A stretch of 64,000 bases of DNA, from positions 186,001 to 250,000 of the forward strand of contig NZ_KE387185.1 in NCBI RefSeq assembly GCF_000430645.1, given 5' to 3'. Shown here in pieces: positions 1 through 64,000 of the stretch. The DNA comes from Aquimarina latercula DSM 2041. Lineage in GTDB: Bacteria; Bacteroidota; Bacteroidia; Flavobacteriales; Flavobacteriaceae. Each line of letters opens with the position of its first letter. Position 1 is the first letter of the stretch. The notes below the pieces were generated by a model, which ran no database searches, was not told the origin of the DNA, and saw nothing but the letters and a program-made list of their open reading frames with translations. The position numbers were made by a program, and so were the translations under genes.

Positions 1-143
1 TAGGCAATAAAACTGCCTCCCATCATCATTAAAATAAAATATACCGCCCAAAATCCCATGAAGATTTTCATCCAAACTCCCGAAGAAGCAGATGCAGATC
101 GCCAAAAAGATTTCCACTGTAAGGATATAAAATGTTTAAACAT
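1..143 (-). CDS. DUF5687 family membrane protein (N-terminal fragment, runs off window)
   Basis: An ATG at 143 opens a frame that stays open to base 1, giving about 47 residues that begin MFKHFISLQWKSFWRSAS and continue into a hydrophobic segment near residues 25-47. This opening (short hydrophobic start, LQWKSF.RSAS) is what I recall for DUF5687, a Bacteroidota multi-spanning family resembling ABC-2 permeases and often next to an ABC ATPase. The rest lies outside the window, so neither length nor partner can be checked. It follows a 131-base gap after the PadR-linked gene and may belong to the same regulated group. The family call rests on the N-terminus only. Confidence 0.6.
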   Translation of the reverse strand, partial: MFKHFISLQWKSFWRSASASSGVWMKIFMGFWAVYFILMMMGGSFIA

Positions 144-274
144 AGTTGTATTAGTTTTAAAAGAAGTAGGAAAGACTTCTTACACTATTTAGTAATCAAA
201 AAATGGATTTTGTTACAAAAACAGTGAAAGAAAAGTTAAAAAACTATGCATTTTAAGGGCAGAAGAACAGATTG

Positions 275-895
275 TTATATCAGTTGAAAGCGTTTTTTAT
301 AATAAATCACTAATGAAATCATTGTTTTTAAACTACAAACAAAAAATATGGACATAATCCCTAAATTGACAAAATAAAACAATGAAGGTTCGTCTAAATA
401 AGGAATAAAATAATAGTTAAATGAAAAAAAGATAGCTATTAGTATTCCAAAATTTCCAATAAAAGAAAACTTCTTTTTACCAAAAACTACAATAGGAATA
501 AAACCAACTAAAGCCATCAAAAACGTTGGAAAAAAAGTAATTGTAAAACCATCAATATGAAAATACTTATAGAGGCTATTGAAAATCCAAAAACACAGTA
601 CACTACCAACTATTACTTGCCAAGAATATAAGTTTCTTAGAAATTTTTTACATACACTTTTAAAAATTTTAGAGTTAAACGGTCTACTTCCTTGTTTTTC
701 TATAGAAGTTTTATTTTCTATCATATAATCCTTAAAAATATCATAGAAATCCCGATTATCTCCTTGATTCATTGAGTTTTCAATTTCTGAAGCCACGTGA
801 TCTATCATTTCAATTCGTATATCCTCATAGTGAATATCAGAATTAGATAAATACGTATCTATAAATTGTATGTCTTCAATAGTAAGTTTTTTCAT
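275..895 (-). CDS. PadR-associated four-helix membrane protein, function unknown
   Basis: This protein of 206 residues has a soluble N-terminus of about 90 residues (acidic, helical, with a MIDHVASEIE stretch). About four hydrophobic segments follow, near residues 93-112, 118-138, 146-165 and 172-198. The layout resembles the small membrane proteins encoded beside PadR regulators in Bacteroidota, comparable with the HAAS/DUF1700 arrangement in Firmicutes. The start lies one base after the padR stop, so the two are almost certainly cotranscribed. A sensing or signalling role for PadR is inferred from position. No catalytic motif is visible. Confidence 0.7.
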   Translation of the reverse strand: MKKLTIEDIQFIDTYLSNSDIHYEDIRIEMIDHVASEIENSMNQGDNRDFYDIFKDYMIENKTSIEKQGSRPFNSKIFKSVCKKFLRNLYSWQVIVGSVLCFWIFNSLYKYFHIDGFTITFFPTFLMALVGFIPIVVFGKKKFSFIGNFGILIAIFFSFNYYFIPYLDEPSLFYFVNLGIMSIFFVCSLKTMISLVIYYKKRFQLI

Positions 896-896
896 A

Positions 897-1235
897 TTAA
901 TTTATACTCCATTTTGGGTTAATAATGGTTTGCATAGTTCTTATATATTCCTCTAATTCTATTAATCGATTAGCAGTTTCCTTTGTGCCCTTTTCCGTTA
1001 GTTTGTAATATTTGCGCAGTCGATTATCTACTTTTTGCATTTCCACATCTAACAACCCTTCTGCCTCTAATTTATGTAATGCAGGATACAAGGCACCTTC
1101 AGTTATATTCAATTCCCCTTTAGTAATTTCTTTTACTTTCTGAGTAATCTCATATCCGTACATCTTCTCACTTTCTTCCAAAAGCTTTAGAATAATGGTG
1201 TTTAAACTACCTTTATATAATTTAGAATTACCCAT
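897..1235 (-). CDS. PadR family transcriptional regulator
   Basis: At 112 residues this is the usual size of the short PadR subfamily, with a winged helix and a brief C-terminal dimerisation helix. MYGYEI (residues 25-30) and EGALYPALHKLE (46-57) are classic PadR signatures covering the start of the helix-turn-helix and the recognition helix. RLRKYYKLTEKG forms the wing. PadR proteins are usually repressors that respond to phenolics, drugs or membrane stress; the ligand here is unknown. It leads an operon with the membrane gene ending at 275, and a palindrome overlaps its promoter, consistent with autoregulation. It diverges from the flavin reductase gene. Confidence 0.92.
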   Translation of the reverse strand: MGNSKLYKGSLNTIILKLLEESEKMYGYEITQKVKEITKGELNITEGALYPALHKLEAEGLLDVEMQKVDNRLRKYYKLTEKGTKETANRLIELEEYIRTMQTIINPKWSIN

Positions 1236-1254
1236 AACACTATTTATTAAGCTA

Positions 1255-1285
1255 CAAATATATACATAATTTTCTTATGCATAAG
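1255..1285 (-). promoter_or_regulatory. padR promoter with overlapping palindromic operator candidate
   Basis: On the minus strand, TATATTTG (1262-1255) matches the Bacteroidota -7 element TAnnTTTG. A perfect 12-base palindrome CTTATGCATAAG occupies 1274-1285, in the spacer and -33 zone. The transcript would start about 13 bases before the padR ATG. A palindrome covering the polymerase site is where an autorepressor would bind. The assignment is inferred; no clear -33 TTG is present. Confidence 0.45.
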
Positions 1286-1339
1286 TTTTTTAGGTATATA
1301 AATTTATCCCAAAACCCTACTGTGGTCTTTTGCATTTAG

Positions 1340-1347
1340 TATTTTTG
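1340..1347 (+). promoter_or_regulatory. Candidate -7 element for the flavin reductase gene
   Basis: TATTTTTG matches TAnnTTTG, about 92 bases before the ATG at 1439, which would give a leader of about 85 bases. I see no TTG at the ideal -33 distance, so this is a half match only. Confidence 0.4.
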
Positions 1348-1438
1348 CGAAAAATAATTCGTAAAAGATTAATTACTATTAAAGTGTAAACCGAAAACTT
1401 AATTATTAAGGCTTCAGTTTAAAGTATACCTAATTACT

Positions 1439-2494
1439 ATGTCAGATTTCCATACGCTTACTATAAAAAACATTACTAGAGAAACTCCAAAAGCTGTTTC
1501 CATAGAATTCGATATTCCTTCAGAGTTAAAAAACGATTATTCCTTTATTTCTGGTCAATATATAACTATCAAAACTCAAGTTGAAGGTAAGGAAATAAGG
1601 AGGGCGTACTCTATTTGTAGTTCTCCAAAAAGTCATTCTCTTCGTGTTGCGGTTAAAGAGATCGAAAACGGAACTTTCTCCGCAATAGCAAATAATAAAT
1701 TACAAGTCGGTGACACACTAGATGTGCACACACCAGAAGGTAATTTTACCCTAAAATCAGATCCAACTGTAACTCATAGTTATGCCGCCTTTGTTGCTGG
1801 TAGTGGAATCACTCCTGTAATGAGTATGATTAAAAGTGTTCTAGAAGAGGAACCTAATAGTAATTTTGTTTTGGTATATGGTAATCAGACTCCTACAGAA
1901 ACAATTTTTTCTAAAGAACTTCTATCACTACAGGCAAATTATCCTGATAGATTATTTATCGAATTTTTCTACAGTAGAAGTCAAGAAGAAGGTGCCCGTT
2001 TTGGAAGGATAGAAAAATCTACAATCAACTATATCACCAAGAACAAATTTAAAGACACAAACTTCCAAGCATTCTACCTGTGTGGTCCAGAAGAAATGAT
2101 CAATACAGTAACAGATGTTTTATTAGAAAACGGAATCCCTAAGTACAATATTCATTTTGAACTTTTTACCAGTAGTAGTACTTCTAACACAGAAGTTGAT
2201 GCTGTTTTAGATGGAAAAACTAGTATCTCTATATTGGTTGATGATGAAGAGTTTAGTTTTGTTATGGATCAGAAAAAAACCATTCTCGACGCCGCTTTAG
2301 AAGAAGATATTGATGCTCCTTACTCTTGTCAAGGTGGTGTTTGTAGTTCGTGTATTTGTAAAATTACTGATGGTACTGCTGTAATGGAAAAAAATAGTAT
2401 TCTTACCGATGGAGAACTTGCTGAAGGTTTGGTACTAGCTTGTCAGGCGCATCCAACCTCTTCTTCTATAAAAGTAGATTTTGATGATGTTTAG
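1439..2494 (+). CDS. Ferredoxin-type FAD/NAD(P)H oxidoreductase, PaaE-like
   Basis: Its 351 residues equal the usual length of PaaE-type reductases. An FAD-binding barrel comes first, with RAYSICSSP at 55-63. A NAD(P)-binding domain follows, with AGSGITP at 120-126 and CGPEEM from C215. A C-terminal plant-type [2Fe-2S] domain has C297, C302 and C305 with the fourth ligand at C335. Such proteins pass electrons from NAD(P)H through FAD and the iron-sulfur centre to an oxygenase or similar acceptor. No paaABCD oxygenase genes lie nearby, so phenylacetate degradation should not be assumed. It is a single-gene unit that ends one base from the convergent CPBP gene. Confidence 0.88.
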   Translation: MSDFHTLTIKNITRETPKAVSIEFDIPSELKNDYSFISGQYITIKTQVEGKEIRRAYSICSSPKSHSLRVAVKEIENGTFSAIANNKLQVGDTLDVHTPEGNFTLKSDPTVTHSYAAFVAGSGITPVMSMIKSVLEEEPNSNFVLVYGNQTPTETIFSKELLSLQANYPDRLFIEFFYSRSQEEGARFGRIEKSTINYITKNKFKDTNFQAFYLCGPEEMINTVTDVLLENGIPKYNIHFELFTSSSTSNTEVDAVLDGKTSISILVDDEEFSFVMDQKKTILDAALEEDIDAPYSCQGGVCSSCICKITDGTAVMEKNSILTDGELAEGLVLACQAHPTSSSIKVDFDDV

Positions 2495-2495
2495 G

Positions 2496-3347
2496 TTAGT
2501 TAATTGTTTTTTTTGATAATAAATAAAAAGAAATCGTACCTATTATGAGCCATAAGCCTAGTATCGAAAGGTTACCTTCAAGTTTATTTTTTCCAAAATC
2601 CATCTCAAATAACAAAATCATAAAAGAATTTATAACGCCATGTGCTAATACTGCTGGCCATACACTTTTAGAATTAATAGTTAACCATCCTATAAAATAG
2701 GAAACAAAAATAATAGTTAAAGGAAAAAATAGAAATGCTCCTAACATTGGATATTCAGGATAATTAAATCCATTAATAATAAGTGGGAAATGCCAAAAAC
2801 CCCATAGAATGCCTAAAAATGTGAGCGATTTAAATAGACTATTCTTTTCTAATAATTTCTTTTGAAGAAAACCTCTCCACCCAATTTCTTCACCTATAGT
2901 AGTAAGGCTCGTAACTAACGAAATTAAAATTCCGGTAATTAAAAAATTAAGAAGAAAGAAAGGGATGCTTTGTGGATCACTTCCAAATATAAGTGGGATT
3001 TCTATACTATGAACTTCTCCGTTGTTAATCAGAAAAACATTATTTGATCCCAATCCTGTGTGTTCAAACACTAAAATTCCTAGAAGGGTAATTAGTATTG
3101 GTAAGAATAAGCTAAGCAATATATACTTGGTCTTACCAACATGCCAATTAATATATTTAAGTCCTTGTTTAGTTTTTATTAAATAGATAATAGCAGCTAT
3201 ACCAGGAATAAACATCATAAAGCCAGTAAGAATTTGTACTAAAAAATTGCCTTCTTCAGCAATTAAAACGGCAATAATTTGAATAGTATAAGTGAATAAG
3301 AATACTAAACCAATATAATACCAAACGTTTTTTTCTAATTTTATCAT
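2496..3347 (-). CDS. CPBP family intramembrane metalloprotease
   Basis: A 283-residue polytopic membrane protein with about eight hydrophobic segments. The CPBP (Abi, type II CAAX protease-like) motifs are intact: EE at 153-154 with R158 (EEIGWR), WH at 185-186 (GFWHFPL), and H236/N240 (AHGVIN). In characterised relatives the glutamates and histidines form the intramembrane metal site. Bacterial members act in peptide modification, bacteriocin self-immunity or unknown roles. No peptide or bacteriocin precursor is visible nearby, so the substrate is unknown. It is convergent with the reductase gene and leaves almost no room for a terminator. Confidence 0.88.
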   Translation of the reverse strand: MIKLEKNVWYYIGLVFLFTYTIQIIAVLIAEEGNFLVQILTGFMMFIPGIAAIIYLIKTKQGLKYINWHVGKTKYILLSLFLPILITLLGILVFEHTGLGSNNVFLINNGEVHSIEIPLIFGSDPQSIPFFLLNFLITGILISLVTSLTTIGEEIGWRGFLQKKLLEKNSLFKSLTFLGILWGFWHFPLIINGFNYPEYPMLGAFLFFPLTIIFVSYFIGWLTINSKSVWPAVLAHGVINSFMILLFEMDFGKNKLEGNLSILGLWLIIGTISFYLLSKKTIN

Positions 3348-3507
3348 CGATAATATTTAAATAAGTTAATAGAAACAAGATTAACATTTTCAAAAAGTAT
3401 AAATCAAATTTTCACAAGAAGCCATGATTCGAAGGCTGTCCTCAAATATCATTAGAAGGGAAGAGATATTACAATTAAGTTAGTTCCAAATCGTCATTTG
3501 AAACCAT

Positions 3508-4614
3508 TTATCGCAGAGAATTCAAATATTCAGAGGGGGTCATACCGGTTTCTTTCTTAAAAACTCTGTAAAAAGAAGTTTTAGAATTAAAGCCAGCTTC
3601 TTCACTTAAACCTAAAATAGAATATTTTTCACTATCGTTGGCGATTAGTTTTTGCTTAAATGCTTCCACTCGGTAACTGTTTATAAGGTCTGTGAAATTT
3701 GTGTGAAGTGTATCATTTATAATTCTTGACAGGTTATTGGATGGCCAACCAAGATGTGTGGCTAATTTGGATATTGTGAGTTCAGAGTCCCTGTAAAGTT
3801 CATTTTTAGTTATTGCATACAATAACTCTTCTTTCTTTTCACTCAAATTATTTTCAGACAAGTGAATTCTTATGACACGATTGGAATAGTTCCTAATAAC
3901 CTTGAGGTATTTTAATAAATACAAATACCCTAAAGAATAAATGAAAAATCCTAAAATAACCCCAAGTGGTTTATAGAAATAAAAAGAATTCTCATCTACC
4001 TTTTTTATAAAAACTAATGCAATAGGAATAGCAAATAATAGAAAACCGACAAGTATACTCCAAGATATAATTAGATATCTAAGCCAGGTTCTCACTTCTT
4101 TAAACTCTATTAACAGGTTCTTGACACCAACGGATTCGCGATAAATTAAGTACGTATAGACCCCTAATTGAACTATCCCCAATAACCCCATGATAAGGGC
4201 AATTTTTTGAATTAAGATAATATTTGCGTAAGCCCAATCGAGATTTAATCTAATATATGTAAACAGCAGAATAAATAAAAGACCATCCAAAAGTAAAGAA
4301 GGTAAAAAATGAAGAAAATCTTTCCATCTAAAAAATTTTGAAGGATTTTTAATATATATGACATGGAAATACGCTAAAGGGCCATAAGCTAGGCTAAACT
4401 CCATTGGGATAGGAAATTTTGAATTGAAAGCTTGAATAGATTCCTCTAGTATTAAATGTAGAATAGAAAGTGAAAATAAAAAGACAAGTACACCAAAAAA
4501 CAGATTTGGCATACTTTTATTAAAACGAAAAACGATAACCAAAGACAATATAAACCCTTGAAAAACTGCAATTAAAAAATAAAAATTTGTTGAATCTAAA
4601 GCGGTATCAATCAT
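3508..4614 (-). CDS. AraC family regulator with N-terminal membrane domain
   Basis: Of 368 residues, the first 240 contain roughly seven hydrophobic segments and the last 100 form an AraC-type double helix-turn-helix. The first helix-turn-helix is marked by ISKLATHLGWPSNNLSRIIND, and the second by GLSEEAGFNSKTSFYRVFKKETG followed by PSEYL. This 7TM-AraC design is common in Flavobacteria and suggests direct membrane signal sensing. The gene stands alone, with 160 and 190 bases of non-coding sequence on its two sides, so its target is not obvious. An inverted repeat TTCAAT/ATTGAA (about 4642-4661) lies just before the start and could be its own operator; this is speculative. Confidence 0.88.
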   Translation of the reverse strand: MIDTALDSTNFYFLIAVFQGFILSLVIVFRFNKSMPNLFFGVLVFLFSLSILHLILEESIQAFNSKFPIPMEFSLAYGPLAYFHVIYIKNPSKFFRWKDFLHFLPSLLLDGLLFILLFTYIRLNLDWAYANIILIQKIALIMGLLGIVQLGVYTYLIYRESVGVKNLLIEFKEVRTWLRYLIISWSILVGFLLFAIPIALVFIKKVDENSFYFYKPLGVILGFFIYSLGYLYLLKYLKVIRNYSNRVIRIHLSENNLSEKKEELLYAITKNELYRDSELTISKLATHLGWPSNNLSRIINDTLHTNFTDLINSYRVEAFKQKLIANDSEKYSILGLSEEAGFNSKTSFYRVFKKETGMTPSEYLNSLR

Positions 4615-4770
4615 TGATTTTTTATGATTTTATTTTAAATAGTTCAATATAAAAAAATTGAATGTTTTGAGTATTGTTAAAGATCTACAAGCAACAACAG
4701 GAAAATACAGAAAAATGAATAACCCTTGCTCGTTAGTGGAATAATAAAAATAATAACCCTCTTCAAAAGT

Positions 4771-4795
4771 GGATTCCAGCCTATACTGGAATGAC
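4771..4795. repeat. dRS3-like 20-bp inverted repeat, copy 1
   Basis: GGATTCCAGCCTATACTGGAATGAC contains arms ATTCCAG (4773-4779) and CTGGAAT (4786-4792) with a 6-base loop. The layout matches the widespread intergenic ATTCC...GGAAT repeat resembling Neisseria dRS3. A second copy lies at 57958-57983. No T-run follows on either strand, so it is not an obvious intrinsic terminator. Confidence 0.7.
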
Positions 4796-4804
4796 AAAAA
4801 AGAG

Positions 4805-5881
4805 TTACAGTTTGTTTATAGTTTCAATCACTGTTTCTGGTTCGATAGTATGCATTACCTTCTCATATCCTTCGGGAACTTTGTTCCCATAAATTGATGT
4901 AGGGATCTGATCATACTTTGCTAAATTAGGAAGAATAGCATTTTCCATAGGTTGTCCAAAAGGCATAAATCCTGCAAATGGATGAGTAACACCCCAAAGT
5001 GTTATGGTAGGAATCCCATACATGGCCGCTAAATGTGCATTACCACTATCCATGGATAACATTACGTCTAAATTTCCAATTAGTTTTAACTCATCTTCAA
5101 AAGACAACTTACCTGCAATATTGATCACGTTTTTATATTTGCTTTCAATATTATTAAGCAAGTCAATCTCTTTTTTACCGCCACCAAAAAGGAATATTTC
5201 ATAGATATCACCTTGATCGAGTTGTTCAATTACCTCAATCATAAACTCTAAAGGATATACCTTGCTATTATATTGAGCAAAGGGAGCAATTCCTAGCCAC
5301 TTTTTAGTAGACTTCTTTGTGAACTTTAGAATTTCTGGGGTTAATGCCATTTTTTCTGGAAAAGAATGCTCTCGTAAATCAATAGGATATCCTAATTTAC
5401 CTAAAACATCTGCATACCGCTGATGCGTTGCTTTTAATTGCTTAAATTCTTTATTCTTTGATCGGGTTAACGCCTTTTTTTCTGCTCTTCCTTTATCTAC
5501 TTGTACTACTTTTATACCATGAAGAGAGAAAAAATTCTTAAGTACATTAGATCGTAGTACATTATGCATATCTGCCACAGCTGTTATTCCCAAGCCTCTT
5601 AATTCCTTTGATAGCTTTGACAATCCAAAAATACCTTTATGCTTCCCATTAACATCGGCGTGATACACTTCTAAGTTATCAATTCCGGTAAAAATTGGTT
5701 CAAAAAATTTTCTCGTTAGCACAGTTATTTTTACAGTCGGGTATATTGCTCTAAATGTTCGTAATACAGGCACAGTCATAGCCACATCACCCATTGCAGA
5801 AAGCCTAATAACCAGAACATGAGCATAAAAGCCCTCTGAAAGGGCTTTGCTTTTGTTTGATATATTTTTTACTTTATTCAA
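4805..5881 (-). CDS. Glycosyltransferase family 9 (heptosyltransferase-like)
   Basis: The 358 residues include HVLVIRLSAMGDVAM (22-36), the GT9/WaaF-type N-terminal signature for nucleotide-sugar binding. A C-terminal half with DVMLSMDSGNAHLAA and PTITLWGVTHP is also typical of GT9. It probably transfers a sugar to the lipopolysaccharide core or a related glycolipid at the inner membrane. The start is uncertain: the only in-frame candidate before the conserved block is TTG at 5881, ten bases after the DUF4254 stop. The first 20 codons contain a hairpin (5827-5848). An ATG at 5889 in another frame stops after three codons. Family members normally begin right at the HVLVIRL block. Confidence 0.88.
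   Translation of the reverse strand: MNKVKNISNKSKALSEGFYAHVLVIRLSAMGDVAMTVPVLRTFRAIYPTVKITVLTRKFFEPIFTGIDNLEVYHADVNGKHKGIFGLSKLSKELRGLGITAVADMHNVLRSNVLKNFFSLHGIKVVQVDKGRAEKKALTRSKNKEFKQLKATHQRYADVLGKLGYPIDLREHSFPEKMALTPEILKFTKKSTKKWLGIAPFAQYNSKVYPLEFMIEVIEQLDQGDIYEIFLFGGGKKEIDLLNNIESKYKNVINIAGKLSFEDELKLIGNLDVMLSMDSGNAHLAAMYGIPTITLWGVTHPFAGFMPFGQPMENAILPNLAKYDQIPTSIYGNKVPEGYEKVMHTIEPETVIETINKL
5827..5848. other. Hairpin within the 5' end of the GT9 gene
   Basis: Arms AAAGCCCT and AGGGCTTT pair over eight bases around a short loop. In the minus-strand transcript this lies between the DUF4254 stop and the conserved GT9 N-terminus. It looks like a terminator stem but has no U-tract after it, so it may tune downstream translation or be a fossil terminator. 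Confidence 0.5.
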
Positions 5882-5891
5882 AAAAACATTA

Positions 5892-6500
5892 CTATTTTTC
5901 TCCTCGTAAAACTGGATTTAACTCATCATCATTATACATTTTCATCTGTTTGTAAACCTTCATGTACTTATCACCTTTCTCAATATCCGTAAGCAAGGTA
6001 TCTATTGCTGTAGAAAGATCTACTTGCTGTTCTAGTAATACATTATACTTTTTTTGACAAGCAGCCTTATGAGTATCCGATGCACCTTCTCTAACAGTCT
6101 CTTCATGCATATGATATACTTTAAGCGCTAATATCGATAATCTATCTACTCCCCAAGCCGGACTTTCTGTATTTATCGTAGCATCTTGTTTAGGAATAAC
6201 ATCTTTATATGTCTCTAAAAAATAGCTATCGATATACTCAACCATATCTGTACGGTCCTGGTTAGATGCATCAATCTGTCTTTTTAGTTTTAAAGCTGCA
6301 ACCGGATCAATTTCTGGATCACGAATAATATCTTCATAATGCCACTGTACCGTATCGATCCAACATTTTCTATATAATAAATGTTCTATTTGTTGTGATT
6401 TACTATCATATGGATTTGAAAATTCCTGATCTACACGATCAATCACATGATACATGTCTATAACTTCTTTAAAAATTTTGTTTGCTTTATCTGTAAACAT
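5892..6500 (-). CDS. DUF4254 domain-containing protein
   Basis: This 202-residue soluble, highly helical protein opens with a TDKANKIFKEVIDMYHVID segment and contains HLLYRKCWIDTVQWHYED. These are features I recognise from DUF4254, a Bacteroidota family of unknown function. It lies ten bases before the GT9 gene, and in many Flavobacteria the two are neighbours, suggesting a shared role in envelope glycolipid synthesis. There is no signal peptide or membrane segment. No catalytic motif is recognisable, and the function remains unknown. Confidence 0.82.
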   Translation of the reverse strand: MFTDKANKIFKEVIDMYHVIDRVDQEFSNPYDSKSQQIEHLLYRKCWIDTVQWHYEDIIRDPEIDPVAALKLKRQIDASNQDRTDMVEYIDSYFLETYKDVIPKQDATINTESPAWGVDRLSILALKVYHMHEETVREGASDTHKAACQKKYNVLLEQQVDLSTAIDTLLTDIEKGDKYMKVYKQMKMYNDDELNPVLRGEK

Positions 6501-6505
6501 TATAC

Positions 6506-7501
6506 TTATTTTTCTAAGATGTGTAAATATTCTTTTGTTTCTGTGGCTTTGTGGTTTCTGTTTTCCGTTTTATCCGCTTTAAACCTCTTATATTTTGTAG
6601 TTACTAAATCGTATCTACCATAACGTTCCATAATTTGTCTTATTTCTTCTTCAGACATTAAACCTTCATTGTTATAGCTAAGAAAAATATAAGTAAACTG
6701 CGAATTCTTGATTAAATCTTCAAAAACCTTTACTACTAAACCTTTTTTACAATAATTAGATCTTTGATAAGGTCTTAAACCAGTCTTTCCAACTGGGACA
6801 AAGGTATCATATTTTGCAATAGTATTTAGTATATGATAATTGGCTCCATATTGTCTAGCATTATACGGTGGATCAAGATATAAAATGTCTCCTTCTATTT
6901 GCTTTATCAATATATTACTATCCTCATTATAAACCAGATGCTTGTTTTCTGTGAAGTCAAAATTTGCTGGAACGAGCTCTAACTTTTTCTGAGCAGTTTT
7001 TTTTAAGCCCTTTAGATATGATGCATATACAGAGGCCGTATTAGCAACTTTATCGGCTCCTTCTAAAAGTGATACTAATAAAAAATAATAGATATTTTCA
7101 TCAATTTCTTTTCTATCCTTCCATTTTTCAATTTGTATTCTTGCCGCATCAATTTTAAGTCCATTATCATCACTGAAATATTGACGTCCAGACAAACTTC
7201 CGTTACAATAATTATTGTAGACAAAACCTTTTTTTCCTTGCAAGCGGTTTAATTCTACAATGTAATCCAAAGAATTAATCTCTTCGCTATTTCCAATATA
7301 ATTCCGGTTTAGCGCATAACTATAATACTCCAGGTCATTTGCAATCACCTGTTTTACAATAGTTTTAAAACTTCTTCCAACTACACCTGTTCCTGCAAAA
7401 AGATCACAAAAAACTTTATCTTCTAAATCAGCGCCTACTGTTTCAAAAACAGAAGTTCTAATAAAATTAGAGAGTTTGTATTTTGAGCCGATATAATTCA
7501 T
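6506..7501 (-). CDS. D12-class N6-adenine DNA methyltransferase
   Basis: The 331 residues carry the alpha-class (Dam/D12) motif order. MNYIGSKYKL at the N-terminus precedes DLFAGTGVVG (33-42, SAM-binding motif I), and the catalytic DPPY lies at 210-213. The enzyme should methylate adenine N6 at a specific DNA site. The sequence is longer than Dam and resembles restriction-associated enzymes such as M.DpnII and M.FokI halves. The next upstream gene (7513-8142) is a natural restriction-enzyme candidate. Insertion between the conserved DUF6427 and DUF4254 genes suggests acquisition by transfer. The target site cannot be read from sequence. Confidence 0.88.
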   Translation of the reverse strand: MNYIGSKYKLSNFIRTSVFETVGADLEDKVFCDLFAGTGVVGRSFKTIVKQVIANDLEYYSYALNRNYIGNSEEINSLDYIVELNRLQGKKGFVYNNYCNGSLSGRQYFSDDNGLKIDAARIQIEKWKDRKEIDENIYYFLLVSLLEGADKVANTASVYASYLKGLKKTAQKKLELVPANFDFTENKHLVYNEDSNILIKQIEGDILYLDPPYNARQYGANYHILNTIAKYDTFVPVGKTGLRPYQRSNYCKKGLVVKVFEDLIKNSQFTYIFLSYNNEGLMSEEEIRQIMERYGRYDLVTTKYKRFKADKTENRNHKATETKEYLHILEK

Positions 7502-7512
7502 CGTTTATTAAG

Positions 7513-8142
7513 TCAATTTGCTTGTCCCTTAACAGCCCAAATCAAACCAATCTTACTGATTTGATAAGGTTGTAATTGTAGTCTAAATAATCTTGAATCA
7601 TCAAATGTAGCAACATATACCGAGATTATATCTCTAAGCCAAGAGATTTGTGCTTTTAATTTCCAGTGTTCATGATCATCTGCGTATAAAACTATAAAAA
7701 TGATATTTTCTGAATTCTTTTTTGGTTGTTGACTTGAACTATTAGCTAACCAGTACATTAATTCTTTAGAATTTTCTCTTGTATACTGCAACGATTTCCC
7801 AAAACCTTCAGGAAAGACAATCATTTTAAAATCAAATAATTTGTTTCCATCATTATCGGTTGAAAATATATTTCTCGAATTTGATAAAATTAGCTCTATC
7901 GCTATATCACTCCAGTAGTCATACCATCGGTTTATAGTATAATTAAAAAATTCCTCCTCTTTAACTTTATACTTAATTGCCGACTTCGAAATTTTAGAAA
8001 CTACATTTTCCCATTTTACCGTAGTATAAATAAAATTACCATAACCATCCCAAAGATGATTTTGCTTTTTATTCCATTCACAGTTAATAGATAATCTATG
8101 TTGTAATTCTGATTCTATAATATCTAGATAAGGATCTTTCAA
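7513..8142 (-). CDS. Unknown protein paired with the methyltransferase; candidate restriction endonuclease
   Basis: I do not recognise the family. The frame can be read from a TTG at 8181, but a TTG at 8142 overlaps the DUF6427 stop as TTGA and gives 209 residues, which I prefer. The protein is soluble, rich in aromatic residues and has no signal peptide. A central FDFKMIVFPEGFGKS segment has a D-x-K pattern on a predicted beta strand, reminiscent of PD-(D/E)xK nucleases, and a second hydrophobic strand (NIIFIVLYADD) follows. Its stop lies 11 bases before the methyltransferase start. Type II endonuclease is inferred from the pairing only; a methyltransferase accessory protein is the alternative. 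Confidence 0.5.
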   Translation of the reverse strand: MKDPYLDIIESELQHRLSINCEWNKKQNHLWDGYGNFIYTTVKWENVVSKISKSAIKYKVKEEEFFNYTINRWYDYWSDIAIELILSNSRNIFSTDNDGNKLFDFKMIVFPEGFGKSLQYTRENSKELMYWLANSSSQQPKKNSENIIFIVLYADDHEHWKLKAQISWLRDIISVYVATFDDSRLFRLQLQPYQISKIGLIWAVKGQAN

Positions 8143-9059
8143 AATAACAGCGTCATAAATGGCAATAATAGAAACACCCAAAGATTAATTTCTTTTACAA
8201 ATTTTCCATGATCAATCTCTAAGTAAGTTGTTCCAATAATTGCTAATGGAGCCGCTATAAAAATCATTTCAGAAGTGTTTTTATCCAGAGCTATTATAAC
8301 AACAATTAATGAAATCAATAATTGTGCAATAATAAGTTTTAAAATAGGTTTTGATTTTGTTGGTTTTCTGCTGTATTTTATCAAATACACTGTTAAAAAA
8401 AACAGTATACAAATTATTAGTACTCCAATTGAAAAGAATCCTTGATCACTAAAATATCCTTCGAAAGAAAACGATATTGGCGCTACATAATCAGTAATAG
8501 TTAAGAATGAATCATAAAATAATAAGGTAAAACAATTGGATAACATATAGACGGTTAGTAACCCTATAAACGGAATTATCCAGTTCCTATAATTTTTAGA
8601 TTCAAAATATAATACTCCCAAAAAAACTATGACAATAAAAGCTATGCTCCAGAAATAGGCTAAAGAAGCCAAACCAATATATAAAGAAGCATTTAAAACA
8701 TTAGATTTAACATACTTGCCATTTCTTAAACTTAGTATACTTCTCATACTCAAAATAACAAATAGGTTTGATAACAGAACACTAGGATTAACTAATGACA
8801 TTGGCAAAATCCCCGTTAAAAAAGCAAATAGTAATATTGTGTTTGTACTTTTATATGTTAAATCATTCTTTTGCGTAACATGATTTAATATGAGCATCGT
8901 GAGGATATATGCAACACAACCAGCAAAAAAGATCATAATTTTAAAATAATCAAAGTCGATACCATTTCGGTAATGCGCTATTATATACATTACAAACATG
9001 TATAATGCAACAATTATAAAATTAATTGGTTTTGATTTATTAAAAAAGCTTGATAACAC
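8139..9059 (-). CDS. DUF6427 family membrane protein
   Basis: A polytopic membrane protein of 306 residues with about nine hydrophobic helices and a start (MLSSFFNKSKPINF) that I recognise from DUF6427, a conserved family in Flavobacteriaceae. The YMFVMY and HYRNG segments between the first helices fit that family. It is typically divergent from the small DUF6341 gene, as here. The function is unknown; the helical hairpin pattern resembles membrane glycosyltransferase or polymerase scaffolds. Its stop overlaps the start of the next gene. Confidence 0.8.
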   Translation of the reverse strand: MLSSFFNKSKPINFIIVALYMFVMYIIAHYRNGIDFDYFKIMIFFAGCVAYILTMLILNHVTQKNDLTYKSTNTILLFAFLTGILPMSLVNPSVLLSNLFVILSMRSILSLRNGKYVKSNVLNASLYIGLASLAYFWSIAFIVIVFLGVLYFESKNYRNWIIPFIGLLTVYMLSNCFTLLFYDSFLTITDYVAPISFSFEGYFSDQGFFSIGVLIICILFFLTVYLIKYSRKPTKSKPILKLIIAQLLISLIVVIIALDKNTSEMIFIAAPLAIIGTTYLEIDHGKFVKEINLWVFLLLPFMTLLF

Positions 9060-9079
9060 TACTATTTTTTATATTTTTG
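9050..9079 (+). promoter_or_regulatory. Promoter for the DUF6341 gene
   Basis: TTG at 9050-9052 and TATTTTTG at 9072-9079 are separated by 19 bases, a full match to the Flavobacterium -33/-7 consensus (TTG, N19, TAnnTTTG). Transcription would start near 9086, leaving a leader of about 87 bases. The -33 element lies inside the first codons of the divergent DUF6427 gene. Confidence 0.65.
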
Positions 9080-9172
9080 CGCTAAACAATATATTATTGT
9101 TTTTAATTATAATATAACTAATTTATAAAAAGTTTTTAGTTAGCTTTTTATAATGAAAACGAAGATCATATC

Positions 9173-9406
9173 ATGAAAGATTTTTTTGAAGCGATACAAT
9201 CCCTATTTGTAGATCTGCTTTTAGCTCCAATGGATGCTCTAAGAGCTTTAGAATTAGAGAGCTGGAGTGCTGCGAATATCATAAATTGGATGTTTATGCT
9301 TATTGGTTTTGTAGCTTTTTTATATTGGATGAAGGAATTAAAGAAGTTTAACGACAATGACGAAGAAGATAGAGATCCAAAAGCTCACTCATTTTTAAAA
9401 CCATAA
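9173..9406 (+). CDS. DUF6341 family small membrane protein
   Basis: A 77-residue protein with one hydrophobic segment (about 37-53), preceded by an amphipathic start MKDFFEAIQSLF and the strongly conserved LDALRALELESW-like stretch, and ending in a charged tail (NDNDEEDRDPKAHSF). The pattern matches DUF6341, a small protein almost universal in Flavobacteriaceae. It is transcribed alone from a consensus promoter and ends before a strong bidirectional terminator. The function is unknown. A membrane-anchored partner of DUF6427 is suggested only by adjacency. Confidence 0.85.
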   Translation: MKDFFEAIQSLFVDLLLAPMDALRALELESWSAANIINWMFMLIGFVAFLYWMKELKKFNDNDEEDRDPKAHSFLKP

Positions 9407-9455
9407 TATCTATTTATTAGAATAAAATATTGAGGAAATTTATCCTCTTTTACAT

Positions 9456-9492
9456 AAAAAAGTCAAGTGTTCTTAAACACTTGACTTTTTTT
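9456..9492. terminator. Bidirectional rho-independent terminator
   Basis: Fifteen-base perfect arms (9456-9470 and 9477-9491) surround the loop TCTTAA. The core is GTCAAGTGT, with an A-run before it and a T-run after it, so it can stop both the DUF6341 transcript and the convergent purD transcript. Confidence 0.9.
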
Positions 9493-9518
9493 ATACGATT
9501 TGATTTAAATAGAAAACT

Positions 9519-10790
9519 CTATAAATCAAATCCTAAATCCTTTCTATAATACATTTTATCAAAATGCAATTCTTCGATGTTTTTATATGATAACTTAAGT
9601 GCTTCTCTAAAATCATCATGGAATGAAGTTACAGCAATAACTCGTCCACCATTAGTAACCACTTTATCAGCTTCTATTTTAGTTCCGGCATGAAAGACAA
9701 TAGAATCAGCTATTTTATCAACACCCGTGATTTCCTTTCCTTTCTCATATGATTCTGGATATCCTCCTGATACCGTCATTACGGTTGCGGCACTTCTAGG
9801 ATCTATGTCGATATCTATTTGATCCAAAGTTTGATTTGATACATGATTAAATAAGGATACTAAATCCGTTTTTACTCTAGGTAGCACCGCTTCTGTTTCT
9901 GGATCTCCCATTCTTACATTATACTCTATTACTTTAGGATCATCACCTACCTTTATTAATCCAATAAAAACAAAGCCCTTATAATCGATTTCTTCCTTAA
10001 CTAAACCTTCTACTGTTGGTTTGATGACTTGAGTTTCTATTTTATTCATAAAAACATCATCCGCAAAAGGAACCGGAGAAATTGCTCCCATTCCTCCCGT
10101 ATTAAGTCCTGTATCTCCTTCTCCAATGCGTTTGTAATCTTTTGCCGTTGGTAACGTAACATAGTTTTTACCATCCGTTAGTACGAAAACACTTAATTCG
10201 ATTCCATCTAAGAATTCTTCAATCACTACTTTTTCACTTGCAGCACCGAACTTTTTGTTCGTAAGCATATTTTCAAGTTCTCTTTTAGCTTCGTCTATAT
10301 CTTGAAGAATAAGAACTCCTTTACCAGCAGCAAGACCATCCGCTTTTAAAACATATGGCGGATTTAATGTTTCTAAAAACTCTTTCCCTTCTTTAACTGT
10401 ATCTGCTGTAAAACTTTGATATGCTGCAGTTGGTATATTATGTCTAAACAAAAATTCCTTAGCATACTCTTTACTACCTTCTAACCTAGCTCCTTCTTTT
10501 GATGGTCCAATAACAGCAACTTTGTTTAGTTCATCATCTTGTGAAAAGAAATCCGTTATTCCTTGTACCAAAGGATCTTCTGGTCCTACCACAACCATTT
10601 CTATTTCTTCTTTTAAAACAAGAGCTTTGATCGCCTCAAAATCTGTAACTGATATTGCCACATTCGTTGCAATGGCAGCTGTACCTGCATTTCCTGGGGC
10701 AACAAATAATTTTTTACATAAACTGCTCTGAGCAATTTTATAAGTAAATGTGTGTTCTCTTCCTCCAGATCCTAATATTAAAATATTCAT
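9519..10790 (-). CDS. purD: Phosphoribosylamine-glycine ligase
   Basis: The second step of de novo purine synthesis: ATP-dependent joining of glycine to 5-phosphoribosylamine, giving GAR, in the cytosol. The 423 residues match the usual length. NILILGSGGREHTF begins the protein, ADGLAAGKGV is the ATP-grasp lid signature, and TGGMGAISPVP and EYNVRMGDPETE are standard PurD blocks, the last supplying metal ligands. The ATG at 10790 is preferred to a TTG two codons upstream because family members begin at this methionine. It stands alone, ends at the bidirectional terminator and closes the conserved left flank. Confidence 0.97.
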   Translation of the reverse strand: MNILILGSGGREHTFTYKIAQSSLCKKLFVAPGNAGTAAIATNVAISVTDFEAIKALVLKEEIEMVVVGPEDPLVQGITDFFSQDDELNKVAVIGPSKEGARLEGSKEYAKEFLFRHNIPTAAYQSFTADTVKEGKEFLETLNPPYVLKADGLAAGKGVLILQDIDEAKRELENMLTNKKFGAASEKVVIEEFLDGIELSVFVLTDGKNYVTLPTAKDYKRIGEGDTGLNTGGMGAISPVPFADDVFMNKIETQVIKPTVEGLVKEEIDYKGFVFIGLIKVGDDPKVIEYNVRMGDPETEAVLPRVKTDLVSLFNHVSNQTLDQIDIDIDPRSAATVMTVSGGYPESYEKGKEITGVDKIADSIVFHAGTKIEADKVVTNGGRVIAVTSFHDDFREALKLSYKNIEELHFDKMYYRKDLGFDL

Positions 10791-10827
10791 TTTCAAACGA
10801 TTATATGATAGCTAAATTTTATGCGAT

Positions 10828-10835
10828 CAAAAATA
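10828..10835 (-). promoter_or_regulatory. Candidate -7 element for purD
   Basis: TATTTTTG on the minus strand (10835-10828) matches TAnnTTTG and would give a leader of about 30 bases. No clear -33 TTG is visible, so support is partial. Confidence 0.4.
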
Positions 10836-10892
10836 GTTCATTAGCTGTTTTCTTGCTAATAATTTCGTGGTCTATTTTACATTTTTAAACTA

Positions 10893-12194
10893 TTATACCG
10901 GAGTATTACGTATGATTCTGCTGCTTAAAATGCTTCTCTTCTTAAGTAATAATGGCATTATAATAGAGAAAAATACAATCCCATTAAATCGTACCAACAT
11001 GGATTCGAATACAAGTGAAACAAATAATATTAAAAATACTGAAAATTCATTTCGACTTCTTTTCATACGTATTGCCAAAACAACAAAAATGAATATTAAC
11101 ACTCCTAATCCCACTACTCCTGTCTGAAGTAATGTTTGAAGAAACTGATTATGAGCATTATACTTATTTTCAAAATTATAGATGTACCCTAATTCTTTAT
11201 ATTTTTTAATTAACACATCATTTGCATCCCCAATTCCATATCCCAATAGTGGTGCTTCTTTAATTAGTTCAGCACTAGACTTCCAAGATAACAGTCTTGC
11301 TTTTTCTGAAGTAGAATTCGCATATTCCATTGTCATTCCAAAGTCTTTAACTTTTGCATAAAAATCAAACACACGAGGATTATTGACAAACACTAAAATT
11401 CCTAAAAGGAACATAATAATCATTGTATGCTTTCTACTTTTATCAGAAATATTAAAAATCAAAAGTAAAGACATTACCGTAAGGATCATATATGCTGCTA
11501 TAGAAGCCAACAAAAACAGATATAGAAATAATACAAGAACGATCGCAGTTCTCAATTTTGTATCTAAACTGTTTTTTAAATAATAACTTAATACTAATAA
11601 TATATATAATGAGAGATAACTAGGGTTAATTAGCTTAGAGAACTCATCACCAATAAAATAGTTCCATCCATTTATAATTGCATCTAAAAAAGTATTGAGA
11701 TCTGCCATTGAAATTTCTAAAGAAAACCCTCCTTTTATTATTGACATTGAATGGGAAATTGCAATTGAAAAATTTATGAAAAATGAGATAATCAATCCTA
11801 AAAGCAAAAAATCAAATAACTTTCTTACAGAAGACGCATCCTCTTTTACAAAAAGAAAAATTACAGGAAACAAAAGCAACGATAAAGATCGTTGTAGTAA
11901 GTTTAATCCACCAAAAATATTATCTGTATATATTAAACTAAATAGCATTATAATAAAATACAAAGGGAATAATAATAGGGCTTTATTCTCTAAAACAAAC
12001 TTCTTCCTTGATTGAAAAATATTCACTATTCCAAGGCCTATAGAAACAATAAAAAATGGGGTAGGGAGATTAATTCCTAATGGTAATAGAAGAAATGCTA
12101 TATATAAACTATTCCAAAAAATAGTAAGTACCAAACTATCGTCATGTTTGTAAAACATTTCAGTTAGGGTATATATATTTTTATCTAATCTCAC
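10893..12194 (-). CDS. O-antigen ligase/polymerase family membrane protein
   Basis: A 433-residue protein with about ten to twelve transmembrane helices. A large periplasmic region near residues 290-360 contains the Wzy_C-type signature LLGYGIGDAND followed by NAHNQFLQTLLQTGVVGLG. Such proteins either polymerise undecaprenyl-linked repeat units (Wzy) or ligate glycan to lipid A core (WaaL); sequence alone does not separate the two. It is the last gene of the first polysaccharide module, just downstream of the initiating transferase gene, which would fit either role. Confidence 0.82.
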   Translation of the reverse strand: MRLDKNIYTLTEMFYKHDDSLVLTIFWNSLYIAFLLLPLGINLPTPFFIVSIGLGIVNIFQSRKKFVLENKALLLFPLYFIIMLFSLIYTDNIFGGLNLLQRSLSLLLFPVIFLFVKEDASSVRKLFDFLLLGLIISFFINFSIAISHSMSIIKGGFSLEISMADLNTFLDAIINGWNYFIGDEFSKLINPSYLSLYILLVLSYYLKNSLDTKLRTAIVLVLFLYLFLLASIAAYMILTVMSLLLIFNISDKSRKHTMIIMFLLGILVFVNNPRVFDFYAKVKDFGMTMEYANSTSEKARLLSWKSSAELIKEAPLLGYGIGDANDVLIKKYKELGYIYNFENKYNAHNQFLQTLLQTGVVGLGVLIFIFVVLAIRMKRSRNEFSVFLILFVSLVFESMLVRFNGIVFFSIIMPLLLKKRSILSSRIIRNTPV

Positions 12195-12295
12195 TTTTTT
12201 AGCACAGTTTATTGGATAAATTGTTTTGTATAAGAAGCTATTAGAAAATAAGACCTCATTAGTTTTTACCTTCTCTTAATTTAATTACAAATTCA

Positions 12296-13648
12296 CTAAT
12301 ATGCTTTCTCTTGTCCTTTGATGAGATTTAATATTGTATCAATTATAATTTTTGAATCTAACAATAATGACCAATTTTCTATATAAAAAATATCGTACTT
12401 GATTCTATTAACAATATCCTCATCATTTTCAACTTCTCCTCTATATCCTTTTACTTGTGCCATTCCTGTAATTCCTGGTTTTACTGAATGGCGGAACACA
12501 AAATTATATTTATCTATTCTTTTACCATAATCCTTGGTATATGAAATCATATGTGGTCTCGGTCCTACAACAGACATATCACCAAAAAGCACATTAAAAA
12601 ATTGTGGTAACTCATCTATACTGGTTCTTCTTATAAAACGACCTATTCTGGTAACTCGATGATCTTCTTTTTTAACTTGAACAAGGTCAGAAAAATTTTC
12701 ATCTCTCATTGATCTAAATTTATAACAAATAAATTCTTTGTAATTAATTCCATTACGTCTATGGCTATAAATTAATGGGCCTTTAGATTCTAGTTTTATT
12801 AAAATATATAACAAAGGAATTAACCATGAAAGCACCAAAATGATAACCAATAAAGAAAAAACAATATCGAAACCTCTTTTAATAGCTCTATTTGTTGCGC
12901 TGTTTAATGATACTTCTGGAATTGATAGAACAGGTAAGTATTCATAATAATCGGTTTTAAGACGTTTAGAAAAAATACGTTGCGAATTGGGTATAAACTT
13001 GAGAACACTGTAATTCTGATCTGCATATTTTACATATTCATTTACCACTTCATCAGAAATTTCATCTATTGAACAATATATTTCATCTACATCCTCATTT
13101 TTTAAAAACTCAAAACTATCCTCAATTTTATTATTAAGTTGATCTGAAAATACCTCTAAGACCTGATAACCTAGATCTTTTCTTTTCTCAAAAAACATCT
13201 TTAATTGTTGAGCACTTTTATTATTCCCAATAATAATTACTCTTCTATTATTTCCGCCCAAATAAGAACGATATCTTCTAAGAGCATAATATGTAATAAC
13301 CTTAACAACACCTACTGAAGAAATAGTTATTACAATGAAATCAAAAGTATCTTTTACGGAAAAGTAATTTATTTTTAATAATCCGAAGTAAGCATATAAA
13401 AGTATAAGAATTAATAGCCCTTGCCGGAGTAAAAGCGAAACAACTGTAACTATCTTAGTAAATCGATAAACTTCATAAAAATTTAATAAGTAAGAAGAAA
13501 TCAACCAAACAATTGATAAAAAAATATAAAGTTGATTAGTAACAATTTCATTTAAAAAATAAAAAGAAGAAACTAATAAAATAATTAGATCAATTACAAT
13601 AAGTATTGGTCTAATTAAATATGAATATCCTCCTCTTTTATGATGCAT
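12296..13648 (-). CDS. Undecaprenyl-phosphate sugar phosphotransferase (WcaJ/WbaP type), copy 1
   Basis: The 450 residues start with four or five hydrophobic helices. A nucleotide-binding-like middle domain follows (RRVIIIGNNKSAQQL near 135), then the bacterial sugar transferase domain from about residue 255. Diagnostic blocks are KRGFDIVFS, YKFRSMRD, RRTSIDELPQF with the catalytic Asp-Glu pair, VGPRP, and VKPGITGMAQVKGYRG. The enzyme transfers a sugar-1-phosphate from a UDP-sugar to undecaprenyl phosphate to begin repeat-unit assembly. A close paralogue lies at 15977-17317, separated by uxs and ugd. The sugar is not readable; glucose or galactose is the usual substrate. Confidence 0.9.
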   Translation of the reverse strand: MHHKRGGYSYLIRPILIVIDLIILLVSSFYFLNEIVTNQLYIFLSIVWLISSYLLNFYEVYRFTKIVTVVSLLLRQGLLILILLYAYFGLLKINYFSVKDTFDFIVITISSVGVVKVITYYALRRYRSYLGGNNRRVIIIGNNKSAQQLKMFFEKRKDLGYQVLEVFSDQLNNKIEDSFEFLKNEDVDEIYCSIDEISDEVVNEYVKYADQNYSVLKFIPNSQRIFSKRLKTDYYEYLPVLSIPEVSLNSATNRAIKRGFDIVFSLLVIILVLSWLIPLLYILIKLESKGPLIYSHRRNGINYKEFICYKFRSMRDENFSDLVQVKKEDHRVTRIGRFIRRTSIDELPQFFNVLFGDMSVVGPRPHMISYTKDYGKRIDKYNFVFRHSVKPGITGMAQVKGYRGEVENDEDIVNRIKYDIFYIENWSLLLDSKIIIDTILNLIKGQEKAY

Positions 13649-13654
13649 TAGATA

Positions 13655-14635
13655 TTAAGAATAAGATGAAAAATCTTTATGTTCACTTCTATATAACTCC
13701 TCCTTAGATAGACTCTTAAAATACTCTAAGGTTTGCTTCATTCCTTCAGATCTATCAACCTTTGGTTCCCAGTCCAAAATTTCTTTTGCTCTATTTATGT
13801 CAGGTTGTCTTTGTAAAGGATCATTAACTGGTAATGGTTTATAAATTACTTTTTGATCAGTACCGGTAAGTCCAATAATCTCTTCAGCAAAATCACTAAT
13901 TGTAATTTCATTTGGGTTTCCAATATTAACGGGATATACATAATCACTAAACAGTAATCGATAAATTCCTTCTATTAAATCGTCGACATAACAAAAAGAA
14001 CGTGTTTGAGAACCATCACCAAAAACGGTAAGATCTTCTCCTCTTAAAGCTTGTCCAATAAAGGCTGGAACCACTCTTCCATCATTTAATCGCATTCTAG
14101 GTCCGTATGTATTAAAAATACGTACGATTCTTGTTTCTACTTTATGATACGTATGGTATGCCATAGTTATAGATTCCTGAAATCTCTTTGCCTCATCATA
14201 CACTCCACGTGGTCCAATAGTATTCACATTGCCATAATAATCTTCTGTCTGAGGGTGAACTAATGGATCACCATATACCTCACTAGTTGATGCTATTAAA
14301 ATTCTTGCATTTTTCTCTTTAGCTAAACCGAGTAGATTATGTGTTCCAAGAGATCCAACCTTCAAGGTTTGAATAGGAATTTTAAGATAATCTATTGGGC
14401 TTGCTGGAGAAGCGAAATGTAATATATAATCTAAATCACCTGGAATATGAACAAACTTTGAAACATCATGATCATAAAATTCAAAACTCTTTAGTTTAAA
14501 GAGATGCTCTATATTTTTTAAATCACCTGTTATCAAATTATCCATTCCAATAACGTGATACCCTTCTTTAATAAAACGATCACAAAGATGTGACCCTAGA
14601 AAACCAGCTGCTCCAGTAATTAGAACTTTCTTCAT
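13655..14635 (-). CDS. uxs: UDP-glucuronate decarboxylase (UDP-xylose synthase)
   Basis: An extended short-chain dehydrogenase of 326 residues. The NAD fold is GAAGFLG (8-14), and the active site includes STSEVYG with Y146 and K150 (YDEAK). [11 protein letters not shown] and the [12 protein letters not shown] block, with an arginine placed to interact with the UDP-GlcA carboxylate, are typical of UXS and separate it from other epimerases. It converts UDP-glucuronate to UDP-xylose with internal NAD recycling. Its start overlaps the ugd stop by four bases (ATGA), so the two steps from UDP-glucose are translationally coupled. Xylose may be a component of one surface glycan. Confidence 0.92.
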
Positions 14636-15951
14636 TTTATAATTTTAATATCTTTTCTTCCAATAGAAAAGTATGTAATTTCTTCTTCCTCCAAATCTGT
14701 AAGATCATATAAGTTTCTACCATCAAAGATAACTGGATTTATAAGATTATTCTTTATTCTATCAAAATCCGGAGTCCTAAAAATACTCCACTCCGTACAT
14801 ATCACTAAAGCATTTGCACCATCCAAAACTTCATACATTGATTTTGAAAATGTAATTTTGTTTTCATATTTCCTAGCTACATTATCCATAGCTTCAGGAT
14901 CAAAAGCTCTTACATTAGCTCCTTTGCTCAATAAAACGTCTATTACATCTAACGCAGGTGCTTCTCGGATATCATCCGTCTCAGGTTTAAATGCCAGTCC
15001 CCAAATAGCAAAAGTTTTGCCCTTAAGATCATCGTTAAAATAATTCGTGATTTTTGGAATTAACGCTACTTTTTGCTTTTGATTTACTTCGATTACAGAT
15101 TCTAATATTTTAAAATCGTAATTATCATCCTTTCCGGATTTATGTAATGCCTTAACATCCTTAGGAAAACAAGAACCACCGTAACCAATCCCTGGAAATA
15201 AAAAACGCTTTCCTATTCTAGAATCTGTTCCCATACCTCTACGAATCATATCAACATCAGCACCTACCTTCTCGCAATAATTAGCTATTTCATTCATAAA
15301 CGTAATCTTAGTCGCTAAAAATGAATTTGCCGCATATTTAGTTAATTCAGCTGACTTTTCATCCATAATCAATATCGGATTACCAGATCTAACATAAGGC
15401 TTATATAGCTTTTGCATAAGCTCCGTAGCCCTATTAGATGAAGAGCCAACAACAATTCGTTCCGGCTTCAAAAAATCATCAACGGCAAACCCTTCCCTTA
15501 AAAATTCTGGGTTAGATACTACATCAAAATCACATTTTGCGTTTACTGATATAGCTTTGTGAACTTTTTCTGCAGTGCCAACGGGAACAGTACTCTTATC
15601 TACAATGACCTTATATTCTGAAATAATTTTACCTATTTCATTTGAAACCCCTAAGACATATGATAAGTCAGCAGAACCATCCTCATCTTCTGGAGTAGGT
15701 AAGGCTAAAAAGATAATTTCTCCGTGATCTATTCCTTCTTTTAGAGAAGTTGTAAACTGTAACCTATTGGCTTGGATATTTCTCTCAAACAATACATCTA
15801 AATGAGGTTCGTAAATAGGAACTTCGCCATCCCGCATTTTTTGAACCTTCTGTTCATCTATATCAACACAAATAACCTCATTACCCGTCTCAGCTAAACA
15901 AGTTCCCGTAACTAAACCAACATAACCCGTTCCTATTACCGATATCTTCAT
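14632..15951 (-). CDS. ugd: UDP-glucose 6-dehydrogenase
   Basis: The 439 residues begin [21 protein letters not shown], an NAD fold, and contain the catalytic cysteine C261 in [10 protein letters not shown], with K204 and N208 in [10 protein letters not shown]. It oxidises UDP-glucose twice to UDP-glucuronate, the substrate of the adjacent Uxs. UDP-GlcA can also be used directly as an acidic sugar donor. It sits between two initiating transferase genes, with 25 bases before the next one downstream of copy 2. Distinction from WecC (second NDP-sugar dehydrogenase at 52158) rests on overall similarity to the UgdH family and the Uxs partnership. Confidence 0.93.
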
Positions 15952-15976
15952 CTATTCTTTTTATCCCTTTAACAAA

Positions 15977-17317
15977 TTAATACGCTTTATCTTCTCCCTT
16001 AAAAACATTAACCACTGTTTGTACAATAATATAAATGTCTAGTAATATGGACCAATTTTCTATATAAAAGATATCATACTTAGTCCTATTCACAATATCT
16101 TCATTAGTTTCGATACCACCTCTATATCCTTTTACCTGTGCTAAGCCAGTTATTCCAGGTTTTACTAAATGTCTAACCATGTACTTAGAAATTTTTGTGC
16201 TGTAAAGTTCATTTTGTTTCCATAGATGAGGTCTAGGACCAACCACTGACATATCACCAAATAATACATTGATAAACTGAGGTAACTCATCAATACTAGT
16301 TCTTCTTATAAACTCACCTACTTTTGTAATGCGTGGGTCATTTCTAGTTGCAGAATTCTCAGATTTAGAATTCATACGCATCGATCTAAACTTATAACAA
16401 AAAAAACCCTTTTCTTTTATTCCCGGTCTATTTTGACTGAAAAAAACTGGGCCTTTGCTTTCTAATTTAATAATCAACCCTAAAACAGGTATTAACCAAG
16501 AAAGTATGAGTAATAGAACAAATAAAGCTAATACAAAATCAAACAACCTTTTACCCCAACTTTTAACCGGATCATCTAACGGAATTTGGCGCAAAGATAA
16601 TACTGGAACTAAATCATAATAATTTAAATGTAAATTTTTTGAAAATAATTCTTTAGTATCCGGTAAAAACTTTAGATTTTTCATATTAACATCACAAAAC
16701 TCTATATAGCTTTTTACCTGATCGTTATCTAATTCATTTAATGAGCAATAAACCTCATCAATTTCTTTTTCTATAATATAACTAAAACTTTGTTCAATCG
16801 TTCCTATTTTATCTTCATCAAATTGATCCGTAAAAAAACCTTTGTATCGATAACCATACCCTGGCATAGTATCAAAAAAATTCATTAATCTCTTTGTAGA
16901 TTCATTGGACCCGATCACTATAACATTACGATAATTACTTCCAGTAATAATCCTGTATTTTTTAAAGATTTCATACAAGAAAATCCTCCAAATATTGAGT
17001 ACAATAAATAACCAAATAAAGAAGTATAAAACATTCGACCAATGGACATTCGATTTTGAAAGATAAAAGTAACTCAATATTAATAAGACTATTATTACGG
17101 ATTGTCTTAATAATAAAGAGATTATTTCAGGAATTTTGGTAAACCGATATATCGCATATACAGAAATCAGAAAGGACAATATAATCCAAAATAAAATTAT
17201 AAAACCTATATCCAATAAATTTTTGGTTAAAAGAAAATATGCCAAAAAAGAAACAATTAATAGGTCTATACCGTATAAAAGTGGCTTTATATATTTTGAA
17301 TATCCACCTTTATTCAT
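15977..17317 (-). CDS. Undecaprenyl-phosphate sugar phosphotransferase (WcaJ/WbaP type), copy 2
   Basis: This paralogue of the protein at 12296 has the same plan: N-terminal helices, a nucleotide-binding-like domain (NVIVIGSNESTKRL) and a C-terminal sugar transferase domain. Conserved blocks are YKFRSMR, RRTSIDELPQF, GDMSVVGPRPH, VKPGITGLAQVKGYRGG and YIENWSILLD. An ATG at 17317 (446 residues) is chosen over a TTG at 17344 because the MNKGGYSKYIKPLL opening aligns with the paralogue (HHKRGGYSYLIRPIL). The start overlaps the preceding GT4 gene by eight bases. Having two initiating enzymes so close suggests recent duplication or two repeat-unit pathways. Confidence 0.9.
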   Translation of the reverse strand: MNKGGYSKYIKPLLYGIDLLIVSFLAYFLLTKNLLDIGFIILFWIILSFLISVYAIYRFTKIPEIISLLLRQSVIIVLLILSYFYLSKSNVHWSNVLYFFIWLFIVLNIWRIFLYEIFKKYRIITGSNYRNVIVIGSNESTKRLMNFFDTMPGYGYRYKGFFTDQFDEDKIGTIEQSFSYIIEKEIDEVYCSLNELDNDQVKSYIEFCDVNMKNLKFLPDTKELFSKNLHLNYYDLVPVLSLRQIPLDDPVKSWGKRLFDFVLALFVLLLILSWLIPVLGLIIKLESKGPVFFSQNRPGIKEKGFFCYKFRSMRMNSKSENSATRNDPRITKVGEFIRRTSIDELPQFINVLFGDMSVVGPRPHLWKQNELYSTKISKYMVRHLVKPGITGLAQVKGYRGGIETNEDIVNRTKYDIFYIENWSILLDIYIIVQTVVNVFKGEDKAY

Positions 17318-18512
17318 AAATACTTTTTTCGTGATTCTCCTCAATTAAACTATCATCATTCATCTTATTCTTCCAACAATTATATAGCTGTTCTATTGTT
17401 TTTTTAAATTCCTTTTCGAACCGTTCTTTACTAAAAACCTCCGCTTGCTTACGAATTATGTACTTATCAAAAACTTGTTCATGTCTTTCAAAAAATTCAA
17501 TTGCTCCAAGTAATGAGCCAATAGTCTGTTCTTTAAAAAAAACTCCCGTATTCTCCTCCACTAAATTATCTGTTATAAAACAACCTTTAATTGTTTCTAA
17601 AACCCCTCCTTTTGCAAAAGCTATAACAGGAACTCCACAAGCCTGCGCTTCAATTGGCGCTATCCCAAAATCCTCCTCCGCTGCAAAAACAAAAGCTCTA
17701 GCTTTTCTTAATATTTCAATCATTGCTGTTTTCTCAATATGCCCCATTAAATCAATATTTGAAGTAGCCAGCTTCTTTATTTTTTTAAAATCTGGACCAT
17801 CTCCAATCACAATAAGCTTCTTGTTTGTTTTAGAAAACGCCTCTACTATCAAATTTATTTTTTTATAAGGCACCATTCTAGAACATGTAACATAATAATC
17901 TTCCTTCTTGTCTGATATTGTAAAAGATTTTGTATCCACAGGCGGATAAATCACTATTGATTCTTTATTATAAATTTTTTTTATTCTTGCAGCGATATAA
18001 TGAGAAATTGCAATATAATGATCTGGTCTGTTAGCAGTACTTACATCCCAAATTCTAAGTTTATGAAGAAAATATTTCGCTATAAAACCCTTTATCCCCT
18101 TATTAAGTCCACTTTCTTTTAAGTACTGAAAATATAAATCCCAAGCGTACCGAATTGGCGAATAAACATAACTTATATGCAATTGATCAGGTCTGGTCAA
18201 CGCTCCCTTTGATATTGCTGATGACGAAGAAATAATCAAGTCATATTCATTTAAATCAAATTGTTCAATCGCCAACGGGAACAAAGGTAAATAAGAACGA
18301 TATTTTTTTTTACCAAATGGCAATTTTTCTATAAAAGAGGTATTTGTTTTTTTACCTTTAAGAACTTTTTCTCTCTGCTCATCAGTTAAGCTATCGATTA
18401 AGGTAAAATGATCAAAGTCATCCCAAATATTTGTAAAGCTTTCAATACATCTCTCAGCACCGCTATATTGTGTATACCAATCATGTATTAAAGCTTTTTT
18501 CATTTTCAACAT
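17310..18512 (-). CDS. Glycosyltransferase family 4
   Basis: A 400-residue GT-B protein with the N-terminal sequence KKALIHDWYTQYSGAERC, typical of the GT4 group related to mannosyltransferases of capsule and O-antigen loci. The C-terminal donor domain has CSRMVPYKKIN, VIGDGPD and the E-x7-E motif of retaining GT4 enzymes (EEDFGIAPIEAQACGVPVIAF). It should add a sugar from a nucleotide donor, perhaps GDP-mannose-derived given the gmd/rmd genes upstream. M1 and M4 are both ATG; the family normally starts at M4 (18503). A 225-base gap before it contains a weak -7 match. Confidence 0.9.
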   Translation of the reverse strand: MLKMKKALIHDWYTQYSGAERCIESFTNIWDDFDHFTLIDSLTDEQREKVLKGKKTNTSFIEKLPFGKKKYRSYLPLFPLAIEQFDLNEYDLIISSSSAISKGALTRPDQLHISYVYSPIRYAWDLYFQYLKESGLNKGIKGFIAKYFLHKLRIWDVSTANRPDHYIAISHYIAARIKKIYNKESIVIYPPVDTKSFTISDKKEDYYVTCSRMVPYKKINLIVEAFSKTNKKLIVIGDGPDFKKIKKLATSNIDLMGHIEKTAMIEILRKARAFVFAAEEDFGIAPIEAQACGVPVIAFAKGGVLETIKGCFITDNLVEENTGVFFKEQTIGSLLGAIEFFERHEQVFDKYIIRKQAEVFSKERFEKEFKKTIEQLYNCWKNKMNDDSLIEENHEKSIYE

Positions 18513-18608
18513 TTGTAAATTAATTATTGAATTTAAAGTTTTACTAAAAAGCTACAAATAAAAGAATTACCGTTATTATTAACGAATGCTTGAAAAACTC
18601 TAATTAAA

Positions 18609-18616
18609 CAAAGTTA
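18609..18616 (-). promoter_or_regulatory. Weak -7 promoter match in the 225-base gap
   Basis: TAACTTTG on the minus strand matches TAnnTTTG, about 100 bases before the GT4 start. No -33 TTG is seen at the right distance. It would allow module A to be transcribed independently of gmd. Confidence 0.25.
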
Positions 18617-18737
18617 AGGCAATTTAGTCATATTAGAAGGAATTTGATACGAAATGAAGTATTCAAATAAATCACACTTCTTTAGGGGTAAAAACATATT
18701 TAATTGTGCTTTTTTTGTAAAATTGAAAATCAAATCA

Positions 18738-19646
18738 TTACTTATTAGTTTCTGAATTAAACATTTTTATCAATGTGTCTTCCAAACTATAATTTTTTGA
18801 TAAGTTTCCTATAAAACTAAATAGTTTAGATGAGTCTCCTTTCAAAATTTTTATTTCATTTTTTCGAATAAATTTTGGATTTACTTTAACTTCTATTTCG
18901 TGATTTGATATTTTTTCAAGAAAAAAAAGTACTTCCCCTATCGTATTCGTTCTTCCTGTACAAATATTCACAATTTCTGAGCTATTTTCTGACAACAATA
19001 ACTTATAATAACAATTCACTAAATAATCAACATCATTAAACTCCCTATAAACGTCCAAATTTCCAAGTTCAATTGTTTGTTTCTTATTCTTAAAATGAGA
19101 TACTATTTTAGGAATAAGAAATTCCAATGATTGTCCAACACCTGTATAGTTGAATGGTCTAGTTATAATAATATTAAGTTTAGAAAAATAAGCTTTAACC
19201 ATATTTTCCATAGCCAATTTACTATTTCCATAATGATTAATTGGATTGGGGCATAAATCTTCTGAAAGTGTATGACCAGAACTTCCATATACCGAAGCAC
19301 TACTTACAATAATTATCTTTTCAGGATCTAAATTGGATTCTACAATAGCATTCAAAAGATTTAATGTTCCGAAAATATTAACCGTATACATTTGCTCTTG
19401 ATTAACATCTCCAACGAAAGAAATAGCTGCAGTGTGTATTATATAATTTGGTTGTAAATCTCTTATGATTTTATCAATTTCATCCTTTTTAGTAATGTCA
19501 CATAAAAAATGATTTTTATTTTTTGATGTTTGAAAACTTGTTCCGAATACGCTCCAGCCCTGATCTATAAAGAACTTCTCTAAATGCATACCGGTAAAAC
19601 CAGTAATACCAGTGATAAAAACTTTTTTGTTAAAATGATCCGCCAT
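18738..19646 (-). CDS. rmd: GDP-6-deoxy-D-mannose reductase-like SDR
   Basis: An extended short-chain dehydrogenase. [15 protein letters not shown] forms the nucleotide-binding loop, and SASVYG with YGNSK supplies Ser-Tyr-Lys. It reduces a 4-keto-6-deoxy sugar and, placed directly after gmd, probably turns GDP-4-keto-6-deoxymannose into GDP-D-rhamnose; GDP-6-deoxytalose is the other possibility. GDP-fucose synthase is less likely because the characteristic Fcl epimerase residues are not evident. The ATG at 19646 (302 residues) is preferred to a GTG at 19667 and leaves a 17-base overlap with gmd, showing translational coupling. Confidence 0.75.
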
Positions 19647-20664
19647 TAGTATTTCTTTTAATATCACTTTTTACCATCATTTCCGCAAGTTCTTCAAGAG
19701 TAGTTTTTGTTTCCCAACCTAAGTTTTCTTTTGCTTTTGATGCATCTCCAATTAAAAGATCTACCTCTGCCGGTCTATAAAACTGTGGATTTACTTTTAC
19801 AATTTCCTTTTGTGTTTTTAAATTAATTCCAACTTCATTTTCATTACTTCCTTCCCAACCTATATCGATACCAACAGTCTTAAACGATAAAGTAACAAAG
19901 TCTCTAACAGTTTTTGTTTGATTTGTTGCCAATACATAAGTATCTGCAACAGGTGCCTGTAACATCATATGCATCCCCTCTACATATTCTCTTGCATATC
20001 CCCAATCTCTCTTAGCGTTAAGATTTCCTAACTCCAATACATCCTGTTTTTTTAAATATATTTTGGCTACAGCATCTGTAATTTTTCTTGTCACAAATTC
20101 TTTACCTCTCAATGGAGATTCATGATTAAATAAAATTCCACTAGTTGCAAACAGGTTATATGATTCTTGATAATTTATAGTAGACCAATGTGCAAAAACT
20201 TTAGCTACTCCATAGGGGCTTCTAGGGTGGAATGGAGTTTCTTCATTTTGAGGAATTGCATTAACTTTTCCAAACATTTCTGAAGTTGATGCCTGATAAA
20301 ATTTAATTTTAGGGTTTATTATTCGAATCGCTTCCAATAAATTTAAAGCACCTATTCCTGTAATATTAGCAGTAGCTATTGGCTGCGTAAAGGAAACTCC
20401 TACAAAACTTTGGGCAGCCAAATTATAAATTTCATCTGGTTCTACTTCTCCAATTATTCTATATGCACTCGATAAATCAATCAAATCATATTCTAATAAA
20501 TGAAGATTAGGGTGATCTTCTATTCCCAACTCCTCTATTCTCCAAAAATTAGTCGAGCTTGTTCTTCGGTATGTTCCATACACCTCGTAGTTTTTCGTTA
20601 ATAGCAACTCAGCCAAGTATGCTGCATCCTGACCAGTAATCCCAGTGATTATAGCTTTTTTCAT
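19630..20664 (-). CDS. gmd: GDP-mannose 4,6-dehydratase
   Basis: The 344 residues open with [20 protein letters not shown] and contain [19 protein letters not shown] (catalytic Thr/Glu region) and YGVAK (catalytic Tyr-Lys). [15 protein letters not shown] and [18 protein letters not shown] are diagnostic of GMD. It makes GDP-4-keto-6-deoxy-D-mannose, the branch point to GDP-D-rhamnose, GDP-L-fucose and GDP-perosamine. The adjacent reductase sends it towards a reduced 6-deoxyhexose; no perosamine aminotransferase lies beside it. The [16 protein letters not shown] segment differs from the enterobacterial RRSSSFNTGR form and marks a different GMD branch. Confidence 0.95.
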
Positions 20665-20928
20665 TATATTTTTCTAATTTGTACGCAATAAACTACAATT
20701 ATCCAAAAGTTTATGTTTTTAAGGTAAACTCAGAACAGAGTATTTTAGTATCGAAAAGAAACCATATGTTAGAAGAATCTTTCTAATGCCATAAAAATAA
20801 TAATACGCACTTACTTTGACAAGTTGTATACTTTATTCTTGCTCTGGGAATTTCTAACTATATAGTTCCCATATATTAATTCTTTTTCATTTTGATTACT
20901 AGCCAATATTGGTAGTCTTAATTAATTA

Positions 20929-21975
20929 TTAGCTTATATTATTTCTAATAATCAAAATAAAATCTTCTGCTGATTTATTCCATGTATATTTATTTGCATT
21001 TATAAAACCTTTGGACACTAAAAAATCCCTCTTAGTATTATTATTTAATACTTCAAGAATTTTATTTTTAATATCAGAAACACTGTTCGGGTTACAATAT
21101 GCTACAGAATCCTGATAAACTTCAGGCAATGAGGTCACATTTGAAACCAAACATGGAGTACCACATTTCTGTGCTTCTAATGGAGGAATACCAAAACCTT
21201 CGAATAATGATGGATAAACAAACAGCTCTGCTTTATTATATAATTCAACCAATTCTTCATCACTTAAATATCCAGCAAATTTTATCTTTTCTTTATTTCT
21301 TAGGTCAGGAATTTTTAAATCCGAAAAGGCAGTTCCTCTCGCTCCAACTATTATCAACTTATGCGGGATATCCAATTCATTAAAACCTTTAATTACCCGT
21401 ATCATGTTCTTCCGAGGGTCTAAAGAAGAGACCATTAAAATTATAGGTTCTTTACTTATTCGTTTTTGTACAAATATTGATGACGGTGCAGCATATACAA
21501 CATTAATTTTCTCTGATAAAATGTTATAGGTCTTAATAAGATCATTTTTTACATACTTACTATCAGTAATGATATGTTTTGAATTTTTTAAACTTCTAGG
21601 TATAAACAAATTATAAGTCAATTGAAAACTTTTAGAAAACCACTCTGGATGATGCTTAAACGCAAGATCATAAACCATCATGATTTTATTTTTATACCTA
21701 ACAGGTCCAATTCCCACAAAATTGATTAGCAAAGGAGCACCTTTTCTTTTTAAAAAGAAAGGTAAATCTATTTGTTCCCATAACTGACCCTCTAATTTTC
21801 CTACAGCAATACTATTAAATTCCTTAAAAAGAGGATTTAACATCGCTTTTCGAGGAGCTAGAAAGACTATTTTTTTTCCTAAAATCTCCTTCGGTAATAA
21901 TTTACATATTTCAATAGCATACCTTTGAACACCTGTTACTTTTTGTGTTAAAAATCTAGCATTGATATAAATCAT
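20929..21975 (-). CDS. Glycosyltransferase family 4
   Basis: The 348 residues open with MIYINARFLTQKVTGVQRYAIEIC, a start common to GT4 enzymes of the mannosyltransferase/rhamnosyltransferase type (TGVQRYA binds near the acceptor). A donor domain has SSLDPRKNMIRVIKGF and FVYPSLFEGFGIPPLEAQKCGTPCL, with the E-x7-E pair. It likely adds a sugar to the lipid-linked repeat unit on the cytoplasmic side. It is the last gene of module B, overlapping the preceding polymerase-like gene by four bases. Donor and linkage cannot be inferred. Confidence 0.9.
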   Translation of the reverse strand: MIYINARFLTQKVTGVQRYAIEICKLLPKEILGKKIVFLAPRKAMLNPLFKEFNSIAVGKLEGQLWEQIDLPFFLKRKGAPLLINFVGIGPVRYKNKIMMVYDLAFKHHPEWFSKSFQLTYNLFIPRSLKNSKHIITDSKYVKNDLIKTYNILSEKINVVYAAPSSIFVQKRISKEPIILMVSSLDPRKNMIRVIKGFNELDIPHKLIIVGARGTAFSDLKIPDLRNKEKIKFAGYLSDEELVELYNKAELFVYPSLFEGFGIPPLEAQKCGTPCLVSNVTSLPEVYQDSVAYCNPNSVSDIKNKILEVLNNNTKRDFLVSKGFINANKYTWNKSAEDFILIIRNNIS

Positions 21976-23345
21976 ATTTCTATTTTATTTTTAGAGGATA
22001 ACAGAATAAGTGAAGCACATAAACCAAAAAATAAAACCCCGTCCGAACGGGAAATTATGTTTTCTGTAAGCATAACAATACATATGACTGTCAAAGCATA
22101 AAATAAATGACTACTTCTTGATATTATTACTTTTCTAAAACAATAAAACAGAAAACAACAAAAAGAAAATAATGCCATAATTCCTGAACTAATCAAAAAA
22201 AACAAATATTGATTGTGCGAATTATAATCCTTCCATTGATAAATTTTAGCACCTATTTTTTGATCATAACATTTGGATAAATTTTCTTGAATATCTCCAA
22301 CTCCTAATCCAAACAACCAATTATCTCTTGCAACAATTCCTGAACAATAATAAATACCTGTTCTTACATTTGTAGAATTGTAATTGTATATATCATTCCC
22401 TTTTGTTGGAAAAACAAAAATATTATCTAAAACTTCTTCAAACCTTGTTTGCATAGGTTTGAAAGTAACTAATAAAATAAAAATACATCCTAAAGAAATA
22501 CATCCTAACAAAATCATCTTCCTAAGATTAAAATGTTTGAATATTATCATTGTCATAATTCCTGCAATAAAAAGTGCTATCAAAGGCATTCTTGAAGAAA
22601 TTAAAACCATCCAAAAAAACATAAATAAAATTATAAAAACTCTAAAGATTTTTTGTGTAACGGAATTTGAATTAAATCTAAGTTTATGATAATTAAAGTA
22701 GACAACAAAGGATATCCATAAACCCTGATAAATAGGATGTGAATCCACAAGTTTAGTGATAAAATTCCTTAATCTCCTTATTTTTACTTGTTGAATTTGA
22801 TCTTGACTTATATTATTTAAATGATGTAAGTTGTTTCTTTTAATTTCTATCAAACTGAGATCATTTGTTAATATATCAAAATTAAACCCTAAGCAAATAA
22901 CCTGATACAAAACAAAAATCATTACTGAAAAACAAAATAAACTAGTAATCCAATCAATTCTTTGTTCTGTAAAAATTTCTTTATTTAAATAAAATATTAT
23001 AGGGATCAATACTATAGGAAACATTCGGATCAACCTTTTTACTCCATCGGAGATGTTTTCCGTATACCACAAACTAAAAATTAAAAAAATGAAAGATGTG
23101 GATAAAAAGATGATTAATAACCTATTTGTTTTATCTGTTCTTATAAATGGAAAAGAAGAACTCCTTATCAAACATAAGATTCCTAAAAAACTCCAAACAG
23201 CAATAATTACAGATCTAATTCCAAAGGATAGTATTGGAAAAATAGATAAAAAATATGAACATATTAAAAATAGACTATTAATACTAAATCCTGACTCTAA
23301 TCCAAAAAGGTGTCTATAGCTAGTTAATTTCATAATTTTTATCAT
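21972..23345 (-). CDS. O-antigen ligase/polymerase family membrane protein
   Basis: This protein of 457 residues has about ten transmembrane segments and the Wzy_C signature in its periplasmic loop: LFGLGVGDIQENLSKCY followed by NSHNQYLFFLISSGIM. It is a candidate polymerase or ligase for module B. A close topological relative, encoded directly upstream at 23320-24516, lacks this signature, so the pair may divide polymerase and ligase duties. M1 and M5 (23333) are both ATG, and either start overlaps the preceding gene. Confidence 0.8.
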   Translation of the reverse strand: MIKIMKLTSYRHLFGLESGFSINSLFLICSYFLSIFPILSFGIRSVIIAVWSFLGILCLIRSSSFPFIRTDKTNRLLIIFLSTSFIFLIFSLWYTENISDGVKRLIRMFPIVLIPIIFYLNKEIFTEQRIDWITSLFCFSVMIFVLYQVICLGFNFDILTNDLSLIEIKRNNLHHLNNISQDQIQQVKIRRLRNFITKLVDSHPIYQGLWISFVVYFNYHKLRFNSNSVTQKIFRVFIILFMFFWMVLISSRMPLIALFIAGIMTMIIFKHFNLRKMILLGCISLGCIFILLVTFKPMQTRFEEVLDNIFVFPTKGNDIYNYNSTNVRTGIYYCSGIVARDNWLFGLGVGDIQENLSKCYDQKIGAKIYQWKDYNSHNQYLFFLISSGIMALFSFCCFLFYCFRKVIISRSSHLFYALTVICIVMLTENIISRSDGVLFFGLCASLILLSSKNKIEI

Positions 23346-24516
23346 CTACCCAATATCTAAAAACCAATCCAAGACATATACTCATCACCGGTAATTCAAT
23401 AACATTTGTAGTTACACCATACCCAAACACATAAATTGAGAGTATATAGAATAATTTATATGCTTCCGTTTTCGTTACTTCCTTATTGTAAACGCCTTTA
23501 ACCAAAAAACCGTATATAACGAACGCTCCTATACCAAAAATCGCTATTAGATATACAAATAAATTATCACCTGGATGGGACAGTTCTGGTTCAAAAAAGT
23601 TTTGAGGAACTCCTATCCCTCCTATGCCTCTTCCTGTCAATATATTTCCTGATTCTGAAATTAATTTATAAGCTTCTGGCCAAGTACCCTCTAACCTCAT
23701 TTCAAAAGATCTTAAAAACTTAATGCTAGTAATATCATCAATAGAAAATGACCAAGCAAGTAAGGGAAGCGCAAGATTAATACACAATATAGTAATCAAT
23801 CCAATTTTTTTTGAATAATCTGAAATATAATTCCAAAATAGTACTAGTAACGAAATAAGAATATATGCAATTAAAATTCCTTTAGTATCTGTAAAATAAA
23901 TAGCAATACCTGCTAATATCCAGACAAGGTTAATTCTAAAATTCTTTAATATATACATGATCCCTAAAAAAAGTATATATCCAGCTGTTTCGAATGAAGA
24001 TCTCCCTAATCCAGAAAGCCTTCTTGTTCCTAGAGATGTCCAAAAACGATTACCTTCAATTGTCTTTCCATAAACCTCGTACTTAAAACCTTCCCAAGGA
24101 AAAATAAAAATAACATTAAGCAATACACCCACAATTCCTATAATTAATATAATCGTATAGAAGTTTTTATTATTTAATATTCTTTCAAAAAAAGGATACA
24201 TTACAAAGCCATAAAAAAGAGGAATCAAAATATAAATTCCCATAAACACCTGAAGAAGGGTATTTGTATAAATTATACCTACTAAAAATGCTAAAAAAAT
24301 CATAATTGCCAATAATAGAAAAATTCTCTTGACATTAATTTGATTCAAAAAATATGTAAAATGAATACCAACAACTATAAGCATTAATAGCTGAGCAATA
24401 TAAACAATAGGGGAAAACGGGGTGTCTAATAGATAAAAACGAAAAACCGAATTGAAAATGCCTAATAAAAGTACTATGTAAAAAGTGACACCTTCTAGAT
24501 TAAAACTAATTTTCAT
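23320..24516 (-). CDS. Polytopic membrane protein, probable Wzy-type polymerase
   Basis: The 398 residues form about eleven hydrophobic helices with a long extracytoplasmic loop around 140-175 and another near 270-315 (NILTGRGIGGIGVPQNFF, then SHPGDNLFVYLIAIFGIGAF). The H-x-x-D-N-x-x-x-Y pattern resembles H-N-x-x-L in O-antigen polymerases but is not canonical. Such proteins in capsule loci are usually repeat-unit polymerases with little sequence conservation. Its position between an FkbM gene and a second polymerase-like gene supports that reading. Length and topology are as expected for Wzy; function is inferred. Confidence 0.65.
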   Translation of the reverse strand: MKISFNLEGVTFYIVLLLGIFNSVFRFYLLDTPFSPIVYIAQLLMLIVVGIHFTYFLNQINVKRIFLLLAIMIFLAFLVGIIYTNTLLQVFMGIYILIPLFYGFVMYPFFERILNNKNFYTIILIIGIVGVLLNVIFIFPWEGFKYEVYGKTIEGNRFWTSLGTRRLSGLGRSSFETAGYILFLGIMYILKNFRINLVWILAGIAIYFTDTKGILIAYILISLLVLFWNYISDYSKKIGLITILCINLALPLLAWSFSIDDITSIKFLRSFEMRLEGTWPEAYKLISESGNILTGRGIGGIGVPQNFFEPELSHPGDNLFVYLIAIFGIGAFVIYGFLVKGVYNKEVTKTEAYKLFYILSIYVFGYGVTTNVIELPVMSICLGLVFRYWVDDKNYEIN

Positions 24517-24584
24517 TAATCCTCATATTATTAAACTTATCTGAAACGACTAAATTTTGGTAAATTTACATTTTTATATCCTAC

Positions 24585-25385
24585 TTAATGACTTGAAGGT
24601 AACTTTTCCCAAACTTGAAAATGCCCATCTCTTTTAATCAATTTAAAATTTAGACTAGAGAGAATATCTTCACATTCTTGAGCTTCTTCATTAGTTAATA
24701 TACCTGCAAACGGATGAACTTCGAAAAAAATCATTTTAAATTTTTCAATTTCTAGTTTCTGACTTCTAAAAAGATCTAATTCACCTCCTTCTATATCCAT
24801 AATCAAGGTGTCAAAAGTAAGTTTATATTTTTCTTGTAATAAATCAAATGTAATACCCGGTATATTAACGTGGTTTCCTGTTTTTCTTTTAATACTTCCT
24901 CCTACAATTAAATCGTGAATGTAGAATTGGATTTCTTGTTCTTTTGAAATTACTGCATTTTCAATAGAAAAAAAGCAATTGTTATCTTCTCTATTTTTAT
25001 TAATCCAGGGCATCAAATTTGGATTCGCTTCCAAAACTATATGCTTCCTCTTATCTTTAAGTATTTTATTAGTTAAACAGGATACAAAACCTAAACATCC
25101 ACCTAACTCAATTACTGTTGCATCAGGAGGCAAATATTTAGAAAGATATTCCGCCTCTTCAGTCTCGTAATTATTAAAAACAAAACGTCCTCTAAATTTA
25201 AAGTCTGTTAGTGAGAATGGTATTGTAATAGAAACACCGTTATTCTTATATTTCTTAATAAAATAGGTGAAATAAAATCCTGCAGAAATAAGCATCACAT
25301 TTTTAGGAAATAATTTTATGTTTCTCAATAAAGCGACAACACTGTTGGGTAATGAATTTTTTATCCGTTTTTTAATTTTTACCAT
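24585..25385 (-). CDS. FkbM family methyltransferase
   Basis: A 266-residue protein with a Rossmann SAM-binding domain starting near residue 90. VIELGGCLGFVSCL is motif I, VLEANPNLMPWI is the acidic loop and LIMDIEGGELDLF (about 195-207) is the FkbM hallmark. Family members O-methylate hydroxyl groups on sugars or polyketides, so it may cap or decorate a sugar of the module B glycan. A hydrophobic stretch near residues 28-46 could associate it with the membrane. It lies between GT4 and polymerase genes in one transcription direction. Confidence 0.88.
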   Translation of the reverse strand: MVKIKKRIKNSLPNSVVALLRNIKLFPKNVMLISAGFYFTYFIKKYKNNGVSITIPFSLTDFKFRGRFVFNNYETEEAEYLSKYLPPDATVIELGGCLGFVSCLTNKILKDKRKHIVLEANPNLMPWINKNREDNNCFFSIENAVISKEQEIQFYIHDLIVGGSIKRKTGNHVNIPGITFDLLQEKYKLTFDTLIMDIEGGELDLFRSQKLEIEKFKMIFFEVHPFAGILTNEEAQECEDILSSLNFKLIKRDGHFQVWEKLPSSH

Positions 25386-25442
25386 TACTCTAATTCTTTC
25401 GTTCTATTTGTTTAAAACTGTTCTTTCACAAAGGGAGATGAA

Positions 25443-26621
25443 TCAATTTTTTAATTCCTCATATACTTTTATATATTGATCAATCATACTTTCTAAAGAA
25501 AATAACCTATAAATGTAATCCATATCAAAGTTAAATGTATTTAACTCCTTTGGGTTTTCTATTATTAATTTTAGTGTGTTTTTTAAATCCTCATTTAAAG
25601 GGTTAAAAGTAAACTTAGAATTATTACTTAATATTTCCTTTATACCTCCTTTGTTACTTCCTAAAACAGGAACATTACTTAATATTCCCTCTAATACGAC
25701 TCTTCCAAATGGTTCTTCCCATAGAGAAGGTACAACCAAAACGTTTATAGTATTAAAAAAAGTTTCCTGTTTTACATATCCCATAAATTCGACTTTTTCA
25801 TCTGGTAAAAAAGACAATAAAAAATCTTTATATGATGATTCTACTCTGCCGGCAATATATAGTTTCCAATTATTATAATCCCTAAACCCCGCCAGAACTT
25901 GTATTAAAATCTCAATTCCTTTAGCTTTATTTACCTGCCCAATAAAACCAAACTTCAAAAAAGCCTGGTTCTTAAAATTCGATTTTAATGATATCTCCTT
26001 TGTAGTATCAAATCCATTGTAAATTACTTTTTTAGCTGAAGGTTTAAAATATCCTTCATCTAAGTGATTCCTTAATATAAAATTACTGATTCCAACAACA
26101 CTATCTACAGATTGAGACTTAGTCTTCTTTATAACAGAAAAACACACACACTCCATGCATTGTTTTTCGCAATTATCATTCTTAAACTTATTGGTTTTAG
26201 GGCACTGTAAATAATAATCTCTAAGTGTATGTACAACTTTAATTCCTTTACTCTTAGCTATATCCCAAATGGAAACAGAGAAACCCATTAGATTATTGGT
26301 GTGGATAATATCAGGATCAAACTCATTAATTATTTTAAGAAAACTAGTATTATATTTTTTATTATATATATCCGTAAAGTGCCATTTCAGTTTTTTAACT
26401 TTTGACTGATCTACCTGATCAAAAGGCCAAAACACATTTTTTAATGCAAGTCTATATACTGGTATCTTATTTACATATACTTCTTCCTCATTTTTTCCTA
26501 GGGTTAAAATAGCAACATCAATTCCTCTTTTATACAATCCTTCTGCTATCGTCTGAACAGAGATTTCTGCACCTCCAACTTTAAATGGCTGATATAATGT
26601 ATTGACAATTAAAACCTTCAA
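25443..26621 (-). CDS. Glycosyltransferase family 4
   Basis: The 392 residues show the GT4 plan: MKVLIVNTLYQPFKVGGAEISVQ at the start, and a C-terminal domain with GFIGQVNKAKGIEILIQ, GYVKQETF and VPSLWEEPFGRVVLEGILSNVPVLG carrying the E-x7-E pair. A cysteine cluster (NCEKQCMECVC) lies around residues 153-163, an insertion also seen in some GT4 enzymes of this group and perhaps a metal site. It probably adds one sugar of the module B repeat unit. The start overlaps the flippase stop by four bases. Confidence 0.9.
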   Translation of the reverse strand: MKVLIVNTLYQPFKVGGAEISVQTIAEGLYKRGIDVAILTLGKNEEEVYVNKIPVYRLALKNVFWPFDQVDQSKVKKLKWHFTDIYNKKYNTSFLKIINEFDPDIIHTNNLMGFSVSIWDIAKSKGIKVVHTLRDYYLQCPKTNKFKNDNCEKQCMECVCFSVIKKTKSQSVDSVVGISNFILRNHLDEGYFKPSAKKVIYNGFDTTKEISLKSNFKNQAFLKFGFIGQVNKAKGIEILIQVLAGFRDYNNWKLYIAGRVESSYKDFLLSFLPDEKVEFMGYVKQETFFNTINVLVVPSLWEEPFGRVVLEGILSNVPVLGSNKGGIKEILSNNSKFTFNPLNEDLKNTLKLIIENPKELNTFNFDMDYIYRLFSLESMIDQYIKVYEELKN

Positions 26622-28057
26622 CTAAATATTTTCTTTTCTTTGAACAAAGTTTTGATTTCTTTCTTGAAAAACAAAAAGCAAAAAACCAGAACAACAACAA
26701 AGATGATGATTTTTATGCTTAAAAAATGATAGATTTGGGCATAGGATATATAACTTACAAGTGATAAAGCATAAAACCCTAAAGGTATAAAGATCATATA
26801 GAATACTTGGTATTGTATTTCGACAAACCTATTATAAAAAAAACTAAGCGATACTGATAATAAAAATTTACCTATCAACGTCGCTACTGCTGCTCCAAAA
26901 ATTCCGTGCCGAGGAATTAATATAATATTTAGAATGATATTTATCACAGCTGCTAATATTGTAAATACTGGTATAATTCGATTTCCTCGACCTTGAATAT
27001 CGTAAAACAAAGCACTTGCAAAAAAATAGTACACACCGTGGTATACAAATGCAAATGCAATACAAGGTATTACCATCCAAGAAATATGATATTCTTTTGG
27101 TGTAATCAACATTATTACTTCTTTACCGAAAAAAGATAATCCCAAAGCGACTATGCAATAAAAAACAATAATCAATTTTGCAATTTCTGGAATTGACTTT
27201 TGGCTATTATCCTTTATTTTTTGATTAAACCAGGGAACAAAAGCTTGATTTATTCCTGAAGCAATTAAAAAAACAATACTACCGAAGTTATTACCGATAC
27301 TATAAATACCTACTAAAGATGTATTCAACAACTTATTAATGATTATTCTATCAATTAGCATTGTTGTAACACCTGATAAGGTATGGGGGATTAATGGAAA
27401 GGCATATTTTAAAGACTTCTTAAGTATATCAACATCAATTCCAAAGGTTATATCTTTCCTAAACCTTGATAAAGTATAGATAAAGAAAACAACATTAGTT
27501 ATTGCTAAAGACCCCAAAACTCCTTTAGCACCCATATTGAAAAAAATTACACTTGTTAATAGTAAAATAATATTTACCAAAAAAAATATTGCATTATTTT
27601 TTCCAAAACGAACTCCTTCTTGTCTTGATTGTAATGAACTCTGATATATAGTATAACAAGGGTTAAAAATAACAGATACCAAACCAAGAGCCATAAAAGG
27701 AAAAAAATCAACGTCTTCTAAAAATGGTAGTAATAACCACTTTCTGCCTAAAAAGATAATTAATGTAACTACAAAACTATTCAGTAAAACAAAAGTAATT
27801 ATAGTCCCAAACAGTTTTTTTACCTTATTTTGATCATCTTTAAACTCATAATAAAACCTATTTAGCGTACCGGGAAGTGATAGTAAATAAAAGACATTCA
27901 GAAAGGCATTAATTGCAATAACAATTGCTACAACTCCATAATCATACGTGGACAAATAAACTGTCAAAACAGGAATTAGAATAAAATTAATCCCTTTTTG
28001 AAGTAGCATTAGAATGCTATAGATTCCAGAATTTTTAAGAAGTTTTTTTTGACTCAA
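26618..28057 (-). CDS. Polysaccharide flippase, MOP superfamily (Wzx-like), copy 1
   Basis: The 479 residues contain about fourteen transmembrane helices and start SQKKLLKNSGIYSILMLLQKGINF, typical of the polysaccharide transport branch of MOP flippases. It should move undecaprenyl-linked repeat units across the inner membrane. It is a typical partner of the polymerases encoded downstream. A second, more distant flippase is encoded at 42170, so at least two repeat units are likely exported. It follows the sialyltransferase-like gene by 16 bases. Confidence 0.88.
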   Translation of the reverse strand: MSQKKLLKNSGIYSILMLLQKGINFILIPVLTVYLSTYDYGVVAIVIAINAFLNVFYLLSLPGTLNRFYYEFKDDQNKVKKLFGTIITFVLLNSFVVTLIIFLGRKWLLLPFLEDVDFFPFMALGLVSVIFNPCYTIYQSSLQSRQEGVRFGKNNAIFFLVNIILLLTSVIFFNMGAKGVLGSLAITNVVFFIYTLSRFRKDITFGIDVDILKKSLKYAFPLIPHTLSGVTTMLIDRIIINKLLNTSLVGIYSIGNNFGSIVFLIASGINQAFVPWFNQKIKDNSQKSIPEIAKLIIVFYCIVALGLSFFGKEVIMLITPKEYHISWMVIPCIAFAFVYHGVYYFFASALFYDIQGRGNRIIPVFTILAAVINIILNIILIPRHGIFGAAVATLIGKFLLSVSLSFFYNRFVEIQYQVFYMIFIPLGFYALSLVSYISYAQIYHFLSIKIIIFVVVLVFCFLFFKKEIKTLFKEKKIFS

Positions 28058-28073
28058 TTCATTAAGTTTTTCA

Positions 28074-29105
28074 TCAATAATTATAATTACTAATTAATTC
28101 AATGTCTTCGGATTCCCGATTCTTTTCAAAAAGATTATTGATTTCTGATTTTCTATATAATAATTTATCTGTAGGAATAAAAAAAGATTTAAGCTTTAAT
28201 TCATTTCCTAGAATAACTGATAACGTCTCAGCGACTGATGAGAAAAAAAGACCAACTTCCTCAGGAAATTGAGAAGAGAACAAAAAATGTAACTCTAATG
28301 GTAATTTATTTTTTATGATCACCCAATTAGGCATTTTTGCAACTAACTCTAAAACTTCATCAGATTCATTTCTGTGTGCATAATATTCTACTGTAATTCC
28401 TTCCGGGTATCGTTTTTTATAGTAGTCATCAATATTATTCAACAAACTAAGATAAAAATCTAACGTTAGCAATTTAGAATCTACTAGACTTTGTCCAACA
28501 AAAGCAATTTTCTTTTCAACTTTAGAACTCTTTTTTCTTTTCAGACTTCGCAAATATGAAAAAGTATTCTCTAATACTTGGATATGATTTTTCACTTCAA
28601 TTTTCTTAGCATAGTAAGAAAAAAAAGTATATTCCTTACATGCTAGATATGGTTTCACTGAAAAAAAAGCATACAACAACGTTTTTAGCTTATACGCTTT
28701 TGTATTAAACCCAAACCTATTTAAAAAAGAAATGTCATCTAAGCTCCTTGTGCCATCATCCACAAAAACATATTTTGCGTTATATAAATTTGCAAAAGAG
28801 GCTTGGTATATAGATCTGAAATGACCTACAATAATATACTCGTAGTTATCAATATTAAGCTTATTTTTTTTTAGGTTTTTTAAGAATAGTATTCTTTCTA
28901 AGAAATTTGGGTTTTTTGGTATTTCAATAGTAGATAAAGTTGCCTTAATTTTTAGCTCTTGTATTAACGATTTTACCTGTCTTTCATTGGTGATATTTCC
29001 ATCACTAAAAAAAGAAATATCAATACTTTTAACATTTAAATATTCTTTTGCTTCAATAGCGTTAATCAGCTGTAAAGGAGAAGCAATAATAATTTTTGCT
29101 TTCAT
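28074..29105 (-). CDS. Sialyltransferase-like protein (GT52/polysialyltransferase type)
   Basis: A 343-residue protein with no membrane segment. The opening KAKIIIASPLQLINAIEA matches the NTP/CMP-sugar transferase start seen in GT52 and polysialyltransferase families (SPLQ...A). Other fitting features are FVDDGTRS (114-121), the YAHRNE motif (242-247) near the position of the conserved HR of GT52, and VGLFFSSVAETL, near the family's C-terminal SS motif. It would transfer a nonulosonic acid from the CMP donor made by the two upstream enzymes. Sequence is divergent, so this relies jointly on motifs and on position beside the synthetase gene. Another GT-B family is possible. Confidence 0.6.
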   Translation of the reverse strand: MKAKIIIASPLQLINAIEAKEYLNVKSIDISFFSDGNITNERQVKSLIQELKIKATLSTIEIPKNPNFLERILFLKNLKKNKLNIDNYEYIIVGHFRSIYQASFANLYNAKYVFVDDGTRSLDDISFLNRFGFNTKAYKLKTLLYAFFSVKPYLACKEYTFFSYYAKKIEVKNHIQVLENTFSYLRSLKRKKSSKVEKKIAFVGQSLVDSKLLTLDFYLSLLNNIDDYYKKRYPEGITVEYYAHRNESDEVLELVAKMPNWVIIKNKLPLELHFLFSSQFPEEVGLFFSSVAETLSVILGNELKLKSFFIPTDKLLYRKSEINNLFEKNRESEDIELISNYNY

Positions 29106-29141
29106 AATAGTTCATCTAAAAAAGTAATTCTTTTCGGCTAT

Positions 29142-30302
29142 CTAAAGAATTTTCGATAAAACTTCTTCATAAAATTCTCTTACAACGCCTTCTCCTCCTT
29201 TTCTAGATAATTTTATAATTCCAGGAATATCTTTAATTTTATTTAAAGCATTAGATGGACAGGCTGCTATGCCAACCATACTCAACAATTCAAAACAATT
29301 AATATCATCACCAATATAAGCTACATTATCAATTGTAATACCTTCTTTTTTACAAATCTCCAGAGCAGCTGAAAGTTTTCCTCCATCTCGTTTTCCTTGA
29401 TACAAATAATCAACTTTCAATTTATTTGCTCTTCTTTTTACTAACTCGGTATTTTCAGATGTTATAATAGCCGTTTTTAAACCGTTCTCGCGAATTAACT
29501 GAAAAGCCATTCCGTCATGAGTATTAAACTTCTTTAACTCGTCTCCATTCTCACTATAATACATCCCTGCATCAGTCAGTACTCCATCAATATCAGAAAT
29601 AAATAATGATATTTTTTTCTTTGTTTCTTTAGGAAACAGATATTTTTTCATTAAAATTTCTGCTCTCTGCCAATCATCTTCTTCATCCAGTTCTACATCA
29701 GTATATTCAGGCATTAGAGATATTCCTATATTTCCGGAAAGTCTATTCCTTGATTCTTCAATCCTTCCTACAGTATTTATATAAAAAGCTCCATTTTCCA
29801 TGTATATTCCCTCAAAATCTTGCCTTCTAGGTCGATTATAAGGATTATAATTTATCGGATCACCATTCCCTTTCCAAAAAAAACGTTTTGATAATACACA
29901 AGAGAGAATACTGTCATACTCTTGTTTATCAAACATCTTAATTCCAGCAGTTAAATCTTTTGCCGTTAATAAAGGTGATGTTGCTTGAACTAAAATAAAG
30001 GCATCATTTTTATCCAATTTTCTTGCATTCAAATACTCTAAAATAACGCTCTCTGTCGATGAACTATCCTGAGCATTAGTCTTATTTCTACTATATACAG
30101 ATACTTTACTAAAACCAAAAGAATTTACTACAGTTTCTATTTCTTCGTGATCTGTGGCAATAATAACCTCATCAATAGCCTTAGTTTCTACCGCGGCTTT
30201 AATAGTCCAATATACCAATGGCTTACCAAAAAACTCCTTAATATTCTTTAAAGGAATAGATTTACTGCCTCCTCGGACGGGTATGAATACAATAGTTTTC
30301 AT
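29142..30302 (-). CDS. neuA: Bifunctional CMP-nonulosonate synthetase and HAD phosphatase
   Basis: Two domains in 386 residues. Residues 1-225 form an acylneuraminate cytidylyltransferase with PVRGGSKSIPLKNIKEF (CTP-binding P-loop-like motif) and ATSPL. Residues 230-386 form a KdsC-type HAD phosphatase with D237 and D239 (ISDIDGVLTD), TS at 281-282 and GDD at 331-333, all catalytic residues intact. The fusion matches the architecture of animal CMAS, in which the HAD domain is inactive, whereas here it looks active. It would dephosphorylate a nonulosonate 9-phosphate and activate it with CTP. The start overlaps the NeuB-like gene stop by four bases. Confidence 0.88.
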   Translation of the reverse strand: MKTIVFIPVRGGSKSIPLKNIKEFFGKPLVYWTIKAAVETKAIDEVIIATDHEEIETVVNSFGFSKVSVYSRNKTNAQDSSSTESVILEYLNARKLDKNDAFILVQATSPLLTAKDLTAGIKMFDKQEYDSILSCVLSKRFFWKGNGDPINYNPYNRPRRQDFEGIYMENGAFYINTVGRIEESRNRLSGNIGISLMPEYTDVELDEEDDWQRAEILMKKYLFPKETKKKISLFISDIDGVLTDAGMYYSENGDELKKFNTHDGMAFQLIRENGLKTAIITSENTELVKRRANKLKVDYLYQGKRDGGKLSAALEICKKEGITIDNVAYIGDDINCFELLSMVGIAACPSNALNKIKDIPGIIKLSRKGGEGVVREFYEEVLSKIL

Positions 30303-31177
30303 TGTTTGCGATACTTGAGTTTGTCTCTTTGTATCTGTTCTATTTCTAGAATTTCTGTTTGTTTATAATTCAATGCCTTAAAAGTTGCAAACAAATCTCT
30401 GCATAACTTTCTTAATCCTGTTGGCTCTAAAGAGGCTGCATGATCAGTGCCTTTCCAAGTTCGATCTTTAGTAAAATGTCTTTCCACCCAAGTCGCTCCT
30501 AGCGTGTAAGCTGCATTATCAATTGCAATTCCTAAATGATGTCCAGAAAACCCAATATCTTTTACTCGACTACCGTATTCATTCTTTAATCGAGAAATTT
30601 CTAATAAACAAACATCTTCAAATGGCACTGGATATCCAGAGGTACACGAGTAAATAACTAATCTGTGTTTTGCTTGATCTGTTTCTTCAAAAAACGATAT
30701 AATTTGTTTTTCTTCATCTTGGTTTGTCATACCAAATGATAAATGTACTTCTCCAGTATATTCATCCCTTAAAACTCGTAGCATATCAAAATGATTATTA
30801 CAAGCGGATGGAACTTTTAGCATCGATGGATTAAAAGTAATCATTTCTCTTGCAGAAGTAACATCCCAGACCGAAGTAGAATATTCTATCCCTATTTCAT
30901 CACAATAATCCTTAAGTTCTTTATGTTGTTCTACTGAAAACTCAAGAAATTCTCTATGTGCTCCATAGGTATCTCCATAAGAATTACTTGGATTGGGGTG
31001 TGGAGCATTATATTGTTGTTCGGTAAGTAACTCTCTATTATTCCTCTTTTGGAACTTAGCGACATCTGCATTACATTCTTTAGAAAGGCGCAATAGCTCT
31101 TTGGCTATATCCATATCTCCTTTATGATTGCAACCTATCTCCGCAATTACTTTCGGTTTTTTATACTCCATATTCAT
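30299..31177 (-). CDS. neuB: NeuB-like nonulosonic acid (9-phosphate) synthase, lacking SAF domain
   Basis: The 292 residues cover only the TIM-barrel catalytic domain: IAEIGCNHKGDMDIA (11-25), AKFQKRNNRELL, KVPSACNNHFDML, and GFSGHHLGIAIDNAA then WVERHFTKDR. NeuB enzymes of bacteria are usually near 345 residues with a C-terminal antifreeze-like SAF domain; it is absent here. It condenses phosphoenolpyruvate with a hexose or hexosamine, likely a 6-phosphate form because a phosphatase follows. Mannose-6-phosphate (giving KDN-9-P) or ManNAc-6-P are candidates. A 24-base palindrome lies six bases before the ATG. Confidence 0.85.
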   Translation of the reverse strand: MNMEYKKPKVIAEIGCNHKGDMDIAKELLRLSKECNADVAKFQKRNNRELLTEQQYNAPHPNPSNSYGDTYGAHREFLEFSVEQHKELKDYCDEIGIEYSTSVWDVTSAREMITFNPSMLKVPSACNNHFDMLRVLRDEYTGEVHLSFGMTNQDEEKQIISFFEETDQAKHRLVIYSCTSGYPVPFEDVCLLEISRLKNEYGSRVKDIGFSGHHLGIAIDNAAYTLGATWVERHFTKDRTWKGTDHAASLEPTGLRKLCRDLFATFKALNYKQTEILEIEQIQRDKLKYRKQ

Positions 31178-31182
31178 TATAT

Positions 31183-31206
31183 TTAATCTATTACGTAATA
31201 GATTAA
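31183..31206. repeat. Perfect 24-bp palindrome before the NeuB-like gene
   Basis: The half-site TTAATCTATTAC and its exact complement meet with no loop. It ends six bases before the neuB start at 31177, inside the predicted leader. It could be an operator or a leader hairpin shielding the start codon. Confidence 0.7.
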
Positions 31207-31273
31207 TAATTATTGCTCTTCTCTATGTTTTATGTTTACAATAAAAAAGAAAATTGTTTGTATCTCAATAGAT

Positions 31274-31281
31274 CAAAAATA
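31274..31281 (-). promoter_or_regulatory. Candidate -7 element for the nonulosonate operon
   Basis: TATTTTTG on the minus strand matches TAnnTTTG, about 97 bases before the NeuB-like start. It would make transcription of module B partly independent of the WecA-like gene. The -33 element is not evident. Confidence 0.4.
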
Positions 31282-31360
31282 CCTAAAATATGTTATAGGT
31301 TTCTTTTAAATAAAACTTTCTAATGTAGTTTTTGCTTATTAATTATTTTTTTAAAGAGAT

Positions 31361-32527
31361 TTATTTCTCATCAGTATCCTGCTGTCTTTGAGGTAATTTT
31401 TCAGCTTTCTTTTTCATTCCATCCTTTAATTTACTGAACTTTCTTTTAAATAAGATTTTTCTTTTAATATTAGCAAAACTATAATCAAAACGATAAAAAA
31501 GATAGCCTAATATTATAATAGTAACAATAAGTACAATCACTAAATATAAATTATAGGAAGAGCTACCTAGAATAACAAAAAGAATAACAAAAATTAAATT
31601 AAATCCTCCTATGATAAAACTTGCTTTTTGATGAGAAATTTTAAAATAGTCTATTAGTATGTGATGCGTATGATTTCTGTCTGGAGAAAAAGGACTCCTT
31701 TTGTTTGCTAATCGTATAGTAAAAACTCTTGCTGTATCAAATAATGGTACAATTAAAATGCTTATTGCTATAAGTGGAGCATTTTCTAACAAAAATGGAA
31801 GGCTGTCATAAGATTCAGGAGAAAGTGCCAAAAACTTAAGTGTTAATATGCTTATAATAAATCCAACAATAAGAGACCCAGTATCTCCCATAAAAATCTT
31901 TCTATTAGAAGATAGGTTAAAGCCTAAAAACGCAATTAATGATCCATTTGTTGTTAAGCAGAGTAAAGCAAAAAAATATTCTTTTGTTATATAAAAAATA
32001 GTAGTATAAATAATTAAAATTATAATTCCTACAATAGCGGCCAGGCCATCTATACCATCAATTAAATTATAAGCGTTAATAATAGTAAGCATTACAAATC
32101 CTGCAACACCGTAATATAAATAAACAGGGATTTCGTGTACGCCTAAAAACCCATTTAATGAATGAATCATAAACCCTTCATTACTTAAAATAAAAAGAAT
32201 AGCTAACATTTGCGCCGCAAGCTTAGTATATGGGGAAAGCACAACTAAATCGTCTTTTAACCCGACTATAAAAAGAATTGTTAACCCTGGCACAAAGTAT
32301 ATTGCTTCATCAAAATTATCCCACTGTTTTAAAAAGAATAATGCAAGAATTAACGTGTAAAAGAAAGAAATTCCTCCTAAAGTTGGTGTAATTTTTACGT
32401 GTGAACTTCTTTTGTTGGGATTGTCCATCAAATTTTTATACTCTACTAATCCTATAATTTTAGGTATGGTAAAGAACGTTAGAATATAAGCTCCAATAAA
32501 AAACGCAAATGGATAATAAATTGGCAA
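31361..32527 (-). CDS. wecA: MraY/WecA family undecaprenyl-phosphate HexNAc-1-phosphate transferase
   Basis: The 388 residues include about eleven transmembrane helices. DNPNKRSSHVKITPTLGGISF, NAYNLIDGIDGLA, KIFMGDTGSLIVGF and RNHTHHILIDY are the conserved cytoplasmic loops of WecA/TagO enzymes (Asp-rich metal site and His loop). It loads undecaprenyl phosphate with a HexNAc-1-phosphate, probably GlcNAc. This is a third initiating enzyme in the locus, mechanistically unlike the two WcaJ-type proteins. Its isolation (183 and about 490 bases of gap) and own promoter suggest it serves more than one pathway. The tail is rich in Lys and Arg. Confidence 0.9.
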   Translation of the reverse strand: MPIYYPFAFFIGAYILTFFTIPKIIGLVEYKNLMDNPNKRSSHVKITPTLGGISFFYTLILALFFLKQWDNFDEAIYFVPGLTILFIVGLKDDLVVLSPYTKLAAQMLAILFILSNEGFMIHSLNGFLGVHEIPVYLYYGVAGFVMLTIINAYNLIDGIDGLAAIVGIIILIIYTTIFYITKEYFFALLCLTTNGSLIAFLGFNLSSNRKIFMGDTGSLIVGFIISILTLKFLALSPESYDSLPFLLENAPLIAISILIVPLFDTARVFTIRLANKRSPFSPDRNHTHHILIDYFKISHQKASFIIGGFNLIFVILFVILGSSSYNLYLVIVLIVTIIILGYLFYRFDYSFANIKRKILFKRKFSKLKDGMKKKAEKLPQRQQDTDEK

Positions 32528-33018
32528 ACCTTAAAGTTTTAATGTATTGGAGCAAAAGTAGCAAATATTGAATTAGTAATACTTATATAAGTATTAAATT
32601 AGAAAAATGAAAAGATTACTAATTGTAAAAAAAATACTATTTCTTCTTTTTCCTTAAATCTATAAATACTAAATCTTGTAGGATATCACTCATCGTAATA
32701 TTTATACTTTCCTGGAGAGCAACTAAGCTCAGAAGGACTATTTGGGCCATTAAAATCGACTGTTTTAACAGAATCTATATGGCCTATCATCATTTTAATA
32801 ACGGTTTACAGTTAAAGTAGCAATTCCATCTTGAAAATACTGATATTGAATCTTCCTTTTCTTACCTTTAAAATTGGAATAAGGATCAACCTCTATCTCC
32901 TTATACAGCTTCTTCATTCATAATTATATTATCATCTTATTTTGAAAATGAGAGAAGAAATATGCTAAGCAGTATAAATAATCTATTATAATGTTTCACA
33001 ATTACTTTTTAATTCTAT
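32528..33018. other. 490-base gap with candidate gene remnants
   Basis: No full gene. On the minus strand three short frames abut between 32917 and about 32640: one from the ATG at 32917 to a stop at 32795 (40 codons, starting MKKLYKEIEVDPYSNFKG); a second with MIGHIDSVKTVDFNG; a third ending in DLRKKKK. The codons look protein-like and would join only with frameshifts, so this may be a decayed gene of unknown family. The rest is AT-rich with the WecA-like promoter at its left edge. Confidence 0.4.
32553..32560 (-). promoter_or_regulatory. Candidate -7 element for the WecA-like gene
   Basis: TACTTTTG on the minus strand matches TAnnTTTG, about 26 bases before the ATG, giving a leader of roughly 20 bases. 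The -33 position lacks TTG. Confidence 0.35.
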
Positions 33019-33870
33019 TTAATCTAATGAAACTTTTGCCACAGAATCCCATTTAATTTGATCACTATATGTCTTTAAATCTGTGAATTCAAAATCACTT
33101 ATCCATCTTTTTAGTTTTTTTTCACACCCTTTTAAGCCGTAGTAAGATTTAAATCTTCTAAATACGCTAAGCCCCTTTATCATTGGTTGTTCATAATCAA
33201 AATCTCTTGGGTGAAAATAAGTCATTATATAGTCGGTGTTATTACTAAATTTCTTTATAAGATTATAAGGCATAAATCTAAAATAACCACCCCCAGAGAA
33301 AATAACCTCTTTACCCAAAACACTTGAGGTATTGATTGGAAACTCTTTCAATTGAATTCCATTATATTCTATAATACAAGGTTTACTTTCTGTAAAGCTT
33401 GATATCCCTCCATGTGCCCTGTTTGCCGGAAAAATAGAGCAATCGTTTTCGATACCTAACTTTTTCAGCACCTCAAAGGTCCAAAGATTATTTTTTGTAA
33501 TAGAAAACCCTGGTGCCCTATATGTCTTAATTTTTTTGCCTGTAATACTTTCAAGAACATCTATTGAAGCTCTCAAATCATCTTCAAATTCTTTCTCACC
33601 CATCTCATAAGCTAATTGATGCATATTTGAATGTGTCCCTATTTCATATCCAGCATCATCTATACGCTTTACGACATCTGGGTATTTATCTCCTATCCAA
33701 CCCAAACAGAAGAATGTAGCTTTTACGTTACATTCTTCAAGCAATCTAAAAATCGTATCCATATTCTTATGGATTCTTGATTCATAATTATTCCATTCCT
33801 TTTCGGTTTTAGTAGACTCATTATCCAAGATATGAAACCACTCTTCTATATCAAATGTTAAAATATTCAT
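33019..33870 (-). CDS. NodB-type polysaccharide deacetylase
   Basis: The 283 residues are a compact NodB fold. FDIEEWFH at 6-13 supplies the metal and catalytic acids, H80-x3-H84 (HSNMH) the other metal ligands, and RAPGFS marks motif 3. FHPRDFD near the C-terminus is typical of the deacetylases linked to exosortase/PEP-CTERM exopolysaccharide loci, though no exosortase gene is present here. No signal peptide is seen, so it may act in the cytoplasm on a lipid-linked intermediate. It follows a GNAT gene by two bases. N- or O-deacetylation of a sugar residue is the likely reaction. Confidence 0.85.
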   Translation of the reverse strand: MNILTFDIEEWFHILDNESTKTEKEWNNYESRIHKNMDTIFRLLEECNVKATFFCLGWIGDKYPDVVKRIDDAGYEIGTHSNMHQLAYEMGEKEFEDDLRASIDVLESITGKKIKTYRAPGFSITKNNLWTFEVLKKLGIENDCSIFPANRAHGGISSFTESKPCIIEYNGIQLKEFPINTSSVLGKEVIFSGGGYFRFMPYNLIKKFSNNTDYIMTYFHPRDFDYEQPMIKGLSVFRRFKSYYGLKGCEKKLKRWISDFEFTDLKTYSDQIKWDSVAKVSLD

Positions 33871-33872
33871 AT

Positions 33873-34919
33873 TTAAAAAACGTCATAATCTCCAAAACCA
33901 ATATGCCAATTATCTAATTCCATAATATCACTAGATTCTTTATTTTCAATATTTTGACGAACAATATAAGGTATTGGTTGTGGGAGTATTTTTTTTGGTA
34001 CTTTGTAAAAACCTTTCTGCTTAAATAGGCTATTCTCTTTGGTATGCGGCATTGATAAAACTGCAGACATCTCAATATTGTTCTTTTTTAACTCTTTAAG
34101 AATGTATTTCAACAATTCTGTTCCATCATTATCAAGTGCCATATAATCCATAATAATCGCTGTACGGCTTCCTAGCGTATTCTCTCCTCTAAATATAATA
34201 ATTGCATCAATTTTATCCTCATTTTCGATCTTAAATATTTTATAGTTCCTAGTTGGTATATTAACATATCTCCATTTTAAAAACTCGATCGATTTATTTA
34301 AAATTACTTTTTTATCTTTTTTATAGGATTCCCAAAATTCTGTATATTTTTCTTTATCATTTTCAAAAGACAATTCTTTAACAAAAGAACTTTCTTCAAT
34401 TTTTAAAAGTATCTCTCCCCCATGTTTCTCTTTTTTTTTGAATAACTTATTCAGAAACAAGTTTATTGGTTTTAGAGGTTTTATAAGAAGTGGGATGTCC
34501 CCCATATATTTAAAACCTAATTTCTTCACAAATCCCGGATAAGATTGTTGATTTGGGAAACCTACGGTTAATTTAGCATTATCATTGGCACATTCTTCAT
34601 ACGTTTTAAGAGCAGTTTTGGTAAACAATCCCTTTCCTCTATAGTCTCCTCGTGTTAATGTGTTTAATGATAACGTTCCTTTTTCAATTTTACCATTAAT
34701 GCTATATTCTAATGGAATAACAAGATATTGGCCTACCATTTCATTTTTATCATCTTCTCTTGCGATAGTCATATATGGTTTCCCAAATGGGTTGGTGTTA
34801 TATTGCCAATTGAGGTATTTCTCATTTACAATATCTCCAGAGTCATAATAAGTAGATGCCAATTGCACCAACTCTTCAATGCTCTGGTCTCTATTGGTTT
34901 CTAGATAAACTTCAGCCAT
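33873..34919 (-). CDS. GNAT-type N-acetyltransferase
   Basis: The 348 residues have a GNAT-like fold: GTLSLNTLTRGDYRGKGLFTKTALKTYEEC (acetyl-CoA pyrophosphate loop RGKGLF), followed by TVGFPNQQSYPGFVKKLGF, a motif common in GNAT proteins of polysaccharide loci. A second half resembles another GNAT-like domain with KWRYVNIPTRNYKIF, so a FemAB-like two-lobe arrangement is possible. It probably acylates an amino sugar, perhaps one exposed by the deacetylases beside it. The gene sits in a tight run of minus-strand genes between deacetylase and WecG-like genes. Confidence 0.7.
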   Translation of the reverse strand: MAEVYLETNRDQSIEELVQLASTYYDSGDIVNEKYLNWQYNTNPFGKPYMTIAREDDKNEMVGQYLVIPLEYSINGKIEKGTLSLNTLTRGDYRGKGLFTKTALKTYEECANDNAKLTVGFPNQQSYPGFVKKLGFKYMGDIPLLIKPLKPINLFLNKLFKKKEKHGGEILLKIEESSFVKELSFENDKEKYTEFWESYKKDKKVILNKSIEFLKWRYVNIPTRNYKIFKIENEDKIDAIIIFRGENTLGSRTAIIMDYMALDNDGTELLKYILKELKKNNIEMSAVLSMPHTKENSLFKQKGFYKVPKKILPQPIPYIVRQNIENKESSDIMELDNWHIGFGDYDVF

Positions 34920-34926
34920 GGTTTTT

Positions 34927-35631
34927 TTAAATTTTATTGGTTAATAATTTATAAAAGAATTTAAATGCTATTAATTGTCTTTTCCATCGTTTAATGTTTT
35001 TAAAATCGTTAAAGGACCTATATAGCCCCTCCCACCTAAATATCTTTTTCCAAAACAACGGGACTTCTTTTACAGATCCAGTATAAAGGTCGAAGCTTCC
35101 TCCTAATCCCATGTAAAGTGCTTTGTGTGTCTTTATAAAACGACTCATTAGAAATTCTTGCTTAGGGCTTCCTAAAGCTACAAACACAATATCTGGTTTT
35201 TTTTCTTTTATGTCTTGTTCAATTTCAGTAATGTCCTCATCTTCAAAATAACCATCTCGATAATTGAGTATATCAATTCCGGGAAAATCTTTTTCGAGTT
35301 TTGAGACTACTTGATTAATAATTTCTAACTTACTTCCTATAAGATAAAACGTTTTTGAATTATAACATTCTTTCACAATATCAAGCCAAAATTCTGCTCC
35401 AGGTATTTTAATACTATTTAAACCCTTTTTTTTGAGCACCATTACTGATCCCACGCCGTCACAATAGGCTACATTTTCATTTATTATTTGGGTTAGCTTG
35501 TTGTTTTTGTTAAGAATTTTTTCAACACCAACTGCTATTAAAATTTTCTTTTGGGGAAGAATAAATTCTAGTAATTCTTGTCTAGAATTAAATCCATATA
35601 TTTTCTTATCATTGGCAAATCTAAAACTCAA
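34927..35631 (-). CDS. WecG/TagA/CpsF family glycosyltransferase
   Basis: The 234 residues match GT26: VAYCDGVGSVMVLKKKG near the start (the conserved Asp-Gly of the active site), PGAEFWLDIVKE, and VFVALGSPKQEFLM, the family hallmark. Known members move ManNAc (TagA) or ManNAcA (WecG) onto undecaprenyl-PP-GlcNAc. WecB and WecC encoded at 52-54 kb could make the donor and the WecA-like protein could make the acceptor, so a ManNAc(A)-GlcNAc-lipid is the best inferred product. The start overlaps the second deacetylase stop by four bases. Confidence 0.9.
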   Translation of the reverse strand: MSFRFANDKKIYGFNSRQELLEFILPQKKILIAVGVEKILNKNNKLTQIINENVAYCDGVGSVMVLKKKGLNSIKIPGAEFWLDIVKECYNSKTFYLIGSKLEIINQVVSKLEKDFPGIDILNYRDGYFEDEDITEIEQDIKEKKPDIVFVALGSPKQEFLMSRFIKTHKALYMGLGGSFDLYTGSVKEVPLFWKKIFRWEGLYRSFNDFKNIKRWKRQLIAFKFFYKLLTNKI

Positions 35632-36620
35632 ACTTTTATACTATTAAATGTTGTTATAATATCTTCTTTATTTTTTGAAACTTGGTTACAAAAACCTTCT
35701 AATACTTCCAAAGAATATTTTGTAAAAGCTTTTGGGTGACCTATAATTATGAAATTCTTTTTTTGTTGTTTTTTATATTTGTTAAAAGCATTATTTAGGA
35801 ATTTTATTTTATATCCATCAATCGAAACAACAGAATTTGAGCCCTTGAACAATAGCCTTAAAATTTGCTTAATTGATCCCTGACTTGCGAACCCATCTCC
35901 AATAACCATATGCTTGTCTCCTCCAAATTTTCTTGCAAATATCAATCTCCAAAAAAATACTGGTGAAACTTTATATGAAGCTATTGGGAATTCGAAGAAA
36001 TTTCCAGATGTATCTGCAATACATGGATCTTCCTCGAATGACCAAGAATCAAAATCTTTTGCTTCGGTAAAATCAAACCACTGTGTTTTAGTCGTGTTCT
36101 TCCCTTTATAGAAAACAGTACTGTCAATCGTTATTTCATTCTTTATAAAAGCTTGTTTAAGTCTAGAAAACGGTTGTATGCACCAACCTCCTGCACGATA
36201 AGCAAATACTTTTTTGTCGGTTATGTCTTCTAATATTGACTTATATCGATAAAAAATGTCTAGCACCTCTTCTTCTTTAAAAGAGTCTAATCGATATCTG
36301 GACAAATCAAAATCCCACTTACTACCATCATAAACAGTGTCTTCCCAATGCGAGTGAATATGAAGCTGTATTTCGTGCCCCGCCTCAGATAGTTCCTTTA
36401 CTTGACCACTAACCAATTCATAATCATTTTTTAATTGCTGATAATTATTGGCGTATTCTTTTAGTTTTATTAAATATCCGGCATCAACAAAAAAAACACA
36501 TTTAAAGTTATACTTATCTGCGATTTCGATCAACCTATTTGTAGGTTCTATAATACATTTTTCCGGAGACCCTGAATCTCCAAAAAACAACTCATAATCC
36601 AATGTAATTAATACGTTCAA
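35628..36620 (-). CDS. Polysaccharide deacetylase-like protein (second type)
   Basis: A 330-residue protein with a NodB-like arrangement: LDYELFFGD at 7-15, H87-x3-H91 (HIHSH) and YRAGGWC further on. It is longer and only distantly like the deacetylase at 33019. No signal peptide is visible. It may deacetylate a sugar in a lipid-linked oligosaccharide; some relatives are encoded with glycosyltransferases in exopolysaccharide loci. Start and stop overlap neighbours by four bases on both sides, so it is in one translational chain with WecG-like and formyltransferase genes. Confidence 0.8.
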   Translation of the reverse strand: MNVLITLDYELFFGDSGSPEKCIIEPTNRLIEIADKYNFKCVFFVDAGYLIKLKEYANNYQQLKNDYELVSGQVKELSEAGHEIQLHIHSHWEDTVYDGSKWDFDLSRYRLDSFKEEEVLDIFYRYKSILEDITDKKVFAYRAGGWCIQPFSRLKQAFIKNEITIDSTVFYKGKNTTKTQWFDFTEAKDFDSWSFEEDPCIADTSGNFFEFPIASYKVSPVFFWRLIFARKFGGDKHMVIGDGFASQGSIKQILRLLFKGSNSVVSIDGYKIKFLNNAFNKYKKQQKKNFIIIGHPKAFTKYSLEVLEGFCNQVSKNKEDIITTFNSIKV

Positions 36621-37315
36621 AATCTTCCTCTCATTATTTGTTGTATTTCACTATGCATAAATGTATATAACTTTCCTCCGTTATTAGGGAAAAGTTCTGA
36701 GTCGGGCTTTTCAAAAAAACTCATAAGAGCTTTTGGTATTCTTTGTTGGAGCTTTTCTCTCATTGAAAAAAAATCTTCTCCCTTTTCTATTGGAATTTCT
36801 TCCGTTTTTATGATGGAGCCAGTATCTATACCCGAATTTATATGGTGCAAAGTAAGTTCACATTTCTTATTTACCAAATAATTCCACTCTATCGCATTCA
36901 TTCCCTTTATTTGTGGTAAAGTTGCATAATGAATATTTAATATTTTTGAGTTTACATTATCGACAAAATTTCTAGACAAAATTTGATCAATCGCTGCAAC
37001 TATAAAATCATATTTTTTTGAAAACAATAATTGAATTGTCTTATCGGAATTATAATTTTTGACTTTATAAGTATTAACCCCTAAGCTTTTAAAATATTTA
37101 TAATTCTTTTCTGTTTTTTTTTGCAAGTTTTTAGAAACAGAACCAATGCTACCAAATTTTCTTTTTGCCAAATAAGCTTTAATATACTCTATCAAAGCTG
37201 TTTTTCCATAATAAATATCTACCTCATAACCAGCATTTAGGCAGTTTTCTATCACAGTTTTCTTCCAGTTCACATTATCCATTAAAGGATAATTAAATAT
37301 AAAGGCTAACTTCAT
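36617..37315 (-). CDS. Formyltransferase-fold protein, probable sugar N-formyltransferase
   Basis: Its 232 residues include the formyltransferase catalytic triad pattern: N127 and H129 (NIHYATLPQIKGMNA) and D164 (SGIDTG), as in methionyl-tRNA and sugar formyltransferases that use 10-formyltetrahydrofolate. It lacks the C-terminal OB domain of Fmt, so a small-molecule or sugar substrate is more likely. It differs from the VioF-like protein at 44719. Its amino-sugar substrate is unknown but may be generated by the adjacent deacetylases. It overlaps the unknown gene upstream by 23 bases. Confidence 0.75.
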   Translation of the reverse strand: MKLAFIFNYPLMDNVNWKKTVIENCLNAGYEVDIYYGKTALIEYIKAYLAKRKFGSIGSVSKNLQKKTEKNYKYFKSLGVNTYKVKNYNSDKTIQLLFSKKYDFIVAAIDQILSRNFVDNVNSKILNIHYATLPQIKGMNAIEWNYLVNKKCELTLHHINSGIDTGSIIKTEEIPIEKGEDFFSMREKLQQRIPKALMSFFEKPDSELFPNNGGKLYTFMHSEIQQIMRGRF

Positions 37316-38300
37316 TCTTAAGCAAATCTTTTACTTTTATTTTTAGCTGAAGACATTCAATGAAATAACATAGTGTCCACACAGGATATTTAAAGGGAGA
37401 ACCATACTTATAAACCGGAAAAGAATTTGATATTAAATTTTTTCTATTTAATTTCTGAACCAACTTTCCCAAATCCAGAATAAAAAACCCCGCATTAGCA
37501 TATCTGAAATCTTTACTTAGTATCGTATATCTAAAAAATAATTTAGCAATCAAAAAACTTCCAGAAAGACTAATCCGATCACCTTTTTTTATTACTATAG
37601 AATAAATCGTCTTATGACCAACAAAAATTCTATGCAGCTTTTCGATATAGCTCTCTAAACACTTTAAAATCTTTTCACTTTTAGTATCTTCATAAATATC
37701 AAATGTTATATTTAATAAATAACCTAGTTCATGACTCGTAGATTCTTTTTTATTACTAAAAGAATTTGACATCATAATTTCAGAAATTTTTTTATTCGAA
37801 ATATAACGCACTACTTCGGATTCTAAATGTTTATTATCAATTATTCCAGTAAGATAATCAAATCTCAGTTTAAGTAATTTTATATGCGTTGAGTCAATAT
37901 GAATTTTTTCAGAACATCTATAGATTATTTCTTTTATTTTTTTTGATGTAGGCTCAGTATCTTCAATACAAAAATATAATTGACAAAAGTTGAACAATTC
38001 ATTTTGATTAATTATTTCTGATGGTACCTTTAATTCTAACACCAAATTATCTGGATTTCGTATTTCTTTTTTAATTGTATTATTCAATTTTATGAAGTAT
38101 CCTGTGGACTTAACACAAATTGCTTTTGACTTTATTCCAAAAATGTTTCTTTCTTTATTTAAAAATCCTTCTTTTGAAGAATATTTGGATCTTAAGATAT
38201 TAAATGACTTTACTAAATGTTCTTCATCTGAATAACCAGAAAAACGTATGTATTTAAACCATTTAAAAAGAAAGTAATGGTATAGTATATCTAATGCCAC
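37293..38300 (-). CDS. Unknown protein of polysaccharide locus
   Basis: I do not recognise this 335-residue protein. It starts with GTG directly after the upstream GT4 stop; no ATG is suitably placed. There is a short hydrophobic aromatic N-terminus (LDILYHYFLFKWFKYIRF), then a lysine-rich helical body without clear membrane spans. A pattern of paired helices near 180-300 recalls alpha/alpha-barrel proteins such as glycoside hydrolases, epimerases or lyases. AGFFILDLGKLVQKL and YGSPFKYPVWTLCYFIE are the most distinctive segments. Its overlap with both neighbours indicates a real gene working on the module C glycan. Confidence 0.6.
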   Translation of the reverse strand: MALDILYHYFLFKWFKYIRFSGYSDEEHLVKSFNILRSKYSSKEGFLNKERNIFGIKSKAICVKSTGYFIKLNNTIKKEIRNPDNLVLELKVPSEIINQNELFNFCQLYFCIEDTEPTSKKIKEIIYRCSEKIHIDSTHIKLLKLRFDYLTGIIDNKHLESEVVRYISNKKISEIMMSNSFSNKKESTSHELGYLLNITFDIYEDTKSEKILKCLESYIEKLHRIFVGHKTIYSIVIKKGDRISLSGSFLIAKLFFRYTILSKDFRYANAGFFILDLGKLVQKLNRKNLISNSFPVYKYGSPFKYPVWTLCYFIECLQLKIKVKDLLKNEVSLYI

Positions 38301-39536
38301 TTAATTTAAGTTTAAAAACTTTGAATATTCTTTTTTATAAAGTTCTGCGTTCCGAACCCAACTCTTTTCATTTATCACGAATTTTCTCGCATTTTCTCCT
38401 ATAATTTTTCTTTCTTCCTGAGACAATTTAGAAACTTGGTCGATAACCTCAATTAGAGATTCTATCTTGTCTGATTTGAATAAAAACCCATGATCACAGT
38501 TTGATAATAAGTCTTTTATTCCTCCAACATCACTCCCTATAAAAATTTTCTTATACGCCATTGCTTCTAATGGCTTTAATGGAGTAACGGTATCCGTTAT
38601 TTTATTTTTAAGCCTAGGATTAACTATTACATCTATTTCTTGATATGCTTTATACACTTCAGAAGGATTAATGCTCCCTTTATATTCTACATACCTATCT
38701 AGTGAGTATTCTTTAATTTTTTCTTTTATGACTTCTAACTCTTTTGCCTCTCTTACAGATCCATATATAATTAATTTAATTTTTTTTTCATTATTGTTGA
38801 TGATCTGGAGAGCTCTAAGCATAAAAGGAATTCCTTCATATGGTGTTATTGATCCAATATAACCTAATGTTATCTGATCTCTTACAAAACCTTCTTTTAT
38901 TTTCGATAAGTTTTTTGAAATTAACGTGGTATTAACTGCATTTTTAATTACCACAAGTTTTTCCTTTTTTATTCCTAGGTCTATTAATTGATCTTTTAAA
39001 TTCTCGTTAATCACAAAAACTTTTTTGCTCAACCTCATTGTAAATAACTCAATTTTTAGCACCAATTTGGTAGAAAGTTTATGAATAAAGGTTTTGTATA
39101 AAGAATCCTTTGGAAGCATCCATAAAGACCGAACTTCATAAAAAACAGGTATCTTAAGTATTTTTCCAACTATTACAGAAGATATACCACAAAAAAACAT
39201 TGCGTGTGCATGTAAAACATCTGGTTTTTGAAACTTACTTAACTTATATAATTGAAAAATAAATTTATTGATTTTAAAAACCTTTTTAAAACGTTTAAAG
39301 AAGCTCTTATATTGATCTGAAATTTCGTTTTTAGAGCTACTTTCAACATTACTTCTATAATACCTTACATTATCAATTACCTCAATTTTTTTTTGGGATT
39401 CATTGCTTAAAAAAGGTACTGTAATTGCAAAAGCTTCAATACCAATCTCATTTTGCGACATTAAAATATCTCTACTCCTAATACTAGATCCGGATATCTG
39501 CGGTAGCGATTGGTACAGAACATGTAAAACTTTCAT
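38301..39536 (-). CDS. Glycosyltransferase family 4
   Basis: A 411-residue GT4 enzyme. MKVLHVLYQSLPQISGSSIRS opens the acceptor domain; YEVRSLWMLP, KNAVNT and GYIGSITPYEGIPFMLRAL lead into the donor domain; NPRLKNKITDTVTPLKPLEAMAYKK contains the conserved glutamate. The DTVTPLKPLEAMA motif resembles GT4 enzymes of PEP-CTERM-linked exopolysaccharide loci. It is the first gene of a minus-strand run to 33019, with its own -7 element and a divergent plus-strand gene next to it. Confidence 0.9.
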   Translation of the reverse strand: MKVLHVLYQSLPQISGSSIRSRDILMSQNEIGIEAFAITVPFLSNESQKKIEVIDNVRYYRSNVESSSKNEISDQYKSFFKRFKKVFKINKFIFQLYKLSKFQKPDVLHAHAMFFCGISSVIVGKILKIPVFYEVRSLWMLPKDSLYKTFIHKLSTKLVLKIELFTMRLSKKVFVINENLKDQLIDLGIKKEKLVVIKNAVNTTLISKNLSKIKEGFVRDQITLGYIGSITPYEGIPFMLRALQIINNNEKKIKLIIYGSVREAKELEVIKEKIKEYSLDRYVEYKGSINPSEVYKAYQEIDVIVNPRLKNKITDTVTPLKPLEAMAYKKIFIGSDVGGIKDLLSNCDHGFLFKSDKIESLIEVIDQVSKLSQEERKIIGENARKFVINEKSWVRNAELYKKEYSKFLNLN

Positions 39537-39556
39537 TTATGGTAATTAAATTTGAG

Positions 39557-39564
39557 CAAAAATA
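39557..39564 (-). promoter_or_regulatory. Candidate -7 element for the GT4 to deacetylase operon
   Basis: TATTTTTG on the minus strand, 21 bases before the GT4 start. It lies in the 55-base divergent gap, so a promoter is required here for each direction; the plus-strand one is less clear. Confidence 0.45.
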
Positions 39565-39591
39565 TAGTATTTTGCCATCTAATTTATTCTT

Positions 39592-40860
39592 ATGAGGAAC
39601 TTTTTAAAAAAAAACAATCAAACTTTTGTTTTGATACTTTCATTCTTCTTCTTTGGTAGCTTAATTCTTTTTTCTAATGATTTCAACAGTAAAATTATTA
39701 TACTATTTGTAGCTTATAGTATCTTCTCTTTTTTTTACTTCGGTTCTAAACAAAGGTTTATTAAAGTGATCTCATTTTATACTCCAATGCTCTTTTTATT
39801 TGGTTTATTATTACTTAGTCTTTTTTATTCTAAAGGTTTAAAAACAGGGCTTGGTAGAATTCAACATGTTATTCCCTTAGCTGTTTTCCCAATAATGTTC
39901 TCATTATTAAAAATTAGAAGGCTTACAATTCATAAAATTCTGCGATTCTTTCCTTTTGTTGTTCTAGCAGCTTGCCTTTATTCACATACTGTTACGATAA
40001 TTAGGTTTATCTCGAATAACGAACCTTCATTAAGACACTTTTTTAACTTAAATTATTCCTATGGTGCACTGGGTAATACTTTGGATCTTCATACGACCTA
40101 TTACTCAATATATATTTTGTTTGCAATTACTATCATACTTGAGAATTTTAAGAATTTGAAAAGCATAATACACAAAATATTGTATTTATTATTAATTGGA
40201 TATTTTTCTTCATTTATTCTTCAACTTGCGTCTCGAGTAAGTATTGTAACACTCTATCTAATTTTTCTGTTTTTCTCAATTAGATTTATATATGAAAAAC
40301 GACAAATTATGAAGGGAATATTTGTTATTATTGTTTTTCATGTTCTTTTATTCATTATAGGGTCTAATATGTCTATCACCAAATATCGTTTTCAGCATAT
40401 ATTTGGATTCACTTATTATACCGGATATACAGTAAATGACGGACAACACAAATTAAATTTATGGACAGCCGCTATTAATGCCAATGATAATTTACTAATC
40501 GGAAATGGAGTTGGAGATATTCAACCTTCTTTAAATGCTTCTTATAAAGAAAATGGATTAACAAAACCCCTTAAGGAAAATTATAATAGTCATAATCAAT
40601 ACATTGAATTTTATGTTGGATTAGGAATAATCGGGCTGCTTTTTTTCCTTTATTTACTATTCTACTATGGTTATTTATTCCTTAAAACTAAAAACTATTT
40701 AGGTGTACAGTTTATAATTTTAATTGCAATAATTTCATTTACAGAATGCATCTGGAACAGACATAATGGTATTGTATTTATCTGTTTTTTAATTGGACTA
40801 TTAGTTGGACAATCATTATCATTAGATGAAGACTCGGACCGACCTAGGTTATCTTTTTAA
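39592..40860 (+). CDS. O-antigen ligase/polymerase family membrane protein (plus strand)
   Basis: The 422 residues have about eleven transmembrane segments and a strong Wzy_C signature in the large loop: LIGNGVGDIQPSLNASY then NSHNQYIEFYVGLGIIG, similar to the proteins at 10893 and 21972. It is the only plus-strand gene within the polysaccharide locus. Its last 17 bases overlap the end of the convergent gene at 40844. It could be the ligase for the whole locus or a polymerase brought in with its own orientation. Sequence alone does not decide. Confidence 0.82.
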   Translation: MRNFLKKNNQTFVLILSFFFFGSLILFSNDFNSKIIILFVAYSIFSFFYFGSKQRFIKVISFYTPMLFLFGLLLLSLFYSKGLKTGLGRIQHVIPLAVFPIMFSLLKIRRLTIHKILRFFPFVVLAACLYSHTVTIIRFISNNEPSLRHFFNLNYSYGALGNTLDLHTTYYSIYILFAITIILENFKNLKSIIHKILYLLLIGYFSSFILQLASRVSIVTLYLIFLFFSIRFIYEKRQIMKGIFVIIVFHVLLFIIGSNMSITKYRFQHIFGFTYYTGYTVNDGQHKLNLWTAAINANDNLLIGNGVGDIQPSLNASYKENGLTKPLKENYNSHNQYIEFYVGLGIIGLLFFLYLLFYYGYLFLKTKNYLGVQFIILIAIISFTECIWNRHNGIVFICFLIGLLVGQSLSLDEDSDRPRLSF

Positions 40861-42094
40861 TTTCTTCTTTGCTGTTTTCGAAGGCTGTCAATAAAATCAA
40901 TATAAATAAAAAACTTATTTGGTACATATAGGAGGTAGTAAGTCCCATTATTAAAAAATATTGAATTACGAAAAGTCTGTGTCTTTTGTTTTTAATAGTT
41001 TTATAAATAATTAAATATAACATAAGTAAAATAAGTACACAAAACAATCCATATTTCATGTATAGGGTTAAATAGATATTATCCATGTATACATTATAAT
41101 TCTTGATATTCTCTCGATAAACGAACCAAGGAATAAAAAAAGTAGCTCCTATACCTTTCCCTAATAAATAGTGATACCATTCAAAACTACTTATTTTTTC
41201 AAAAAAAGGTGAAAATCGTCTTGTTTTTAATTGCTGCATCAATAAGTTAACGTCAAATAACGTAAGTACCCGTTTTCTTAGTACTTCATTAGAATAGAGC
41301 ATCAATATAATAAATCCTACACCACCTATTCCAAATAATAGTATTTTTCTCAAAAAAGCCTTAATATCATTTATCGAAAGTAAAAGATTAGTAACTAGGA
41401 TTGCCACAATTGCGATTAAAAAAGTTCGATTACCAGACAAAAAAACAGGAACAAAAACATATAGTAATTCAAAAAGACTTAGCTTTTGTTTTCTGGAAAT
41501 TTTTGAAATAAAGAAAAAAATACAGTAAAAGGTTCCTAAACTTATATATCTTATTTCCTCAGAATTTTTATAGTGAGGATCGTCTGTAAGCATACTTAAC
41601 AGGCCTGTTTTACTTAAAAGAATAAATAAGGACAGAATAACAAAAAAATTTATTTTTAATAATTTTTTAGCAAATTGCGAATCCCAGGATAGTTTATTAT
41701 TCTTAAAAATATCTATAAGTACAAACCCAATGCTAATAGAAATTAATGGTTTCAGATCTTTTAAAACATTTATAAATTCAAAACCATCAGGGTTCAATAA
41801 AGGGTTTATTAGCAGATAACTTAAAATAAAAACAACTAGAATTAGAGAAAAATAAAATGTCCATTGATTAATCCGTAATTTTTGAATAAGTCTTAACAAA
41901 TAGAAAATTATCGGAAACACTAAAAATGAATAATATACAGTAAATTGAAATCTAGTATGTAACAATGGGAAAGAAGGTGAAATAGGAAGAAGAACTAATA
42001 ACCCGATGAAGTTTTCTAAACGGTTAGAACGGACATATATCAATCCTGCAAATAAAAAAACCCCCAATAAAACAAAGAAAATGATGTTTCCCAT
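40844..42094 (-). CDS. O-antigen ligase-like/polymerase membrane protein
   Basis: A 416-residue protein with about eleven hydrophobic helices. The loop near 300 has HYLLGKGIGATFF and a following DNIYLTLYMKYGLF segment, the D-N-x-Y form of the H-N-x-x-L motif. It resembles O-antigen polymerases more than WaaL. It is downstream of the flippase gene at 42170 by about 75 bases, so it is the natural polymerase for the module C repeat unit. It converges with the plus-strand gene and shares 17 terminal bases with it. Confidence 0.7.
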   Translation of the reverse strand: MGNIIFFVLLGVFLFAGLIYVRSNRLENFIGLLVLLPISPSFPLLHTRFQFTVYYSFLVFPIIFYLLRLIQKLRINQWTFYFSLILVVFILSYLLINPLLNPDGFEFINVLKDLKPLISISIGFVLIDIFKNNKLSWDSQFAKKLLKINFFVILSLFILLSKTGLLSMLTDDPHYKNSEEIRYISLGTFYCIFFFISKISRKQKLSLFELLYVFVPVFLSGNRTFLIAIVAILVTNLLLSINDIKAFLRKILLFGIGGVGFIILMLYSNEVLRKRVLTLFDVNLLMQQLKTRRFSPFFEKISSFEWYHYLLGKGIGATFFIPWFVYRENIKNYNVYMDNIYLTLYMKYGLFCVLILLMLYLIIYKTIKNKRHRLFVIQYFLIMGLTTSYMYQISFLFILILLTAFENSKEEIKKIT

Positions 42095-42169
42095 TATAAT
42101 TTAGTGTTATGTATTGCAATTGAAATAATAATAAAATTTTTACTTTCTCTTAGACTAGTAATAGCCTAT

Positions 42170-43618
42170 TTATTCAGAACTAAGTTTTTTTGATAAAGTC
42201 TTTATCATTCTTCCGTTTACCACCCATTGAAAAAGACCAAAAAAAACAACAAAAATAAATAAGTTTACAATTAACTCTAAAATCAAATGTTCTATAACCA
42301 GTCGTTCTCTTAAAAAAATCAGTATTCCGGAAGCAATTGAACCTACTGCTATATTCTTAAACAGTATTTGAAAATATATGAAAAAAGATACACTAGACAT
42401 CCTTTTTACAAAGAAAAACCACCCTAATATCAACATTAACCCAGATAGGATACACATCCCCTTAATTACCCAAATAACAGATACATTTTTGGCTATTGCA
42501 TATACCACAATAATGGTAACTAATGCATTAGCTAAATTCCAATAAAAATCGTAATTGGTTTTTCCTTTTGCCACTACCAAACTATAATTTAATGATAATA
42601 TACTGCGAATAAGGATTAATATACTAAACCATTTTAAATAAGGGCTATCCAAAATATATTTTGCTCCATAGAATAATACCATTAATTCTTCTGACATTAC
42701 AAAGGAATAAAAAAACACAAAAGTAAAAATCAAAGTAGCAAATTCAATGAGATATAAAAAGGAAGTATTCAGCTTTTCTTTTTCATTTTGAAACCTAGGA
42801 AACAAAGCGTTACTAATTCGCATTATAATAGAACTCAAAATAAATTGTGGTTTTTTTATCAGCTGTTTCGCTAAGCTATAACCTCCCAAAATCTCTACCC
42901 CAACTAATTTACCTAAGATCATAATGTCAAAGTCTCTTCCAAAATAATTCAACACTTGACTTCCTAACTGAAATCCACCAATAGTCAACATGTCCTTTAC
43001 TTCCTTCAGCTTAAATACTCGAAGAATAGGATAGGATTTTAATCCTTTATACAAAAACGCACAGCTTAATAGTATTGATTGTACTAAAGCAGTGAATATG
43101 ATAACCTCAATTCCTACTCTATATTGTAACAGTGTAATCATGAAAATAAAAGACATTAAGGCGGCTGTTATCTCTACGATTCCTATCAACTTAAACTGTA
43201 GCTCTTTTTGAAAAATGGTCTTATGTTGTTTACCTGCTATCAAAAACAAAAGGTTCACACCTGCAAGCGGCAATAACCAATACAATTCTGGTATTTCATA
43301 AAATATTGATAACATTGGAGTAATTGCTAACAAAATAAGATAAGATCCGATTGAAATTCCAAAATTAAACCAATATAGCGTCCCGTATTGCCTTTTGGTA
43401 ATGTTCTGCTTATGAAGAATGGCCGTAGTAATTCCCATATCTGTAAAGAGTTCAGTAAACCCTAACACAAATAAAATAATTGCAAAAACACCAAACTCCT
43501 CTTTAGACAAATAACGGGTTAATACAAAAATTTTCGTCGTATTAATAATTGTCACGATAACCATGGCTAGAGTAGACCATTTAGCACCACTGATTACCTT
43601 TTTTTTTATTTCACTCAT
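42170..43618 (-). CDS. Polysaccharide flippase, MOP superfamily (Wzx-like), copy 2
   Basis: The 482 residues have about fourteen helices and the WzxC/TuaB-type start KKVISGAKWSTLAMVIVTIINT, then TRYLSKEEFGVFAI and FTDMGITTAILHK. It differs clearly from copy 1 at 26618. It should flip the lipid-linked repeat unit carrying the Qui4NFo-type sugar made by the genes just upstream. The start overlaps the end of the WecF-like gene by eight bases, linking transferase and flippase translation. Confidence 0.9.
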   Translation of the reverse strand: MSEIKKKVISGAKWSTLAMVIVTIINTTKIFVLTRYLSKEEFGVFAIILFVLGFTELFTDMGITTAILHKQNITKRQYGTLYWFNFGISIGSYLILLAITPMLSIFYEIPELYWLLPLAGVNLLFLIAGKQHKTIFQKELQFKLIGIVEITAALMSFIFMITLLQYRVGIEVIIFTALVQSILLSCAFLYKGLKSYPILRVFKLKEVKDMLTIGGFQLGSQVLNYFGRDFDIMILGKLVGVEILGGYSLAKQLIKKPQFILSSIIMRISNALFPRFQNEKEKLNTSFLYLIEFATLIFTFVFFYSFVMSEELMVLFYGAKYILDSPYLKWFSILILIRSILSLNYSLVVAKGKTNYDFYWNLANALVTIIVVYAIAKNVSVIWVIKGMCILSGLMLILGWFFFVKRMSSVSFFIYFQILFKNIAVGSIASGILIFLRERLVIEHLILELIVNLFIFVVFFGLFQWVVNGRMIKTLSKKLSSE

Positions 43619-44726
43619 GAACTAATTTAACGATCTTATTAATATGTTCAATTGTCATTGTTTTAGAGTAAATAGAGCTCAAAAAATCAATATTAGTCTT
43701 TATCTCTTCCTGTTTTAGGCCCTTAAATTCGAAACCTTCTTCGAACTCACTTTCTATTGAGAAAACAGCTATACCTTTGTTTTTAAAATAATTAAAAACT
43801 GGGTTGTTTTCGCTTAAAAAGACTCGCATCCCAAGCCATAAACAAATTATTATATTTCCTACTGCTTGTTGCCTTTGGTGATTCATAATGGCTATTGAAC
43901 AATTGGATAGAATTTTCACATATTCCTCTGGAGGAAGAAACTCCGTAAGCGGAACATAATTTCTAAGATTATTGTTCTCTAAATAGTCTGTAAGTTCCTT
44001 TGCATATGTATTATTACCATAATTAATAGGTACAATTTTCTTTACTGGATCAAAGGTTTTTATTTTTTCAATCTCATTGAATACTTCGATATGATTTGAT
44101 GTAAAAGAACTAGAGTTTCCTATAAGAATATCCGTTGCTTCATTATTTACTTTGAAGTTTTTCAGCCTTAGGGTTTCGATATCTACATAATTAAAATGTA
44201 CATATCTCGCATTTGGTAAATAACCTTCAATATATTTTTTCTCAGTGGGAATTACTGTAGAATAAAATGCAACTTTTTTTAGTAGCTTTTTATATTTATA
44301 ATGGTAATAGTATCCTCTGTAATTTTCTTTTAACCTATAAAAAAATGATGTAATTCGATCAAATACTTTCTGAGTGTGAGGCAGTAGTAATTTTCCTTTA
44401 AATTTTGGTAATAAATAAATATCAGCCCCCCAAAAATGAACTATTATTTTTTCATAATTTCTAAAACTTTGTAAAAGCTTTAATTTAATCCTATCTAAAC
44501 CATGTATAAAGAAAGCCTGTTTTTGATCGCCTGTATTTTTGATATGTGAAATGAGTAGTTTATAATACACCAATTCCACTTTATTTTTTTGTTTTACAAA
44601 ACGAACTTCTTGATTTGCATTAAATAATACAATTATATAGCGATTCTTGTTTGGATATGCTTTTTCATAATTATCTATTAAATCATCTACAAACTTCTCA
44701 TCATTAATTATATGAAGGTTATTCAT
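43611..44726 (-). CDS. WecF-like (GT56) dTDP-4-amino-sugar transferase
   Basis: The 371 residues match the WecF/GT56 pattern: IVHFWGADIY near 90-99, ILIGNSSSFTSNHIEVFNEI near 200-219, a VPINYGNN block and IMNHQRQQAVGNIIICLWLG near the C-terminus. Enterobacterial WecF transfers Fuc4NAc from its dTDP donor in enterobacterial common antigen. Fuc4NAc and Qui4NFo share a 4-amino-4,6-dideoxyhexose core, so this enzyme is the likely transferase for the dTDP-Qui4NFo made by its neighbours. The gene overlaps the VioF-like gene by eight bases. Confidence 0.85.
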   Translation of the reverse strand: MNNLHIINDEKFVDDLIDNYEKAYPNKNRYIIVLFNANQEVRFVKQKNKVELVYYKLLISHIKNTGDQKQAFFIHGLDRIKLKLLQSFRNYEKIIVHFWGADIYLLPKFKGKLLLPHTQKVFDRITSFFYRLKENYRGYYYHYKYKKLLKKVAFYSTVIPTEKKYIEGYLPNARYVHFNYVDIETLRLKNFKVNNEATDILIGNSSSFTSNHIEVFNEIEKIKTFDPVKKIVPINYGNNTYAKELTDYLENNNLRNYVPLTEFLPPEEYVKILSNCSIAIMNHQRQQAVGNIIICLWLGMRVFLSENNPVFNYFKNKGIAVFSIESEFEEGFEFKGLKQEEIKTNIDFLSSIYSKTMTIEHINKIVKLVHE

Positions 44727-45462
44727 TATCTTCTTCTTTGGTAAATAAGTCTAACTTTAAATATACTTTTTTGCCATTATCTCCCATATAATATGCATTT
44801 AAATACTCTCCATGATTTAACGCCCTTAAATGATTAATGACTTCTCTATAAGTGACTTTTTTGTTTAAATCAATTTCTAACAAATTATTAAAATCTTTTT
44901 TTAATTTTAGTTCTCCCTTAATTTCTGGTTTAATAGTGTCATAATTGTTATTCACAATATTAGGCAAATTCTGAAGAAGCAGTTCTTTTTCTGCTTCTAA
45001 AACCTTATTATAGGCCGTTAAAGATGTGTCATAGTCAAATAACTCTACTTGCTTTCTTGCTATTATATTACCATTATCCAATTCATTATCAATTTCATGA
45101 ATTGTTGCTCCTAGAATATTATTTTCTATAATTGAAAAAACCTGCGGGTACCATCCTCTATTATGTGGATTAAATCCAGGATGAACATTAATACACTTTA
45201 CACCACTAACTAAATGCTCTGGGAAAAACTGTTTGCAATGAATTGAAAAAACCAAATCAAAAGTAGACATGATTGTGTCAACGTCCTCATGTTTTTTCAA
45301 ATCAAAGACCATTATTTCATCTAATTGCTGAAAGTCATCTGGATTTGAAAAGGGGCTAATTGAAAATGAAAGTGAAACGGGTAAATCCAACTCATCTGAT
45401 ATTTCTTTAAAAGAAATTGCCATATGCGGATTATCTGATATTACTAAAGCTTTATTGTACAT
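44719..45462 (-). CDS. vioF: dTDP-4-amino-4,6-dideoxyglucose formyltransferase (VioF-like)
   Basis: A 247-residue protein with the sugar N-formyltransferase core. SIHCKQFFPEHLV, NVHPGFNPHNRGWYPQVFSI and ATIHEIDNELDNGNII give the Asn-His-Asp triad at N92, H94 and D129. The long blocks resemble VioF and WlaRD, which formylate dTDP-Qui4N with 10-formyltetrahydrofolate. A C-terminal extension from about 200 (VTYREVINHLRALNHGEYLNAYY) fits the family. It lies between aminotransferase and WecF-like genes, completing a route to dTDP-Qui4NFo. Confidence 0.85.
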   Translation of the reverse strand: MYNKALVISDNPHMAISFKEISDELDLPVSLSFSISPFSNPDDFQQLDEIMVFDLKKHEDVDTIMSTFDLVFSIHCKQFFPEHLVSGVKCINVHPGFNPHNRGWYPQVFSIIENNILGATIHEIDNELDNGNIIARKQVELFDYDTSLTAYNKVLEAEKELLLQNLPNIVNNNYDTIKPEIKGELKLKKDFNNLLEIDLNKKVTYREVINHLRALNHGEYLNAYYMGDNGKKVYLKLDLFTKEEDNE

Positions 45463-45472
45463 TGTAATTGTA

Positions 45473-46546
45473 TTATTTAATACTGCATATAATATCTCCG
45501 ATCATATCGATTTCATCTTTAGTTAATTCATAATATAGAGGAAGGCACAAAATTCTTTCTGATATATCTTCGGATCTTGATAATTTTATTTTATCTACAT
45601 ATTCCAGTTTATTGAGAGAAGGATAAAAATATCTTCTAGGGTAAATAAGGTTTTTATTCAAAGCCTTAATACACTCTAATAAAAGCTCTTCATTTGGAAA
45701 TAGTAGCGGATAATAGGCATAATTGAAATCACTGTCTTTTTCTAAAGTCATTTTTTTATACCCCAATCCACTAAGAACTTTGTCATAGTATTCACTTTGT
45801 TCTTTTCTACTTCTTAATATATCATCAACATAGTTTAGGTTACATAAACCCATTGCTGCATGAAACTCTGAGTTTTTTGCATTAATTCCGACTCCATTAA
45901 ACTTTTCTGGGCCGTCATGTCCAAAGTTTCTAAGATATGTCAGCTTTTTATTTAGATCTTTAGACCTTGTCATAATTGCTCCTCCTTCTGTAGTATGAAA
46001 TAGCTTTGTTGCATGAAAACTCGTGACGCTTATATCCCCATATTCAAAAACAGATTTCCCTTTATACTTTGTTCCGAAGCAATGTGCAGCGTCATAAATA
46101 ACTTTTAAATCATTTCGTTTCGCTACTTCTTCAATTGCTTCAATATCACAAGGGTTACCAAACACATGAGTAGCTAATATAGCCGATGTATTCGGCGTAA
46201 TGGCCCTCTCAATTTTACCTGGATCGATATTATAAGTATCGGGAATAATATCAACAAATATTGGTTTACATGATTCCCATACAATACTAGAAGTAGTAGC
46301 TACATAAGAGAAGGGGGTTGTAATAATTTCCCCTTTTAAATCTAATGCTTTAATCGCCAATTGTAAAGCAATTGTTCCATTGGTCACAAACAAAAGATTT
46401 TCTAATTCCAGATAATCCTTAAGTGCTGACTCTAATTTGTTTACCAAAGGCCCATTATTTGTAAGCCAGTTTCTTCCCCAAATATCATTTACATAATTAT
46501 TATACTCCTCTAACGGAGGTAAAAATGGCTTAGTAACATTAATCAT
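45473..46546 (-). CDS. vioA: dTDP-4-keto-6-deoxyhexose aminotransferase (VioA-like, DegT family)
   Basis: The 357 residues form a DegT/DnrJ/EryC1/StrS PLP enzyme: [10 protein letters not shown] (phosphate-binding), D152 contacting the PLP ring nitrogen in YDAAHCFG, and the Schiff-base K181 in [15 protein letters not shown]. It should aminate dTDP-4-keto-6-deoxyglucose at C4. VioA (Qui4N) is preferred to FdtB or WecE because the formyltransferase downstream resembles VioF. It sits ten bases upstream of vioF and overlaps rmlA by eight bases. Stereochemistry at C4 cannot be proven from sequence. Confidence 0.82.
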
Positions 46547-47414
46547 GGTTCAATATTCTTTTTATATAATCAAAATAATCTCCTTTTAGATTTTTGATTC
46601 TTGCAAGCACCTGTTCTTTACCAATCCAATTAAGTTTTAAGGCAATTTCCTCGATACATGCTATTTTTAAACTTGTTCTTTTTTCTACAGCTTTTACAAA
46701 TTCAGTAGCCTCTGTTAAAGCTTCATGAGTTCCTGTATCTAACCAGGCGTACCCTCTACTCATTACTTGAAGTTTTAAATTGTTTTGATCCAAATATGTT
46801 TGATTTACAGTAGTAATTTCTAACTCTCCTCTGGCAGAAGGTTTTACCTGTTTTGCAACATTTACAACAGAATTGGGATAGTAATACAATCCTACAATTG
46901 CATAATTTGACTTAGGACTTTCGGGTTTTTCCTCGATGTTTAAAACATTACCTTGCTTATCAAATTCTGCCACACCGTATCGCTCGGGATCCTCTACATA
47001 ATACCCAAATACAACAGCTTTGTTTTGTTCTTTAACCTCTTGGACAGATTGTAGTAATAATTTTTGTAATCCAGCTCCATAAAAAATATTATCTCCAAGA
47101 ACCAGACAAACATCATCATTACCAATAAATTGCTCTCCTATTATAAACGCTTGTGCCAAACCATCCGGAGAAGGTTGTTCTGCATATGAAATATGTATTC
47201 CCAAGTGACTTCCATCTCCAAATAACTTTCTAAAATTAGGCAAATCATGTGGTGTAGAAATAATTAAAATCTCTTTGATACCCGATAGCATTAATATCGA
47301 TAGTGGATAATATATCATCGGTTTGTCATAAATTGGTAAAAGTTGTTTAGAAACAACTTTGGTAAGAGGATGTAAACGAGTTCCCGATCCTCCTGCTAAT
47401 ATGATTCCTTTCAT
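46539..47414 (-). CDS. rmlA: Glucose-1-phosphate thymidylyltransferase, copy 1
   Basis: The 291 residues open [17 protein letters not shown] (nucleotide-binding loop) and have [41 protein letters not shown] and [14 protein letters not shown], all diagnostic of RmlA. It makes dTDP-glucose for the Qui4NFo branch with rmlB copy 1 and vioA. A second copy at 57087 serves the rhamnose set and differs in sequence, so the two are not a recent duplication. A lipoprotein gene lies between this gene and rmlB copy 1. Confidence 0.96.
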
Positions 47415-47522
47415 TTATTATATATTCTTTTTAGTTGTCAGATGAGATTCACCAATAAAACTTTTGCTCAGTTTGAAACTAATAATGTACTCATTTTATA
47501 AAATTGTTTTAAAGAGCTTTAG

Positions 47523-48218
47523 TTAAAAATAACGTATTGGTCTAACCCAACTTGCCCAAGAGCCTTTAAATTCCTCATAAAGTCTAGGATGAGCACAAGC
47601 ATCAAAAAAAGATTCTCCACATTGATCAACCCATCTTTGCACAGCATAATAAGATACCGCGTTTAACTCTGTTGACGAAGGATACCCATCGCCATGTTTT
47701 AAACCTAGGGCATTATTATTGGGGTCCTCATCAATTGCTACCATTACAGCTACTTCAAATCTGCTTGGTAAAAACCAATCATCGTAAATTACTCCATCAT
47801 AATCAATTTGATAATTATCGCAGATATAAGCCATTGTTAAAACACCTCCTGTATTACTACAATAATTTATAATTTTTAATGTGTTTTCTTTTCCATCACC
47901 AATATCTTCTCCAGTAGCACCTATCAATTCTAAATTATCATATGATGGAATAGGAGAAAATGGGTTACTTACATCCTCAAAACAGTACCACCAAAAGTAT
48001 TCATCATCAGCTGCACTTATTTCTTCGTAAGAGGCAATCAACCCGTGCGTTTCTCCGGCTATAAAACCTTTATCTTCTTCTTTAAAGATATAATAAACGA
48101 TTCCTCCTTGATGTTCATCTCCAATTTTGATTACATTAGTATTGTTTTCATCATCATTACTACATGAGCAAAGTATCCCAATAGCAATAAAAAAAACGAT
48201 TTTCAATATATTTTTCAT
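47523..48218 (-). CDS. Lipoprotein with DUF1566/Lcl-like C-terminal domain
   Basis: A 231-residue protein with a lipoprotein signal peptide: charged MKNILK, hydrophobic FFIAIGIL and a lipobox with C19 followed by SNDDE, so it is probably anchored in the outer membrane. The mature part begins with GDEHQGGIVYYIFKEEDKGF and contains DDWFLPSRFEVAVM, YPSSTE and WVRPIRYF. These recall the Lcl/DUF1566 C-type-lectin-like fold (Fib_succ_major-like) found in surface proteins. It sits between rmlB and rmlA, an unusual place for a surface lipoprotein. A glycan-binding role is only an inference. Confidence 0.7.
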   Translation of the reverse strand: MKNILKIVFFIAIGILCSCSNDDENNTNVIKIGDEHQGGIVYYIFKEEDKGFIAGETHGLIASYEEISAADDEYFWWYCFEDVSNPFSPIPSYDNLELIGATGEDIGDGKENTLKIINYCSNTGGVLTMAYICDNYQIDYDGVIYDDWFLPSRFEVAVMVAIDEDPNNNALGLKHGDGYPSSTELNAVSYYAVQRWVDQCGESFFDACAHPRLYEEFKGSWASWVRPIRYF

Positions 48219-48219
48219 G

Positions 48220-49269
48220 CTAATTATATTGCTGTTCGTAATACTTTTGATAATCTCCAGAAGTTACATGATCAAGCCATTCTGTATTTTCAAGATACCA
48301 GTCAATCGTTTTGGATAAACCTTGCTCAAAGGTAACCGATGGTTCCCAACCTAATTCTTTATTGATTTTTGAAGCATCTATTGCATAACGGAGATCATGT
48401 CCTGGGCGGTCTTTTACAAAAGTAATCAATTGTTGTGATGTGTTTTCAGGTTGACCTAGACATTTATCCATTAATTTGCATAGCAACTTCACCAAATCAA
48501 TGTTTTTCCATTCGTTAAAACCTCCAATATTGTACGTTTGTCCATTTCCTCCTTTGTGATACAATAAATCGATAACGACTGCATGATCCTTAACATATAA
48601 CCAATCACGGGTATAGTTACCATCACCATAGACCGGTAAAGGTTTTTTATTAATAATATTATTAATAAAAAGAGGGATGAGTTTTTCTGGGAAATGATTA
48701 GGTCCATAATTATTAGAGCAATTACTAATCACATAAGGTAATCCATAAGTTTCACCATATGCTCTTACGAAATGGTCTGAACTTGCTTTTGATGCTGAAT
48801 AGGGAGAATTAGGATCGTAAGACGTGGTTTCAGTAAAAAGCCCTGTTTCTCCTAGTGCCCCATACACCTCATCCGTACTTATATGATAAAAGCGTTTACT
48901 TTGCCACTTACTTTGCCAAATGTTTTTAAAGGCATTTAGCAACACCATAGTTCCTAAAATATTGGTTTTAGCAAATGCCAGCGGATCAGTAATAGAACGA
49001 TCTACGTGACTTTCGGCGGCTAGGTGGATTACACCATCAAACTTCTGCTTCTCAAAAAGCTCATTAATGAACTTTTCGTCTGCAATATCTCCTTTGATAA
49101 AGGAATAGTTATTATGGGCCTCAATATCCTTTAAATTCTCTAAATTTCCTGCGTATGTAAGAGCATCCAAATTAAAAATTTGGTATGCTGGATATTGAAG
49201 AACAAACCTTCTCACTACATGTGAGCCAATAAATCCGGCTCCTCCGGTAATCAATATTTTTTGACTCAT
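48220..49269 (-). CDS. rmlB: dTDP-glucose 4,6-dehydratase, copy 1
   Basis: The 349 residues open ILITGGAGFIGSHVVRRF. Further RmlB hallmarks are HLAAESHVDRSI, STDEVYG with the catalytic Thr-Asp-Glu, YSASKASSDHFVRAY with the Tyr-Lys pair, and NNYGPNHFPEKLIPL. It converts dTDP-glucose to dTDP-4-keto-6-deoxyglucose, the substrate of the VioA-like enzyme. It overlaps the heparinase-like gene upstream by four bases (ATGA). Compared with copy 2 at 57985 it is longer and differs through much of its sequence. Confidence 0.96.
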   Translation of the reverse strand: MSQKILITGGAGFIGSHVVRRFVLQYPAYQIFNLDALTYAGNLENLKDIEAHNNYSFIKGDIADEKFINELFEKQKFDGVIHLAAESHVDRSITDPLAFAKTNILGTMVLLNAFKNIWQSKWQSKRFYHISTDEVYGALGETGLFTETTSYDPNSPYSASKASSDHFVRAYGETYGLPYVISNCSNNYGPNHFPEKLIPLFINNIINKKPLPVYGDGNYTRDWLYVKDHAVVIDLLYHKGGNGQTYNIGGFNEWKNIDLVKLLCKLMDKCLGQPENTSQQLITFVKDRPGHDLRYAIDASKINKELGWEPSVTFEQGLSKTIDWYLENTEWLDHVTSGDYQKYYEQQYN

Positions 49270-52028
49270 TTTATGGTAATATTATTAAATTCTACATTGT
49301 TTCCTATAACGCCTTCATAACTAGTTCGGTTATAAAGAAAAAGCTTTATTTTTGGAAATTCTGTTATAGGAGTTTTTATCTTTTTAATTATATATTTATG
49401 TCCATTAATTTCAGTAATTTGAGGGAAGAAGTCCCACGCATCATAATCTCTCTTTTTTGACTTAGAATACCCCATTAGCATTTCTTTGTCTTCCTGATTA
49501 ACATAGGTATGAAAGCCAAGTTTATATGATTGAATTATCTCCTCTGTAACTTCATTGTTCAATCTGAAGAAAAAAATGATTTCGCCTTTTTTTTCCCTAC
49601 TTACGATTGCTTCCTCAATTATGAATTTATCGTTTAAGGTTTTTGTAGAATCTGAAACTTTAATCCCTTTTTGCTTTAGATTAGCACCTCTAAGGCTTTG
49701 ATCAACATAAAAATCATCTAATTCGTAGTTCCATAATTCTCTCTTATAACCAGATCGATCAAATAAATAGATCTTTAATTTCTCTAACTTCTTAAGGTTC
49801 GTGTTTATATTTATACTTATATAGTTTCCATAGGGAGTTCTAATAATTTCATTTTCTTTGATATTCCAGGCGTCAAAGTTTTTCTTGGTTTGCCTGGCGT
49901 AAGTAGAAAGAAACGCCTTATCTTCTTCATAGGCATAACCTCTTACACCTATAGTAAATTTCTTTAGCTGTTCTTCCGTGGTATTTTTATCTAGCTTAAA
50001 AATTAATGCGTATTCATTTTCAGTCCATTTAAGTATAGAAAATGAATTGAGACTAAAACCATCTATTTTTTTTTGGTTACTAATTTGAAATGTAATTGCT
50101 TTTTCCAAGTGTCGTTTAAAAACTTCTTTTTTAAAATCAATTTTGTCAACTAATATTTCTTTGTGATTATTTTCGGGGTCTTTCCATATCACCCTTAGCT
50201 TTGTAGAATCATTTTCAAGCTCAACTATAGAAACATTATCGTCATTTTCATTATTTACTTCAATCGTGCTAATATTATTGTGGTAATATACAGGGTTGTC
50301 GTATTTCGTAAAAAAATCGATTTGATTTCCTTTCTTTGTTCGTTCCGCCCTTAAGGCGTAGGTTCCTCTTATTTCGCCAGTACCAGTGTACTCATTAATT
50401 ACATACGAATTATCAACCTTTTGGTTTATCCTTAAAGTACTACTTTCAAAAAAAGCTTCTATACTTTTTTTATCTTTCCCTTTTTCAAGAGTCCTTAAAT
50501 TCGATCCCAAATTAAATATCTGCGAAACAGAATGAATTGGTTTGTTAGAAAAAACATTATCATTCAGTATAATAATATTCGGTTTAATATAAATAAGAGA
50601 TCTGTGAAATTCTTGAAAAGGATTGGGAACAAAGACGGCATTTACAACAGCATAGTCCTTCTCTAATTTTGAGCTCAAAATACGACAGCTCTTCAAAGGA
50701 AAATGTTGATAATTAGTCCCATTAACTGTAAAAGTATTATGTGCAAGTGTACTTTTTAAGTAGCTAACAGTATCATTTTTTGCATAGCCCCAACTTCCAG
50801 GATCAATAAGCAAATCTTCTTTATTTGAAAAAAGCGAGAATGAAAGATTATCCGAATGTTTATGAATTCTTGATGGCACTCCTCCGATAAAATTTATATA
50901 GGTCGCCTTGTCAAAGTTTTTATCAGTTTTCCACTCATCTCTAAAAATTGCATAACCAGCTTCTTTGAATATTACATCTGCACTCTTCGGTTTTGTTCCA
51001 TTAACACCTTTGCTTTCAATAAAGTCAAACCTTGGATCTTCATATCTCTTGGAATAAATGAGTGGCTCATTTATTGGGTAAGTGTCTCCTTGAAAGGGAT
51101 AAACTTGATTAGGTTTTAAAACGTAAACCAAGTAGGATTTCATTTTATTGAATAAATTAACGTATTCTTTGGGTGGGTTATCTCCAAAATTTTTAATGAT
51201 CGAAATGAAATCGCTCAATAAATCCATCATAAATGGGTGGTACTGAGGTGAATTTTCAACACATACACCCTCATTTGTCACTTCTTCTTCTATTATCTTA
51301 TTAAATCTTCTTAAAGAAATTTCTTTCCAAGATTTGGACAATGAATTATTGGTAAAAATATAACTAAGATACAATAATGATCTATCCATCATTACCGCAT
51401 GGTTTCCTCCTGTATAATTTTTATGATCTGCTAACCATTTACCATATTCCATTAAATGATTGGTTATTATCTTTTTAATCTTCTGATCTAATAATCCAGA
51501 AGATTTCAAAACGGCATAAAAATGAACTAGGTTTACAACTCTATTTGCAACCGCGTGGTCTCCCCAAACATATATATAGTTGTTTGTCAATAATTTATCA
51601 TCATCATAGTTCGAATTCCACGAGTGAAGAATTTGTTTTCCTTTCTCCAAATATTCATTTCGAGGATTTATTTCATAGGCCTTCGAAAGTACTGCAAGCA
51701 TACGTAAACTATAAAAATAATTTTTCCAAGAAGGGTTATTGTAAGGATCTATATTCCAATCTATTTCATCTTCATATTTAACTGAACTCCAACCTCCATT
51801 AAGATTAATATAGTTTTCTAGTATTGTATTTGCATAACTTATAAGTTTATCAGGATCCTTGGCTTCAACTCTTCTTAACAAAACATTACTAGAAATCTCT
51901 GGGTACTCTATCTTTCCTTGACAATTAATATTTGTTACAGCCAATATTAAAGAGAAAAATAGGCTCCATTTAAGAATGCCATTTTTTTCCACGAAAAAAC
52001 GGAGTAAAGATCCAAGAAGTCTTTGCAT
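49266..52028 (-). CDS. Large heparinase II/III-like polysaccharide lyase with duplicated C-terminal domain
   Basis: At 920 residues it begins with a signal-like segment (about 19-36, ending NINC). An alpha/alpha toroid follows (about 60-320) with GGNHAVMMDRSL and YHPFMMD, then a beta-sandwich (about 345-600) with the Hepar_II_III motifs HKHSDNLSF (389-397), DPGSWGYA and AHNTFTVNG. Two similar segments end the protein: about 660-775 and 803-918, each with an E-D-K block, a DAW motif (719-721, 863-865) and LFDRSGY/LYNRTSY. Such enzymes cleave uronate polysaccharides by beta elimination. Within a biosynthesis operon it may trim or edit the glycan. A lipoprotein form is possible at C36. Confidence 0.82.
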   Translation of the reverse strand: MQRLLGSLLRFFVEKNGILKWSLFFSLILAVTNINCQGKIEYPEISSNVLLRRVEAKDPDKLISYANTILENYINLNGGWSSVKYEDEIDWNIDPYNNPSWKNYFYSLRMLAVLSKAYEINPRNEYLEKGKQILHSWNSNYDDDKLLTNNYIYVWGDHAVANRVVNLVHFYAVLKSSGLLDQKIKKIITNHLMEYGKWLADHKNYTGGNHAVMMDRSLLYLSYIFTNNSLSKSWKEISLRRFNKIIEEEVTNEGVCVENSPQYHPFMMDLLSDFISIIKNFGDNPPKEYVNLFNKMKSYLVYVLKPNQVYPFQGDTYPINEPLIYSKRYEDPRFDFIESKGVNGTKPKSADVIFKEAGYAIFRDEWKTDKNFDKATYINFIGGVPSRIHKHSDNLSFSLFSNKEDLLIDPGSWGYAKNDTVSYLKSTLAHNTFTVNGTNYQHFPLKSCRILSSKLEKDYAVVNAVFVPNPFQEFHRSLIYIKPNIIILNDNVFSNKPIHSVSQIFNLGSNLRTLEKGKDKKSIEAFFESSTLRINQKVDNSYVINEYTGTGEIRGTYALRAERTKKGNQIDFFTKYDNPVYYHNNISTIEVNNENDDNVSIVELENDSTKLRVIWKDPENNHKEILVDKIDFKKEVFKRHLEKAITFQISNQKKIDGFSLNSFSILKWTENEYALIFKLDKNTTEEQLKKFTIGVRGYAYEEDKAFLSTYARQTKKNFDAWNIKENEIIRTPYGNYISININTNLKKLEKLKIYLFDRSGYKRELWNYELDDFYVDQSLRGANLKQKGIKVSDSTKTLNDKFIIEEAIVSREKKGEIIFFFRLNNEVTEEIIQSYKLGFHTYVNQEDKEMLMGYSKSKKRDYDAWDFFPQITEINGHKYIIKKIKTPITEFPKIKLFLYNRTSYEGVIGNNVEFNNITIK

Positions 52029-52157
52029 TTATGATTCAGTCTTTTATAAAATTTGTTCTTTCCTCTTTTTATAAAAATTGCTTAACATTACATGTGAAAA
52101 ATCAGAAAAAACAAACCTCAATTTGTCCAAAGGTGTTTTTAATAATCGGTTTTATTA

Positions 52158-53372
52158 TTATTTTAAAACTCCACAGAAATCCAATACAACTTTATCTTTT
52201 GATAGTTCTAAACTTTTAAATTCTTTGTGCGCCACCAAATAAACAACAATATCTGCTTTGTTAGCTGCTTCTTTATAATCAGTAAGTTTAAACACTGTAT
52301 GTGTTTCTATATTTGGTTCCACAATATAGTACTCTTCATTATTAGCATTTTGTAGCACTTTTTGTGCAATATATTTTGCTGGAGATTCTCTTAAGTCATC
52401 AATATTGGGCTTAAAAGCAAGTCCCATAATAGCAATACTTGGCTTTCTCCCGTTTTTGATTTCAAACTCAAGTTTTACATTTTGAACCTTCTCTGCACAC
52501 CAAAAAGATTTATAATTATTAATTTCTCTGGCTTTACCAATAATTTGTGATTCCATTGGGTAATCGGCTACAATAAAATAAGGGTCCACTGCTATACAGT
52601 GGCCTCCAACACCACATCCAGGTTGTAAAATATTGACTCTTGGGTGTTTATTTGCTAGGTCTATCAATTCCCAAACATTGATATTTGCTTTGTCACAAAT
52701 AAGAGAGAGTTCATTTGCAAAAGCAATTTGTACATCTCTAGAAGAGTTTTCTACCAGCTTACACATTTCTGCAGTTCTAGCATTTGTTTTATGTAGATCT
52801 CCTTTTATAAATTGACGATAAAAAGATACTGCCTTTGCAGTTGATTTTTCATCTATCCCTCCAATAACTCTATCATTATGCACTAGTTCATACATAACAT
52901 TACCCGGCAAAACGCGTTCCGGGCAATAGGCAATATTTAATTTTCCCTTTAAATCTGGTCTTTCAGAATAGATTAATTCCATCATCTTCTCAGTAGTCCC
53001 CACAGGAGAAGTAGATTCTATAATATACAGATCATCTTCTTTCAATAAAGAAATTATTGCTGTAGTGGCTGACTCTACAAAAGAAATATCGGGTTCATTT
53101 TTTCCTTTGAATGGCGTAGGAACAACAATTATATAAGTATCCGCTTCAACAGGTAATACAGAAGCTCTTAAATAATTCTCTTTTACAGCATTTGCAACAG
53201 CTTGATCCAACTCCGGCTCGACAATATGGATCTTTCCTGCGTTTATCGTTTCTACAACTTTAGGGTTAATATCAACCCCATGAACATACGTCTTATTTTG
53301 GGCTATTAAAGCGGCTGTAGGGAGTCCTATGTATCCTAAACCAACCATTACCACGTTAGGTTTATTATTCAT
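52158..53372 (-). CDS. wecC: UDP-N-acetyl-D-mannosamine dehydrogenase
   Basis: The 404 residues begin NNKPNVVMVGLGYIGLPTAALIA, a WecC-type NAD fold, and include KLVENSSRDVQIAFANEL (Lys and Asn of the active site) and the catalytic cysteine in LQPGCGVGGHCIAVDPYF. LAFKPNIDDLRESPA is the third conserved block. It makes UDP-ManNAcA from the WecB product. The ATG at 53372 is chosen because the TTG at 53411 lies inside wecB and adds non-conserved residues; the spacing from the wecB stop is two bases. The WecG-like transferase is the probable user. Confidence 0.94.
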   Translation of the reverse strand: MNNKPNVVMVGLGYIGLPTAALIAQNKTYVHGVDINPKVVETINAGKIHIVEPELDQAVANAVKENYLRASVLPVEADTYIIVVPTPFKGKNEPDISFVESATTAIISLLKEDDLYIIESTSPVGTTEKMMELIYSERPDLKGKLNIAYCPERVLPGNVMYELVHNDRVIGGIDEKSTAKAVSFYRQFIKGDLHKTNARTAEMCKLVENSSRDVQIAFANELSLICDKANINVWELIDLANKHPRVNILQPGCGVGGHCIAVDPYFIVADYPMESQIIGKAREINNYKSFWCAEKVQNVKLEFEIKNGRKPSIAIMGLAFKPNIDDLRESPAKYIAQKVLQNANNEEYYIVEPNIETHTVFKLTDYKEAANKADIVVYLVAHKEFKSLELSKDKVVLDFCGVLK

Positions 53373-53374
53373 TC

Positions 53375-54499
53375 TTAATGTTTTAAAATATATTCTATTA
53401 TTCTTTGACAAGCTTTCCCATCTCCATAAGGGTTATGGAGCTTACTCATACTTCCATAGGAGTTTTCATCATGTAATAATTTTTCAGCTTCAGAGATTAT
53501 TTTTTCTTTATCAGTACCTACAAGAATAACTGTTCCAGCATCTACAGCTTCCGGTCTTTCAGTGGTATTTCTCATAACTAAAACTGGTTTACCTAAGCTG
53601 GGTGCCTCTTCCTGAACACCCCCACTATCTGTAATTATCAAATATGATTTATTCATCAACCACACAAAAGCAGGATATGACAACGGAGAAATTAAATCAA
53701 TATTTTCAACCTCTCCCAAAAGTTCATAAACTGGTTTTTGAACTTTTGGATTTAAATGTACAGGATAAATGATTTGAGTATCTGGATTATTAATTGCAAT
53801 TTGTTTTAAAGCTTCACAAATATTTATAAACCCTTGACCATGATTTTCTCTTCTGTGTCCAGTAACAAGAATTAATCTTTTACTAGGATTCAAAGTTTTT
53901 TTAAGCAGTTCAATTTCTTTATCCTTAAATCCATCAATATTAACTTTATCTACACTAAATTGTAAAGCATCAATTACAGTATTGCCTGTTACTAATATGG
54001 AGTCAATAGATTTATTTTCATTTATCAAATTCTGTCTGGAAGTCTCTGTAGGCGAAAAATGAATGTTCGAAACTACTCCTGTCACACATCTATTCATTTC
54101 TTCTGGAAATGGAGATTTCATATTAAACGTCCTAAGCCCCGCTTCTACATGACACACTTTTGCTCCAGAATAAAATGCAGCTATACTAGATGCCATAGTA
54201 GTTGTAGTATCCCCATGAACACACACATAATCGGGCTTGAATTCTTCTAATATTGGTTTTAGTCCATTGATTATATCAGACGTAAGGTTGTATAAATTTT
54301 GATTATGCTTCATTAAATCCATATCATAGTCAGGAGTGATCTCAAAAAACTCTAATACCTGATCTAACATTTCTCGATGCTGAGCAGTAATACAAACTTT
54401 AGTTTCAAAAGTATTCAAATGTTTCTGAAATTCTTTTACTAACGGTGCCATTTTAATGGCCTCCGGTCTTGTTCCAAAAACAATTAGATTTTTAATCAT
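53375..54499 (-). CDS. wecB: UDP-N-acetylglucosamine 2-epimerase (non-hydrolysing)
   Basis: The 374 residues start IKNLIVFGTRPEAIKMAPLV and contain AQHREMLDQVLEFF, CVHGDTTTTMA, HVEAGLRTFN, FPEEMNRC, TGHRRENHGQGF and DSGGVQEEAPSLGKPVLVMRNTTERPEA, a full set of WecB blocks. It interconverts UDP-GlcNAc and UDP-ManNAc, feeding WecC. The hydrolysing NeuC type is not indicated, so it does not directly supply ManNAc to the NeuB-like enzyme. The start overlaps the rmlD stop by four bases. Confidence 0.96.
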   Translation of the reverse strand: MIKNLIVFGTRPEAIKMAPLVKEFQKHLNTFETKVCITAQHREMLDQVLEFFEITPDYDMDLMKHNQNLYNLTSDIINGLKPILEEFKPDYVCVHGDTTTTMASSIAAFYSGAKVCHVEAGLRTFNMKSPFPEEMNRCVTGVVSNIHFSPTETSRQNLINENKSIDSILVTGNTVIDALQFSVDKVNIDGFKDKEIELLKKTLNPSKRLILVTGHRRENHGQGFINICEALKQIAINNPDTQIIYPVHLNPKVQKPVYELLGEVENIDLISPLSYPAFVWLMNKSYLIITDSGGVQEEAPSLGKPVLVMRNTTERPEAVDAGTVILVGTDKEKIISEAEKLLHDENSYGSMSKLHNPYGDGKACQRIIEYILKH

Positions 54500-55359
54500 G
54501 AAAATAATTTTTCTAATGAATCTTTCCAGTGTTTAATACTTATGCCAAAAGATTCACAACTTTTTCTTTTATCCAAAACACTATATTTTGGTCTTTGTGC
54601 AAAAGTAGGGTAATTATCTGTTTTTTTTATCTTTATTACATTCAGTTTTCCTAGATTCTTAGCTATTTCTTTTGCAAAATCATACCAGGTAGCTTTACCA
54701 AGATTACTAAAATGATAAATTCCATAATTTTCACTTCGAGATTCTATTATTTCTAGCAAAAACTTAGCAAGATCGTTGGCATTAGTTGGGGTACCTATTT
54801 CACCTGTTGTAATCGTAAAATGGTTTTGAGTCTTTGACTTTTCAAGGATCGTTTTATAAAAATTCTTGCCATATTCCGAATATAACCAAGAAGTTCTGAT
54901 GATCAAATACTCCTCTAAAATTTCTTCAACATACTGCTCTCCTAGTAATTTAGATTTACCATATTCATTGATAGGATTAGGCACATCTTCTTCGGCATAT
55001 GGAGTATTCTTATGACCATCAAAAACATAATCTGTTGAAATGTGGATTAAGGTAATATAATGTTTCTTACAGGTTTCAGCTAAATTCTTAACTCCTTCAG
55101 CATTTACTAAAAAAGCCTTTTCAGGTTCTTTTTCCGCTTGTTCGACATTAGTACATGCAGCACAATTAATTACATAATCAAAGGAATTATTCTTGAAAAA
55201 TTCAGCAATGTTTTTTTTATTGGTAATATCTAAATCTTTTGAACTAGTAAAAGACAAGTTCAAAGTAGGATAATCCTTTTCTAATACTTTTATACATTTT
55301 CCCAACTGACCATCTCCACCTGTTACGAGAACTCTTATATTTTCTTCCTTAGGGCTCAT
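54496..55359 (-). CDS. rmlD: dTDP-4-dehydrorhamnose reductase
   Basis: The 287 residues start IRVLVTGGDGQLGKCI and include VINCAACTNVEQAEKEPEKAFLVNAEG (nucleotide and substrate region), STDYVFDG, and YGKSKLLGE with the Tyr-Lys pair, then IRTSWLYSEYGKNF, typical of RmlD. It performs the last reduction to dTDP-L-rhamnose. It is separated from the rmlBAC genes by a Wzz-like gene but completes the pathway. It overlaps wecB by four bases, so rhamnose and ManNAc pathways are transcribed together. Confidence 0.94.
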   Translation of the reverse strand: MSPKEENIRVLVTGGDGQLGKCIKVLEKDYPTLNLSFTSSKDLDITNKKNIAEFFKNNSFDYVINCAACTNVEQAEKEPEKAFLVNAEGVKNLAETCKKHYITLIHISTDYVFDGHKNTPYAEEDVPNPINEYGKSKLLGEQYVEEILEEYLIIRTSWLYSEYGKNFYKTILEKSKTQNHFTITTGEIGTPTNANDLAKFLLEIIESRSENYGIYHFSNLGKATWYDFAKEIAKNLGKLNVIKIKKTDNYPTFAQRPKYSVLDKRKSCESFGISIKHWKDSLEKLFS

Positions 55360-55409
55360 TTTAAAAACTCATTCTATTTAGTTTAGCAATGTCTAATTAA
55401 GTAAACCTT

Positions 55410-56465
55410 CTAATCATTACCACTATTATAGTTTTTTAAATATTTATTAATTAATAGAAGTATAAGAAATAAAAAAGTCAAGAAAACTAAGCTGATTGGC
55501 AATAACACCTTTTTCTTTAAAAAGAAATCATTTACTAACCCTCCTTTATCAGGAAAATCAGAAATTACATTAATGATATTACCTGAATCCGCTTTTCTTT
55601 CATTCAACTTAATAATTTCTGCATTAAGTTGTTTAACTTCTTTTAGCAAGGTGATTTCCGACCTATCTAAGTTTTGATTTTCAGAACTCAAATTTATATT
55701 CGTTCCAGCTGGGTTTTCGGGTTTTTTAAGCTCTAGTAATTTCAGGTTTTGATAAAATAATTTAAGGGAATCTAGCTCAACTAATTGTTTTCTTGTTACT
55801 GAATCACTAATTCTGAGATTTAATTCATTAGTTTGTTTTTGAATATTGAAATAATCATTATTTTCAATAGAACGAACTATCGCGTTTTGACATTTTTTAG
55901 CAACTTTAGGATTCTTTGATTTTAACTCAATCTTATGGAACCTAGAATTGATGTTATTAAAATTCTTTAAATATTCTTCATAACTCAAACTTGCTCTTGA
56001 TATCGAATCTAACGTAGAAACAAAGTCACTAAACTGTTTTAATTTTTGATTATCATCAGAAAATGATTCTATTTTAATTTTAGTTATGCTTTCTGCTTCT
56101 TTATCAGATATTTTTAAAGAAGCTGCCAACGTTTTATAAGCTCCTTCCCTTGCCAATTCATTGTAAAACTCAATATTATTATATAGCTGTTGAGAACTGT
56201 CAAAGTTTGGTTCAACAATCATAGAAGATCTATAAATAGGTTCTGAAACCGAATCCCAATACCATCCTATAGCAACTCCAATTACCCCGGCAATAACAAA
56301 CTTCAAAAAATGAATTCGAATAAATTGAAGAAATAAAACAATTGTATGGAATATTCCTTTAAAAATATTAGTTATAAATCGAAATAAATTATTGAACCCA
56401 TCACCTATTAGTTTAAATAATTGACCAAGGTCAATTTCTTCAGAAGTCTTTTCTTTATTACTCAT
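55410..56465 (-). CDS. Wzz-like chain-length determinant, copy 1
   Basis: The 351 residues show a PCP layout: a short cytoplasmic N-terminus with EIDLGQLFKL at 10-19, a first membrane helix (about 53-70), a coiled-coil-rich periplasmic region (about 90-320) and a C-terminal helix (about 325-345). PCP proteins regulate the length of Wzy-made chains. There is no kinase domain, so this is not Wzc. A related protein at 59003 shares the IDLGQ motif and plan, so two chain-length controls may serve two polymers. It follows rmlC by 74 bases. Confidence 0.82.
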   Translation of the reverse strand: MSNKEKTSEEIDLGQLFKLIGDGFNNLFRFITNIFKGIFHTIVLFLQFIRIHFLKFVIAGVIGVAIGWYWDSVSEPIYRSSMIVEPNFDSSQQLYNNIEFYNELAREGAYKTLAASLKISDKEAESITKIKIESFSDDNQKLKQFSDFVSTLDSISRASLSYEEYLKNFNNINSRFHKIELKSKNPKVAKKCQNAIVRSIENNDYFNIQKQTNELNLRISDSVTRKQLVELDSLKLFYQNLKLLELKKPENPAGTNINLSSENQNLDRSEITLLKEVKQLNAEIIKLNERKADSGNIINVISDFPDKGGLVNDFFLKKKVLLPISLVFLTFLFLILLLINKYLKNYNSGND

Positions 56466-56538
56466 AATCGGTTACTATTGATCTTTTTAAAAGTGCCCCA
56501 AAGGTACTTTGTTTTCTAAAAATAAAAAGAACTTTGTG

Positions 56539-57084
56539 TTATTTATTTAAGTCATTAAAATTAGGTAAAATATTATCTTTCTCTGATAATAAAATTTCTG
56601 ATGATTCTAATTTCCAATCAATTCCTAAATAAGCATCGTTAAAAATTATACCCGATTCAGCTTCTTTATTATAATAATTATCGCATTTATAATTAAAAAT
56701 CGCTTCATCACTTAATACTATAAAACCGTGAGCAAAACCTCTTGGAACAAATAGTTGATAATTATTTTGATCATTCAGTTCAATCGAAAAGTATTCTCCA
56801 AAAGTTTTAGAATCGGGTCTTAGGTCTACAGCAACATCTAGCACACTACCTTTTGTAACCCTTACCAATTTTGCTTGCGCATATTTACCTTTTTGAAAAT
56901 GTAATCCCCTTAACACTCCTTTTGAAGAAATTGACTGATTATCTTGCACAAAATCTATTTCTAGTTTTGTCATTTCTTTAAACTTTTCCAAATTAAAACT
57001 TTCGAAAAAAGAACCCCTTTCGTCTTCGAATATTCTTGGCTTTATTATAAAACAACCTTCTAGAGGCGTTTTTTCAATTTCCAT
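56539..57084 (-). CDS. rmlC: dTDP-4-dehydrorhamnose 3,5-epimerase
   Basis: The 181 residues form a cupin with VLRGLHFQKG (H62 is the general base), VLDVAVDLRPDSKTFG, FVPRGFAHGF and FNYKCDNYYN with the catalytic tyrosine near 137. It epimerises dTDP-4-keto-6-deoxyglucose at C3 and C5 to the L-rhamno form. Its length and motifs agree with RmlC. The start is two bases after the rmlA copy 2 stop. It belongs to the B-A-C run that feeds rmlD. Confidence 0.95.
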   Translation of the reverse strand: MEIEKTPLEGCFIIKPRIFEDERGSFFESFNLEKFKEMTKLEIDFVQDNQSISSKGVLRGLHFQKGKYAQAKLVRVTKGSVLDVAVDLRPDSKTFGEYFSIELNDQNNYQLFVPRGFAHGFIVLSDEAIFNYKCDNYYNKEAESGIIFNDAYLGIDWKLESSEILLSEKDNILPNFNDLNK

Positions 57085-57086
57085 AT

Positions 57087-57944
57087 TTAATCTAATTGCA
57101 ATAAATATTTACCATACCCGCTTTTAATAAGTGGTTTTGCTAACTTTTCAAGTTCATTCTTAGTTATAAACTCTTTTTTATAGGCTATTTCTTCAATCGC
57201 CCCTATTTTTAAACCTTGTCGCTCTTCTATTACCTGAACAAATTGAGAAGCTTGCATAAGAGAATTAAAAGTTCCAGTATCTAGCCAAGCGGTTCCTTTG
57301 TCCAAAATACTGACCTTCAACTTACCTTTCTCTAAATAAGCATTATTAATGTCCGTTATTTCCAATTCTCCCCGATCACTCGGTTTAATATTTTTGGCTA
57401 TTTGAACCACTTCATTATCATAAAAATAAATTCCAGGAACAGCATAGTTTGATTTAGGATTACTTGGTTTTTCCTCAATAGAAATAGCATTCCCTTTATC
57501 ATCAAAATCTACTACTCCATATCGTTCGGGGTCCTGTACGTGATATGCATATATGATTCCGCCATCGGGATCATTATTACTCTCTAATAATTCTTCCAAA
57601 CCCGAACCATAAAAAATATTATCTCCTAAAATTAATGCTACTTTATCATCTCCAATAAATTTTTCGCCAATAACAAAAGCTTCTGCTAATCCATTTGGTT
57701 CTTCCTGAACGGCATATTCGAAAACACATCCATATTTCTTACCATCACCTAACAGTTTCTTAAATAACGGTAAATCTAATGGAGTAGATATTATCAGTAT
57801 TTCTCTTATACCTGCGGACATTAATGTAGAAAGTGGATAATAAATCATAGGTTTATCATATACAGGCATTAATTGCTTACTAATCGCCAAAGTTAATGGG
57901 TGTAAACGCGTTCCTGATCCTCCTGCTAATACGATTCCTTTCAT
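57087..57944 (-). CDS. rmlA: Glucose-1-phosphate thymidylyltransferase, copy 2
   Basis: The 285 residues start [19 protein letters not shown] and contain [44 protein letters not shown] and [13 protein letters not shown]. It makes dTDP-glucose for L-rhamnose synthesis with rmlB copy 2, rmlC and rmlD. It shares strong similarity with copy 1 but has a separate set of neighbours, so each branch has its own first enzyme. A dRS3-like repeat lies in the short gap between this gene and rmlB. Confidence 0.95.
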
Positions 57945-57957
57945 TTTTAAAATTTAT

Positions 57958-57983
57958 AGATTCCAGCCTACGCTGGAATGACA
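57958..57983. repeat. dRS3-like 20-bp inverted repeat, copy 2
   Basis: GATTCCAGCCTACGCTGGAATGAC carries 8-base arms ATTCCAGC and GCTGGAAT around a 4-base loop (CTAC). It occupies most of the 40-base gap between rmlB and rmlA inside an operon. It matches copy 1 at 4771-4795 except for two loop bases, giving a second intergenic copy 53 kb away. Confidence 0.75.
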
Positions 57984-57984
57984 A

Positions 57985-58998
57985 TTACAAATTGTACTTC
58001 TCTAAATACCAGTGTATTGTTTTTTCAATTCCTGATTCGAAATTCTCTTCTGCACACCACCCCAATTCATTTTCAATTTTAGAAGCATCAATTGCATATC
58101 TAAAATCATGACCTGGTCTATCTTTTACATAAGTAATCAGGTCTGAATAAGATTTCTGACTTTCTAATGGTTTAATCTTATCAAGAATTTTACATATTGT
58201 CTTAGCAATATATATATTCTCTCGTTCATTTTTTCCCCCTATATTATAGGTTTCACCCAGTTTACCTTTTTCTAAAACCAAATTAATTCCTTTACAATGA
58301 TCCAAAACATACAACCAATCACGTATATTCTTGCCATCACCATAAATAGGAATACTTTCTTGGGAAATTGCTTTTCTTATAATCGTTGGAATTAGCTTCT
58401 CATTATGTTGTCTGGGTCCATAATTATTGGAACAATTTGTAGTAACAACTGGTAAACCGTATGTGTGAAAATAACTTCTAACCAACATATCAGAAGAAGC
58501 TTTAGATGCGCTATAGGGACTATTAGGAGCATATGAAGTTTCTTCAGTAAACAATCCTGTTTTTCCTAAAGTTCCATAAACCTCATCCGTAGAAACATGG
58601 AGAAATCTAGCATTTTCCATTCCCATTTTAAAAACATTAGGAGCGTCCATCCAATTTTTATACGCAGCTTGAAGCAAATTAAAAGTCCCAACAATATTAG
58701 TATCTATAAAAGCTCCTGGATTTGTTATAGAATTATCCACATGAGATTCTGCCGCAAAATGAACTACACTATTAATTTTATGCTCTTCAAAAACCTTTTG
58801 TACAAATTGAGCATCACAGATATCTCCTTTTACAAAAGTATAATCGAAGTCCTTCTGGATTTTAATATTTTCTAAGTTGGCAGCATATGTAAGCCTATCT
58901 AGATTAACAATCTTGATGTCTGAAAAGGTCGATAGGTAATTCAAAAAATTTGAACCTATAAACCCTGCTCCTCCGGTTACTAGCACACTTTTAAACAT
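57985..58998 (-). CDS. rmlB: dTDP-glucose 4,6-dehydratase, copy 2
   Basis: The 337 residues open KSVLVTGGAGFIGSNFL and contain HFAAESHVDNSI, STDEVYG, YSASKASSDMLVRSY and NNYGPRQHNEKLIPT, all RmlB signatures. It produces dTDP-4-keto-6-deoxyglucose for the L-rhamnose branch. A 40-base gap with an inverted repeat separates it from rmlA copy 2. Copy 1 (48220) is a paralogue and not a local duplication. Confidence 0.96.
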   Translation of the reverse strand: MFKSVLVTGGAGFIGSNFLNYLSTFSDIKIVNLDRLTYAANLENIKIQKDFDYTFVKGDICDAQFVQKVFEEHKINSVVHFAAESHVDNSITNPGAFIDTNIVGTFNLLQAAYKNWMDAPNVFKMGMENARFLHVSTDEVYGTLGKTGLFTEETSYAPNSPYSASKASSDMLVRSYFHTYGLPVVTTNCSNNYGPRQHNEKLIPTIIRKAISQESIPIYGDGKNIRDWLYVLDHCKGINLVLEKGKLGETYNIGGKNERENIYIAKTICKILDKIKPLESQKSYSDLITYVKDRPGHDFRYAIDASKIENELGWCAEENFESGIEKTIHWYLEKYNL

Positions 58999-59002
58999 AA
59001 AC

Positions 59003-59995
59003 CTAATTGTTAATGAAATTTTCTAATTTTCTAGAAGAGTTCTTTATTAAAAAAATAAAGGATACAAGAACACAAAGTAATATTGGTAATAGAAAGATTA
59101 ATCGCTTATGTATTGCCACAGGATCCCTTACTACATTTCCGTAATCTACAACATCTACCAACTGAGTATCTAATTCCAAAATTTTTTCTTGGTCATTAAT
59201 TGTTTCTAATAAAGATGCTTTTTTATCTATTAAAGAAGCTATTGTAGGTATTTTTGATTCATCTCCAACAACTATCATTTCGTTAGTTTGAGCAATTGGG
59301 TTTTTGTTTAATTTATTTAAATATTCTTCAATAAAAACCAATGTGTTTTTATTTTTTTCTAAATCGGATTTTGTCTGTTTTTGAATCAAAGAAAGTTCTT
59401 TAGCGTAATATTGATTAGCACTTATAAAACTTAATAACTGTTTAGAAATTTTAGCATTATTCTTATTCTCATTTTTAAATACTAAGGTCAATTTATGGTT
59501 TTTAAAAAAACTTTTATACTTCTCACTTTTTAAAACCTCATCTTCATATCCGTCCATAAATTTATTAAAATAATTTTGACCCGTATAAATGATTTGTAGT
59601 TTATCCAAAACATCTTTTGATTCAATTATTGGCTCTATAACTATCTTTTTAAGATCCTTTATATCAGATGAATCTAAATCTATTTCCTTTAGGAAAAGTC
59701 TATCTTTAAATTTAATATGTAAATTTTCAACAAAATCATATATGTAAGGAATAGTACTATATTTTGGAGCTAAAATAATTTCTTGTTTATGTCTCTTGTT
59801 TAAAACTAAAGCCTTCTCAATAAAATAGCCGCCAATAGCTCCCAAAATGAATAAAATTGAAAACAAAACCCATTTTTTCTTGTAAAATAATAGAGCTTTT
59901 ATCAAAAGTTTTAACAACCCCTTCAAGCCTTTTACGAGAGACCTAAAAAACTGTCCTAGATCTATTTCTATATTATTTGTTTTTTCCTGGGTCAT
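59003..59995 (-). CDS. Wzz-like chain-length determinant, copy 2
   Basis: The 330 residues mirror copy 1: EIDLGQFFRSL at 10-20, a first membrane helix at about 41-62 (KKWVLFSILFILGAIGGYF), a coiled-coil periplasmic region, and a C-terminal helix at about 298-320. It is a PCP without a kinase domain. It is the first polysaccharide gene after the conserved DUF6909 block; the DUF6909-like stop is five bases before its start, so it may be transcribed from a promoter upstream of 61692. Confidence 0.8.
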   Translation of the reverse strand: MTQEKTNNIEIDLGQFFRSLVKGLKGLLKLLIKALLFYKKKWVLFSILFILGAIGGYFIEKALVLNKRHKQEIILAPKYSTIPYIYDFVENLHIKFKDRLFLKEIDLDSSDIKDLKKIVIEPIIESKDVLDKLQIIYTGQNYFNKFMDGYEDEVLKSEKYKSFFKNHKLTLVFKNENKNNAKISKQLLSFISANQYYAKELSLIQKQTKSDLEKNKNTLVFIEEYLNKLNKNPIAQTNEMIVVGDESKIPTIASLIDKKASLLETINDQEKILELDTQLVDVVDYGNVVRDPVAIHKRLIFLLPILLCVLVSFIFLIKNSSRKLENFINN

Positions 59996-60000
59996 TATTC

Positions 60001-61692
60001 TTATCCTTCTTTAAATATTTGCTCTAAAATCTTTTCGGTAATCAAATATGTAGGTTTTACTCCTGTAGTCCCTAATCCTCCTGATGCTAATGTACTTCCT
60101 GTTTCTAATGGATTATCAGAAGCGTAATAAGCATAATTCACTTTTACATCAGAACTTATGCTTCCTCTTAACTTAGAAGCAGATTGAATGGCTTTTTGAT
60201 AATGAGCTCCTTCCATTTCTAACCCTATAACATTCCAAGTAGAATCATGAAAAAACTTTAATATATCTCTGTTTTGCAACGATGTTCCTAATACAGTTAT
60301 CATTGCTCCTTCATATATATCAATACCTTGACCTTCTAAATCTCCCTTCTTTAATCCATTATCAAAAGGGTAGTTATCAGCAGTACCTTCAAAAACGTGA
60401 GCGGACGGTATCATAATATCACCTTTTCCTCCTTCTAAAATACCCGCTTTTCCCATTAGGGAAACAGATTTGACATTCAAATATTTTACTCCATCAGGTT
60501 TAACATAAGGTTTCAAAAGTTCATCCATCGTTTCATACGCTTGCTCTCCAAACGCATAATCCATTACTATAATAACTGGTTTATCTTCTTTCTTAACATC
60601 TTTTATAAAAGAAGCATAGGTGTCACCCGTATAATTAGCGCTATCAAAAATCTGAACATTTATATTAGTTCCGCTTTGATCTTCTATGTAAGTCATCCCT
60701 TTCTGTAAAGCCAATTTTTCCACCTTAGCTCTTAACTTGTCACTCTTATCTTCACTTAGCAACTCATAAATATCAAAAGTAGTCTTATTCTTTAATTCCG
60801 TTTTTAAGGCAATTGGTGCATACATTGTGTTCATTACACTATGCATATTGGCACTTATAACATGTATCGGTCTATCCAACAGGTCTAGCTCTTCTAACTT
60901 GTTTTTGATACTATTTGCCCATCTTTCTCCATGAATATGATGCCCCAACCGTTCTCTTAGAACTGGACTAAAAGTAACAATCCTTTTATTTTCATTTACA
61001 GATTCGTCAATAGCTAACTTACCTAACCAGTATATTATATGAAGAAATCGCTCTTTATTTTCAGGGCAAGAAAAGCTATTGTAAATAGAAGTCACCTCCT
61101 GGAAAGTTCTTCCTAAAATATTTGCTGTATGTGTAAGTGCAACTTCTCTTTGCGCCTTGGTAAGTTCTTTTTTAGAAGAAACAGCTTTTTCTAATTTATC
61201 CCAATCCCTTGTAACATTTCCTTCTTCATTAATCACCACTCGATTCATTATCTTATGAGATTCTACAAATAAAAACGTTAAGTGGGTAAGAATATCATAT
61301 ATCTCGGATCTACCTCGAGTGATCTCTATATTCATCTGCTCTTCATCAATCCTGTAGCAGTTTCTTCTTCTTTTTGGAGGGACAATCGCTTTAAAATGAG
61401 AGTTTTTATAACCTTCTTCACTAGTAAGATTTATATATCTACACTCTTCAATACCAATTGGTAAACGATCAATTACATACAACAAACCATCTAATTCTAC
61501 TTTTTCCTCAGCAACAGAACCATAAATTTCTGGTCGAAGCGTAAGCAATCCTTCTCTTAAAGTATCACCGGAAACTCCCATCGGTTTATAAAAACCTCTA
61601 TTGAATAAATGTCGCATTGTAATATACATGCGTTCTATTGCGCTGGAACTTTCCTGTGCTCTTGTTCTTCCTTTTAATTTTTGACTTGTCAT
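60001..61692 (-). CDS. DUF6909-like conserved protein with nucleoside-phosphorylase-like C-terminus
   Basis: The 563 residues have no signal peptide and no membrane helix. The first half (RTRAQESSSAIERMYITMRHLFNRGF opening) is a Bacteroidota-specific helical region that I associate with DUF6909. The C-terminus resembles the PNP/MTAN/AMP nucleosidase fold: SAHVFEGTADNYPFDN (430-445), GLEMEGAH at 490-497, where the family has its (V)EMEGAA acid, and YASDNP with D526 near the catalytic Asp. It may bind or cleave a nucleoside or nucleotide. It is one of the conserved genes right of the glycan locus. Function is inferred from motif likeness. Confidence 0.65.
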   Translation of the reverse strand: MTSQKLKGRTRAQESSSAIERMYITMRHLFNRGFYKPMGVSGDTLREGLLTLRPEIYGSVAEEKVELDGLLYVIDRLPIGIEECRYINLTSEEGYKNSHFKAIVPPKRRRNCYRIDEEQMNIEITRGRSEIYDILTHLTFLFVESHKIMNRVVINEEGNVTRDWDKLEKAVSSKKELTKAQREVALTHTANILGRTFQEVTSIYNSFSCPENKERFLHIIYWLGKLAIDESVNENKRIVTFSPVLRERLGHHIHGERWANSIKNKLEELDLLDRPIHVISANMHSVMNTMYAPIALKTELKNKTTFDIYELLSEDKSDKLRAKVEKLALQKGMTYIEDQSGTNINVQIFDSANYTGDTYASFIKDVKKEDKPVIIVMDYAFGEQAYETMDELLKPYVKPDGVKYLNVKSVSLMGKAGILEGGKGDIMIPSAHVFEGTADNYPFDNGLKKGDLEGQGIDIYEGAMITVLGTSLQNRDILKFFHDSTWNVIGLEMEGAHYQKAIQSASKLRGSISSDVKVNYAYYASDNPLETGSTLASGGLGTTGVKPTYLITEKILEQIFKEG

Positions 61693-61717
61693 AAATTTTT
61701 CCTAACAAATATATAAC

Positions 61718-63217
61718 TTATTTACCTATACTGATTCCTAAGGAATCTACAATCTTTCTATCATTAGAAAGCCTTGGTAACTTATTTTGTCCTCCCAGTT
61801 TACCAATAGATTTCATATATAAATTAAAACCATCTCTTGGAACCGACCTAACTTTTAAAGTTCTCAATACATTACCAACGATAAGATCATCATAATACGT
61901 ATTTTGTTTTCTCAAAGAATTGTCAATCTCAATAGCAAAATCATCTAGGTTTTGGGGATTTTCCTGAAACTCTATAAACCATTCGTGATATGGTAATTCT
62001 GAGTCTTCTGGATTAATCTGTGGTGCTACTGTAAATTCTTTAATTATAGTACCTGTTATTTCTGTTGCTTCTTTAATTGCTTGTTCTACCTCTTTACCAA
62101 TTACATGTTCTCCAAAAGCAGAGATAAAGTGTTTGATTCTACCAGAAACCACTAATCTGTATGGTGAAGTCCCTGTAAACATAACCGTATCTCCAATATT
62201 ATAAGCCCATAGACCTGCATTAGAAGAAATAAGCATTACATAATTTACTCCAACTTCAACTTCGCCGATTGTTAATCGCTTGGGGTTTTCTTGAAAAAAC
62301 TCATCAGCTTTTATAAATTCATAAAACATCCCAGAATCCAACTGCAAAAGCATTCCTTTTTCATTTTGTGTATCCTGAAAAGCAAAAAAACCTTCAGAAG
62401 CAGGATATAGCTCAATACTGGGAACTTTTCTTCCTATTAGTTTTTCGAAAGTAGCCTTATATGGTTCAAAATTTACACCTCCGTATATAAATAATTCGAA
62501 ATTTTTAAAAAGCTCTCCAATTGGTTTATCGGTCTTCTTTTTAAGTTTTTCAAAATACATTTGTACCCAAGGAGGAATTCCGCTAATAATAGTCATGTTT
62601 TCATTAACCGTTTCCTCTACAATAGCATCTACCTTAGTTTCCCAATCATCAATACAATTCGTTTCCCAACTCGGTAATCTATTTTTCTGAAGATATTTGG
62701 GAACATAATGCGCAACAATACCCGAAAGTCGACCTAAATTAATTCCGTTTTTTTCTACAAGTTCCGGACTTCCTTGTAGAAATATCATTTTTCCATCAAC
62801 AAAAGCCGCATTCTTACTTTCTGCTACATAACATAGAATTGCATTCCTTGCCGCTCTAATGTGAGTTGGCATAGAATCCGGTGTTAAGGGAATATACTTT
62901 ACTCCACTAGTGGTTCCAGAAGTTTTAGCAAAGTATATCGGTTTTCCCGGCCATAATACGTCCTTTTCTCCCTTTACAACTCGATCAACATACGAACGTA
63001 GCTGCTCATAATCCCGAACAGGTACTTTTTTAATAAAATCATTATGAGTTCTTATACTACCAAAATCATGGTCTTTACCAAAAGCAGTATTACTCGCTGA
63101 ACTTATCAAATTATCGAAAACACGTTTTTGTGTAGTTACGGGATTCTTTGCCCATTTATTTATCTTTTTGCGAATGCGCTTTGCAAAAATCTTTGCCCCT
63201 AATGATTTAATAGACAT
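61718..63217 (-). CDS. GH3-like acyl-acid-amido synthetase family protein
   Basis: The 499 residues belong to the GH3 auxin-responsive promoter family of ANL-type adenylating enzymes. AKTSGTTSGVKYIP (about 108-121) is the ATP-binding A3 motif, IELYPASEGFFAFQ the A5-like motif, and YNIGDTVMFTGTSPYRLVVSGR the A7/A8 region. Plant members join amino acids to hormones; bacterial ones have no known substrate. It is common in Bacteroidota next to the M23 peptidase gene, which suggests an envelope or lipid-related role. It ends 26 bases before the DUF6909-like start. Confidence 0.9.
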   Translation of the reverse strand: MSIKSLGAKIFAKRIRKKINKWAKNPVTTQKRVFDNLISSASNTAFGKDHDFGSIRTHNDFIKKVPVRDYEQLRSYVDRVVKGEKDVLWPGKPIYFAKTSGTTSGVKYIPLTPDSMPTHIRAARNAILCYVAESKNAAFVDGKMIFLQGSPELVEKNGINLGRLSGIVAHYVPKYLQKNRLPSWETNCIDDWETKVDAIVEETVNENMTIISGIPPWVQMYFEKLKKKTDKPIGELFKNFELFIYGGVNFEPYKATFEKLIGRKVPSIELYPASEGFFAFQDTQNEKGMLLQLDSGMFYEFIKADEFFQENPKRLTIGEVEVGVNYVMLISSNAGLWAYNIGDTVMFTGTSPYRLVVSGRIKHFISAFGEHVIGKEVEQAIKEATEITGTIIKEFTVAPQINPEDSELPYHEWFIEFQENPQNLDDFAIEIDNSLRKQNTYYDDLIVGNVLRTLKVRSVPRDGFNLYMKSIGKLGGQNKLPRLSNDRKIVDSLGISIGK

Positions 63218-63226
63218 TGTATCTTA

Positions 63227-64000
63227 TTATTCAAAATCAATAAACTTTGATGGATCTGTCGGATATCCATCTCTCCATAATTCAAAATGCAAATGCGGAC
63301 CTGTAGAAAGTTCTCCCGTAGATCCAGCGGTTGCAATTACTTCTCCTGACTTTACCAACTCGCCTTGCTGTTTGGTTAAAGAAGCATTATGCTTATAAAC
63401 CGTAAGAAGACTGTTTCCATGCTCCAATATAATCACGTGACCTGTTTCTGAAGTCCATTCTGCAAAAATTACAGTTCCAGCTGCCGCAGCTTTAATTGGA
63501 GTGTCTTTTGGTACAGCAATATCAATGGCATAATGTTTCTCATTAACATTATACTTAGATGTAATACTTCCTTTAACAGGAGGAAAAAGCGAAAAATCAG
63601 TACTTGATTTTTCACTCTCAAACAAACTATATTTATCTTCTCTAGATACCTCTTCTCTAAGTTTTATATCCTGTTCGGATGGGTTTAAATCAACCTCATC
63701 TGGATTTAATTTTTGAGACTGTACAGCAGAATCTATATCAAACTCAACAGTTTTAACATCTCCGTTAAGTACTTTTTTAATAGAATTATAATATTCCTGA
63801 TTAACTGCTAATACAGTTTCTAATGAATCTGCCGTAGAAACCAATCTAGTTGCTTTTTGATTAAGAGAGGTCGAAGAATATCCAGGAATATATTCTCTCA
63901 GTGGTGTAAACGCTATCAAAATAGTTGTACAAGAAACCAAAACAATAGAAGTAATCATTAACAATACAAATACGTTAAGCCTGGTCAGCTTAAATGATAT
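63227..64000 (-). CDS. M23 family metallopeptidase, 5' end beyond the window
   Basis: The frame stays open to base 64000, with codons upstream of 63964 reading ISFKLTRLNVFVLL, so the apparent start is internal and the gene continues outside. Visible parts are a membrane helix, a linker and a LytM domain. The LytM motifs are HYAIDIAVPKDTPI (H-x3-D zinc ligands), GHVIILEHG, and TGPHLHFELW (catalytic H-x-H). Such proteins cleave peptidoglycan cross-bridges or, if degenerate, activate amidases; the zinc ligands look intact. It lies ten bases before the GH3-like gene and belongs to the conserved right flank. Confidence 0.9.
   Translation of the reverse strand: MSFKLTRLNVFVLLMITSIVLVSCTTILIAFTPLREYIPGYSSTSLNQKATRLVSTADSLETVLAVNQEYYNSIKKVLNGDVKTVEFDIDSAVQSQKLNPDEVDLNPSEQDIKLREEVSREDKYSLFESEKSSTDFSLFPPVKGSITSKYNVNEKHYAIDIAVPKDTPIKAAAAGTVIFAEWTSETGHVIILEHGNSLLTVYKHNASLTKQQGELVKSGEVIATAGSTGELSTGPHLHFELWRDGYPTDPSKFIDFE

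Follow-up and report, generated by a model that had tools for sequence, protein, structure and literature searches.

Three open reading frames, all on the minus strand and all within positions 28074-31177, form the module considered here. The window, that is, the whole stretch of DNA that was analysed, comprises 64,000 nucleotides of the Aquimarina latercula DSM 2041 genome. The features of the module and the gene that follows it are:

30299..31177, minus strand: P0001, 292 aa, NeuB-type synthase without SAF domain, predicted KDN-9-phosphate synthase (PF03102 and tree)
31043..31048, minus strand: K44-R45 of P0001, directly after the active-site Gln (Q43, equivalent to Nm Gln55), from alignment
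30953..30979, minus strand: YGDTYGAHR, residues 67-75 of P0001, proposed phosphate-side determinant
30299..30302, minus strand: ATGA stop/start overlap of P0001 with P0002, read from the sequence
29142-30302, minus strand: P0002, 386-aa ORF, CMP-nonulosonate synthetase fused to a phosphatase
29637..30302, minus strand: CMP-nonulosonate synthetase domain, residues 1-222 of P0002 (CTP_transf_3)
29142..29624, minus strand: HAD domain resembling KDN-9-phosphate phosphatase, residues 227-386 of P0002 (NF058599, 3e81)
29454..29456, minus strand: E283 of P0002, equivalent to BT1713 Glu56, from alignment
29421..29423, minus strand: K294 of P0002, equivalent to BT1713 Lys67, from alignment
28074..29105, minus strand: P0003, 343 aa, predicted GT-B nonulosonyltransferase (predicted fold)
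26618..28057, minus strand: multi-pass gene after P0003, 479 aa, oligosaccharide flippase-like by eye

NeuB (PF03102, 217.7 bits, residues 30-272) is the sole Pfam family matched by P0001, so no SAF domain was found in it, as an earlier note on this DNA had claimed. PF03102 occurs as a single copy in the genome. Alignment with N. meningitidis NeuB shows that E13, Q43, K121, H213, E232, H234 and D245 are kept. At 292 residues, P0001 is a natural example of a synthase lacking the domain from which Neisseria NeuB draws an essential residue. It scores below the cut-offs of both the Neu5Ac-synthase model TIGR03569 (184.3 vs 399.65 bits) and the pseudaminate-synthase model TIGR03586 (118.4 vs 340.25 bits). 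That the module is decayed or silent is very improbable, since the frames are intact, the catalytic residues are kept and the synthase is 98% identical to that of A. amphilecti.

Synthases of this SAF-less clade, at least 63% identical, were found in 47 of the 299 Flavobacteriaceae genomes taken in by the family search, which are a sample and not the full set; the next best match was 40% identical. Their relationships were examined in an unrooted tree of 67 of 113 rows (111 + 2), hand-picked to thin near-copies, in which BT1714 is represented, as in the motif comparisons, by phosphatase-linked proxies (BT1714-type synthases). The SAF-less clade, the BT1714-type synthases, those fused to a CMP synthetase and the type labelled '290b' form one group with support 95/95, and the L106 and L115 synthases join this group at 99/94. 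All of these are separated from the Neisseria row, the Leptospira row and 14 further rows. Typing of the other synthases by model (including L134) came after the tree was built; six of the 14 pass TIGR03569, four pass PseI and four pass neither. P0001 therefore groups with the BT1714-type proxies and apart from rows passing the Neu5Ac- or pseudaminate-synthase models. With the motif columns removed, the group of 49 rows remains (89/85). The branches of L130, L126, L134, L120 and the Leptospira row are long, and no root was inferred.

Two sequence features accompany this grouping. The pattern [FL][QT]KR, which covers K44-R45, is present in 74 of 74 clade rows, 8 of 8 BT1714-type, 2 of 2 fused and 3 of 3 '290b' synthases, compared with none of 16 others. 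YGxTYGxHR is equally constant in the clade (74/74), the BT1714-type (8/8) and the fused synthases (2/2), and is found in 0/3 '290b' and 0/16 other rows. The P0001 clade thus has both K-R and YGxTYGxHR in common with the BT1714-type synthases with which it groups. At position 126 the clade has Cys, the BT1714-type synthases Asp and most others Glu. Binding of the sugar 6-phosphate probably falls to K44, R45 and the YGxTYGxHR loop.

In Neisseria NeuB, R314 of the SAF domain is described as placing the N-acetyl group (available text of PMC6795526). This site is Ser in all 12 SAF domains examined from the branch (8 BT1714-type, 2 fused, L106 and L115); of 14 other SAF domains, 13 have Arg there. 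Because mannose-6-phosphate has no N-acetyl group for the SAF arginine to place, loss of the domain would be tolerable, and it could have been shed. The human synthase is not known to carry the SAF arginine either. It accepts both ManNAc-6-P and Man-6-P, according to the available parts of PMC6795526 and PMC7845648, so loss of the SAF arginine alone does not discriminate Man-6-P from ManNAc-6-P and is not diagnostic of the former. The BT1714-type enzymes examined retain a SAF domain, in which the R314 site is Ser, and their phosphatase is separate, whereas P0001 has no SAF domain and the phosphatase of P0002 is fused. We consider it slightly more probable than an even chance that the synthases without SAF domain make up a KDN-9-phosphate synthase family that is distinct and widespread, in a branch where the SAF arginine became Ser and, here, the whole domain was lost.

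The N-terminal part of P0002 matches CTP_transf_3 (90.2 bits, residues 4-175). Its best solved relative is 9t4z 'PpNeuA' (139 bits), by its name presumably the P. parvum CMP-Kdn synthetase, followed by the CMP-Neu5Ac synthetase 1qwj (124 bits); other NeuA-type solved chains score 63-76 bits. The C-terminal domain has as its best solved relative 3e81, which is BT1713 (E 1.7e-41). It passes the cut-off of the KdsC subfamily TIGR01670 (124.4 vs 107 bits) and stays below that of NF058599, the NCBI model for KDN-9-P phosphatase and BT1713 equivalogs (169.7 vs 180 bits). The phosphatase looks active, judging from the motif Asp residues D237/D239 and the GDD at 331, which bears out the description of a cytidylyltransferase fused to an apparently active KdsC-type phosphatase. 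That the module serves a second KDO-like pathway, making or recycling an eight-carbon ulosonic acid, might be suggested by the KdsC subfamily score; it is hardly credible, as the synthase belongs to the NeuB family and the genome has a separate KdsC paralogue (137 bits). A KDO-only reading was rejected on the latter ground.

E283 and K294 correspond to Glu56 and Lys67 of BT1713; chains 4hgq/4hgr differ at these two residues. P0002 keeps this Glu/Lys pair, as do all 69 clade phosphatases that were aligned; the same sites are R/T in E. coli KdsC and G/G in the genome's own KdsC. The pair is not exclusive to such loci: it is also present in eight aligned phosphatases (L039, L041, L044, L048, L050, L055, L058 and L061; a contig end cuts L041) for which the roughly 1.5 kb examined on each side contains no NeuB match. 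Daughtry et al. 2013 reportedly described KDN9P phosphatases fused to nucleotidyltransferases and carrying the Glu/Lys pair. P0002 would resemble those fusions in both respects and differ in its SAF-less partner synthase; we know of no such synthase being part of them.

Phosphatase and synthase are associated in most clade loci. In the locus comparison, for which ORFs were called greedily and matches below 60% coverage were dropped, a phosphatase relative is present in 39 of 46 clade loci: in 30 it shares an ORF with the CMP synthetase, in eight it is separate, and in one, L092, it is a partial match in a 324-aa ORF. No phosphatase was found within the stretch fetched for clade loci L082, L089, L096 and L100, and L087, L098 and L104 are cut by contig ends. 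All four BT1714-type loci fetched via the synthase have a phosphatase, compared with none of 13 other NeuB loci; seven BT1714-type/fused loci have a phosphatase, but three of them (L114, L132 and L133) were found via that phosphatase and carry no weight in this count. Neither L005 nor L017 has one within 1.5 kb, and those of L006, L008 and L016 (1.5-kb flanks) are ORFs truncated where the locus ends.

Genes for other nonulosonates or their precursors were searched for in the window and the genome. Genome-wide, only WecB, which lies in the window, gave a NeuC-like match (TIGR03568, 92.9 vs 235.9 bits); it scores 498 bits with TIGR00236, and the NeuBCA route to Neu5Ac was rejected on this ground. 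The window's aminotransferase, which adjoins a dTDP-4-amino-sugar formyltransferase (277 vs 238 bits), falls below both LegC (190 vs 420) and PseC (184 vs 424), so pseudaminate or legionaminate genes in the window were likewise rejected. The absence of neuC noted earlier from the letters alone thus holds. A GlcNAc 2-epimerase as ManNAc source was also rejected, since the AGE relative is nearest to cellobiose 2-epimerase (404 vs 82 bits). Phosphomannose isomerase has two matches in the genome with PF20511 and none with PF01238, the wrong domain for this enzyme.

From the phosphatase the earlier note had deduced a 9-phosphate intermediate and hence KDN. That argument alone does not suffice, because animals also make Neu5Ac through a 9-phosphate; its conclusion is supported by the tree, the Glu/Lys pair, the lack of a NanE match over cut-off and the absence of the SAF arginine along this branch. 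An animal-type route, in which ManNAc-6-phosphate is converted to Neu5Ac-9-phosphate, dephosphorylated and activated to CMP-Neu5Ac, would agree with the dual specificity of the human synthase and with the second rank of 1qwj among the solved relatives of the cytidylyltransferase domain. NanE is the bacterial source of ManNAc-6-phosphate, and animals use another enzyme. The best NanE match in the genome spans 41 positions and stays below the cut-off (21.4 vs 27 bits), and none of the 299 Flavobacteriaceae genomes, 47 of them clade-bearing, has one at E<=1e-10. Together with the missing NeuC, the cellobiose 2-epimerase-like AGE relative and the KDN-type enzyme as best solved relative of the phosphatase, this makes the animal-type route unlikely.

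P0003 has no Pfam or NCBIfam match, phmmer gave no solved relative, and a search with its profile yielded nothing beyond a chance match. In the AlphaFold2 model (pLDDT 82.3), the fold is closest to bacterial polysialyltransferase (5wc6/5wcn: Z 20.7 with an rmsd of 5.3 over 325 residues, against 15.1 for the next entry), in line with the sialyltransferase-like protein first noticed here. Foldseek also gave 5wc6 (E 4e-10), with the Neisseria LOS sialyltransferase 2yk7 at rank 6 (E 2.4e-5); MurG ranked above GT52. Sequence identity to the two is 15% and 13%, and we take GT38 and GT52 to be their respective labels. A P0003 relative in L105 scores 21.3 bits against GT52, below the cut-off of 26.1. 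GT-B sialyltransferases of GT38/GT52 have D/E-D/E-G, HP and S motifs; invariant in seven rows are D116, G118, H244, R245, E247 and S289, with HR in place of HP. In L062-L064, L105 and L134, NeuA and NeuB genes are accompanied by a relative of P0003.

It is quite probable, from sequence comparison, that the module makes CMP-KDN and puts KDN on a surface polysaccharide. The sequences themselves show the genes, their domains, the conserved residues, the gene linkage and the place in the tree; from these we infer the substrate, the product and all reactions. P0001 would condense mannose-6-phosphate and phosphoenolpyruvate to KDN-9-phosphate, the HAD domain of P0002 would release KDN, its N-terminal domain would form CMP-KDN from KDN and CTP, and P0003 would transfer KDN to a glycan, with a surface polysaccharide as acceptor. 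The good support for KDN as the product is comparative rather than chemical. The parts correspond to those of BT1713-BT1715, namely a synthase, a KDN-9-phosphate phosphatase with the Glu/Lys pair and a CMP synthetase, which we take to be BT1715. The module is a variant of this Bacteroides thetaiotaomicron KDN pathway (Wang et al. 2008, as reported in the available text of PMC6200933) and not a strict member, since it has no SAF domain and, unlike the Bacteroides type, its phosphatase falls below the NF058599 equivalog cut-off. Prymnesium parvum has a Kdn-9-P synthetase using Man-6-P, the substrate predicted for P0001; unlike the module, it has a membrane-anchored CMP synthetase, and no phosphatase homologue was found there (available text of PMC6200933).

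In the capsule of Serratia marcescens KL1/KL2, which depends on a neuA/neuB pair, KDN predominates; the NeuB concerned, unlike P0001, carries an extra sugar isomerase-like domain (available text of PMC9000132). The L115 synthase has the domain make-up described for that NeuB, and both L115 and L106, in whose examined locus stretches no phosphatase was found, join P0001's branch. The capsule contains KDN and Neu5Ac at about 20:1 (PMC9000132). From a KDN-9-phosphate core the module might similarly yield KDN with some Neu5Ac, or a decorated or oxidised KDN. The latter could be suggested by L093 and L103, which have a different NeuA and in which synthase and phosphatase are separated by two genes that resemble, by eye, a Gfo/Idh/MocA oxidoreductase and an SDR. 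Such a product is improbable, as the oxidoreductase and SDR genes are absent from the module in the window and only the synthase and cytidylyltransferase gene clusters exceed 8 of 46 clade loci.

To our knowledge, KDN has been demonstrated in few bacteria. Titles and abstract openings in the literature revealed no SAF-less synthase like P0001 and no KDN in Aquimarina, a weak indication as few subscription journals were covered, and a term search did not find 'KDN' in the searchable text of a 2011 review of marine bacterial antigens (PMC3210612). If the SAF-less family reading is true, KDN would be a common Bacteroidota surface sugar, with a portable two-gene cassette responsible for making it. 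KDN would then be predictable from sequence by the SAF arginine together with K-R/YGxTYGxHR, a testable rule separating KDN from N-acetylated nonulosonates. With the synthase in about one sixth of the sampled Flavobacteriaceae, KDN would then be routine and overlooked by Neu5Ac-based assays.

Promoter- and terminator-like sites showed no excess over shuffled sequence, and 283 bases upstream contained no Bacteroidetes-type pattern. The 479-aa gene downstream is part of a block common to L062-L064, where its relatives stand in the same order.

Three minus-strand genes lie within a long surface-polysaccharide locus of this 6.2-Mb genome, where the earlier note had placed them, and a flippase-like gene comes next:

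30299-31177, minus strand: P0001, NeuB-type synthase (292 aa)
29142-30302, minus strand: P0002, CMP-nonulosonate synthetase fused to a KdsC-type HAD phosphatase (386 aa)
28074-29105, minus strand: P0003, GT-B transferase (343 aa)
26618-28057, minus strand: flippase-like gene

As that note had read them, P0001 is a NeuB barrel with no SAF domain (Pfam) and P0002 joins a CMP-sugar synthetase and a HAD phosphatase in one gene. The two genes share a stop/start, ATGA, and P0001 is 98% identical to the synthase of Aquimarina amphilecti.

The core of the module is a two-gene cassette of synthase and cytidylyltransferase. SAF-less synthases like P0001 (the clade), at 63% identity or more, occur in 47 of 299 sampled Flavobacteriaceae genomes, the window genome counted; the next best match is at 40%. 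Across 46 loci from a named-genome scan, mostly Bacteroidota with a few Bdellovibrionota and Bacillota and one candidate phylum, the synthase cluster is present in 44, the cytidylyltransferase cluster in 42 and every other cluster in at most 8, relatives of P0003 and of the flippase-like gene being found in 4 and 8 loci, respectively. Records carrying the names Taylorbacteria, Lachnospiraceae, Phascolarctobacterium and Pseudobdellovibrio also contain clade synthases (L096, L099, L107, L092, L098; 60-69% identity), through either gene transfer or binning error. A variant cassette in L093 and L103 (in part also L089, L091 and L100) has a SAF-less synthase, a different NeuA and a separate phosphatase; in L093 and L103, Gfo/Idh/MocA oxidoreductase-like and SDR-like genes were also recognized by eye. 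This variant suggests a modified product.

BT1713 and BT1714 are the phosphatase and synthase of the KDN pathway of Bacteroides thetaiotaomicron. BT1714 itself was absent from our unrooted maximum-likelihood tree of 67 synthases, and was represented by synthases beside phosphatases passing the NCBI BT1713 model and their close relatives. One group, with support 95/95, comprised the SAF-less clade, these BT1714-type synthases, those fused to a CMP synthetase and another lineage lacking SAF ("290b"; L047, L053, L054); L106 and L115 joined this group at 99/94. The 49-row group survived removal of the K-R/YGxTYGxHR stretch (89/85, branch unstarred). Beyond this group and L106 and L115 were 16 rows, with long branches flagged by the tree tool. 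Two are the Neisseria and Leptospira enzymes of solved structure; of the other 14, six passed the Neu5Ac-synthase model (L116, L117, L118, L122, L123, L134), four the PseI model (L128, L129, L131, L136) and four neither (L120, L126, L127, L130). Neither model was passed by the five BT1714-type or fused synthases tested (L132, L133, L119, L124, L114), nor by L115 and L053. The phylogenetic comparison proposed in the earlier note sets the synthase with the BT1714-type proxies and apart from rows passing PseI, in an unrooted tree.

Several architectures were seen within this group. The 290b proteins (290-293 aa; L047:1986-2855, L053:1986-2855, L054:586-1464) adjoin the Glu/Lys phosphatase that led to them, and have a WGRMTY...YRHK stretch where the clade has YGxTYGxHR. 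A single polypeptide combines a CMP-synthetase with the NeuB barrel and SAF at L114:4370-6112 (581 aa) and at L037:1955-3448 (498 aa, truncated where the locus ends), in each case adjoining a BT1713-like phosphatase. L115:5866-7758 and L106 (from 1833) encode long NeuB-SAF proteins of 631 and 635 aa with serine for the SAF arginine. A Pfam run on L115 shows that it ends in a xylose-isomerase-like domain, the architecture reported for the NeuB with which Serratia marcescens makes KDN (PMC9000132).

The K-R motif was found in 74/74 clade rows, 8/8 BT1714-type, 2/2 fused and 3/3 290b rows and in 0/16 others; YGxTYGxHR had the same distribution except for 0/3 in 290b. K-R directly follows the residue equivalent to Neisseria Gln55, described among those lining the NeuB active site (PMC6795526), and we infer that the residues of both motifs bind the 6-phosphate. 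In the Neisseria enzyme, Arg314 is the sole SAF residue directly entering the active site and is thought to position the ManNAc N-acetyl group; activity is lost in R314A and retained in R314K (PMC6795526). Arg314 falls in a KRPG motif. The window's clade has lost the SAF domain, and the site is serine in all 12 SAF domains of the BT1714-type (8) and fused (2) synthases, L106 and L115, the stretch reading LSPDDG in L121. Of 14 other SAF-bearing rows, Neisseria excluded, 13 have arginine and L130 lysine. The human enzyme is not known to have arginine at this site either. It accepts both ManNAc-6-P and Man-6-P (PMC6795526, PMC7845648). The arginine-to-serine change and SAF loss fit an acceptor without an N-acetyl group but, for this reason, are not proof of one.

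A single mutation reportedly abolishes KDN-9-phosphate synthase activity (Hao et al., 2006, by its title as cited in PMC7845648). We take human Met42 to lie opposite one aligned position of the clade synthases, and this second site agrees with the Arg314-site pattern. The position is occupied in 75 clade rows, 74 of which have Leu, Val, Met or Ile, as do 6/7 BT1714-type rows (the seventh has Ala). The fused rows, L106 and L115 carry Met or Leu, all three 290b rows carry Gly, and 14/14 others carry Ala, Ser or Glu.

The phosphatase was examined in 46 clade loci (L130 and all of L062-L107 except L106): it is fused with the CMP synthetase in one ORF in 30, separate in 8, partial in one (L092, within a 324-aa ORF) and missing in 7, three of which are cut by contig ends (L087, L098, L104). 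A further 29 loci with 1.5-kb flanks gave 24 fused phosphatases, three ORFs cut by the locus edge and two without. No phosphatase occurred in 13 other NeuB loci. All seven BT1714-type or fused-synthase loci had one; because L114, L132 and L133 were originally found via their phosphatase, the independent count is 4/4 (L119, L121, L124, L125). E283 and K294 of P0002 form a Glu/Lys pair, at the two positions altered in chains 4hgq and 4hgr of BT1713, and 69/69 aligned clade phosphatases keep it; these sites are Arg/Thr in Escherichia coli KdsC and Gly/Gly in the genome's own KdsC. Against KDN as product, P0002 scores 169.7 bits with the NCBI KDN-9-P phosphatase equivalog (cut-off 180), and Glu/Lys also occurs in eight phosphatases with no NeuB match within 1.5 kb either side; seven others without NeuB have Asp/Arg. 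The pair is a consistent, not sufficient, sign. Most of L006-L031 keep it in fused synthetase-phosphatases approximately 36-41% identical to P0002, with synthases 66-71% identical to P0001.

The best solved relatives of the CMP synthetase are PpNeuA (139 bits), which from its name we take to be the Prymnesium enzyme, and CMP-Neu5Ac synthetase 1qwj (124 bits); three further NeuA-type chains score 76, 72 and 63 bits. RPRRQ[DE] is present in 64/72 cytidylyltransferases of clade loci (the 73 rows less L106, which is outside the clade) and 0/9 from other NeuB loci, six of the eight exceptions (L005, L089, L091, L093, L100, L103) being only 25-29% identical to P0002.

NeuC is absent from the genome, as had been claimed, its sole relative being WecB. 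NanE is below cut-off there (21.4 versus 27 bits) and gave no match at E≤1e-10 in the 299 family genomes; five of the control genomes do match. The genome's single protein of the GlcNAc-2-epimerase family reaches 404 bits as cellobiose 2-epimerase versus 82 as the GlcNAc enzyme, both below cut-off. Two phosphomannose isomerase matches make Man-6-P a likely precursor.

P0003 matched no curated family in Pfam or NCBIfam. Its predicted structure (mean pLDDT 82.3, from a seven-row alignment) is nearest to bacterial polysialyltransferase 5wcn/5wc6 (Z 20.7 over 325 residues), in line with the sialyltransferase-like protein proposed earlier, and next to UDP-GlcNAc 2-epimerase (Z 15.1). Foldseek placed 5wc6 first (E 4e-10), then MurG and plant C-glycosyltransferases, with the Neisseria LOS sialyltransferase sixth (E 2.4e-5). 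Relatives are rare (two other genomes among the 299, plus L062-L064 and L105). In L062-L064, L105 and L134 they share a cluster with genes for NeuA and NeuB; in G016 (L135) the 12-kb stretch around the relative has no NeuB. The simplest reading is that P0003 moves CMP-nonulosonates. The L134 relative (6946-7971) clusters with a regular NeuB passing TIGR03569 (422 versus 400 bits).

Phosphatase-synthetase fusions were reportedly described by Daughtry et al. in 2013. The SAF-less clade and the arginine-serine-loss pattern were not met in the literature searched, of which coverage is incomplete. Bacteroides and algae are already known to make KDN via Man-6-P and a 9-phosphate (PMC6200933), and Serratia to form KDN capsules (PMC9000132).

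Elsewhere in the window, a dTDP-4-amino-4,6-dideoxyglucose formyltransferase (44719-45462; 277 bits, cut-off 238) adjoins a sugar aminotransferase (45473-46546), and the polysaccharide may contain a formylated 4-amino sugar. By eye, the one locus has apparently two RmlA (46539-47414, 57087-57944) and two RmlB (48220-49269, 57985-58998).
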